A stretch of DNA of 64,000 nt from Carallia brachiata (taxonomy: Eukaryota > Streptophyta > Magnoliopsida > Malpighiales > Rhizophoraceae). Position numbers and translations under genes: made by a program. The notes under the pieces were generated by a model. It was not told where the DNA came from. It worked only from the letters and a program-made list of their open reading frames with translations, and did not search any database. Every line of letters begins with the position of its first letter. The stretch's first letter is position 1. The stretch covers positions 1,322,218-1,386,217 of the forward strand of contig JADCRB010000064.1 in assembly GCA_021464245.1 (NCBI GenBank), given 5' to 3'. This document shows, one piece after another, positions 1-64,000 of the stretch.

Positions 1-2493
1 TGTCCTGGACATATTCAAATCCTTTTTTGGGTCCTGTTCTTTTTGAGGGGGTTGCCATGGTGGCGACTTGCATTTGAAAGGGGTGGGTGTCGAGGATACC
101 ATCGAATCTATGTTATGGTGCTATGTGGACTTCAGAGGCATTCCCAGAAGTAAGACCAATTTCACACACGATGTTGTTTTTTCATACTTGGGGGTTTAAG
201 CTCATACTTATCCTAAATTACTATTTCTGGTGAGGTTTTAGTATACACAGGCAATTGGTTTAAAGAATTTACATTGAATGCCTTTGTAGTGATACTGGAT
301 TTTCAGTTTCCGCAGTTCTGTAGGCCTTCATTTTGACCTTTTTTCTTTGAACGGGACTTTCCTGCTATTCCTTCTTTAATCTTCTTGGTAAGTAAGAGCG
401 CCATAATAATATTTTCTGAACGTGGCTCTCTCTCTCTATATTCGTTAGTGTTTTGTTCTTTTGGTATGCAATATTATGATTTACAAGCACTTGCTGCATA
501 TTGGTGAGAATCAGTCTTGCTGCACAAATGGAGCTTCTAATCACAGGTAATCGGCTTTCGCTATTGATGTTTTGGTTTAGTTTCTTATTTCTAATTGTTC
601 GAAAATCTTCATGACCTTGAATTAGAAGATTGTATGGAATTTATGGAAAATTTCCAGAGTGACCTAATTCGCAAGTGTGCTATTTGAATTTTGGAGGGGG
701 GAGAAACTCTTTACAGTTTTTACGATTTGATGAGTTGAAAAGCTAAGGTTCAAAACCTGAAGCTCCAGTTATATAACATGGGAGAATACAATAACTTGAA
801 CCGAAAATATGATAATTATGGTGGTTGATTTTTGAAACTACTAGCTTTAAATAATAAGAATTACCCCTAGGAAAGAAAGCTTTACAATTCTTCTTGTAAG
901 AACAAAGAGGCTCAAATTCTCAGTGCAATTTACTAACATAATTTATAAATTTTCGGCATAATGTTTGGATCATGATACTCTTGCACTTTTTCTTTCTAGA
1001 CGTTGAATTCTTAAGCAAGAAAATATTATTAAAAACATAGAGAGTAGGAATCACGGACACTGACAAGAATAATAGAATCATTGAGACTCGAATATAAACT
1101 AAGATGTTCTAATAAAAACTTTCTAACTTTTTTTGGTTTTTTTTTTTATGTTCTAATCAATTGTGTTAGAAAAACAAGATAGCTTTTTATATTTTTTTGA
1201 CAGAAAAATGTTCCTGTAGGGGCACTCCTTTTTTTTTTTTTTTTAATTTCCCCTTGGCTAGAAGATTTGCAGGGAAAGTATCCAGCATAGGTCATCTGCT
1301 ATAAAGCTGAGCTACACCTTTCTTGTTGCGTCAGCATGTTTTTAGTCACTTCTTTAAGATCACAAGTAGATGAACTTCGACATAGAACCCATGACAGGCA
1401 CACAAACGCACTGTACAAGGGGTTTTAGGGTTTTTGTGGATTTAAAGTAGGGTTTGAAAAAGAGTTGTGAGAAAGAAAATTGTGGGGGAAAAAAAGAAAA
1501 AGAGAGAAAATAATTTATTTAGATGGGCCAAAATTGAGTGAGGAAAGAAAAAGGTTAGAAATGATAATATTTTGTTAGATATTGAAAGAACAAGATAGAG
1601 TAATAAACTTTATTTATTAAATTACAAATACATCCTCATGATAGATTGATGAACAAGGCCAAAAACTCGGGCATTTATGTCATTTCGTTTGAAAGTTAGA
1701 AAACTCAGGATGTTTCTCACAGTTTTCTTACAAATTTAGCAAGGAATGGTTATTGGTGGGACCGAAGAAAATTTTGCTTCAGATTTTTTTTTTTTTATTC
1801 ACATTTTTCTTCGTTCACACTTTCTCTGGCTTTCCAAATATGAATTACTTTTCTTTTTCCTTTAAGAGACTTTCTTTCCCATGCTTTCCGCCTAACCCAA
1901 ATTCCAAAAACACTGTAAAAATTTGACTTTTGTTCTTTTTCGATCTTTAATGAGGGGAAAAAAAGGCCAGTACGAATGTGTGATAAAAGCGTTAGCCAAT
2001 AGCCACAAACAACATCCTTTCTTTCCTTCTTTCTGTCTACAAGTGAAGAGGGAATATTGAAGTGGACAAACTGCCAAAAATGGAACCCAATCGGTGAATT
2101 TAAACCATGCCACGGCCACCAGCGTTCGCACAAAATATCGACCTTATGGCGTATGCGATGACAAAATTGTATCTGCCGAGAGTGCCGAACATCGGAATTT
2201 AAACGAGAGAAATGGAGACAATTCCACAGAATCGCACATGATGCTTGATTGGGTTGCTGCAATTATTTCAATTTGAATTCAAGAATTGTTTTTTTTTTTT
2301 TTTTGGGGGGAAATTAAAGCCAGAGGCGAGTAAAATGCCAAATCAATTTATTGTCTTGGCTTGTGCCCTACTATCGAAAAAGTTCAAATTTTTAAACCTC
2401 CCCGACAGCAACAAAAACTTGTGCATTTGAAACTAGACATTCAAAAATGAAAATCTTTACGGATCGGCATTGTTTTTGAACATCAATTGCAAT
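1..2493. other. Left-edge DNA without a supported gene
   Basis: No reading frame here matches a family I recognise. The first 560 bases are less AT-rich than what follows, and a frame from base 1 stays open for about 50 codons to a TAA near 151, so an edge exon or UTR of a gene outside the window is possible but not shown. The minus-strand open frame at 1795-2262 has no recognisable domain or splice structure. Bases 1440-1620 are purine-rich (GAGAAAG-type) and resemble other MITE-like pieces in the window. Confidence 0.4.
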
Positions 2494-2969
2494 TAGGAAT
2501 GACAATAAAATGAGGCGGAGACAACTATCTTAATCTCCGCTTTTAATTCCCACACTTATGAATATTTTCATCTCCAATTTATTAGAAATAGGTTTTGGGA
2601 TCTCGTCCTCATCTTCGGCAGAAATGAGGACTCTCATTCTCGTTTCATCCCCAAATTTTAATTAATAAATAAATTAAATAATTATTATATAAAGAAATTT
2701 CTAAATTTTCCTTATAAAAAGATTATAAAATTATTATATAAAAAAATAAAATAGCAAATTACTAAGTGGGATAAGAAACTAAATATAATAAGTATTAATA
2801 AATGGAATTGTCTTTCCCTTTAAAAATGTTAAACAATTATTATAGGAAAAGTAAAACAGTAAATTTCTAATCTAGGCAGGAAGGGCCGAAAATGTTAAAT
2901 GCCATCCCATCCGTTCCCATTTGAAAATTCGGAAATTGGGACGAGGATCCCAAGTCCCCTGTCATCCTG
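2494..2969. mobile_element. hAT-like MITE (non-autonomous DNA transposon remnant)
   Basis: The left end reads TAGGAATGACAATAAAATGA and the right end is close to its reverse complement (TGTCATCCT at 2960-2968, with GTCCC-type sequence further in). The interior is AT-rich and non-coding. Ends of the form AGGGATGACAATGGGG are typical of plant hAT-type MITEs. The terminal match is imperfect and I see no clear 8-bp target duplication, so this is an old, degraded copy. Confidence 0.5.
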
Positions 2970-3897
2970 TCAACTAGCGTTGCCGTATCTAATTGGCACT
3001 TAGCATCAAATTCAAAACATGGTATAAACTACTTTTTCGAATGTAACTAAACTATTGACTCAGACTATTGACTAAACTATTGACTCAACTAAACTATTGA
3101 CTCAGACTATTAACTAAACTATTGACTCAACTAAACTATGGACTCAGACTAGGAATCTCCTGTGCATTCGATACAGATTTTGGGTTTCACATTGGGGGGT
3201 ATCATTAAAAGGAGGATATGTGGGTGCAAAGTCTTTCGCATCATAACATGGGACCTAAATTCTAATTCTACAGCAGATGAATAGGTCTTGTGTAATAATC
3301 TAATGAGCTAAAAAAAGGAGATTATCATTATTTTCCTTGGCTTCGTCTTGAATCTAAACATTTTCCTCTCCATCTAATACGCACATATGTTTGTGTACAA
3401 GTAATATGTATGTTTAGTTAGTGGGGCCAGTTTATGCTTTAATATTCTTCTTTCAAGCTAACAGATAGCGCTTACTTCTACAATAAAAGAACCAAAACAT
3501 AAAGAAATAGGATCACGACAATCTTCCTGAAAACCATTTCACGAAATTTGCCAAAAGAAAAACAAAACCAAAATTAATATAACAGTAGTTGATGGTAGCA
3601 ACATAGAATAGACGGTTTTAAGAACAAGAATTATTCACGTCACCTTGGATTACCAAATTGGCTGTAAACCAAACTAAAAAGGAAATTATAGTTATTGGAT
3701 AGAGATTGGCAACCCTTGGGTTGTACAGGCACAATTGCCTTCACTGACAAAGGTTAATCGAATTCTATCTGACCTTTCTATGGCATACATTGATTGAGGG
3801 CTGCTACCAATAAGGTATAAAATTCTACACAAGATATGTTCCTCTGGTTTTTCCTACGTCCATTTCTTTCACTGGCGATCCAATTGACCATTAAACT
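2970..3897. other. Intergenic DNA downstream of the IQD gene
   Basis: Apart from the minisatellite at 3045-3151, I see no gene. The part nearest 3898 should hold the 3' UTR of the minus-strand IQD gene, but no single polyadenylation signal stands out. Confidence 0.4.
3045..3151. repeat. 42-bp minisatellite, about 2.5 units
   Basis: Units begin at 3045, 3087 and 3129, each starting AACTAAACTATTGACTCAG apart from one substitution in the last. Each full unit contains two related ACTATTGACT half-units, so it probably grew from a shorter repeat. It lies about 750 bases past the 3' end of the IQD gene. Confidence 0.85.
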
Positions 3898-5585
3898 TCA
3901 CCATCTCCTCTGATGCAAGCAATTTATTTCTGGTTCTCTGCTAAAGTCTGCAGACCTTTCAAGCCTACCCATCACGGCATTTTTGAAATTAATGGCTTCT
4001 TGAACTTGTGAGCATGACCTCTGCATCCTAAGACCACTCAAACTGTTTCTCGACTCCATCAATTCATTAAGTGACAGCCTCTTCTTCGGCCCGGGTTCAG
4101 GCCTTTGCTTTGGGGCACTGTGGGACCTCAATTTAGCCTTGAAAGATTTTGTGTTAGCCATGTAATTTGGAAAGTTCCCATAATGCCTGAAGAAGTTATC
4201 AACACAAACGCTTTTGGCAGGAGTAGCAGGAGCGTTGTTATACCCTCTTGAGTTGACAAACCGAGGGGTGCTTTGTGCTGTAGAGAACCTACATTCATCA
4301 CCCGTTAAGCCCCAGTCTGTCTCCTGAAAATTGCGGCTACTGGGTATCGATAAGCGGGGCGAAATTCTTGATGGGAGCGGAGAGGAAACCGTTTGGTAAA
4401 GCGGGTCGTCGCCGAAATCCGAAACTGAGTTGCTGTTGGATCTGCGAGACCTTGATTTAGGCCTGCAGCCAGTATCTACCTCCACAATCTTTGGACTTTC
4501 CTCAACTACTGTATTGTCCAGGGAGGCTGATAACCTTCTGCTATGAATTGAAGCCGTGTGTTCACTTCTTGTTTCATCAAATCTCTCCTGTAAAAATCAA
4601 TTACAGTTACAATGAATGTGAGCATGACAATTAATGCCAGACAGATGTTCAGTTTCTTGTCATGAAGGACTGAAAACTTGGGCCCTTTTACCATTGATTT
4701 TCGTGCTCGAATTTCGAAATGTTGATCATCTTTAATGCGGTTCCGAGCTCTGTGGGACCGGACGGTGGCTTGTGCTCTAATAAGAGCCTGCATACAGTGA
4801 AGTGTAGCGGTTGCTTGTTTTCGCACCAAATATCCTCTAACATGCGCCTGTAATTTCACCAACCTTTCAGCGCTCGAAGTGCTTTTCTGGCCTGTTTTAA
4901 AATCCAACAATCCAGAGCTTCAGAAACGAAAAACCAGTCTGCCAGCTACCAAATCCAATATCATTTTTATGCAAATTATGCAAGCAAATGAGGAAATCAA
5001 GTTCTAATAGTCCTTTATTCAAGCAAAAAAAATAAAAAATAAAAAAATAAAAATAAAAATAATGCCAATGATTTGAAACAGCAAAATAGAACCTGGGCAA
5101 ATAAGCAAACACAAACTGGAAAGTCTATTTCTTTCAAGAAAATATCAAAAGAGAGGCCATTGGCTGCTAAAATTCAATTCACTTACCAAGTAACCCCTAA
5201 AAACTGTCTGAATCCTGACGGCTGCCCACCTTTCTCTTCCACCACCAAACATGGTGTCCCTGCCGTGACTAGTCAGCCTAACCACCGCCACAGCTGCCTG
5301 AGCAGCAGCAACAGCCGCATCGGCCGCGGCCGCGGTGGCTGCTGCCACTGCTATGGCATGCTTGTTCTGCTCCTTCTCTGTCTCAGTGTAGTACGATTTT
5401 AGCCAAGCAGCCTCGGCCGCAGATATATTAGGCGGGATAGTTTCCGGATTGTGACATAACCCACCGGAATCCCTCTCCGGGCGGCAAAGATTGCCGCTTT
5501 TCTTGTCTTTCTGTTCACTCTTTTCTTTTCTATTGCTGTTCTTTATCCTAAACAGGCTCTTCAGCCACTTTGTAGCCTTACCCAT
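3898..5585 (-). CDS. IQD (IQ67-domain) calmodulin-binding protein, with a one-base frameshift
   Basis: Exons are 5585-5187, 4891-4692 and 4587-3898. Both introns are phase 0 with GT-AG ends, and the first interrupts the first IQ motif, the hallmark intron position of IQD genes. The product would be about 429 residues. It starts MGKATKWLKSLF (typical of the family), has an Ala-rich stretch near residues 78-102, then IQTVFRGYL joined to ARKALRAL, then LVKLQAHVRGYLVRKQA and a third motif in MQALIRAQATVRSHRA. The basic C-terminus has the SHSAPKQRP-type motif of the IQD22-26 subgroup. IQD proteins bind calmodulin and act as microtubule or plasma-membrane scaffolds. Exon 2 is 200 nt where phase needs 201: GGTTTGGTG is expected and GGTTGGTG is seen (plus strand 4861-4864), shifting frame between ALKG and LVKLQ. 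Everything else is intact, so this is either an assembly error or a recent loss. Confidence 0.9.
4857..4866 (-). other. Single-base deletion in IQD exon 2
   Basis: The plus strand has AA at 4861-4862 where the conserved codons for G-L-V need AAA. Restoring one base makes exon 2 exactly 67 codons and joins the IQ motifs in one frame. This is a homopolymer contraction. Confidence 0.85.
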
Positions 5586-8285
5586 TTGAGTAAGAAATTG
5601 AGAGAAATCAAGAAACCTTGTTAGCTAGACAAAGAAAAACAAAATGGGGGTTCAAGAAAGTTGAATCTAAATCTGAAAGTACAGCATTTTGGGCTGCAAA
5701 CAAAAAAAAAAAAAGGCTTTTGGCTATTGGCTATCGCACACCGCACAATCTTAGGAAGCGGCAATATTTGAAAGAAAACATTAAACAATGAAAGCAAAAG
5801 AAAGACAGAAACAAAGCGAAGTAAAATACGGTCTTAGATATCACAAATAATTATGATTTAGTAGTAAAGTGTTTAATCACTATTTAATTAAAAGTTAGGG
5901 TTTGAGTATTCTTATAATTATTGATAGAATTAAATTTATACTCTCACCTATGCTATATATGTTGTAATTATCTAAATATTATCTATTTTTTTCTAATTGA
6001 AGACAATATCTACGAAAAAACTGTCGAGATATTATCAATTTATTATTATTATTATTTTTTAACAAAAACATATACGGTCTAAGATCCTCGTGAAAAAACT
6101 GCGTTGCGACAAGACAGAAACATTGTGCCGTAAGCATGGCAGGAGAGGATAAGGAAATTGGACTACTTATTGGAGCTAAGCTGGCTTGTAGGCTAGGTTG
6201 GGCACTATTTGTGGGAAGTTTCTGATTAGACAAACACAAGTGGGGCTTATGATTGAGTAATAAGAAGACGGTAAAAAGTAATCACGGTGAAAAAGAGGGG
6301 GAAAAGTTACTGCGCTGGAATCAGATTCTCGAAAGTAAAAAGTGGAATATAATAAAGAGTCCCTTTTGATGGACGGAAAAATCATGGATGGAACAAGGGG
6401 GTGGTGTGATCTGAACTATCAATTACAATTAATCATTATAATAATTAATGATCATGACTTGTAATTAAAACCGTCAGTTGCAATTAACCATCATAATAAT
6501 TAACGATAATCAACTATAATTGCCGGTGCAGATCACGCTCCGTTGATCTCTTCACGATGCCGCGTCCTCTATCTTTTTTGCTTGTAAAGGAAATAAAAAA
6601 TAAGTAAAAGGAAAGGCAAAAGTGAAAAATGCTTGTTTTTTTCTCTATTCAAAGAGTAACTGAGGGACGTCATTTCTTGGAAGCGAAAAAGAGACAAGTC
6701 AACAACCAATGATCCCTCTTTCCCTCTCTTTGAGTCCTTTAAGGAGCCATGTGTCCCCTAGTTAGCCTTAGGAAAAGATTCTTCGTGCCTTTTATATTAT
6801 AATTGGATTGGATAGTAAAAAATTGAATAGAAATTAAATAAAAAAATAAATAAATAATAGTATAGTAATGATGATATTATAATTGATAAAAAGTAATGAA
6901 TAGAAAATTATGAGAAAGAAAATAAATCATAATTTGTGAGAGAAAAAATAAAATATAATTGTTTGAATTTGATAAAAAATAAATAAAAAAATAAATAATA
7001 AAAATATTCTTTCTTTTTTCACTAAAAATTTTCCAAACATAGGGTTAAGGTTTCCTGTGGCTGTCATCTCAATTTTTTGCTGCATTTACTTGAAATTAAC
7101 CCCACCTCAATGGTACAAATCCCCTGGTTTACTTGAAATTCTAACTTCTAAGAACCAAACTTGAGGCAGTATCGTTCATCCTGATGAATAGATCTTGGAT
7201 TTGAGTGCTAGTAAAACGTTCTATAGGACTAAATTTATGCATAGTTTACTGTTCTTCATATCTTAACCATATAGATTAAACACACTTTTCTTAAATACTG
7301 ATATAATATTTCTTGATAAAATTGTTAGAACACGATATATACTTTTTCCCCTAAAAAAAAATAAGAGAACCAAAGTTGAGATGATCCTTTTAATACTCTA
7401 AACCCTTTTCTACAACTTAGAACTTCAAGTTTGAAGTTTAGTTGGATCTAATTGATGAAAAAACATTTTTAAAAAAATAACAAAGAATCAAAATTGAGTT
7501 TTGACGGCAGTTCCTCATTCACTAAAATGAGCTGAGAGATTTTATTCATATAGTGGACTCTTCAACTGGGGAGGAGGAAATGGTTGGTTCAAATGTTCAC
7601 ATTTTCTTGCTCCTCAAAGAATATTAAGTGGTTCGAATTACTGGGGTGAAACCAGAACCAGACTGATTTCAGTTTTAATTGTAACTGTGATGTAGTGGTC
7701 TAGTTAAAGTTTAAATTTTTTTTTTGGGGTCGAATTGGAAGAAGAACCGAACCGGTTGTTCCACAATTATTTTCCTAACTTGAAAAAAAAAAAGAAAAAA
7801 AAAACTCTCAAAGCCAATGTTCTCTCTCTGTTTTTTTTGGGGGGGCGGGGGGTGCTCTAAAACTGGACGGAACAGGAATCCAAACTGTCGATCTGAAACT
7901 GGACCAAGTCAAGTCCAATGTCAAGTGATTTCAGGCTTAAGCACAATTACCCACCATGCGTTCATATAACACAGAAAAAAGAGATGTTAAGAGTGGCCCC
8001 AAACACCGAAATATACCTTAAGAAAGGAACAAGTCATGTTAGTGGCTTTTAAATTTGTTGATAAACATGTGGGTGCGAGAGTTAATTTTTCTTGCAAGCC
8101 AATGAGAGTTTGCTTTTGTTTTTTTAAGGAAAAAATTAAGTAATTTTCATATCCATGGTAACAATGTTGACACACATAATCTAAATCATTGAATTGTGAA
8201 ATATGTATTAAATTTAAAAAAATAAAAAATAGATAAATTGTTAAATTAACCATATAACTCGCTAAATATGCCTGTGTTGTCTTAC

Positions 8286-8316
<31 letters not shown>

Positions 8317-8903
8317 CCTTTGTATATGCGGTCACCTTTAAACTATGCAACTGGCTTAGTCAGTTTGCCTCAAAACGATTTACTGATAAGGAGAACTGCA
8401 TGGACTGACTTCTGCAGCCCTTTTTTCCTTTTCCTCCCTCTTTTTGGGGTTTGAAAAGATGAATCAATTGGGTTGCAGCAAATGCAAATTGCTGATCAGA
8501 ATTATTTTTTGTCTCTGCTCTTCTCCTTCAATTATTCTCAATTATTTGTACAATAACTTTCCTCTCTCTTGTCTATTTTTTGCTCTGCTCACTTTGTCTG
8601 CAATATCTGTTACACAGGTTAAAGGGTGAAAGCAAAGTTTCCACCACCTTCCATGTACTTTTAAACCACAGCTTAGCCCTTTTACTATCATAAAAATTAA
8701 AAACAGCTTTTCATTAAATTCCAGCGCTGGTGCCTTAAAAAATGGGAAGAGAGAGAGAACCGAAAATGAGAAAAAAAAAAGTAACAAACTTTATATATAT
8801 ATATATATATTGTTGATTGCAAGGAAAGTTGGAAGACAATAAAAAGAAAATAGAGTCGCCACGAATACAAACCTCAACAGAGGTTTCCAATCAATTGCTC
8901 TAA
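5586..8903. other. Intergenic DNA upstream of the IQD gene
   Basis: Bases adjoining 5586 are the IQD 5' UTR and promoter region. The rest is AT-rich with poly-A/T tracts and a foldback element (6406-6536). A purine-rich MITE-like block spans about 6800-7045 and ends CCAAACAT. A region at about 7640-7930 is rich in ACCGG/GAACCG-type sequence. The small open frames near 7987-8253 and 8444-8787 have no recognisable domain. Confidence 0.4.
6406..6536. mobile_element. Foldback-type MITE, 131 bp
   Basis: It starts GTGATCTG and ends CAGATCAC, a perfect 8-bp terminal inverted repeat. Pairing continues imperfectly inward on both arms (CAATTA, TAATTATTA and similar), so most of the element can fold into one hairpin. 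It has no coding capacity. It lies about 0.8 kb upstream of the IQD start codon. I could not find a convincing target duplication. Confidence 0.6.
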
Positions 8904-9257
8904 GTTCGTTTGGTTTGAAAGAATTTGTCGGAAAAGAATCCAAAGGAAAGAAAACACAGAAAAACTTTTTGACTAATCTAAAAAACTTTAAAATGTCAAC
9001 TTGTAACATTTAAAATTATGAAATTACCCTTATTTTGAGTTTATCAATTTTTTTCTCTAAACATAAAGTCGAAGGGCAAAATTGTTATTTAGTATATATA
9101 ATTTTTTTTTTTACGTTTTCTCACTATATCTAACCAACAATTTTATTTTCTCATTATTTTCTCTCTCTTATTTTTAACTTATCTAAACAATTTTTTCCTT
9201 AACACTTTCTTTGTTATCACTTTTTTTCTCTTTACTTTCTTTCAAATCCAAAGACAC
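8904..9257. mobile_element. MITE-like element with GTTTGG/CCAAA termini
   Basis: The left end GTTCGTTTGGTTTGAAAGAA is mirrored by a right end reading TTCTTTCAAATCCAAAGACAC. The interior is purine-rich on one side and pyrimidine-rich on the other, as in an inverted-repeat element, and is non-coding. Related purine-rich blocks occur near 10805, 36600 and 59580. Confidence 0.45.
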
Positions 9258-12200
9258 TATAAAAGTAAAATATGTATGAGACCATAATATTTTTTAATTG
9301 GGGACAAGCATTGCTGCCAGTGAGTTTTTTTTTTCCCCTAATATGTGAAACCTATATATTACTAACAAACATTGATAAGTCTACCAGCCAGCTATAATTT
9401 AATTCATATTAACCTCATTTCTAAGATTGAGAGTATTTTTTTCCCTAATATGTGAACTAATATATATATATATATATATAACCTATATTCTACTATCCAA
9501 CATTAATAAATCTATCAACTAACTATAATTTAATTTATATTAAAGTCGTCTTTAAGATCGAGAGGTTTGAGTTTAAAATTTAAAATTAATTAATTAAACA
9601 AACAAAAATTTATTAGCCTGGACTCGGGACCACATGCGATGAAAGTCAACATAATGTATCAAGTAATAATATTCAATAATTAATAAAGTATTCATACAAA
9701 AAAATATGAAGGATTATTACAAAAAAATTTGTCTGACATAGTTATGGACAAAACTTACCACATTGTAATGTACCTAAAAAAAAAAAAAAACTTATGAAAT
9801 AGTTAACAATGTGTGAGTTTTGATTTTTTTTTTTATTTTTTATTTTTTTTTTACGTATGTGAGATTAAGTCGTTTTTATGTATCTCGACGGCCGATCTTT
9901 AGTAATACTCGACTAAAGACCCTGCCACTCGACGTTCGGTTTTGGAAAATCATATTTTATTTAAAGCATGTAAAAAAGTTCACACGATGAGAATGGGGTC
10001 AGTTATTGTTTTTTTATTAATAAAGAAAAAAATAGGATATTTTATTTAATAATTATTTAATGATACAATATATTTTTTAAAAAAGTTAGTGTAATTTATT
10101 TCAAATACAATATATGTTAATTTGTACAAGAAAAACAAAAATATTGTAAATGACTACCCCATGGCCATACGGTACGTACGTAACACACTTAGAAAGGCAA
10201 AGGCAAAAATCGGAAGATTGAGGTTACGAAAGGATGGGACTTTGGACGGAAGATGGGTGTGGAAAAATCTCAGAACTGCCGAGTTTGACAACTGGTATTG
10301 TCTGTATTGACGTCACTTTGAGGTTGTGGAATCTTTTTTTTTTTCAATTCGGAAAATGGAAACATACAGGGTTGTTTTACAAAACTTCTTAAGAAAAATT
10401 ACGTTGGCATATTGTATAATAAGCTGCATTGTTATATTCAATTTGTGAAGGAGTGTATTTCTTGAGATTTAATAAAAGTTATTAATTATTCATAAGACTG
10501 TATAAAATTAAATATACATTTATCACTACTTAATTTGTTGAGGTCGTGGGAATCTACCGACATATTTCTGACTAGTACAGTAGCATGGAGGTCCTCAGAC
10601 TTCTATTTCTTTTTCAGAAAATTCTTTTAGACACGTAATCGTGCAAATATAGTAAAAATATAATGATTTGGATTATTAGGTAATAAACAATGTATTAAAT
10701 TTAAAAAATTAAAAAAATATAGATTATTAGATATTATTAAATTAATTATAAATTTTTTTGTGTATTTCAATAAGCGTATATATGTAGTCTTTCTTTTTTT
10801 TTAATACGTGTGTTTGGATGTAAAAATGAGGTAGGAAATAAAATGGTGAGAAAGTAAACAAATTGAAAAAAAATAATTTTTTAATAGTTATTCAGATATG
10901 TGAAATATACGTGAGAAAGAAAGTATAAGAAAGTAAATTATTTGTTGGAATATGATAGGAAAGTGTAGAAAAAAAATTTATATATAAAGAAAAGACAATT
11001 ATGCCCCTAACAAGTGCGCATAGAACAATAAGGTAAATAACTAAATATTGTTTATATTTAACTAGTTTTCTCGTCATTTCTAATCGCATGTCCCCATAGG
11101 GATAGTTTTCTTGTCATTTCTCGCCCCGAATGATGAGAAACAAAAAGCCATGGACCCCATGTTTTGTTTTCTCTTGCTTTTCATTTGGTTTGCTTTCTCC
11201 CGTTTATTCAGACTCTTGTTTTAATTATTTTCTTTCTTTACTTTTTCTTTTTCACGAGATTCTAACAAAACAAATAAGCTATTAATCTTAGAGATGACTT
11301 AAGCATCAATTGAAATATAATTTGTTAGTAATATAAGATTCATTTGTTTTAGATTTGGATATAAAGAGATATATTTTTTTTTCTTTTTTCAGTTTGAAGG
11401 GACATATTTAAGTAAATAAATTTTTATACCCTTTTCAATTTATAACGCTAATTTTTAATTTAAGTGATGGACAGAGCTGGCTATAATTAATAAATGATAT
11501 TTTTATTTTATTTCTTTTATTAATGCATATTTTACATTATTTAAATAATATGTGCATTATGGTATTACTTCTATCTTTAATGAAATATAGGTGAATGGGT
11601 GGAGCAAACTCACACAAATGTGTATGAGGGAGGGGGGGCATATACATGTGGGAAAATTTTTACGGACATGCATAAATGGACAAGCGATATTTTTATATTA
11701 TATACAAAGTATTTTATATTATAAAAATAACATATCATGCAACATATGAAATGTGTAGTAAAATAATACAAATCACCAAAAATCACTTATATATTGCGTG
11801 CAAAGTGCGCGTTGAGGAGTAAGTTTGTGTAATCAGACTTGGTTATAGTCAGGAACCAAAAAATAGTTTTTGAACAAACAATCGTTAGAGCACAATAAAC
11901 ACACAATAATGTTAAATTGTAAAAAATGTATTAGATTAAAAATAGATAGTATGATTAAAATATTTTAAATTAATTACTATTTTGATAGGGTCACAAATAT
12001 ATTTACATTTACTTACTCATTTATTATAACGATTAGACTGCCGGTCAATTGTAACTTTCCAAATTTAAGAGAACCAACACACAGCTACACCTCTTCAACA
12101 ATTAGGTTGGGGCTGTATCTAGAATTTGTCATCTATCTGTTTTGAACCCATGTTTCATTCCTCATTACATTTAACTCTCAATAATTTCCTACCCAATATA

Positions 12201-15200
12201 GTTGACAGGCGGAGGATTCATGGCCCTTGGAGATCACTTGACTGTCTTTATCTTTGCAAGTTTGCAAGCAAAGGGCAAAGAAAAAAAAAAAGGAGCAAAA
12301 ATTGGGAGGATGTTAAAAGAGGATTCATTGATGGCGACTTAAAACGAACCTGGCCACTAAAATAATGCCATTGAGAAATTTTAGGCTTTGGTCATCAATG
12401 ACCCCCTGCACAATAGGGCTCATGATGGACTGACGAGTTATAGCACAATGGTAACCTAACAAACAGATAGCAGTCTACTATGTGCCTAAGTTTGTGCCCA
12501 TGTAGTGGGATAATGTGGAGGGTTCAGTCTTTGAATAAACAAATTCCAAAACTGGTACCGAAATAGGATATCCCCTTAGTAAGTCGACTCGGGCTAATTC
12601 ATCCAATTGTGATAATAATATTTTAAAAATCGAATCGATCATTAAATTAAAAAATTAGAGATTAAAATTTTAAGTGTTTCAATTAGTTTAATAAGAATTT
12701 GAGCTGATAAAATTGATATTTAACATTAACTATGTGTTTATTTATTAGTAATTAAAAAAAACAGCAATTATATGTGATATATTTCGGCTTAAAATCATTT
12801 TAAACAGTTGAAATCAAATGTTTTTTTGTCCAAAGTTACCATAGAAAGACTTGATTATATATAAATTTTTTAGTTTTAATGACTAGATTAGAAGTTTAAC
12901 ATTTATGATTCAATTTCTAATTCAAATAAAATTTAGGACTGAGTAATAATTTAAATAAAATTTTTGAGTTAAATTATAATTTTTGATAGTTAAAAGCAAT
13001 TTGATCTGACAACAAATCAGATTGGTTTTTTCTATTTTGGTCGGTTTAAGTGCTGCTCGGTATTTTAAATCAAACCAAATCAATCTTTAAAAGTAATCAT
13101 CCATCCGCGTCCCGGGACTCTAATGTGTTTCTTTTTTTCTTTATTTTCCCAACGCAAACATTGGGTATCGAAGTTGGGCTTGGATGGCGTTAAAAGGCTG
13201 TCACAAGCCCAAAAAACAAGTAAAGATTGAACACGATCTTGAAAGTAATCATTAAAGAAATCTAGTCTGAAGCATCCGAGCTGGAAATTGGAGGCCCATT
13301 TGCACTGTGGTCTTCGGTGCATGCACGGCCGCTTAGCTTCTGGGTTCCGGGGGCTTGGAGGTGGCAGCATAATTTTTTTTTTTCCATTCTCCAGCCGACA
13401 CAACGTTTCGTTGTTTATATTCCAGTTCTTAATTTGAAAGCCAGTAGATTTACTCTATCGTATATTAAAAAATGTTTGTTCGAATTATAAAAACAATCTC
13501 TTTTGAAAATCAGTTGGATGCTCTTGAGGCAGTCAGGCAGAGCTATTAGACTTAGTTTTATACTATTCTATCATACACTACCTATACTAGCCCACGCTTA
13601 TACTATCATTTTTCATGCATCAAACGCATCCTTAGTTCTAATTATGGATCAACTCCTGATAGCATTGAGTTGACCTCAATTTTTCGTATTCTTGATCAAC
13701 ACTAAATAAATACAACATCACTAGTTCACTATTTAATTTTCACAAAGTTTTTTTTTTTTTTGTTTTTTGTTTTTTGTGAGGCGAAACATCTATCAGGTTT
13801 CTAGAAATAAAATATCAATTTCACGATGACCACAAAATGCATAGAAATATACTAAGCAGAGAGAAGGGGAACAGCGCTATGTATGAATGTTTCTGTATCC
13901 TCAGTCTCCATGAGGGCCGATTGACCAGAGAGATATTGAAACGTGTACATGTTGTGCAAAGTTGTTGCAAGTATGGTGAACACAAGGCTCTAAAGTCCAA
14001 CATTCGTATGCCCAATAACATGTCTAGAGTGTATATATATATATATATATCCCGAAGATATTTATAAAATTAATGTTAAATATGGCAAGAGAGACATGAG
14101 GTTAATTACTTGGTTGTGTAGAGACAGGCATGGTGAAGTGGCTTGGATCTAAAAGAGTGGGAAGAAATGTCTGGAAAGAAAAGAAAGGAGATTGAGATAA
14201 GGGGACAAGAGAAAGAGAGATGAATTGTAGGAATGGGGTGGTTGAACTAGAGGGTGGCCAACTGAGAAACATTATGTTGTTAGAATGATATTGTTGTCTC
14301 TTCAATCAATTTCTTTCTAGGTTTCTCTTATTCTATTTAAATATAGCTAATTAAGGAATGGCAACCATGATCTTTCGTTTCTTCGGTGAGGCAATTGTTG
14401 GGACCATATGACAAGATCCTATCTAAACAATTTGTTTGTGTTGCATATTCTACTGCCAACATATATCATGCTTGTGTTGATAAAATTGGGTTCGGCAGTT
14501 CAAAATTTGACTTTTGATGTGTTTTATCTTAAGTTCAGATCTCACTAATTACTATTAAAATTTATTATGGATTATAATACGTAAGTTTTACTGTAAATTT
14601 TAGGTGATTTGTAATCGCTCCTTATTCTGAGATGAGAACACTCCTTCCACTTTTAAATATTTTTCACTCACAAAAATATACGTGTATATATCATCCATGT
14701 CTTCGAGATATTGAACGTTAGTACATTACAAAAACGTTAAATTATTTTCTTTAAGCCGACATAATTTTGAAATCCAAAGTAAAAGACATATTCCAGTGAA
14801 TGTCATTTTTCACTATGGGTACATTTCTTTGCCATCTTCCCTACCTAAAGGCTTAATGATAAGAGCTTGGTTTTACACCCACACTGTACAACCGCACATT
14901 TCCACTATACGCTACTAATAAAGTGCAAACTAATTTTTAATTTAATATAATTATATTCATAAAATATAAAAAAATAAATTAATCTAAAACATAAAACTAA
15001 ATAAATGTTATTTTAGAACTAAAAGTATAGATCTCATATTGTATATGTTAAAAAAATAAATTTTTTTTCCTAAAAAAATTTTTTTACACAAAGTATGAAC
15101 GGCTTGCATTTTGTTAGGTATTAATTCATTTCTTCCTCACGTATGAGCGCACTGTGCAGCCTCTCTAATGATAAAGAGAGTCAAGACATCTATCTTAAAT

Positions 15201-17689
15201 TTCTCATATTCGAACGGGATGAATTGAGGGCTAGAAAGGGAAGTTCAGATAAACGTTGCAGCTCTCTATATGATATTGCATTACTAACCAAGTGGGACAA
15301 TTGGATGTTTAATTATTAATTTGACAGTTTCATTATGATCAAATGAAGCTATAAAAAATGAAGTTATAACTACGTCAAAAAAAAAAATAAAGCTATAAAA
15401 AAAAAAAAAGAAGCTAATGGCTTTCACAATAATAACTTCGATTGGGAAACAATAAATTCATCCCCGAAGCCGTAGAAAACGCAAGGAAAAAAGAAAAATT
15501 GTTGGAAATAAATTATGAGATTGATGAAAAAATTTTTCTGACCTTTATGGAATTTAATTCCTCATCTATCAAACGTCAAACACACGTACGAACATACTCA
15601 CTCATATAAGTACATTCACACTTTTATCTTCGTCCCACTTGCGTTTTATTAATTCTCGGCGAAACTCCAAATGTCACATTCAAAGTGATCTCCAGAGCGA
15701 TAATTGTGGCCTTGAGGTGATGAGTTCATGCAAGGAATAGAAATCATAACTTTGAGTGTATGGATAAAATATGACATGTAACATGTTGGAACTTAAAATG
15801 GAAAATGGTGTCAGTTATACGCATTTTAAATTCAAAACTCTTTCAATACATTTTATGTTTCAATTAGGTAGCCACGACGATAGAATTTTGTATTAATAAT
15901 TTGGGAATTTGTTTGAAATAGATTCTTCGTCATAAAAAAGTGACATGAGAAATTTTTTAGGTAAAAAAAATTATAGTACCAGAGGAGGAGGCAATTGAAG
16001 ATGCCTCCGAAAGCAACTACACTCTCATTTTTTTTCAACAGCGTCTCTACTTTTTGCAATAAAAACAAAAAATACATTTGATTGTTTTTTATTGTAAAAA
16101 ATAGAGACATGGTTGTAAAAAATAAGGCATAATTGCATTCAAACGCATTCTCAGGCGCCTTCTCCTCTAATGTTATAATGTCTCTCTTTTAGGTATATTG
16201 TCAAGAAATAATTAAACTTGGAAATTTGACCTATAAGGTGGAGTCAAAGAAAGAATTAGATATTGATATGCCTCCTCATGCAGAAGGCCATTGGATGGAA
16301 GTATGAAGAAAACAAAGTTTACTTTACCTGTAAAAATCCACAATTAAAATGTTAAAGCAATGTAATTGATAAAGAAGACCTCTCAATCATATATAAATAG
16401 TGTACACAAAGATTTTTTCAATAATTCTAATTGATTACTTTAAGAAAGGTACAAAAATATAGGAAAAGTATGATTGTTCCCCTATTGTCATGTATCTTTA
16501 TTGTTTCCCTTTTTATGTTAAACGAGACTTAAGAATGTGAGATACTAAAATATGTAATAGTACATACATGATTAAACATGTAGAATATTACACATTAAGT
16601 GACATAGAGAATATGCACTTTTTTCCACCATCTCACCAAAAAATAGTAGATTCAAGGAAGAATGTGGAACATTAACAATTGGCTTGTTCTAGTGGTATCC
16701 GCTGCCCGGCTACTGATTAAGGACAAAAAAAAAAAAAAAAAAGAGAGTATTGTTACGTAGACGGAAAACAGAAGGAGAAATTTTTTGTATGTAACCAGTT
16801 AATTTATTTGTACAATAAGATGTTTAATTTCTGTAACAAAAAATATATGAAAAAATACTTTAAAATTTTTGTAATAATTTAACATTTTGTTACACAAATA
16901 AAATAACTGATTGCATAAATAAATTTTTTTGTTTATTCTCCGTTCACTAATCCTGTCCACCTATCTTTTCTAAAAAAAAAAACTTGGGGATAATGAGGAA
17001 AGGAAAAGAGCAGCAAGATTTTTGCATATGCATCAACGGTCTTTTATATATGCAACATCAATGGTCAAGTTGACTTTTGCACGGTCTCTCACTAGCAATC
17101 TACAATCATCCACGGTACAATGATAGCATATGAGTCTAGTACTACATGGCAAATAAACAGGGAAATTCGATCTCCCTGAACACATAATGGCATGCGGCAA
17201 TGGCATATAGCTCTGTTTTGGGATCAAAAAGTTGATGAATTTATATTTCTGATGATTTAATGGCATGGAACCCACGAAGCAGTTTCCTGTGGTCCCGCAT
17301 TTAATTTGGCTATGAATGTGCATTCCATGCAAAGGCAAAGTCGTATAAAAGGGTATCACAGTGCAGTTATATAATTTGGTATACTTAAAAAATATATAAT
17401 TAATTTAATAATTTATTTATTTTTTAAATTTAATATATTTTTTTATAATTTAATAATCTAAATATTATATTAACTCAAAAAAAAAATCTAAATATCATAA
17501 TATTAAATTTATACTTGTTATTATGTACTTACCTAATTTTACGAGGAAAACAAAAAGAAGAGAGATGAATTCTCTGCTCCACTCCACGTGAGAGTACGAC
17601 AGACAGATAGCCAATAGATGGAAAAAGGTTTCTTTTTGAGCTTCAACAAGAGCAAAAAAAACAAGGGCGCCATTACACTTTCAAAATTA
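9258..17689. other. 8.4 kb of AT-rich DNA without a supported gene
   Basis: No domain-bearing frame, tRNA or rRNA was seen. It contains (TA)n runs (9464-9481, 14033-14050), many A/T homopolymers, and a GTTTGG-type MITE-like start near 10805. A short piece at 16675-16742 reads like the 3' end of a retroposed SINE/LINE, ending in an A run. The frames at 12126-12365, 13080-13403, 14102-14305, 15853-16110 and 17033-17359 look like chance open frames. Confidence 0.4.
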
Positions 17690-17864
17690 GGTATCTTATA
17701 CGAATTTTTTTTGTGCAACCAGACAAACATTTTGTGCAACCAGACGAACATTTTGTGCAACAAAAAATATAGAAAAATACAAGTGTTTCTTGTTGTACAA
17801 AATAACAGTCTTATTGCACAAAACGTTGATCTTGTTGCACAAAAAAAATTCAGGCAAGATGTCC
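17690..17864. repeat. Symmetric inverted repeat built from 21-bp units
   Basis: TTGTGCAAC occurs at 17711, 17732 and 17753, exactly 21 bp apart. Its inverted form (GTTGTACAA, ATTGCACAA, GTTGCACAA) occurs at 17792, 17813 and 17834, again exactly 21 bp apart. Paired start and end coordinates all sum to 35553, so the array is a perfect mirror about 17776/17777. Pairing extends outward: GAATTTTTTTTGTGCAAC on the left matches GTTGCACAAAAAAAATTC on the right, then TATCTTATAC against GGCAAGATG. The array stays open on both strands because its sequence is self-complementary, so those frames are not genes. It may be a foldback/MITE core or a hairpin RNA source; I do not recognise the family. Confidence 0.8.
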
Positions 17865-20245
17865 GATTCGGATGCCTTACTTTTTTCCAAAAAAAACAAA
17901 TTTTGGGACTCAGTACTGATTGAAAATTGGCTGATAATTGACCCCCTCGTGCGACTCCTGCAAAATCAGTCTTCTCTGATTTAACCAATAATACAGACAA
18001 AACCTTCTTTTGTTTCTTCTCACTCAGACACTGGTGAGTGCCGTGCTGCCATGGGTGATGATGTGTCGTTCCTCTCTTCTTCTTACGGAATGCCTTCTTT
18101 TCATTATAACCATTGTTTTTATTTTTATTTATTTATTTAGTTATTTTTTGTTGATTATTATCCGTATCATGGAGAGGGAGTAGAACCAACCTGAGTTGAG
18201 CATGTGTCTTTCTGGACGTACTTTTTGGCAGATTATTTTGTGGCCTGTCCTATACCATTCAATGATGGACTTGTCTGGAACAACCGTTGAGGATCAATTA
18301 GCATAATAGATTGATCAATTAGCATAATATCCGTTGTGGGATTAAAACGATTGATAAATGCAAGTTTGCAGCATTTCCAAGGACTTCAGCATTGCTGTAT
18401 ATTAAAGAACACAACCCGTCGCTCAAGGACACAGACATCTATTCTAGAGATCTTAAACTTGTAGATTTGAAAAGGAATATTAAATTTATGAGAAATGAAG
18501 AAAATTATATTTTTTTATAGTTCATAGTTAAATAAACTTTTTAATAGACAAGAAAAAAAAAAAAAAAACACAGCCCAGAGGGTGCTGGAGGAGAGTAGGA
18601 AATAAATTCGAATTTTGGAAAATTTTCAACGTGGGAGTGAATTAGGGTAACCTTGGAGAGAACAAGTGCTCTTGAGTATAAAAAAAAAAAGAAAAGAAAA
18701 AAAAAAGATGTCTTGGTCGAAGTCTTGTTTGAAGCATGGTATGCTAACTAATTGACCGCTTATTTTTTTTTTCTTTCATATCTAAACTAATTAGTCCTTA
18801 CTACAACAAGTAATGATTATAAAATAAAGGTACTAACTAATTTTACTTATTTTTTAAAAATAAAATTAACTCATGATCTAATATCATTCAAATATTATTT
18901 TAATTTTTTTATTCAAATAAACTCCACTTATCGTGTGGTGTAAGATTATAAGTAAGTTATACTCACTTAAAAAAAGGAGTTAAAACAAAAATCCCCTAAA
19001 ACAAAATAATGCCACTTGACAAATAATTTTAGAAACGTTAACATTATTCTTTTATGCTAAGTGCATGGGACTAGATGGTGCCATGGAGGCAATTATTGGC
19101 TCCTCCCTTCCAATCATGCCTTTATTTAATACAAAAAAGAGCTTAATTTTTCCAAGTATTTACCAATAAATGCATATTCCATTTAAGTATTGCATATGCA
19201 TAACGCATATGTGTGCGTAAACCATATATATTACATATGTATGTGTGTATATGATGATGCCAACACATGATAATGGGCCATGAGCAATTATCCAACGGTA
19301 ACAAGTTGAAGTTTGATCGTATGTGCCCAAATGAGGGATCAATGATCCCAATTGTCCCCCATTGAGAAATACGTAACCACACATGCGATTGTGCAGCCAT
19401 ATATCCGGGGACCATATGTAAAGCTAGATAGATTTTTATGCGTGGCCAGCACCCCCTGCTTTACCACATCTTGCCAAGTTACACGGTCTCCACAAGGAGT
19501 ACTTGCCTGATTTTATACGACTTTAATAATTGAAAAGAATGTGATGCCCCAGAAGCAAGTTATTTGCTAGTTAGGCCGGCAGTCGCTACAGGTACAGTTG
19601 GTGGAAGGTCCCAAATGTCAGATGGTGATCGATTGGGGGCTATAGATTGGTACTTTTTAGAAGAGTCTATCTACTTTTCTTACACACCCACGATGAAAAC
19701 TGAACAAAAAGTGTCAAAAACCAGACATGTCTGAATCTTTGAGACACTTTGCTCCCAGCAATCAATGCCGCAGTAAATGGAAGATTGTTTTTTCATATGA
19801 TTACCGTTACTTAGCCACTGTAAGAAAAATCCTCTAGCCTCTAGGAATTCTTGCATGCAAGCTGCATCATTATAATCGTACTTCTTTTACCTCCCCAAGC
19901 GCCTAAAATGTCCTATTAGTCTTTTTCATCGTGCCTCGTGAATTGTTTAAATAAGAATGAACGAGTATATAATTTATTCAATAATATTTAAAATTTTATT
20001 TATTTTTTTAAATTTATTATATAATAAATCATATTATAGAGTATTTATGTGTGACTCAATCAACGTGAATGCCTTAATTTTTCTAAAAGAAAAACATAAA
20101 ACAACTGTATGTATATTTAGTTATAAAGTTATAAGTGAAAAGAATCAGCAATTAGAAAATAACTATTTCTCATTTATGTTCTTTACCCAATAACCCATAT
20201 GTGGCTGGCAATCAAAAAAAAAAAAAAAATCAATAATTCAGGAAC
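17865..20245. other. Intergenic DNA downstream of the MATE gene
   Basis: No supported gene. It contains A-rich runs near 18550 and 18680, and a small perfect hairpin GGGATCAATGATCCC near 19335-19350. The segment adjoining 20245 should hold the MATE 3' UTR. The open frame at 19143-19415 has no recognisable domain. Confidence 0.4.
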
Positions 20246-21850
20246 TCAACCCAATAATTGAGACGTCAAGTCATCTTCTTCTTCGCCGTTCTTACGTTCA
20301 CGAGGCAGCCCCAGATCCCCATATCCGACGCGCGTTAGCATCTGGGACCTCTTGGCTTGGAACTGCCAATCAGTGGTCCCCACCGCATACAGCATCAGCA
20401 CAGCACAGCATGCCTGGGCCGACAACAGACCCATCCAAAGCCCACAAAACCCAACTCCAGCCCAAAATGCAAGCCCAACTGCCACGGGCATACCCACCAG
20501 ATAGAAAGCACCGAGGTTTATGTTGGCTGCACTGGTCGGCCGGGCACTCCCTCTGAGGACCCCACACCCCGCCGTCTGCGGGCAGTTGCCGAGCTCGCAC
20601 AGCCCTAGGATCGGCAGAGCAGCCGACGTCAGCCGTAGGATCTCAGCGTCGCCCGTGAACATCCGGCCCCACCGATCCTTCATCCCCGTCGCGAAAATCG
20701 AAGCTGATAGGCCCGTAACGGCTGAAAGAAAAACAGCCACCCCAGCCGATAATTTCGCTCCGTCAGGACGATTTGCCCCGAGCTCGTTCCCCACTCGGGT
20801 CGAAACCGCGAACCCGAGCGAGCTTGGGAAAATGTAAATCAACGACGTCGTTTGAATCAATATCCCCATTGAAGCGACCGTCGATTTGGGGTTCGCCAAA
20901 ACCCCGCAAAAAACGATCATGATCTCATACCACCACCACTCCAAACAAACCGATACGCAGCTTGGCGCCGCCAGCCGGACGAGAGGCATCCAACCGGACA
21001 GACATTCTCGGCTCGGCTTAGTCCACGTGGGCTCGTGCAAGCCCGAAGCCCACACGTAGGAAACCAGAAACAAGAGCAGAAACAGGTTGGATGCGGCGGC
21101 TGCTGCGGCGACTCCAGCGACGCCGAGCTTGAAGTGATTGACGAGCAAGAAATTGATAGGCAAGTGAAGAATGGCGCTGTTGAGGGACGCCAATGTTAAA
21201 GGGTGGGTGATGCCTTGAGTCCGAAGGTAAATGCGGATTGGGTGGACGAAAGAGTTGGCTACAAGGTCAGGCAGAGAGAAGAGCAAATAAGTTTGAGCGA
21301 GACTTATAATGTTCGGATCTTGGCGAAGAAACAGAAGGATTTTCGACACGTTGAGCCAAAGTACTGAAATGGGTATCGAAGAAAACAGGAGGAAAATCAC
21401 GGAGCGGTGAAGGGTCAGGGAGAGTAGCTTCGGACGTTGAGCTCCGAAAGCCTGGGAACAAAGCGGCTCCATTCCCAGAGCGAGGCCCGACAGGACAGAG
21501 TAACCAGTTATGTTGGCAAAGGCAATAGCGAGAGAACCGGCGGCCAGCTCGAGGTCACCGAGACGGCCGAGGAAGAGCATGGAGGTGATGGAGCGGAAGT
21601 AGAATATGAGGGCTGTTAGGGCTATCGGGAAGGCGAGTTTGAAGAGTGACTGAATCTCAGAAACGACGCCCGAAAGAATGTTGAATGCATCTGGAGATGA
21701 TGACGATGGATTTGCATTGGGATTCTCTGGGTCTTGAGCAATGGTGGTACTGGGTAGTTGCGGCAGGACTTGGACATGTTGCAGCTTTTGCGCTGGTTTC
21801 TCGCTTACAGGCAAGATGGGAAGGCTGCTGTTGGCCTTTGGATTACACAT
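20246..21850 (-). CDS. DTX51/ADP1-like MATE efflux transporter
   Basis: An intronless frame of 534 residues starting MCNPKANSS. MATE proteins are 12-helix antiporters that export organic cations, flavonoids, hormones or toxins using H+ or Na+ gradients. Family motifs follow in order: SMLFLGRLGDLELAAGSLA, FANITGYSVLSGLALGMEPL with CSQAFGA, HPIRIYLRTQG, CVSVCLEWWWYEIMI, STRVGNELGANRP, GLCELGNCPQTAGCGVLRGS and NLGAFYLVGMPVAVGL. The sequence is closest in my memory to Arabidopsis ADP1/DTX51, whose relatives sit in endosomal or Golgi-linked membranes and affect organ initiation and growth. The frame is open upstream to an ATG at 22123. I chose 21850 because MCNP is the usual subfamily start, the upstream 91 codons are low-complexity with a long Ile run, and a TATA-like box lies between the two ATGs. 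No damage is seen. Confidence 0.93.
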   Translation of the reverse strand: MCNPKANSSLPILPVSEKPAQKLQHVQVLPQLPSTTIAQDPENPNANPSSSSPDAFNILSGVVSEIQSLFKLAFPIALTALIFYFRSITSMLFLGRLGDLELAAGSLAIAFANITGYSVLSGLALGMEPLCSQAFGAQRPKLLSLTLHRSVIFLLFSSIPISVLWLNVSKILLFLRQDPNIISLAQTYLLFSLPDLVANSFVHPIRIYLRTQGITHPLTLASLNSAILHLPINFLLVNHFKLGVAGVAAAAAASNLFLLLFLVSYVWASGLHEPTWTKPSRECLSGWMPLVRLAAPSCVSVCLEWWWYEIMIVFCGVLANPKSTVASMGILIQTTSLIYIFPSSLGFAVSTRVGNELGANRPDGAKLSAGVAVFLSAVTGLSASIFATGMKDRWGRMFTGDAEILRLTSAALPILGLCELGNCPQTAGCGVLRGSARPTSAANINLGAFYLVGMPVAVGLAFWAGVGFCGLWMGLLSAQACCAVLMLYAVGTTDWQFQAKRSQMLTRVGYGDLGLPRERKNGEEEDDLTSQLLG

Positions 21851-22123
21851 GATGCTGGTGATGATGATGATGATTATGATGATGATGGTGCTTGTACTCT
21901 TATTAGTCTCCGCTTTTTCAGTTTTACTGTCGGGAGATTTACACTCGTGAAGAGCACTCTTTTCTGCTCCTCCTGAATTAGCTCTCTCCCTCTTCCCCAA
22001 GGATGTATGTATGTGTAGTATGTATTTATGAGGGATTGTGGATGATAGAGCATAGATAGGAGGAGGAGTGCTTTTGCCCTTAGATGGGACTGAGGAGAGG
22101 AAGGATATTAATAGAGGAGCCAA
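21851..22123 (-). other. Probable MATE 5' UTR with a (GAT)n-type repeat
   Basis: In frame with the MATE gene but probably untranslated. It encodes a run of isoleucines from a trinucleotide (ATC/ATT) repeat at about 21852-21885. Trinucleotide repeats in a 5' UTR can be polymorphic and may change leader length. If translation did begin at 22123, the N-terminus would gain 91 residues with no recognised targeting signal. Confidence 0.6.
22023..22030 (-). promoter_or_regulatory. Candidate TATA box of the MATE gene
   Basis: The minus strand reads CATAAATA about 175 bases upstream of the chosen ATG. This would place the transcription start near 22000 and leave a leader of about 150 nt. It lies downstream of the farther ATG at 22123, which favours the shorter protein. 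Confidence 0.4.
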
Positions 22124-25100
22124 TGTGGGGCTTCCTCTTCCACAATTTTTATTTCTTCCTTTTTTGCTTCTAGGGGGGAAAAAAAAAGTGACTTCCCCAA
22201 ATTGAGATTGTCACTTATCCAAAAAAAATTCCCAAAATTGTCTCATACTTCTTTGACGATTGGTTTGGATATTCTATTGAAATCTGTTAGCTCTGTGACT
22301 TCATGATATATATCAAAAAAAATGTTAAAGACCCTTATATTTGACAGTGGATTAAAAATGTTAAGGATTTTTTAATATGTTGCAAAAAAATTTAAAAAGA
22401 AAGATAGCGAATTAAAAATCACATACTTGATAAAAAAATTTGAGGGTAGTTTTTATTTTAAAGAAAACAAAAAAGAGAATTTGAGTGTAATTTTTTTACA
22501 ACTTTTTTGTTACCTTTAATTAGAAAAAGGTGAATTTCATAGTTTTTTCTTTTAATGAAAACAAAAAGGGAAATGGGTAATTTTTCCCTAGAAGGAAAAT
22601 TTTGAGAGTTTTAGGTGAATTTAGGATAATTCTTTTTTCCGTTTTAAGAAATTCCAAAAGGAAGTCTCGGAGTAATTTTTTTCCTTTTATTTCCTTTAAT
22701 TTGAGCACTAAGAAAAAAAAAACAGAAAAAATTAGGTGTCAGTGTAATAGGAGCAACAGGTGGATGCTCGTTGATATAACGTAATCTAGTAAAAGATATA
22801 TTGAACTCAAAAAATAAAATATAGACCATTATATAGACTGAGCACCTCCCACACTCCTCCCATTAGGTTGCCATGTAGTCAAATCCAAGAAAAAAATTGC
22901 TACGTTAAATTTAGCGACGACATGACTAAAAGAAATAAGTTGAGTTTTCTGCTAGATTTTGTCAATATATATACTAGTATTAAACTTCTAAGAAAATAAA
23001 AATGAATCTAAGAGTAGTTTTTTTTATAATTTTTTCCTTTCTTTTTTATTCTTCTTAAATATGTATCTTTGTGTTGTGTGAGTTGCAGAAGTACGTGAAT
23101 AATCGTTAACATGAATTAAGTAAATTATAATATATGTTAAAAGTAATTAAGTAAGTTAACTTTCTAACTATAATTGTTACTCTAGATAATATCAGAGCAT
23201 TCTTAGAAAATCAAATTCATTACTGTTAATAGAATTTAAAGACTAATTTCATAAAAACTTGAAATTAATTGTAATATTATTGAAATTATTTATTAAGAAA
23301 ATATACAATGCTAAATTCTTTTACGTTCATTTCACTATAAAATTTTTTTCAAAAAAATGGCTAATCAGTTAGATAGAATTCTATTTGACTAAGATTTTTC
23401 TTTTGAACTTATAATGGTTAGTGTTTAAAATTATCATGCTTGAGTTAGCATGTAAGTGTTCCATATATTCCTATAATTAAGAGGAATATGACCCAATTAA
23501 TGTAGAAATCTTATAATATTCTTAACATTATGCAAATGTTGCCAAATAAGCAAAAATGATGATGTGGCTTAAAAAAGAATGACTCAATTATCTCTCAATT
23601 TTGGCAATATATACTTACACTTATATTAGATCTGTATGATATGCGAGTTTATTATATTTATCAAAAAGGTACTTTTTTGCTTATTTTATTTAAATGGGAA
23701 AAACAAAAAGAAACTTAAATTATAAGTATTTTTTACTTTAAAAAATAAGAAATGAATTTGAAAGTAGTTTTTTTATTCTTAAGAAAATAAGAAGGTCAAA
23801 CAAAAAAAATTTTAAATTATGAGTTAGTTCTTTTTAACGAAAAAAAAAAATAAAATTTTTTCTTAGAGAGGAACTAAGGATTATTTTTTATTTTGTAGAA
23901 ATTATTTTATTTAATTTTTCTCGATAATAAGAGTTTGTACTGCACAGATTTTAGACATAAGTAAATAATTGATAATACCAATATGATAAATTTACATTTT
24001 AGATCACAATTAAATAAAATAAGTAAGTTATATACATATTAAAATCTTAATTTTATTAAAATAATAATAAAAATTACAAACCAACTACTAAATTAATGTT
24101 AAATATTATGTGTGCCATGCACACTGGCGGACCCTCTCTAGAGGAGCCATAAGCCCTATCTGTCTCTTCTTTTGAGAAAAAAAATAAAAAAATAAGAGGT
24201 CCATAATCTCTCTAGCAAGGTATCTGACACCTGCTTTTCTATGTAAAGAGTCTTTGCTTGAGTTAAAATGTTGTAAGTAGAGTGGACAAAACATTTGTTC
24301 AAATCATATCAATTTAATATCATATATTTTTTTTATTATGATATCATCTCACTTTTGTTGTCAATTGAGCTGGAGAGGGTCTATTTTATAGGAGTGGTTC
24401 TAGTTTCAATTTTCAAACCAAAATCTCACTTCCAAGCAAGTACCTTTAGCAGGCCACAACATATCTTAGTGGTTATTATGATATTATCTCAGCGAGTAAA
24501 AATCAATACTTCTTTTTTTTTTTTTTTGGCCACCCTTCTCTTGGCATAATGGCAATCCATCTGATCATGCTTGTCTAGGTTAGGGATACGAGGGCTAGTA
24601 GCAACATCAGCAACTATTAACAAAAATAAAAATAATAAATCAATACTTTTTAGCTATAGTGAGATTACTATTAATAACTTAGCAAAGAAACTGCAATCAC
24701 CTAAAATATGTTCAGGTATAATAGTTCCTTTTGTGCTTTTATAATTAAATCCTTTTTTTTGTAGATCACGTTCTTGATCTATCCCTTTATTTTCAATTCA
24801 GATAACAGGGAACATTATGTAATTCTTTATTATAGTAAAAATTTTCAATGTTAAAATTAATTATCAAAACTTTTTAGAAATATATTTGTCATTTGCTATT
24901 TGAACCCATTTCAAGTCCAAAGGCTACTATAGCATGAAAACATCGATGGCCACAGCTATCATGGAAAAATTTCCCTGATGTCACCATATCTTATGTATAT
25001 AATTAGTTATCGAGTACCATTATTTTGAATCATGAATTCCCTTACATATTAAAATGACCACCCCAAACATTTAGTCATTGGTTTATAATTTTGTATATAG

Positions 25101-25305
25101 CTTGTGCAAGGCACGAAGCAATTACATATACCATTATCAACAGAATAAGGTGTAATATGCGGTAAAAAATGCAACATTTTGGGGATCCGTGAATAATTAG
25201 ATTTTGATAATGATGTCCAATTTCGTACCAATTAACAATTACAGCAGCTATATACAGTGCTGGTTATTTGTACTCACAAAATATGCGAGTATAGTATATT
25301 TATTT

Positions 25306-25640
25306 ATACTCAAATTTAAGGTAAGTATACTTAATTTTGAAATTTTAACTATTTGATACTTAAAATTCGATTGAAGTATAATTTCTTTGATTTAAATATG
25401 AGTAACTTTTTAAATTAAGAATACTTGTACTCGGATTTGAATTATTGTACTCGATTTTAAAAATTTAAGTATCTACTAAAAATTCGAATTTTGGGTAGGA
25501 TTCTCTAATTTTGAGTAACTTTTTAATTAAACATATTTTTGTATTCAAATACGAAGTATTTATATTTAATTTTAAAAGTTTAATCAGTCATGTACTTAAA
25601 ATTTTAAATTTGAGTGCAAGTCTTTCAATTTAAATATATT
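25306..25640. repeat. Degenerate tandem repeat, about three units of 100-130 bp
   Basis: Units start near 25306 (TACTCAAATTTAAGG), 25438 (TACTCGGATTTGAATT) and 25542 (TATTCAAATACGAAG). Each continues with a TTAATTTTGAAA-like stretch, a TACTTAAAATT stretch and a TTTAAATAT stretch. ACTCACAAAATATG also appears on both sides, near 25272 and 25673, and could be flanking duplicated sequence. Divergence between units is high. Confidence 0.45.
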
Positions 25641-26667
25641 TTCTCCAATTTGGGCAACTACTTTGTGAGTTGACTCACAAAATATGTGATGTATATATAA
25701 GTATGTATATGTACGTCCAGGCAAAATGATTTCATTGCCTGCAAACTCATTATATGTTTTGAAACAAGGGTGGAAAATTGTGAAGTAATTAAGTACACGC
25801 GAGGGGATTTAGTGGTGAGACTTTAGGTCCTATGGTTCTCCTCTGCTACTGCTTTTTGTCTTTTATTTTCATGTTTTTTATTTTTAAGACACTTCAGCCA
25901 CTACTTTCAGACTAGAAAATGAAGGGCTTTGGAAGGAGAAGTAGGCGGCAGCAGCTGTGAGATTGGTGGCAATTTCGATGATATGTGACTTAGCCCAGTA
26001 CTGAGATTTCCATCCTTTTTGGTTTTTTTTTTAATTATCAACAAATGTATTATTAACTAAATTACAAGAATCATGTGGATTGAATATATCTCAAAGTGGT
26101 TGGAACTGTGATTGTCGACCATAAGGTTTAACGTTGAAATCCTAGATTTTACTCATATAACCCCTCTCCTCCTATTGTTCCAAAAGAAAAAAAAAAGAAT
26201 AAAATAAATTACAAAAATCAAGAATCCCAAAAGATGTAATTGTTTTTAAGAAAAAATCAATGAGCCATCGTGCTTTGGGTACACAACGTAAAAGATGAGT
26301 GACCCAGTCAAATTGAAATGGGGACACTTTGGGTTTGCCTTTTTTGAATTTTGATCTGTCAAATTGAATGAGCCCTCCAAATCTGGAATTATAAAGGTGC
26401 CGATGACCCAGTCACACTGTTGAGAAAGACATTCCTAGACGGGGACAGTGACTTGGCTAGAACTTAAACTCCATGTAGTTGGAGGGTATATTTTAGTTTT
26501 TTTTTTTTACAAAAATAAAACTTAAAAATAAATGAGTATTACCTTAAAATCTTAAATGTAAATCATAAATGATATGAACTAAAAAAATTTCTTCCATAAA
26601 ATAATGTAAACAAAGCATTGCTTGGTCCGTATAGCTTTCTCCGTCGCGTAAAGGGATCAACACATGA

Positions 26668-26696
26668 AAAAAAGAAAGAAAGAAAGAAAGAAAGAA
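26668..26696. repeat. (GAAA)n microsatellite
   Basis: About six consecutive GAAA units inside an A-rich stretch. Its reverse-complement type, (TTTC)n, occurs at about 36973-36995. Confidence 0.8.
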
Positions 26697-29600
26697 TGTA
26701 CTAGTAGTAAACAGATTTTTTATAGGGCGGAAGATTTACATGATAAGATAACAAAATAAAAATTAACTAAATCAGCAAAGTAGTATTTGTAAAGGATGTA
26801 AACAAATTAACCTTTTTTTTTCGGTATTGCCTTCTGTTTAAATTCCATTAGATTGTCATCATGTTCATGTCAACATAGACAGTTCAACTTGTGTGACACA
26901 ACGTTTGCACTGCAAAGGCCACAATGCCAACAATGAAAATCAAGAAAGATGAAATACCGTACTTAACCAATGGAGGACTGGGAGGGGCGCAGCCGTGCAG
27001 AAGTGAAGATGGCGAAGTATTGTCCTTTCGGCTCGACTACGTAAGTGGGAGGTATGCAGGATGCACGGAGTCCACTCAATGACTCTTACATTAATTTTTA
27101 TTTCTTGAATTTTCAAAAATTATTTACCAAATTATACTACATCAGCATGCCAAGTATGTTCTTCCCACAAAGTTTTCCGTTTTTGTAAACAAGCGGAAAG
27201 AAAGGAGATATGTATCGGTGTCAACATTTTTTACCACCACCCCACAATCTGCGATTATCTTTCTCTTGCTTGTTGAGTTGGGTGTAATTGATTGTTGTTG
27301 TCGTTTCTAAGTGTGGGGGTGGCTGGTGTCATTGTCGTTTCCAAAAGTTTTATTTGTATGCGACTGAGAGAGAGAGAGGGAGCACCTCTTGTCCGTGTTT
27401 CTATTACGGGAGCGCGATGCCTTTCTCATATTTCGTGCCGTTTTTATGAACCCTGCTACAAAGGATTTTTTTTGCGCTACTGTCAAACAGTATATTAAGT
27501 AATATTAAAATAATTATATAATTTATTTAATAATATTTAATAATTTATTTATATTTTTAATCAAATTTAGTGATCTCCGATTTATATTATTTTCATTGCG
27601 CCTAAAAAATTTTATTAATTTTTTTTCCTTGCTATTGTTTTTGGTCGACGCTTGACAAAAACTTTTGTTCTTATTAATCCTGTATATAGACCCTAATGAA
27701 TACTATAATGTCAAGATTTACGAGGTAGATACGATCTAATGACATCTTATGTACTTATGTTGAATTTGTTTTCTTCGTAACTAAAGCATTTTTTCGTTTA
27801 AGAAAACTTATTTCCACCAATTTTATTAATAATTCTAGGCTAAATCTTTAATTGATGTAATTTTTATGTTTTTTACTAGTTTGTGATTAATCTTTTAAGG
27901 TTTTCTTTTGTGCAATTAATTTGTATAACCTGTTAAAGTAAAGCAGTATTAGTAATTAATAAGAAAGAATAAACAATCAGAGAAGATGATTAGCTTAATC
28001 TGCCTCTTTACACCCTCTACATCTCTAAGCTCTTTCTCTGCCCTCTCTTTCTGCCTTGGAAATAAATAAAAAATAAAAATAACAGAACATTGTGCTCGTT
28101 TTATGCCATTGTCACTGTTGCATAATCTAATCGCCTCCTCCGAATCAATTCTACCACCATACCACATTTGTGTGGTTGAATTGCTTAAAAAATTTTAAAT
28201 TTGTGCCAAAAATTACGAGTTTCAATCCTGACAAAGTAAAGTAGCAGGACCGAACCTACGGCCACCACTTAAAATGAAAAATATTGTAATCATTTGCTCG
28301 TTTTGCAACCTTCCTATATAGAGAGTTGCAATACTCTCGAGTAGGATTGTAAGATATTATATTTATTTTTTTTATTTTTTACATAAAAAAAAAAAACCTA
28401 CCACCATTCACCAGAACACACAAAGTTGCAAATTAGAAATAGGGCCGGGACAGGCTGATATTTTTTCGGTTTTTGGATGAATGCTACGATTGTACAAGAA
28501 CAATATAATTTCACCTGCTTTATAATTTCTCGTGGGGTTTGACGGACGCAAAGAAAGGGCTGTAGCTGTAAGCATGACATAAGGAATATATTTGTTTGCA
28601 TCTCTTTCTACTTATTAATATAGATTCATCTACTGATTCATCAAAAACGAGGAATATATTTGCATTCCAAATGGGTCTTGGTCTCTTCAAAGTGTGGGTT
28701 CCGCATCAAAACATAGTTGAGATATCTCACTATATTTATTTATTTCCAGGGCGATGGGCAGTTATAGGCACCATTTGATGGTGGGCACATGATTAGTTGG
28801 AAGAGCTCTGCTTTACCTGAGTTGTTAATTAATGTGGGCCTCATCGTTTATGCAAATATGTGATCATCAGTCTTGTCCAGGTTTCGGAGGCGCTTGTTGA
28901 TGTTGTCTCCGAATGTAGTTCTGTTTTGCTTTGTTTTACGTATTTTTGTTTCCCTTACAAATGGTAATGATCTAGGAGGTTATGTTTGGGCTGAGTAGCC
29001 TTAATTCGCTAGTAGTTGGAGATATATTCCCACAAATTGTGTCATGGGTCACTAAATCTCTGCCTGGAAATTCATCTCACAAAGCTAAACTGAAAGCCAG
29101 AATCAATATTTCCAGGGTGAATAATTGGATACTAATGAGAACCTCTTAGTAACTTTTTAAAGAATTATAAGCTGGTCTACAAGCCAGGCAAATTGTTGAT
29201 GTTGGTGATGGGTATTCTCCTGCCAGGGATTTGGAATAAAGGGGTGTGTGTCCAATAAAGGCTTCAGAGGGAACATAGAAGCTACAACGAATAAGGCTAC
29301 TCCTGGTAAAAGGCAGAGAAGTAAAGGCCATCTTAAAATGGGCGGCACTGAACAGGAAATTGAAAGTAAAGGATGTGAAAAAGGTGCTGCATTGTGTTTT
29401 ATTAGGTGATATTGTAGTTTTGTTGAACTTTACTGTTTGGAAACGTGTAGGAATGTGATTCTTTTGTATGATATGTTTTGTTGGGTATCCTTTTCACTCA
29501 GAGAAGTTATGAATGAAATTGAAAATACTGTTAAAAGAAGACTTTCTAAAGAATTATATGGACTATTTTTTTAATAATTTAGATTTAAATTATATAAAAT

Positions 29601-30689
29601 TAGGCGTGGAAAATGGTCTCATGACAGTGAGATTGGGGCAAAAGGTGTTTGTGCTTCATCTCTAACGAAAAAATTCTTCGGAAAAAAGTTAGTTTTATTT
29701 GAAATAAATTACTGCGATATATGAAATCGATTTGGTTAACCTTAAGAGCAGTTTGCCAAAAAAGGAGTGAACATTCTGTTTGAGATATTATTTTTGGCTA
29801 TTGCGAATAAGGAATGGGCGTCCATCTTCGATATGGATTTCTCCGTAAATAATGCCACAATCACGGCAGCTGTCTTCACAACTTAGGTACTCTTCAAGGT
29901 AATATCCAGCGAAACATGTTCCATACAAGGGCAAAAGTGCCAATGAATGAGTCCCAATTGACAACCGGAATTTTGTATTTAGTAGTCCATATAATATATG
30001 GAGAAGTTTGAGAAATTTCGAATCACGACGAGCAGCTGAAAATTTCTAATGATCGGAGTAATGAACGCGCGTATGCCAGTAAATACTTTTAGGATTGAAA
30101 AGTTTTCAGCAAATTATTTTGAAGTTCACTATACAAATGAGAAAATTTGATTGGAGTCAGACATAACACATATTGTTTGATCATAATCTTTTTGATTTAA
30201 TCTTAAACTATCATCATGTATTAAAAGATTAAAAATATACAAAGAATGATTATGATGATATTTATCTCATATCAACTCGAGCATATTCATGTAATATTTT
30301 CAAATTATAAATTGCTGATAAACCAAATTGGCTTCGTTTCAAAGTCACATTTAAAGCCTTTATATAATTCGAATTGGAATATGACCGCCGTCAACTTCAA
30401 GCAACATTAATTGGAAACATGGTAGGGGCTGAATGTCGACTTCTTATAGCGCCGTTGCTCTTTCCTTACTTTAAGACTTTAATTTCCAGTATTTACCTTC
30501 CTCATTATTGAACCAAGTAATTTCTTCTACCACCCAACTGTCATGCATGGGGTCCATCATGAATTATTTACTTGCCGGATAATATTAAAAAAAAATTATG
30601 CAATCTATTTTTAATTTGCCTTTTCTTTTTTTAACTTTTTTATCGATATTTTAATTTTAATTTTAAAGACATAGGGAGTCATTTGTAAT

Positions 30690-30860
30690 TTTGGCGGGAC
30701 GCTTCTGCTCTGTCTAAGTTAGATGTAGAGGAGTGGTTCTTTGTTCAGTTTGGGTGACCTTAGAAGCGCCACTGTGCCGGGAGTCCTGTATTTTGCTTGG
30801 TGTCCTTTGTTAAACGATGCCATGAATAAAAATTTTCTTTCCCCTTAGAAAAAAAAAAAG
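30690..30860. mobile_element. Probable 3' end of a LINE-type retroposon (plus orientation)
   Basis: A moderately GC-rich stretch ends in CGATGCCATGAATAAAAATT, then TTTCTTTCCCCTTAG and an A run. This layout (ATGAATAAA near the end, then a poly-A tail) is what 5'-truncated plant L1 insertions look like. There is no reverse transcriptase sequence upstream, so any such insertion is very short. Confidence 0.35.
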
Positions 30861-33800
30861 CACCAGTAATAATTTTTGGACGTCTAAAGCACCGATAACA
30901 ATTGAAATTTTGTAGTTACAATGATTTCAGTCGATCGGCATTTCAATATTTCTAATCGATTATCACAAGTATGCTTGTGAAATATTGGTATCTGCTTTGA
31001 GTTTTACAATACGGTAATACGAGAAAGAGACATATAATTTATTTATAGTATTTATTAAATATTTATTTTTTATGAATTTATTATATTTTTATAATTTAAT
31101 AATATATTATTGAATGTCGAAAACATATTTTTTCTTAGGTTGTAAATAAGTTTTATTCATTTGGTTTTCCTACTATTAAAACAGATGCTGAGAATTCCAA
31201 TATCGCCATCGGGACATGTGGCAGCACCCCAGATACCTAGCAAGAAGGAATAATCAGACACCTTTTATAGCCATCTCTTTTGACAGCCTTTGCCAAAAAG
31301 CTCCGCGAAGTAGCAAAAAGGTATACGAGCAGAGCACCATCTCTCACAAATATGCGCCACTAAGCTCTTACGCAGAGCTTTATTTCTTGTTGGCAATTAA
31401 ACTTTATTAGTTGGGCTAGGGGCTGAGGCCGGCTTTTGCTTAGATCTTCTTCAATAGAAAGGCAGATACGCTAGCTAGCTCGGATGGGGTTCAAATGGTT
31501 GCTTTATTTGCTTTTGGATGATCAAAAGGCAAAAAGGTCCGTGTACATATTTGAATACTTTAATAATTTTTTTATTATATTTTACATATAATCATATATT
31601 TTAAATTTTAGAATAACACTTATTTAATTTTTAATTTTAATTTTATAAAAAATAAATAAAATAATGAGTTTGACTACTTTAATAAAGTCATGTAAAGTTA
31701 CTTGGATTTACCCACTCTAGCTTCTTTCTGTTTCCTTGTCTCCTTTTTAATGGCCTGAAAGGGGCTAAACGTAAGCTGTATATGGTCCAATTGGAACTCA
31801 GAAGTCTTAAAAAGTGCCTTCATTCAATTGATCAATATTTATTTCAAGACTGAAATAGACGTGTATATATATATATATAAAGTTAATTGAATAATCAAGA
31901 AACTACAATCAACATCTCAATGTCGATCCATTGCCGCAAGTAGGTTTGCAACTTTTTAAACGATTCTGTTTCCCAAAATGATGCTCTAATGACTGAAACT
32001 TTATATATTCATCTTGGACTGTTCAAGTTCTAATTTAATGAGGGTGTGAGACCTTTGGAAATTGAGCAAGCAAGACCGTACTTGACATGATATATCAATC
32101 TTTCTGTCAAGCCATATTAAAATTGATTCTAAAAAAAAAAATGGCAAGTTGATTCTCTTTTTTTTTTTTTTTTTTTTTGAGAAATGGCAAGTTGATTCTC
32201 AAAAAGAGTGAACAACTAGCACCATCAAAATTAAGAATTAGCCATACTAAAAAAAACAAAAAAAAAAAAAGCAAAAGAGGAGACCATAAAGAAGAAATAT
32301 GGGTAGTTAATATATGAAAAAGCGTTGAAGGGGATATATATCAAAGCCAACTAATTGACTCACATGCAAAGCTCATCCCATGACTTACATCTAAGTGCGT
32401 TTAATTAAAGTTTTATTTTGAACAAAATTCGAGCAAAAGCTAAGCTTAGTCAAAATAAGAATACTGTTCGTCCTCTCAAAAAACACAAAGCATGATTTTA
32501 AATTTTTGTAATCCAATACCTAATTTATTGGTAATATATATTGCTGTAATAATAGTTATCATTAATCGTAATTATAATTGTGCTAGTCCCAACAACTGCA
32601 GTTCATGGCAATGTTGTCCTCAACTCATCAATTTATCAAAACATGGAAGTACAAAAAAACTTTTTACATATATAGCTACAAAAAGCACAAGAGGTTACGG
32701 CTTCTTTGTTTTTGCAAATGCTTGTGCCTATCTAATATTCAATTGAGTGGGTGCTTTTATATATATATATATATATGGTTACTTTCGGTTGGATTCGTAA
32801 ACTTGCTGTAGCATTTGTACTTGGGCGCTGTACTTTCCCGAAATGGTAAACGAACCAACTCGAAATAAGAGACCCACACAGCATGCCAAATCCCACGTGG
32901 GCCGCATTGCTTCACATGGTTTTGCGAAACATTCTTGTCCAATTCCACCACAATTATGACCCCAACTCTCGCTTTTTTCACAAAACTATCCCATGCACAG
33001 TGTTGTAATACATATACTTAATGAAACTATGAGACATCATATCTGCTTTATTACAGAAAAAAGGGGTTTAATTAGGCTCGCTACTAACCATGTGATTTAG
33101 TGACAGAAGAGTTGGATTCTCTGTTATATAAGTTCACATCTTGGTATACATACTGAGAAAAAAAATAAAGGTCCAACTGAGCTTAGCCAATTACATACAC
33201 TCTCAAAGTGTCAAACTCCTCGCTTAAGTAGACATTTCAGTGTCCCACCGTGAAAATGCATATTGCCAGGGTGAAAAAATTGATAAGCAGATAAGGTGAG
33301 GGTTTCAAAAAAAAAAAAAAGATTTGTAGGCTAGGCAGTATAGAGAATTTGTTGTCTCTGTTCTATATCTTCTTGCCACCAATCAAGTAATTTTAACTTG
33401 ATACCTTGAGAGTCAAAAATATAATTTAAATCAGAACTTTCAAACTCTTCTACCGTCTATATTAACAAAAAAAAAAAACAAATAATTATATATAACCACA
33501 AAATAATCAAATAAAAATCAAATCCACGTAAAATTTCAGATTAACTGGAATTTTCATAACTTGGATGTACGAAATAACGTTTTGTGACCGTGAAAACGAC
33601 CTCAGCGACTCCATGTTGTTGGGACCATGTGGATATAGATTAAAAGATATGATCATAATTTAATGAAAAAAAAAAAGAGGTACCTATGACATAGATTCAT
33701 TGATATTAGTTAATTCACTTTGTCATAATTATTAAGATATAATTTGACATTTTAAAAGTGACAAAGTAGTTTATGGCTTTGTTAACTGGCTATGTTTATT

Positions 33801-34899
33801 GCTCTAAAATCATTTAAATGGCACTTATGATTAGGAGTTGCAGGGAGCCCATTGGCGAGCTTCTGACGTCGAATTTAGCCCAAACACCAAAGTCCGACGC
33901 CCTATGTTACATGTTGGCGATGAAAGTTATGGAGTCTTATTGGGACCTTTGTCATCCGAAAGAACACAGGATGCTTACTTTTGCAGATTGGGGTAGGCTG
34001 CCACCACTCGATCCATGATCCATCATGTTTGACCCACGTATAGCAGATTATGTAACGAAGAAGTTGTTTTATGGGCGGTTTAACTAGTTTAAGAAATTCA
34101 GACCTATGTTAAAGATTACGGATTTAAATTCTATTGGAGTTAAGTAGTGAGGCTAAATTTGTTATTTACTATATAGTACAGGAAATTCTATAACCTTCCA
34201 CTTGCTCTGTACTTTTTAGATATAAAATCGTAATACTCTCTAATAAAATTGTAGACACCACTCATGTTCCTCCCTTTTAAAAACCCTAGATCTCGAAGAA
34301 GTTGATATATATCAAAAGCATGAGTGAATGTCCGCTTTGCTAGTCAACCATGTAGTTCTTGTGCAAGATCTAGGTATTGGACGATGGTCAAAATAAGCGA
34401 ATATATATTATGGTGTGATTCCTTAATCAAGTGTGAAAGGAGCGAGCAAAATTTAAAATGGCAATCATTTTTGTTCCTCTAACTAATTCCTGATCATCAA
34501 ATTAAATGTGGTCGCACTTGTTCATCAATTAAGCTCATGTTTTGCCAACGTAGAAGCCAACTGTGATTGATGTACATGTTTCAATTTAGAGATCCAATGC
34601 GTGTCCCAATAAAACGTGTCTAGAAAATATTCGTAACGTAATGAATTTATAATTTTTTGTAATTATATTAATAAAATATAAAAAAGTATATTATTTTTTT
34701 CATTTTATAATTTATTATTATAATTACACAAATTACTTATAAACACTAGTCAAACAATTTTTTTTCGGCACATAAACATTTTCCTTTAATTTATGTGAGT
34801 TACAAGGACAGGGCTGATTTCATGTGCGTTGACAATTCGATGATATAAATGACCGAAGAATTAGATTTGTAGAACCATGCAGGCACATTGATCCACAAA

Positions 34900-35860
34900 A
34901 GGAATTGTGATGAAAACCGGACATGGGGCGGCCCGGTTTTTTGGGGGTTTGATCGGTGGTTTCAACTAAAGGTAGGTCGGTTTAGACGGTTTAGTGGAAA
35001 AAATTATAATTAATTTATTATAGTGGTGGTTTCAAAATTTTAAATTACAATCAATCTGTCAACCGTACAAATCGTCCAAATCAATCCGTAAAATGGTGGG
35101 TTAATTTGGACGATTTGGACTGTTTTCTTAATTTTAAAACTTATTTTTGATTTTTTTAAAATATTTATATAAAATAAAATCTAAATATTTCAATTAAATA
35201 TTAAATTAAAAATTTGAAAATTTAGTATAAAAGATTGAATTCTAAAAGTAAGTTTTCGATTTTTCTAATACTAATTTCACGTGTAATCAAGTCACAAAAA
35301 GATTGAATTTTAATTGTATAAAAGACCTTGTAGTCCAACTTTAAGTATAATTGAGATGCACAAAGACCTTATGAGTACAATTTTAATTAATTTCATAAGT
35401 AATCAACAGCAATCCAAAGCTTATATTTTTAAATACAATTTTGAATTATAACATGCATCAAGATCGTGGGATCAAAGAAGTAACATTTTTAAACATTTAA
35501 ATGCACACAAACTTAAAAATATTGTTAAAACTTATACCTTATTATCCTAAATAAAAGAAATTAATGGTTAAAAATTACTCATTCTTAACAGTGATTGGAT
35601 CCTTTTCAATTATTTTTGAAAAATTAAAAAATAAAAATAATATATGTTACACACACATACATATATATATATATACTGATTGGATCGGTTAACCGCGGTT
35701 TTTAAAATTATAAAATCGCCACTAATTCGCCTTTGACGGTTTTAAAAATTTTAAAACTGTGAATAATCTTTTTTTTTTGTGATTTTAGTAGATGCAAATA
35801 AATTCAATACAAATTGGGCGGTTTTTGACAGGTTAAACAATTTATGAAAAGCCTAGTTTC
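34900..35860. mobile_element. hAT-like non-autonomous element, long copy
   Basis: Its right part (about 35680-35860) is clearly related, in reverse orientation, to the element at 48212-48397: shared pieces include TTTTAAAACTGTGAATAAT and the end TTTATGAAAAGCCTA. Its left part (about 34970-35130) is related to the block at 49310-49445 through TTTGGACGATTTGGACT and CAAATCGTCCAAA. The interior is AT-rich with no transposase. The left terminus is uncertain. Confidence 0.5.
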
Positions 35861-38800
35861 AACGATAACTTTGAAAAGGAATTAACTCTTCGAAAGACAA
35901 AAAAAAAAAAAAAAAATGGAAAGATAGAAACTTTTCTCAGGTAAAGAGGCAACTGATAATTTGGATACTTGTGGACATAGAGATTGAAGGAGAAAAATAT
36001 TATTTGATATTTTTTAAGTAAAATTAAAATAATATAAAATAATTAAATAATTAAATTTTAAAAAATAAAAAATATATATATAAATTATTACATATTATTA
36101 AATAAATTAAATATTACTAATATCTGTTAATTCAAGTGGTGAGAAATTTGATTTTTCTTAAATAATATCTCGATTTTGAGTTTTATGTATGAAAAAAATA
36201 GATAATAAGAAAATTTTATCCCTTTTAATTAGTTCACTAAACTTAAACTGAATTAATAAGAATCTATTAATCTTATGAATATTAAAATTTTTACGTAAAA
36301 AAATAATTTAAATATTTATTTTAATACTACCCATAAAATTATCGGTGATTTTAAAAAGAGTTCCCCTCCGTCATCATTTTCGTTGAATCTTCGGAAGTCC
36401 CACCATGAATCACTGCCACCTCTGCACCAAAGCAACGACAATCATGAACATGTCAAGTCGAAAGCACGCCCCTTCAACTTTTATGATTGATTTCCGCCCA
36501 TTTGAAATTCTCCCCTGGAGCTCCTATTACATATGATTTGACACATGGTACATTGCACAATTTTCTCTGTTTTTTTTTTTCTTTTTGAATTTTGTCTAAA
36601 AGGATAGAGAGAAAAAATAAAGTGAAAGAAAGTAGTGAGAAAAAAGTAAAGAGAGAGAATATAATTTTTTTTTATATTATTTAGAGTTATGAGAGAAATG
36701 TGAGGAGAAAAAGTAAAAAAAATAATAATTTATTTAGATACGAGAAGAAAATAAAGAGAAAGAAAATTTTTTTATTTATAAATAATAATTATAACCTTAT
36801 ATTTTTGTCACATTTTAATAGAGAAATATATATATTTTTTTGAAAATCTTAATCAACATGTTTGTATGATATATAAAACTACGGTAACATGTATATGTTA
36901 TTTGTATATATTTGTGTATATATATTTTGGTGAGAGTAGTTCAATACTTTTTGGTGGCAATTTATTGATCATTCTTTCTTTCTTTCTTTCTTTCTACTTA
37001 ATTCAAAACTTTTTGATGAAGGTAGATCAGTAATTTTACTATAACCATAATTTTGTGACCTTCACTTTCTCTTTAATCTGGAGAGAAAATTCGTACCGTT
37101 CAACTGCTGTACTTTTTCCTCTCCTTTTCACCAGTTTTTCTTTCGTCAGGTACAGTCAGTGCACTCCAAATGACAGAATATTGGATTGCTACAGTATTTT
37201 TCTTTCTTCGCTATTCTATGCACTCCAAACAAGTTGTAAAGTAAGGAGACAAGAAATATTAGATCCGGTGTCCTTAATTTATCGATTCCTTTTTAAGTGC
37301 CATAAAGAACAGCTATGAATTGGATCTGGTACCCGTAAAGAAAGGAACCCTGTTTTTACCAGATCAAGCCTTTAAGTTGAAGTGTATTACTAGGAAATTA
37401 GAAAAAGTTTTCTTTTTTTTATTTTTTTACAATAAAAAATTAAGAATAAAACCTTATAATCTCATTTGAAAGATTAAATTAATCACATTGCACAATAAGT
37501 TAAGACTTTATACTAAATTTATAAAAGAGTAAATTTTACTACGGCAGATAAGAGTCACTAACTTCTCTTATATTTATGTTAAGTTATACATATATTTAAT
37601 CTTATCTATGACGAGAATTCGAATACATGACTTCATAGTATAAACAAAACTCTCTAATCCTTTGAATCAAAACTATCGGTCATGTTGCGGTCATTATTTT
37701 CCCGAAGTTCTAGTAGTTCAGATTTGTAATTAAAACCTTGTATGTATTGAAATACATTGAAGGAAATCCAGCTCAAATCTTTTTTTTTTTTTCCCTTTTT
37801 TCATTGGTCATGCTGCTGTCATTATTTTCTGGAAACTCATTGTAGATGAAATTCTAGCATTGACCTGCATTCAAACCTCATCTCCAACACCTTTATTTGC
37901 TAAAGCCTTTCTTCAGTTTATGTATATCAGACCATCAGTGATCAGTGAAGGAAGTAAAAGATGGTCACCTGCTAGGCTGCTACGCGTATATTTACTTTGC
38001 ATATTCAATGGGCCACATAATGCGTAGGAATTCATGTTCATTACGTGGCCCACGGGAAGAGGTTTTTGCTATAGTATTTTGCATAAAGGTTACAGGACCT
38101 ATCATTGGGCCAGAAGAGGCCCAGTGATAATAAATTGAATTACAACTTTTGAACCGTGAGTTTTAATCAAACAGTGGGCGGACGTCCGCAACTCAAACTC
38201 GTACCTTTAATGAGTCTCAATGTAGTTTTCCATTTCTCGGTTCATGCAATGTGCTTGGGGCAGAAAGTTTTGCAGTAGCCCAACCACAGCGGGAACAAAG
38301 GAAGGGAAATTTTAGAATTTGTGATTCCTCATTTGGGAACTTTCTCATTCCTGCCATTCCAACTTGCTCAGAAATAATTTGTCAATTATTAGTTGTTGCT
38401 GCATTACTTTTATATAAACTTTCAAGTTAGAATCTCCCTTTGAAATTGTATAGCTAGACAATATTTAGAGTCTTGCTTGTGCATTAATGTCTTGAACTAT
38501 GCCAATTTTATTATTGTTGAGGAATGACCAGATGTCAAGATGATATAAGCGAATAACTCTGGTTGCTGATATTACAAAAGCAAAAAATTAGAGAGATTTT
38601 GAGAAATAGATTGGATGAGGATGTGAGAGAAAGAAAAATTGTGAGTCTTACGTGGAATTCACATTTAAAAAAAAAAAGAAAATCTTGTGATGTCCCATGT
38701 AGCAAGACCCAAAAAGAGAATTGATAAGAATTGAATTTTACCTCTAGTTAAGCTCTTTTTTTTTTTTCTCTTTTTTTCTCTTTTTTTAACAAGATATAGA

Positions 38801-41800
38801 GTTAAAATTTGTGGCCAAGGTCATGGCTTCAGAAGAAATGGAGAAATGAAGTTTTTCCTCCTTTCATTGAAGTAACCAAACCATCAAGGGATTCTCAAGC
38901 ACTGGAGAAATGGAGATGTTACCTTATGTTCCTTGGAAAAACTTCATATTCGCACTGCAGCCTTTTTATCTACCTTTTAAGTGAAAACATAAGATAATGT
39001 TACAAAGAACATTAAATTAAGGATGTAACTCATCTATGCTGCATTCGATACAAGTTTATTACAACATCCACTAAAAAAGTCGTATCATTTATTGAAACGG
39101 CAATATACCATACCAATGTTCTATACTCAAGATGTAATAATATCACAACATTATGATCAAAATAAACAAATATATATGTCACTACTACATGTTAATGTCA
39201 CTGTTCCTTGTACATCAGTGACTCCCATCCCCATTAAGTTTTTTATTTTTTTGGGACAGTAAATCAATTTTATTCACAGCATCTAGTGACACAGTAACAA
39301 ATTGCACATCCAAATCAGTCAAAAAGTTCTGTCTCCATTAAGTTGTATCTCTTTGCTTTTTCCATCTTCATTTTCCTTTAAGAAAATTGTAATAGGCATC
39401 ATTAGCGAAGTTACAAGCTAGCGTTTTTCCTATGTACCCAAAAACAAAAGAAATGTTGCAGACCAGCATAGAGAGCGAAAAAAATATAAGAGGATAGGGA
39501 CAGTAGATATAGGTAATGGGAAGGAGTATCCTTTTAATTGCTTGATCATCATTTGGCGACAAAAGTGAGGGCATGTTCTACTTCTATCATATTTTCATTC
39601 GAACCAGTGTTGTAAATACCGTGCAAGTAATTAATTAAATTGTCAAAAACGTTATTCCACTCGAAAGTTTAAATTATTTAGTAAAGTAAAGATATCTGAA
39701 AGTAATAAGAACAGACTCATTTAACTGTAAAAATTTATAATTAAATATGAGAGTAGTGTAGTTCGAATACAAATATCTTAATTATAAAATTTTGATATTA
39801 TGTTATAAAAACTAATTTGCCCAGAAATTTAAGATAATGAATCAAGTTAGGATATGAATTATATAATCAACTTTAACATAAATAAACAAAAGTTAGTGCG
39901 GATGAGTACCCATTTTGGTTAGCTAAGTCTTATTCACATTTGAGAGGAAAGGATTATGAGAAGGAGAGAGTTATCATATATTTTTACACCAATTCTCACC
40001 AATGTATTTGATAAAAGAAAAAAAAAAATGGTGTGCCCAATTGGAGCAAAAATAAGAACTTCAGTTCTCACCTGGTAATTGATTGTTTTTGGGCTACTAA
40101 ACAAAATTTAGTAAAACATGGGAAACAAAATAAAGACATCAATAAGAACCTTCAACACGCAATGTCAAAGTGAAGATACATCTGGTGTAGGTCCATTGAA
40201 CTATAATTTTATTGTTGGTCCATGTTGATTATTTTTAGCATCAGCATATAAAATTAACATGTGAAAAACGACCTCTTTCTGAAAAGATTTTAAGATTGGA
40301 TCATAAGACTTTGGAAAGATTTTATACTCACGGCACGGCTGTCCACGGAAAAAAAAATTAGATTCCATATTAGGATTAACACAAGAACTGGCCGTTGTGT
40401 TTCTCATACTTTTTGAATCTGATTCCATTTTGGGGTTGTGTTTTGACACATAAAACCAAGGTTCTAACATGGGACCACATGCAAAAATGTAAACAATTAC
40501 CAAACCATGGTGAGTTTATCCACTTTAACAGACAACTACCCTCTTAAAGAACCAAGTTTCTGGAAAATATTTACCTGCTGTCAATCCTGTGAGAACATAC
40601 ATATTCGAATCTTAGTGTCGTAAATTCGTAATCTCAAATACCAAATTTTTGGCTAACACCTCATTGGCATTGAGAAAAATTATTAGATAGATTGAATAAT
40701 AAATTAGTGGAAATACAATTTGCCAAATTACATGCTAATTAAAACGATGGAATAAAATTAAAATCTCTTTAATTGATGTACCAAATATTAATTAATCCAT
40801 TTTACCACAAAGTAGTAGGTCAAATCTACCTAGTAATTTTTGTTTGGAAAGAGATCCGAGTTACGTGACCTGTCCAGCGTGGCTGTTGCAGTGGTTTTGT
40901 TGCTAGTTTAGGCTGTTTGTTTTGCGAGTATTCTTGATTCCTCCAGCCCACCGTCGTGAGTCACTTATCCAACGAAAACAACTGCCAGATTTGGGCCAGT
41001 AATGTCAATTCGTGACCAACTTTGGGAACATTATTTTTTCTGGACAACAACTTTGGGAACATTAAATTAAATCACATGATGACAAGGTGCTGAGTCGGAT
41101 TCGGATAAATTGCTTTTCTAATTTAATTTTGAATTTTATTATGTTACTGTATTTAACATTTTAAATCGTATGAAAATAATTATATAATTTATAATATCTA
41201 TTAATTTATGTAATATTTTTTAAAATTTAGACATCTATCAATTTATATAATTTTAATTCCAACTAATCTTAAAAAAAACACTCCTCTATGTATTTTCCTT
41301 TAAATCAAAGTCCTATTGACAACATGTCTCCTTCAACTCCGAAAGCCTCAGTTGTTCTTATTTATTTATCAGCTATTATTTATTTATCAGCTATGATATA
41401 TAACACAAAAATTTTTTCACGATTCTTTACGGATTAATTTTTTTATCATATGATAAAGAATTTTTTGTAATTTTACTTTAATTTTTAAAAACTAAGTTTT
41501 AAATAAACTTAATATTACCTTAATATTTAAAATTTTTTTACATAATTTTGTGAAAAAATATCCGTAATATTTATCTTTATTATTTATTTATTTATTTATT
41601 GCCCTTAATAGCTGAATCAAAATTTTCTACTCCTTCATTGGCGGAACTTAATAAACGGATAACACTATAACAGCATTCCAAATGAGACTTTGACCTAATT
41701 AATACCATTTTATGAAAAGTCAACAAACGGTTTTCACGCGTACAACTCCCTAACCCAAAGAATTGCTCGTTTGCTCCCATACTCTTTGACTTCTAAACCG

Positions 41801-42176
41801 AAACAATTTCTGAAAACATTCTTCTTAAATAAAAAAAAAAATAGTTTAAACTAAAATTCGAACCTTAATTTCTAATCCTATTAATAATAAATTTGAACTT
41901 ATTGATAATATATATATATATATATAATTATAATGAAGTCGTACAGGTCATATTAGGTATTTGGGATTTTAATTCATATTTCCAAAATTAAAAAAAAAAA
42001 AAAATCGGAAATGAGGGAAGGCAGGAAAAATCCCAGTTCAAAAACAATTCATTTATATCTGGCCACCTAGAAAACGACCCAAATATACCATTTTGTAAGC
42101 TGTGTCCGACAAATTTGATGGTTTTCTCCAAAACAAAACCAAGCAAAACAAAAAAAAAGCCTATCTCTGAAACTAG
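35861..42176. other. 6.3 kb of intergenic DNA upstream of the hexokinase
   Basis: No supported gene. It includes a purine-rich MITE-like block (about 36590-36790), a (TTTC)n repeat (36973-36995), A/T homopolymers, and a (TA)n run near 41910-41926. The 100-codon minus frame at 40201-40503 shows no known domain. Confidence 0.4.
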
Positions 42177-42186
42177 TATATATTTA
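42177..42186 (+). promoter_or_regulatory. Candidate TATA box of the hexokinase gene
   Basis: TATATATTTA lies 180 bases upstream of the hexokinase ATG. Transcription starting about 30 bases downstream would exclude the in-frame ATG at 42198 from the mRNA, which supports the start at 42366. Confidence 0.45.
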
Positions 42187-42365
42187 GTATTGGACTATTG
42201 ATTGACGATGTGTTATTATTATTATTATTAATCGTTTCTGAGTCATCGGCGACAGTGAAAACTAGGAAATCGGAGCCGTGTCCGAAACGCGGGAGTACGA
42301 AACGGAAAAAGGAAAACAAAAACAAAAACAAAAGTAGCGTTGTATTACTATCGGCGGTGGTAGCC

Positions 42366-47356
<4,991 letters not shown>

Positions 47357-47571
47357 AAATTTTTAGGCAGATGAAAGATGTGTGACTTTTCCACTTTTGT
47401 ATATTATCCCTCTCCCCTTTGTTTTGACTTTCTTCGGATCATCTGGATCTGTTCACGGCACCTAGTTTATGACAGTGTATTGTCCTACTGAGCTTTTAAA
47501 AGCAAGCAGTGGATAAGTGCCCACTAATGGCCCATTAGTGCAGCAGTGGACCATTCAGTTATTTTTCTTTT

Positions 47572-47577
47572 GAATAA
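47572..47577 (+). terminator. Candidate polyadenylation signal of the hexokinase
   Basis: AATAAA about 215 bases after the stop codon, preceded by a T-rich stretch. It is a plausible near-upstream element for 3' end formation. Confidence 0.4.
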
Positions 47578-47589
47578 ATGTTAGTGTTC

Positions 47590-47740
47590 CGGTAGTTTGT
47601 GTGTCGAGTGAAACTGAGATTGTTATTTTTGAAATTAAAACTGATATTTTTAAAACAGTTATTATTTTACGTTTCAAAAATATCAGTCACAGTTTTAAAA
47701 ATAACAGTCATGGTTTTACCCAAGACAAAACTTAGGGACA
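47590..47740. mobile_element. Hairpin MITE just downstream of the hexokinase
   Basis: The left arm runs through TGTTATTTTTGAAATT and ACTGATATTTTTAAAACAG, and the right arm is its imperfect reverse complement (CAAAAATATCAGT, CAGTTTTAAAAATAACAGT). The centre is near 47670. Weaker pairing extends out to GTTTGT/ACAAAAC. No coding capacity. Confidence 0.55.
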
Positions 47741-49309
47741 TGTAACTGCACTCTTTTCTTTTACATGGTTACAGAATAAAACTTGGGGCCATATAATGTT
47801 ATTTGTTTTTAAGTTGCTACATTCGGCAGAACATTTTATCTATTTGCAAGTGGAAATAAAATGGGAATTTTTTTCTATTAGCAGCAGTAGACCACCATGA
47901 GCTTGCTATGGTATCAGTTTAGATAGGACTGGCCATCACTTGCCATAATGCAAAGGAGGTCTTCATCTGTAGTATGACCGGTTGCATTGATTTACCATCA
48001 AAATAAGCGTTAGTACAGTTGCTTAACTTGATTGGGTAATCAAGCTGGTTTGATCCTGCGTATTAATTGTGCTTGCCTTTGAGCTACATTCCCTTGGGTA
48101 CTAACTGAATGAAGCTAAAACAGTTGCATGTGCCGATCCGAATGGCTGCCGGTAGTTCAGAAGTTCTCTAGTTCACTATATGCTTGTCTGTAGCTCTTGC
48201 ACAGCTTGAATTAGGGCTGTTCATAAACCATCTAATTCGTCAAAAACTATCTAATCTGTACCAAATTTATTCGCATCCGCCAAAATTGTAAATAAAAAAA
48301 TTATTCACAGTTTTTAAAATTTTAAAACTGTTAACGGGGAATTGGTGGCCGTTTCGTATTTCTAAAAACCACAGTTAATCGATTCAATCTATCCCTACTT
48401 AATATTTTAATATATATATATTATATATACTAGAAATTACTTCGTTTCCTCTAAAAAAATAAGCTTTACCATAAAGCACATCGACCATAAAAAAAAAAAA
48501 AAGTTTTGTCTTGTCCAAATTGCAGTGGTGCTTTCAATTTTTTGTTTGTTTTCGGATTTGGGTATTCAAATTTTTGTTTGGTTGCTGATGTAATGAAGGA
48601 ACAGAGGAAGAAGTCCAAGTTTTTGTCTTTGAGTCTTATTGCGTTGGTTAAATTAGCTTAGAAAAAGGCTAACTTTTTGAAGTCAAATATTATTATTTGG
48701 CTCCCTGGAATATGATATTAGTTTTCTTATGTGTTTTTAAATTTTGAAGTCCCTTTCTTGATCATCCAATTTCATGGAATACTGTGTAGCATGGAATCGT
48801 GAATTTTAATTTAGATGTTGAAAGTTTAAAAAAAATTTTTTTTAACAAACACTATCCATTTCCCTCTCTAATATTGATTTCCATTTTTGTAATTTGCTCA
48901 TACTATCAACAGTGCCAAGGAATTTTCAAGCCTTTTTTTCTTTTTCTGGGGTTCCAAGTGCTTGAATTAGTCATTCAAAGGACAAGGAGAAGAAGTGAAT
49001 AGAATTCTGTAGTTTCCTTGAGAGCTTGTGCTGTAATAGTACTTGAGTTATAAAAAATGACTGTGGTTGGAAAGAGTAAAGAAATAATACTCTCGGACTT
49101 CAATTGTAGTAATAGTAATATAAATCTCCGAAGGACAAAGCAAAATTATGAAAAAATTAGTAATTTATTTGTTTCTCAAACATCAGTTACATAATTTATT
49201 AACTGTTTATTTAAATAAATATCTAACTGAATTTTTAAATTTTTAAATTTAATATTTAACTAAGACATTTAAATTTTATTTTATATAGATGAAAAAAAAT
49301 AAAAAGACA
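47741..49309. other. Intergenic DNA between hexokinase and receptor kinase
   Basis: Besides the hAT-like MITE at 48212-48397, no gene is supported. The two genes converge here, so both 3' ends lie in this stretch. The plus frame at 48799-49002 is short, AT-rich and without a domain. Confidence 0.4.
48212..48397. mobile_element. hAT-like MITE with TAGGG/CCCTA ends
   Basis: It begins TAGGGCTGTTCATAAACC and ends ATCCCTA. The flanks CTTGAAT (left) and CTTAATA (right) could be a decayed target duplication. In reverse orientation it resembles the right part of the element at 34900-35860. Ends of the form TAGGGCTGTTCA are common in plant hAT MITEs. Confidence 0.6.
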
Positions 49310-49445
49310 AGTTGTGGAACTAAGAAAAGTCCAAATCGTCCAAACCAATCCGTCTAATGACAAATTGATTTGAATGGTTTTAATAGTTAACAATTGATTG
49401 CAGTTTAAAATTTTCAAACTGTTACTAAACCGTCCAATTCAACTT
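49310..49445. repeat. Fragment of the same dispersed repeat family
   Basis: Read on the minus strand it matches the left part of the 34900-35860 element: GGACGGTTTAGT, TTTTAAACTGCAATCAATT and TTTGGACGATTTGGACTT. It lies about 80 bases beyond the 3' end of the receptor kinase coding region and may lie in its UTR. Confidence 0.5.
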
Positions 49446-49527
49446 GCCAATATTTAGAGATAATAAATCTTATTTCTGCTGAAGCCGTGGCCTTTACATC
49501 ACCTCTGGGTATGCATTCCACGAAGAA

Positions 49528-52500
49528 TCACACGTTGGGAGTGAATTCACTTTCACGAACCCTCTCGCACCTTGAATTCTTGAGGAGGGGAGTGGCATCA
49601 TAGTCGCTTCTTAAGTTCTCTCCGTGCATGAGTGGATGGGCGCTTTGAAGCAAGATTTGCAGAACATCTTTCATTCGAGGCCTGGCAGATGGCAATTTGC
49701 TGGTGCACATAATTCCAAGCTTAAAAACATTGCTCATTTCTTCCAGGTAACAAGGTTCCTTGATTTCATCATCTAAGGCATCAGATATTGGCTCTCTTTC
49801 TTGCACGTGATGCCGAGCCCAATCAGCCAGGCAGGAGTTCTCGTCGCCATTTTGAGGTTCCTTTCCTGTTGTTAGTTCTAGCAGGACAACCCCAAAGCTA
49901 TAAACATCAATCTTCTCATTCACCCTTGCTGTGTGGGCATACTCTGCAATTCAAATCATAAAAAAGGTGCAGGTAAGCTCTTAACATATAGCATAATAAC
50001 ATGAAGAACTCTGAACTCTAACTCACCTGGAGCTATGTAGCCAAAAGAGCCGGTGACGGCTGATACGGTAGCAAGTTCGCTCGGCTTGGCCAACATCTTG
50101 GCTAAACCAAAATCAGCAATCTTTGCATTGAACTCAGAATCCAGTAGGATATTGCTTGATTTTACATCACGATGAATAACAGAAGGTACGCAGTCATGAT
50201 GCATATAATAGAGACCCTGTGCAGCTCCCACTGCAATCTGCAACCTTTTCGGCCAGTCTAAGACAACACGATGGACTGAACCGGAGGTGGTGGTTGATCT
50301 CTGTCTCGTATGTAGCCACCGGTCTAGACTATGGTTCTCCAGATATTCATACACGAGAAGTTTTGAGTCACCATCGGAGATGCAACAAAGCAACTTCACT
50401 ATGTTCAAATGCCTTATTGTGCTCAGGATCTCAACTTCTGCAAGGAACTCCTTTTCTAGTTTCTCATCAATCTTTCTGTTATTGCAGATCTTCTTCACAG
50501 CAACGACATCTGAATGATTTATGGGTATACGGTAGACTTTTCCGGATCCTCCGCTACCAATCACGTTGCTTTCTGTCAATTTCGACAATATGTCTAATTC
50601 AGTAAAATTCAACTTGTGGAATGAGATGAGTGACCATGTTGAATCCAATCTGTTATTTCTCCTCTGGCAAATTCGGATGGCGAACCATGAGAGAAATAAA
50701 GCCGACACAAAGATGACTGCTGAAGCACTCAATATCAAGGCTAGGAACCGATTTGAAGTTTTGCTCCGTTCAAGGGGCCTGGAATTACAGATGTTAAGGC
50801 GTACGGATGAGCTACTTGTGCAGAGACCAGGATTGTTCAAGAAGCTATCGGCATAAGCACCATTTTCAAACGTACTTGGGATTGTCCCTGTGAGCTGATT
50901 GGAAGAGAGATTCAGAGAAGTTAGCTGCTTAAGGAAGCCTATTTCAGCGGAATTTGCCCAGAAAATTGGTTACCTGACAAGTCCAATTGGGACAGGACTG
51001 GCAAATTACCGATTGCCTCCGGAATATTTCCAGAAAGTTGATTTTGACTGAGATTCAGAGTGTTTAAAGATTTCCAAGAGATTATATCAGATGGAAGGTC
51101 CCCAACAATTTGGTTCTTATCAAGCAAAAGAGTAGTCAGAAAGGGAAAAGCGGTTAACTCTTGAGGAATTGTGCCAGTTAATCGGTTGTTGCTTGCATTA
51201 ATAACCTTAAGATTCTGCCAAGAACTCAAATCAGTGGGGATTTCACCAGAAAACCCGTTGTTACTGATCTCAAGTCGCGAAAGATTCCCTGACACTTCGT
51301 TAGGCAGCTCACCGGTGAACATGTTGTCGTTTAACTTCAGGGTTGACAAATTGAAAGCTTTCCACAGACCAGCAGGAATGTTGCCAGAAAATGCATTATT
51401 TTCAACCATGACCCGTAGCAAACTGCAGCAGTTCCCCAGCGATTCAGGCAATTCTCCACCCAGATTGTTGTCAAAAGCTACCACTCCCACTAACTTGCCG
51501 TTGCTGCATAAATATTCTGGCAGCCTGCCGGTAAGCCTATTGGATGAGACTTGGAATCTTTCAAGCATTGAGTATCGCCCGAAATCCGGAGGAATAGGAC
51601 CCGACAAATTGTTGGTATACACGCTAAAATCAATCAACGCTGGAAGACGACCAATGCTCTCCGGGATTTGGCCAGAAAGTTGATTGAAGAACAAAGCTAA
51701 GCCTGACAATTTCTCAAGCTTTCCGAAATCGTCAGGTATTGTCCCATTCAAATTATTCACAGAAAGATCGATGATAGTCAAGTTCGAAGCCTCCACAACC
51801 TGAGGAATCTCCCCAGATAGCATGTTCTTGTAGAGGTACAAAATCTTCAAATTCTTCAACTTGAACAGAGCTCCAGGGATATTCCCAACCAATTTATTTG
51901 CTGACAAATCCAACCACTCCAGTGCCTCCATTTCTCCGATCGTTTCCGGGATCTCTCCAATCAAGTTCGCATCAGAAATCCACAATTCCTTCAGTTTCTT
52001 CAGCTGGGTGAAGCCGGAAGGCAGCCTGGAAGGCAAGAACTGATTGTCAGCCAAACTCAGCATTTCCAGGTTAGACAGGTTTCCAATTTCTGGCGGGAAA
52101 GTGCCATTAAACAGATTCTGATGAAGCTGGAGAGTTCTCAGCCCCCGTATCCGCCCTATAGCAGCCGGAATGTCTCCGGTGAAGTTGTTGCCACCGAGAT
52201 TAAGGTCAGAAAGCCGAGCCATGCGATCTATACCATAAGGAATGGTTCCCACAAAGTAGTTCTGAGAAAGGTTGAGGAACTCCAGCTTGGAAAGATTGTA
52301 GAGGAACGCAGGGAACGTCCCCGCGATGCTGTTGTCAAAAAAATCAAGAAAAGTGAGATTCTTGAGGTCAGTGATGAAGGGTGGGATGGTTCCGGCGATG
52401 TTCTTCTCGCCGAGAGATAGTCTGGTGACGGAGCCATCGGTGCAGTTGACTTCCGGCCAGGAGCAGTGGTTGGAGTCTGACGGGGACCAGTGGCTGAGAG

Positions 52501-52627
52501 ACGGTGGGTTCTGCCAGTGCCGCTTTAGTCTGAGCAGTGTTGCTTGTTCTTGGCCTTGTGTTTGAGAATTCACGTGGCTGATTTGGAAGAAGAAAAGGAC
52601 GAGAAATTGGATTGCAAGACTGCGCAT
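49528..52627 (-). CDS. HSL3-like LRR receptor kinase, with a one-base frameshift
   Basis: Exons are 52627-50027 and 49943-49528; the single GT-AG intron falls inside GYIAPE of the kinase, as in LRR-XI receptors. About 1005 residues are expected. A signal peptide (1-22) leads to a Cys pair region (NHCSWPEVNC), then about 21 LRRs with LSGxIP-type repeats, one transmembrane helix (about 628-651), and a kinase with P-loop GSGGSGKVY, VAVKK, IHRDVKSSN (RD type), DFGLAK and GYIAPEYAHT. Overall it resembles Arabidopsis HSL3 (At5g25930), a receptor for CTNIP-type peptides that signals through SERK co-receptors. The LRR frame runs into TAG at 50939-50941: CCGCTGAAATAGG is seen where CCGGCTGAAATAGG would continue into GFLKQLTSLNLSSNQLTGTI. 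Both sides of the break are otherwise intact, so I favour an assembly error or very recent loss. Read as is, it encodes a secreted LRR fragment of 562 residues. Confidence 0.9.
50944..50951 (-). other. Single-base deletion at the last LRRs of the receptor kinase
   Basis: The plus strand reads CAGCGGAAT; one extra C (CAGCCGGAAT) would restore the conserved IPAEIG motif and connect the LRR array to the transmembrane and kinase region. With it, total exon length becomes divisible by three (3018 nt). Confidence 0.85.
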
Positions 52628-55600
52628 TTTTTTTTCGAGGTTTTTCAGCCCGTTGCTCTGAGTCTGGACTTTTGAGTTTTAGACTCTGGCTTTGGATTTT
52701 CCAGGTGAGCTGCCAAGAAAGACCCGTTCTTGGTTTATTTAAACCGCGTGTGGAAGAACGCATTGAAAAGTAGTGACACCGGTACATGTGTTTAAGATGG
52801 TAAAGAGGTACAGGGGATGTTCGGTTTTACGTTTGGGATTTGTTATCGTTGCTGTTGTAAAAAATAAGAATTTTAATATTTAGTTAACTTTTCTAAACGC
52901 TGCTAATTGTTAGTAAATTTTTTTAAAAATAACTGATAAAAAAAGTAAGTTGAAGTTGGTTTTTATTTTCATCATATTCATATTACAATTACACAATTAC
53001 CCTCTCTCTTTCTCAGAAAAGGCGCTTGCAGGGCAATTGTTATTGAATTGGCTTGCGGCGCTAATTGAATTTTCTCCTCAAACACCAACAATGCCGTACA
53101 TGCCAAGAGGCGCATTTATTAAGTTTTTTTTTTAAAGCTTCTTCTTTTGTAAAAGCTGAAATGAATAATAAAATGATATTATATTATTTGTAAATGGTAA
53201 TTATATTGTAAAAGTAAAGTAATGTTGTTTTCATAGTCTTTTTTTTTTCTTGTTTTGTTTTTACTGTATAAACAATAATTTAAGCAATAAAAATAATAAT
53301 ATTTTTGAATATATAGTAGTACTTTGTGAAGTAAAAATAATATTTATAAAAATATTAAAATTTATTATACATTAAAATTGATTAGATATATTTTTATAAT
53401 ATTAGTTAACATTAACTAAAGGTTAAAGGATAAAATATTGTAATAAAATAGAAAATAAAATGTCTAAAATGATTATTTTATTATTTAATCAGTTTAAACA
53501 ATATAAATTAATTTATTTATCAGTAACAACAATTAATACAGTAATCAACAATCAGTAATCAGTAACAATAACAATAAGTAAATCAAACAAGCCATTACTC
53601 TTGCGTCAGAGATTAGGAGTTTGAGTATCTGTTAAGTCATGTAGTGTAGTTAAATGTATATTAAATCTGCTGGATCATTAAAGGTCTTGTAGTAGTCTTG
53701 CAAGAACACTTAATATGTTCGTGAGATTTGCTCCCTCACGACTTCACAGGTTCAATATATATAACTCGACTTACTTCTCACAATGATTCAGTACAATTCT
53801 TCTTGATGGATCTGTAAAACATTACTCTTGCTTACCTATTTAAATGAATTGAAGGGAAAATGGCAAATTATTTCAACCTTGAGAAACGATGTTAGGATCT
53901 GGAAATTGAGAGAAGGTTGGTTGCATACACTCTATGAATTTCAAACATTCGAGATGAGATCATAATTAAGCACAATTGTTAGATATACATTTGTTATTTA
54001 TGTTATTAATTACGATTATACGTTGAAACGTTGAATGTATTGATACATAGTACAAAATAGATAGTATAAAATAAACTAATGTTATATTATATAAAATATA
54101 ATAAGATAAAAATAATTCTATCTTATACTATATATCAACAGCACCTACAAAGTGTAGGTTGAATAGGTTCAAATTACTGCTTAATTTGTGGAAAGAAAGA
54201 TAATACTGACAATTTTCTTGAAGGAACAGACAATAATTAAAAATTAAAAATCTATCGTAGAAATGTTAAATTTTAATTCTAAAATTGAATATAAAATTTA
54301 TGAAAATAAAAAAAATATATTTTGATAGAGAAAAAAAAAATGTTACCACCAATTTCTGTCGAAGGACAAAATGTGTCAAGTCATTAGAGTCAAAGTTATT
54401 ATCTAAAATGGTAGTTTAGTAGTGACCTGATATATCTCCTTTACCTTTGATTTTGTTTCGAGTTTTATAGGCAGCGTTTACGAGTGTTTGACTTTCAATT
54501 TATCTGACTACGATCTTTGATTTGTCTGACTTTGACCGTAATCCGCATGTTTTTAGTTTCAGACTAGTTAACATTTGGTCAATAATCAGCTTGAGAAAGG
54601 TTCGCTCGAATTCAATAGTACTCAAGTGGATGATTCTTTTTTTTTAGTTGAGTTGAATAGAATATAAACTAATATAAAAATTAACTTTAATTTATAAATT
54701 TAATAATTAATATATTCATAATAAATTTTTTTAAATTAAAAAAAAAAAAGGTAGAGTCAGAGTTTTGCTTTATTTCATTCTAATTAAAGTAACGTTTACC
54801 CAAATTTTGACCAAATAACGTGGCGTATACGACATGAGATGAACAAAAAGACTTTGATTTTTATTTTATGATTTTTTTTACCACCCACACGATGGTTTTG
54901 GCTCTGGTCAAAGGTCAACTTGTGACAACTTTTCCAATCTTTCCAGAGAGACAGGGATGGTCTAAACCTCACACTTGAAATCTCATGTTTGCCCTCGTGA
55001 CTACATTAAAATCAGCCCCCCAATCCGGCCGTTATTTGTACGACGGGTATGAATGAATGTCACCATCCATCAAACTGCTTACAATTAGCAGTTGAATTTC
55101 GCTCTTCTTGACTTGTAGAAGAATCATGGATCGGGCACAGATTCAAGATTCCTTAGTCCAACAACGTGACCATGGCGGGAATGGTCATTCAGCTCGTTCT
55201 ACTCCTCCTTCTTTTTATTTTTCTTTTATATATATATATATAAACATATAAAGTTTTCTATAATTTTTTTAAAGTTAATATTTAAAAATATCACTAATTT
55301 TTTTAAAAATAATATATTTAACACTAATTTTAAAAAATAACAATTTACTTTTATTTAAATTTTTTGTAATAAATTTAATACGTCGTGAAATTTTTAAATA
55401 AAATTTATTTATTTTTACGATATAACACTAACGTATATGATTATCATGTTATCAAAACAGACATATTCTCATAAATCTGTCATTGAAACTAGCAGATTCT
55501 ATTCATATGAAATCATTACATATTAAATTTGTTATAAAAAAATTTAAAAATAAGTAAATTATTATTTTTTAAAAAATTGATACTATATTTATTATTTTAA

Positions 55601-55675
55601 ATAAAATTGATGATATTTTTATATATTAATTTTTTTTTATCGAAATTTAAATGTGAATTTTTATTGTTATAGACT
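52628..55675. other. 3 kb of AT-rich DNA upstream of the receptor kinase
   Basis: Adjoining 52628 are the leader and promoter of the receptor kinase. Further on there are only AT-rich stretches, a (TA)n run near 55229-55242 and unplaced sequence. No gene is supported. Confidence 0.4.
52734..52743 (-). promoter_or_regulatory. Candidate TATA box of the receptor kinase
   Basis: The minus strand reads TTTAAATAAA about 110 bases upstream of the ATG. Spacing fits a leader of about 75 nt. Confidence 0.4.
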
Positions 55676-55945
55676 GTGGAGGCGATCCACGCGTCAAAGA
55701 ATGCATTCGATTTAGGAACTTTTGTCAGAGACTTGACCGTTGAACATGACGCCGACAGGTCACACCGACCCTGGCACACACGCACAAACTCTATCATGTT
55801 TACAAGATTAATTATTATTTAATACTAATTTTGTGGTTGAGGGGAGTTTTTTTTTTTTTTTTAGGTGTGTGTTGGTTTTGATTGCGATGATATATCCCTA
55901 GAAGGACTTGAGAGAGAATTGGAAGAATGCAAAGATGACGATGTG
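55676..55945 (+). pseudogene. VPS52 fragment (first two coding exons)
   Basis: Exon-like block 55676-55758 encodes KNAFDLGTFVRDLTVE followed by HDAD. Block 55886-55945 encodes DDISLEGLERELEECKDDDV. Both match the N-terminus of plant VPS52, the GARP-complex subunit that tethers retrograde vesicles at the trans-Golgi network. The family sequence runs FDLGAFVGDLTVEED, then SDDISLEGL, so the gap is a retained intron and this is genomic, not a processed copy. The donor AG|GT is present at 55758. The acceptor before GATGATATATCC is destroyed (GATTGC where GCAG is expected). There is a TAG just upstream in frame and GTG at the likely start position. The rest of VPS52 (over 600 residues) is absent from the window. 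Confidence 0.8.
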
Positions 55946-56123
55946 ATTAGGCTTAAATTTCCATTTTAAGTCATTTATTTTTCAAGATTTTAGAGCCATG
56001 TTCTTTATTTTCGTCGATATTGAAGTGTTTTGTCATATGGGCCTGTAAAGATATGTAGTATGGCCTCTCCGATAATGCCTTGTGAATAAGTACCTTTAGC
56101 TTTGCCTTTCAGTTTTTTTTTTC

Positions 56124-56373
56124 TGTAAGGAACCAGACCTAAACAGAGATAATCGAAGCAATAGAAGGGAAAAGGAAGAAGAAGAAGCAGAGCTTCCAGG
56201 GAGAAGACAGACTTTACTGATATTCATCAGATTACAATTTCCATGATTTCTTCTCTCTTTCTTCAAACAATATATATATTAGCTACCAAGCACCGAGTAT
56301 CCCTTCCTAACTATTATTGGGCCTACTCTTATACTGGGCCTTAGATGCTTGCTCAACAAATGGGTCCTAATAA
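56124..56373 (-). mobile_element. Candidate solo or 3' LTR of a retrotransposon
   Basis: On the minus strand the block begins TATTAGGACCC (normally TGTTAGGA), contains a TATA-rich stretch and GTAATCTGATGAATATCAGT, and ends GGTCTGGTTCCTTACA. Just upstream on that strand is the purine tract GTTGAGGGGGAAGAA, a good polypurine tract. TGTAAGGA and TCCTAATA are near-perfect inverted ends. I did not find a second LTR or any gag/pol sequence. It starts about 180 bases past the VPS52 exons and may have interrupted that gene. Confidence 0.45.
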
Positions 56374-58617
56374 TTCTTCCCCCTCAACCAAATCCTTGTC
56401 AGGATTTGTGAAATACAACCAGAGATGCCCACGATGCAGCGAAGTGGTCACAATGCCAGCAAGCATGTCATCTGAACAATTGCTACGTGCTCCTAAATGC
56501 AAGGCCACCATCACTGCCAGTTGCCAATATTAAGGCCCTGTGATAGCGTACTCAGCATAGAATATATAATCCGCATAGCAAGCTCCGCCGTATAAGAACC
56601 AACAAGTAAAATGCACACGTAGGCTGCTAGCACTTTCATGGCCCTCAAGTCATACGATGAGTTTACTCTAACTTTACAAGTAACCACAACCAGATATGAT
56701 AACTCATAGCAGATTCCACTTGCAGGCGAGCCTAATCGTGACAGAATTTCAAACATCAGCGAAATTTTTGAGACCATGCTTCTTTCCAGAACATAACAAA
56801 ATGCAGCAAGAATGGTGTCTGCTGGCTGCAAGTAACTATCATGATTGTCTTGCCCACTACCATCTGTTACTTCGTCCATCCCAATCTTCAAGAACCTATC
56901 TATAAAGCAAGGCACAACCACAAACTTTGTAATTGCTAAGATGACGAAGAAAGTTGTTGCACCTTTCCAATCCACGACATTGCTGCGGACTCGCACCATA
57001 TAAGCATAGCATCTGGAAACAACACTCGAAAAGTTAAAAATCATAATCATACCAGCAATTATCTTCCTCATCCCAACTAAGAGAAGGCAGCCCAACAGCC
57101 TAAATTTGGCTCTTAATGCATCTCCAATATGTCTAACAATTTTGATATCCACATAATTTCTAACATTTTTCCCCCAGTACAGAACATCCTTGTTCCCAAA
57201 GATGGATGATAAACTAACATAATGTAGCACAGACTCAAGATTTGCACGAGCAATTCCCCTAATCAGAGAACCACCCTCCCTATAGGATTCAAGAAATTGA
57301 ATCGCAACATCAGAATTCCTCCCACTCATCAATTGACAGTGCAACATTAGAATGTCATACGTCAGCTTCGGCAAAATGGTGACATTAGAATATACGGGTA
57401 GCTTCAAGCTCAATAACAAGAATCTTCATTTGACTCAATAATATGGCATTCTAAAACACATCCAAATGGCGGATAGGCAAACAATTGCAGGATAAGCAAC
57501 GTCTCGCTAACCCAAGCATATTCAATCGCAAGTATGGAATTACAAGCAAACTTATGATAAATATACTTGTCAAGAAAATCAATAAGGAATCTTCATTTGA
57601 CTCAATAATATGGCATTCTAAAACACATCCAAATGGCGGATAGGCAAACAATTGCAGGATAAGCAAAGTCTCGCTAACCCGAGCATATTCAATCGCAAGT
57701 ATGGAATTAAAAGCAAATTTATGATAAATATACTTGTCAAGAAAATCAATGAGTATTGGCTTAGCTTTAAGAAGAATCTTGACGACGGAGTCCAATGTGA
57801 GGTGGGTATCTCTAAAGATTTGTACATTGGGTATATTGTGAAGACATTGGAGAAGGACTCAAGGAAGTCGGAAATGTCTTCTTCAGTGTCAAATTCACCT
57901 TCTACTGCCAAGTTTGTCCATAATAACCCAACCTGTGCAAGAAATTCTGCATAGAGCCATGATTGTATAAGGCTCTCAACCTGGTTGGTGACTACCTTCA
58001 GCTCCTAGTCTGGGGATTTGAAGAGAGACCCATCCTGTAAGATTAAATTCACAAACTGATGCTGGAAAAGGAAAGAACTCATGGCAAGATCTGCCAATTG
58101 TTCCAATTGTGATCCCACAGATGATTTTCCAAAAGACACAACCCAGAAGCACCTTTGAATCATGCCCTTGCCAACAGGATAATAGCTCCAATAATTATTA
58201 ATTCCAGCAACCAGTAATGAATTCTCCAAATAATCAATCACCTCAGAATTATTCTCTTCTGGCAACATTTGGGCCGAAGAAGAATCTCTTCATCTTGACC
58301 CGAGGTCTCGAATCGTCAACAAAATCGATGACACTCCAGGATTCACAAAACATTTCAGTATCACTTAGCCCTTTTAACAGAATTGGCAATAAAGCAAACT
58401 TTCGTGTCCTACACTTCCCCATATCTGCCAAAGAAAAGTCTACAAAAACCATGGATTGCCTTTCGTCTAGTTGAGAACAAGCCATTATAGGTCCCATTGT
58501 CGGATAATTTTTGCAATTGATAACAAAATCCACATTGATGCCCTTGTCTGAGTCAATGTCCATGACATCTTTCGTACTCAGAGCATCATTCCCTTTTTCA
58601 AAAGACAAACCCACCAC
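56374..58617 (-). pseudogene. Decayed membrane-protein reading frame of unknown family
   Basis: From 58617 downwards the minus strand is coding-like but broken. MVGLSFEKGNDALSTKDVMD opens a 122-codon frame. A shift leads to a second segment (58268-58005, ending FKSPD then TAG) that continues past the stop as ELKVVTNQVESLIQSWLYAE to DISDFLESFSNVFTIYPMY. Another shift gives DSVVKILLKAKPILIDFLDK with a 167-bp tandem duplication. A further shift gives a long frame (57419-56511) with hydrophobic stretches near TTFFVILAITKFVVV and VLAAYVCILLVG. After NIGNWQ a last shift continues as QLAVMVALHLGARSNCSDDM to YFTNPDKDLVEGEE. At least four frame changes and one stop are needed to join it. I do not recognise the protein. 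It may be a gene carried by, or next to, the LTR-like block. Confidence 0.55.
57421..57754. repeat. 167-bp direct tandem duplication
   Basis: Copy 1 is 57421-57587 and copy 2 is 57588-57754, with few differences (for example CAACGTCTCGCTAACCCAAG against CAAAGTCTCGCTAACCCGAG) and no indels. 167 is not a multiple of three, so the duplication shifts frame in the decayed minus-strand gene. The near identity of the copies says it is younger than most of the other damage. Confidence 0.9.
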
Positions 58618-59574
58618 TTAATGAATGCGCATTGTTATATTTTTCGCAGGATGAATGATTATAAATAGAATACATTTATTTTAAATTTATTTTAATTTAA
58701 ATTATTTTAATCAACTTACTCTTAAATTATAAATTTTTATATTTTTTCATTCTCTAACCGATAAGATAAGGGATATTTTCTTCAAATACCTACTTAAAAT
58801 CTTTTTTTAGGTTATTAAATTCATTCAAATAAATTTAAACTCTGATATCATATTATATTTTTTATAAAATTATCGTTATAAGTAAAAAAGTGTTAACTAT
58901 GTTTATTTCAAATTCATTTTAATTTATTAAATAAATTTATTATTTATTAAAATAAATTAAACTACTTTATTTAACCTACCCTTAACTTATAAATCTCTAT
59001 ATTTTTTCATTCCCAACCGACGTGGGACGGCTTCTTCTAACGCATATTCAAACCAGATTCAAGACTCAAACCAGAAGACTTAAGCATAATTCACTCACCC
59101 AGTTGATGACCTGTGGACAGCGTAAGGGATGGACTGTTAACAGGTCCCAAATTGACTGTGGTGGTCTCCTCCGTCTCAGGCAAGGGCATTTGAGGGAAGA
59201 GATCTCTAGCATTGGCCATTTGCGACACTTCTGCAATTTTATACTCTGAGAGAGAAAATGCCAGCAAGCATGGAAGACACGCTCTCCGTCTGCTTGCTCT
59301 TGCGGATCTCTACGCTGTTACGTTCCCTCCTCCAGTGGTCCTCATCAGCGCCACTGACCACTTTCCAGCCGTGCCGTCGAAGCTTAAATCTGGTGCGTCG
59401 CTTAAATGACATAGTCTTGATAACAGCATGATTGTGCTTCATCTTAACTCTTGACCAATCATCATGAGCAAGAATGAATGGAGTCTTGTGTAATGGCACC
59501 AATGGTTTCACAGTCTGCTCAACTTTGTGCAAATGCACAACACTGCCGTGATCACCAACTTGGTTTCATTTATC
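58618..59574. other. AT-rich DNA and an unplaced GC-richer block
   Basis: 58618-59010 is AT-rich. 59020-59570 has near-normal base composition and an open minus frame (59538-59239) with DDWSRVKMKHNHAVIK. It has no domain I know. It may be a remnant exon of the decayed gene to its left, or unrelated retroposed sequence. Confidence 0.35.
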
Positions 59575-60010
59575 CTGTATTTAAATAAAATTTTTGAAAC
59601 AGAGAAAAGTGAGAAAAAAAAAAGAGAATCTATTGTATTTAGAGAAAAGAGAGAGAAGAGCGAGAAATTATAAATTTTTTTATTTAAAAAAATAAAAAAT
59701 AAGACAGAAAAATATAAAATATATTAAAATAATAATTTTATCTTTTATAATAAATTTTATTAAAATATTTTAGTTAGATAATATTATAAATTTTAAATTA
59801 TATGAGAGATAATTGAGTTATTTAATAAATTTAGTAGAAGAATTAATAATTTTTTTTATTTTTTAAAAAATTAATTTTGATGTAACAGAGAATTAAAAAA
59901 ATTAAAAACTTTTATCTCTTTCATTTTTCAAACATTTTGTAAACACAAAATTTATCTTAATTCTCTCACTTTCCTCTTTCTTCTTCCACCCTCCTCCCTC
60001 TCAAATACAG
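59575..60010. mobile_element. MITE-like element abutting the hexokinase duplication
   Basis: It begins CTGTATTT and ends AAATACAG. GTGAGAAA near the left end is mirrored by TCTCACTTTCC near the right end. The left side is purine-rich, the right side pyrimidine-rich and the centre AT-rich. Its right end lies two bases before the first base that aligns with hexokinase intron 1 (60013). Confidence 0.45.
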
Positions 60011-60012
60011 TA

Positions 60013-64000
<3,988 letters not shown>

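What the first reader, a model, noticed from the sequence alone, without database searches (positions are those of the whole stretch)
17690..17864. Perfectly mirrored array of six 21-bp units
Three TTGTGCAAC units spaced exactly 21 bp apart face three inverted units with the same spacing, and all three pairs share one centre (coordinates sum to 35553). Left units 1 and 2 are almost identical, while opposite partners differ more, so the array was not made by one recent inversion of the whole arm. Twenty-one bp is two helical turns, so all sites face the same side of DNA, and it is also the length of a Dicer product. Either a phased protein-binding array, a hairpin RNA or a foldback transposon core is possible. 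I do not recognise the family.
Basis: partly seen in the sequence, partly recalled or inferred. Interest (0 to 1): 0.75.

Follow-up and report, generated by a model that had tools for sequence, protein, structure and literature searches.

The report
Decayed foldback transposon with 21-bp units
The mirrored array is most likely the worn-out remains of a small hairpin-shaped jumping element in a flowering-plant genome; it is ordinary in kind, but its 21-base repeat unit turns up again in other hairpin elements nearby, one of them seemingly unrelated.

Summary
Three 21-bp units (17709-17771, +) face three inverted units (17782-17844, -) around one centre, inside a 75-nt, 79% complementary inverted repeat, the strongest local one in the window. 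It is not unique: the three strongest local inverted repeats (centres 17776, 47663, 16852) all have 21 as best internal period. The 16852 element is a relative of 17776, matching in register at 53 of 76 against 41 for the best place outside both. The 47663 element is not detectably related to it. Three elements have flanking direct repeats of 9-12 bp, uncommon under local nulls. The host is a eudicot, probably Malpighiales. Best reading: a decayed non-autonomous foldback-type MITE, probably of the Mutator superfamily, whose units are remnants of a two-helical-turn transposase-binding array; Muta1 and Tm1 are precedents with 12-15-bp units. An RNA role gained little support. Copy number could not be tested: the own-genome search failed 13 of 13 times.

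The parts
17653..17664 (+). Left flanking direct repeat CAAAAAAAACAA (candidate target-site duplication; 12 bp, where 9 is usual for Mutator)
   Evidence: same 12-mer at 17888-17899; 0 of 200 shuffled and 0 of 200 real local right flanks gave 12 or more. A-rich.
17665..17887 (.). Candidate full extent of the foldback element if the 12-bp repeats are the target duplication
   Evidence: the outer 28 nt of the two ends match at only 8 of 28 without gaps, so the exact ends are inferred.
17693..17767 (+). Left arm of the inverted repeat
   Evidence: pair I1: 75 nt, 79% complementary
17709..17729 (+). 21-bp unit L1 TTTTGTGCAACCAGACAAACA
17730..17750 (+). 21-bp unit L2 TTTTGTGCAACCAGACGAACA
   Evidence: 20 of 21 to L1
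17751..17771 (+). 21-bp unit L3 TTTTGTGCAACAAAAAATATA
   Evidence: 18 of 21 to L3 of the 16852 element
17768..17785 (.). Short stretch between the arms
17782..17802 (-). 21-bp unit R3 TTTTGTACAACAAGAAACACT
17803..17823 (-). 21-bp unit R2 TTTTGTGCAATAAGACTGTTA
17824..17844 (-). 21-bp unit R1 TTTTGTGCAACAAGATCAACG
17786..17860 (-). Right arm of the inverted repeat
17888..17899 (+). Right flanking direct repeat CAAAAAAAACAA
16778..16927 (.). Sibling element (centre 16852): arms 16778-16829 and 16876-16927, same 21-bp register
   Evidence: (53 of 76 in register)
15955..16195 (.). Possible third relative (centre 16074): arms 16029-16065 and 16086-16122, two units per arm, flanking 9-bp repeat TTTTAGGTA at 15955-15963 and 16187-16195
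   Evidence: against: profile hits no better than the reversed-window control and best period 28
47563..47762 (.). Second, unrelated-looking foldback element with 21-bp units: arms 47597-47656 and 47671-47730, flanking 9-bp repeat TTTTCTTTT at 47563-47571 and 47754-47762
   Evidence: unit profile not similar to 17776 (400 of 2000 shuffles as good)

Best explanation
It is the decayed copy of a small non-autonomous foldback-type DNA transposon (a MITE), probably of the Mutator superfamily, in a eudicot genome. Its long terminal inverted repeats are built from three 21-bp units each. While the family was active, each unit's 11-bp core (TTTTGTGCAAC, containing an imperfect palindrome TTG-NN-CAA) probably offered one site for the transposase of a full-length partner. 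The 21-bp spacing, two turns of B-DNA, would put all sites on one face of each end, and the mirror arrangement would present both ends alike for pairing and cutting. Shown here: the array, the inverted repeat, a related copy in the same window, and flanking direct repeats uncommon under local nulls. Inferred: mobility, the Mutator assignment, and transposase binding. The near-identical left units 1 and 2 are best read as a later within-arm duplication or conversion, not as part of the founding inversion.
For: (1) Sibling: the 76-nt left arm of 17776 matches 16777-16852 at 53 of 76 exactly in register; its own right arm matches at 56, and the best place outside the two elements at 41. The left arm of 16852 matches the two arms of 17776 (53 and 50 of 74) better than its own right arm (47). 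A profile trained only on 16852 finds both arms of 17776 (E 1e-5 and 1e-3; best on the reversed window 0.74). Trained only on 17776 it finds one arm of 16852 (E 1.4e-4; best on the reversed window 0.0036). (2) Same architecture elsewhere: the top three of 25 listed inverted-repeat centres, and only those, have best period 21; with arms analysed separately, 4 of 6 elements tested have 21 as best combined period between 10 and 40. (3) Flanking direct repeats at 17776 (12 bp; 0/200 and 0/200 in two nulls), 47663 (9 bp; 2/200 and 3/200) and 16074 (9 bp; 2/200 and 14/200). (4) In 17776 the core is conserved and the tail variable: 2/66 against 17/60 mismatches to the column majority, Fisher p 8e-5. 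(5) Precedent, passages read: Mutator-type foldback elements with tandem units in their inverted repeats and 8-10-bp target duplications (PMC3169594, PMC5225508); Tetris, a foldback element with 8-10-bp duplications assigned to Mutator by its authors (PMC4079207); a plant foldback Mutator family of MITE-like copies (PMC4486113).
Against: No copy number: the own-genome search did not complete (13 of 13 attempts). The flanking repeats were spotted by eye before they were tested (note), so the nulls are not blind. The 12-bp repeat is A-rich, and the ends it implies match at only 8 of 28. The 16852 sibling has only poly-A as an exact flanking repeat and no 9-11-bp repeat of three or more letters with up to one mismatch in the zone searched. 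Its core is not significantly more conserved than its tail (15/66 against 21/60, p 0.17). The tandem units in the Mutator papers I read are 9-15 bp, not 21. No transposase was found, and none could be sought outside this window.
Confidence: 0.7

Rival explanations
1. It is a MITE-like foldback element, but of another superfamily (hAT, PIF/Harbinger, CACTA, P or Tc1/mariner); the unit array is then a subterminal binding array of that transposase.
For: Tandem subterminal repeats, in some elements in opposite orientation at the two ends, also occur in PIF/Harbinger elements of Medicago (60-bp units; passages of PMC2213677). The Tetris paper says that exceptions to Mutator exist among foldback elements. 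The outer ends of 17776 are too decayed to read the superfamily from terminal sequence (8 of 28).
Against: The direct repeats found are 9, 9 and 12 bp, not 2, 3 or 8; the paper on Tetris says most foldback elements seem to be Mutator.
Confidence: 0.18
2. It is, or was recruited as, a hairpin RNA locus whose transcript is cut into 21-nt small RNAs; the 21-bp period would reflect Dicer register.
For: Very stable fold on both strands (z -9.8 and -9.2). Sub-threshold Rfam matches to long plant hairpin families such as MIR1435, MIR2606 and mir-5014, with E-values down to 6.6e-7 in a 241-base search. In 17776, 8 of 10 transition mismatches are wobble-compatible on the - transcript.
Against: No Rfam family reaches its gathering score in the window; the best sub-threshold score is 47.4 against 94 bits. 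The wobble lean is absent in the other three elements counted (3/3, 6/5 and 2/2 for + and - transcripts). Two of the same Rfam families (MIR4208, MIR2646) also match the unrelated 47663 element, so the matches look like a response to long A+U-rich stems. Dicer measures from the end of a duplex and needs no sequence period (established knowledge).
Confidence: 0.07
3. It is a host regulatory array: a phased binding-site cluster for a plant protein.
For: Conserved 11-bp core in 17776, two-turn spacing.
Against: A diverged copy lies 0.9 kb away with the same mirrored layout, and an unrelated-looking element has the same plan. Whether a gene lies close by was not tested: the Pfam scan of 14.0-18.5 kb was not accepted and one search lists open frames only.
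Confidence: 0.03
4. A plain minisatellite that became inverted by local rearrangement, never mobile.
For: Tandem units with one near-identical pair.
Against: In-register relative at 16852 and flanking direct repeats.
Confidence: 0.02

Closest known systems
Muta1 and other Mutator-like families of Aedes aegypti (PMC5225508, passages read)
   Same: Long inverted repeats made of subterminal tandem repeats (Muta1: 9 copies of 12 bp with 3-4-bp spacers), 8-9-bp target duplications, many short non-autonomous derivatives with variable repeat number; called a type 2 foldback element there.
   Different: Unit of 21 bp, three copies per arm, plant host; no transposase gene, copy number or activity known here.
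Tm1, a Mutator/Foldback family of root-knot nematodes (PMC3169594, passages read)
   Same: Composite inverted repeats with a tandem 13-15-bp motif, 8-10-bp (mostly 9-bp) duplications at 45 of 53 complete elements, MITE-like members.
   Different: Different unit length and sequence; variable copy number of the motif at the two ends, whereas ours has three at each; nematode host.
MuTAnT of Medicago truncatula (PMC4486113, section 10 and passages read)
   Same: Plant, 90% of copies 200-300 bp, a type copy of 292 bp with 144-bp inverted repeats and almost no loop, Mutator superfamily.
   Different: Inserts in TA microsatellites; no 21-bp tandem units in the parts I read.
SIRC, short interrupted repeat cassettes of Arabidopsis (PMC10342631, passages read)
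   Same: Short direct repeats separated by diverse spacers, which the authors trace to MITE interiors.
   Different: Defined by direct repeats, not by a mirrored layout; no fixed 21-bp spacing in the passages seen ('21 bp' does not occur in the main text).

Membership tests
Foldback-type element / MITE | Long inverted repeats with little or no middle region | tested here: met
   75-nt arms, 18 nt between
Foldback-type element / MITE | Inverted repeats composed of short tandem units | tested here: met
   Three 21-bp units per arm
Foldback-type element / MITE | Dispersed related copies | tested here: inconclusive
   One relative (16852) and one possible relative (16074), both within 2 kb; genome-wide search did not complete (13 attempts)
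Mutator superfamily (non-autonomous) | 8-10-bp, mostly 9-bp, target-site duplication | tested here: inconclusive
   17776: 12 bp, A-rich; 16074 and 47663: 9 bp; 16852: none but poly-A
Mutator superfamily (non-autonomous) | Inverted-repeat ends shared with an element encoding a MuDR-type transposase | not testable with these tools
   No plant genome could be searched
Mutator superfamily (non-autonomous) | Matching terminal sequence at the two ends | tested here: inconclusive
   Outer 28 nt of the two candidate ends of 17776 match at 8 of 28 without gaps
Plant microRNA / hairpin RNA gene | Match to a known precursor family at its curated score | tested here: not met
   0 matches at gathering score in the window; best sub-threshold 47.4 against 94 bits
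Plant microRNA / hairpin RNA gene | Discrete small RNAs from the stem | not testable with these tools
   No small-RNA reads available

The most novel reading that the evidence does not exclude
In this plant lineage, foldback elements of unrelated sequence (17776/16852 and 47663) have settled on the same 21-bp unit. This would mean that two helical turns, or a 21-nt product, is a functional constraint on such elements and not an accident of one family. The array would then be a general 'ruler' module for synapsis by plant transposases, or a built-in template for 21-nt silencing RNA.
Probability: 0.13. Interest if true: 0.55.

Novelty: new member of a known kind. Interest (0 to 1): 0.3.

Why it matters
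If the 21-bp period recurs across unrelated foldback families, it gives a testable rule for how plant transposases read their ends, and a way to find decayed foldback elements by period alone. If not, this is one more MITE family and matters mainly for repeat annotation.

Tried and rejected
Chance: rejected; no shuffle folds as well (0 of 200), and the repeat tops the lists of local inverted repeats.

Relatives in public collections: a one-unit pattern in viral contigs gave 1 locus, a single unit without array. A two-unit pattern gave 28 viral and 71 prokaryote loci. Of the 100 loci scanned by script (L001-L100), 36 held a pair spaced exactly 21 (37 pairs, two of them in L062); one of them (L042) had one opposite unit within 250 bp and was not inspected further, the others none. 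I take these as chance or unrelated repeats. A pattern for the 47663 unit in viral contigs gave 0. A protein search with an open frame across the array (17618-17920), tried in case predicted proteins of other plants hold the same repeat, gave 4 candidates and none at E 10 or better.

Relation between the 17776 and 47663 units: a shared 12-mer GACTGTTATTTT was seen by eye. Unit profiles are not similar beyond chance for 17776 and 16852 (400 and 478 of 2000 shuffles as good); for 16074 it is 21 of 2000. Treated as separate, with that reservation.

Element at 55.4 kb as a second copy of the 47663 kind: suggested by ungapped hits to both arms (36 and 35 of 63), but not found by the profile, and its period is not 21. 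Dropped.

Element at 16074 as a sure member: unit profiles agree, but its arm profile finds 17776 only at E 0.72 and 1.1 while the reversed window gives 0.13, and the joint profile of 17776 and 16852 finds it at E 0.66 with the reversed window at 0.87. A profile that included its own arms found it strongly, which is by construction. Kept as possible only.

Unit-by-unit orthology between 17776 and 16852: same-position units match best among the 6 permutations (12.75 against 11.79 of 21). Suggestive only, 1 in 6 by chance.

First pairwise alignments with cheap gaps: of 4 pairs set against 300 mononucleotide shuffles each, 17776-16852 (120 against a maximum of 103) and 17776-16074 (98 against 82) exceeded every shuffle, 17776-47663 did so barely (99 against 98), and 16852-16074 did not (96 against 103). 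Judged too loose for A+T-rich sequence and not used.

Literature: ten searches. (21-bp, tandem repeats, MITE, inverted repeat, foldback), and one search gave 0. One search (21-bp repeat wordings with MITE) gave 7 papers, none on such an element by title. One search gave 48, of which 15 were listed. No description of a 21-bp mirrored plant foldback array was found by these searches, in an open-licence library only. Six papers were opened by passages (one of them also one section); none was read whole.

Full report
What is there. The array is as described: three 21-bp units at 17709-17771 on the + strand and three inverted ones at 17782-17844, with paired coordinates summing to 35553 in 3 of 3 pairs. 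Two of the six cores differ from TTGTGCAAC by one base. The array lies in a 75-nt inverted repeat with 18 nt between the arms (79% complementary). This is the longest local inverted repeat listed (arms at most 800 bases apart) and the best-scoring centre in a scan of arms within 110 nt of the centre. It folds far better than shuffled sequence on either strand.

Where it is. The window encodes plant proteins. A MATE/DETOXIFICATION open frame at 20246-22123 has relatives in Erythroxylum (77%), Jatropha (76%), Ricinus (74%) and Melia (73%) over 84% of its length among the first seven hits listed (120 of 2939 shown, and the top row by score is a longer Musa protein that aligns over only 37%). The host is therefore a eudicot, and Malpighiales is likely; the species is unknown. 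Whether a gene lies around the array was not tested: the Pfam scan of 14.0-18.5 kb was not accepted, and only lists open frames.

It has company. A scan of every centre in the window for local inverted repeats put 17776, 47663 and 16852 on top, and those three alone of the 25 listed had 21 as best period. In a finer test with arms taken separately, 4 of 6 elements had 21 as best combined period between 10 and 40: 17776 (z 7.1), 47663 (5.8), 16852 (3.6) and 16074 (2.4). The elements at 55450 and 34693 did not. The 16074 element had best period 28 in the coarser scan, so its 21 is the weakest of the four.

Which of these are related. The left arm of 17776 matches 16777-16852 at 53 of 76 positions in register, almost as well as it matches its own right arm (56); the best place outside the two elements scores 41. 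Profiles trained on one element find the other: from 16852 both arms of 17776 (E 1e-5 and 1e-3; reversed-window best 0.74), from 17776 one arm of 16852 (E 1.4e-4; reversed-window best 0.0036). Unit profiles of 17776, 16852 and 16074 agree in the same rotation (0, 0 and 2 of 2000 shuffles as good). But the arm profile of 16074 finds 17776 only at E 0.72 and 1.1, worse than the reversed-window control at 0.13, so its membership is possible, not shown. The 47663 unit is not similar to that of 17776 or 16852 (400 and 478 of 2000); against 16074 it is 21 of 2000.

Insertion marks. Exact direct repeats flank 17776 (CAAAAAAAACAA, 12 bp), 16074 (TTTTAGGTA) and 47663 (TTTTCTTTT). I had seen them by eye before testing. 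At 150 random centres per element, repeats of 9 bp or more arose in 1-5%. In two local nulls of 200 each, dinucleotide-shuffled right flanks and real right flanks within 6 kb, repeats as long arose 0 and 0 times for 17776, 2 and 14 for 16074, and 2 and 3 for 47663. I tested 3 of the 5 elements in this second way; the other two had a poly-A run (16852) and TAATTTTTTT (55450) and were not carried on. With one mismatch allowed, 16852 still had no 9-11-bp repeat of three or more letters in the zone searched. Two of three being 9 bp points to the Mutator superfamily, but three cases with low-complexity letters do not settle it, and the candidate ends of 17776 match at only 8 of 28.

How it probably worked. 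In 17776 the first 11 bases of the unit are nearly invariant and the last 10 vary (2/66 against 17/60, p 8e-5), although in 16852 the contrast is not significant (15/66 against 21/60, p 0.17). The core holds TTGTGCAA, an imperfect palindrome, TTG-NN-CAA (read directly). A conserved core every two helical turns, mirrored at both ends of an element, is what a binding array for a transposase should look like. Internal tandem repeats that hold extra transposase-binding sites are reported for the foldback-like Galileo (cited in PMC4079207, passage seen), and subterminal tandem repeats are common in Mutator families of a mosquito (10 of 12 families with long inverted repeats, units 9-15 bp, PMC5225508). 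Transposase binding here is inference.

The odd identities. Left units 1 and 2 match at 20 of 21, while opposite partners match at 15-17. The inner left units of 17776 and 16852 match at 18 of 21, and same-position units agree best among the six permutations (1 in 6 by chance). I read this as an array that was already three distinct units in the common ancestor, with unit 1 later copied over unit 2 in the left arm of 17776. This is inference.

Against an RNA role. No Rfam family reaches its gathering score anywhere in the window. There are sub-threshold matches to several long plant hairpin families, with E-values down to 6.6e-7. Two of these families, MIR4208 and MIR2646, also match the unrelated 47663 element, so I read them as a response to long A+U-rich stems. 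Wobble-compatible mismatches lean to the - strand in 17776 (8 against 2) but not in the other three elements counted (3/3, 6/5, 2/2).

What could not be done. No plant genome could be searched: the window's own assembly was not reached in 13 of 13 attempts, and pattern scans of viral and prokaryote contigs gave nothing I can tell from chance. Copy number, consensus ends, the partner transposase and empty sites therefore remain open. The verdict rests on one relative, the shared architecture, the flanking repeats and precedent.

Novelty. Foldback elements with tandem units are a known kind. What I did not meet in the papers opened is a 21-bp unit, or its recurrence in a second, unrelated-looking element of the same 64 kb. 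With two independent families this may be coincidence, and a genome-wide census would decide.

Changes on re-checking. The match of the candidate ends was recounted (8 of 28), the reversed-window control for 16074 was added, and the confidence of the best explanation was lowered from 0.72 to 0.70 for these two reasons; the two leading rivals went up by 0.01 each.

Noticed in passing
43545-47147 and 60013-63607: Direct duplicate about 16.4 kb apart; 12 ungapped pieces listed, 85-98% identical, 11 of 12 at 94% or more. The first copy holds a hexokinase match (Pfam Hexokinase_2 on 46928-47356); the second runs off the window end.
   Followed up: partly
35057-35777 and 48290-49392: Three inverted-repeat pairs (61-100 nt, 71-84% complementary), 12.5-14.2 kb apart and collinear: probably two copies of one older repeat in opposite orientation.
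   Followed up: no
55271-55633: AT-rich inverted repeat with 229 nt between its arms and about 30-bp internal period, perhaps a larger MITE-like element.
   Followed up: partly
57420-57753: 167-bp unit in two tandem copies, 97% identical, directly beside an open frame of 302 aa (56511-57419, -) without a Pfam match at E 0.001.
   Followed up: no
509-529: Lone unit-like match ATTTGTGCAGCAAGACTGATT on the - strand, 17.7 bits, the best single unit outside the arrays; no array seen in the surrounding 361-720.
   Followed up: partly
17539-18132: Because 21 is divisible by 3, the array stays open in several frames, giving stop-to-stop frames up to 197 aa on the - strand; a gene finder could call them.
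   Followed up: partly
49956-52627: Kinase (49956-50840) and leucine-rich-repeat (50939-52627) open frames side by side on the - strand, likely one receptor kinase gene.
   Followed up: no
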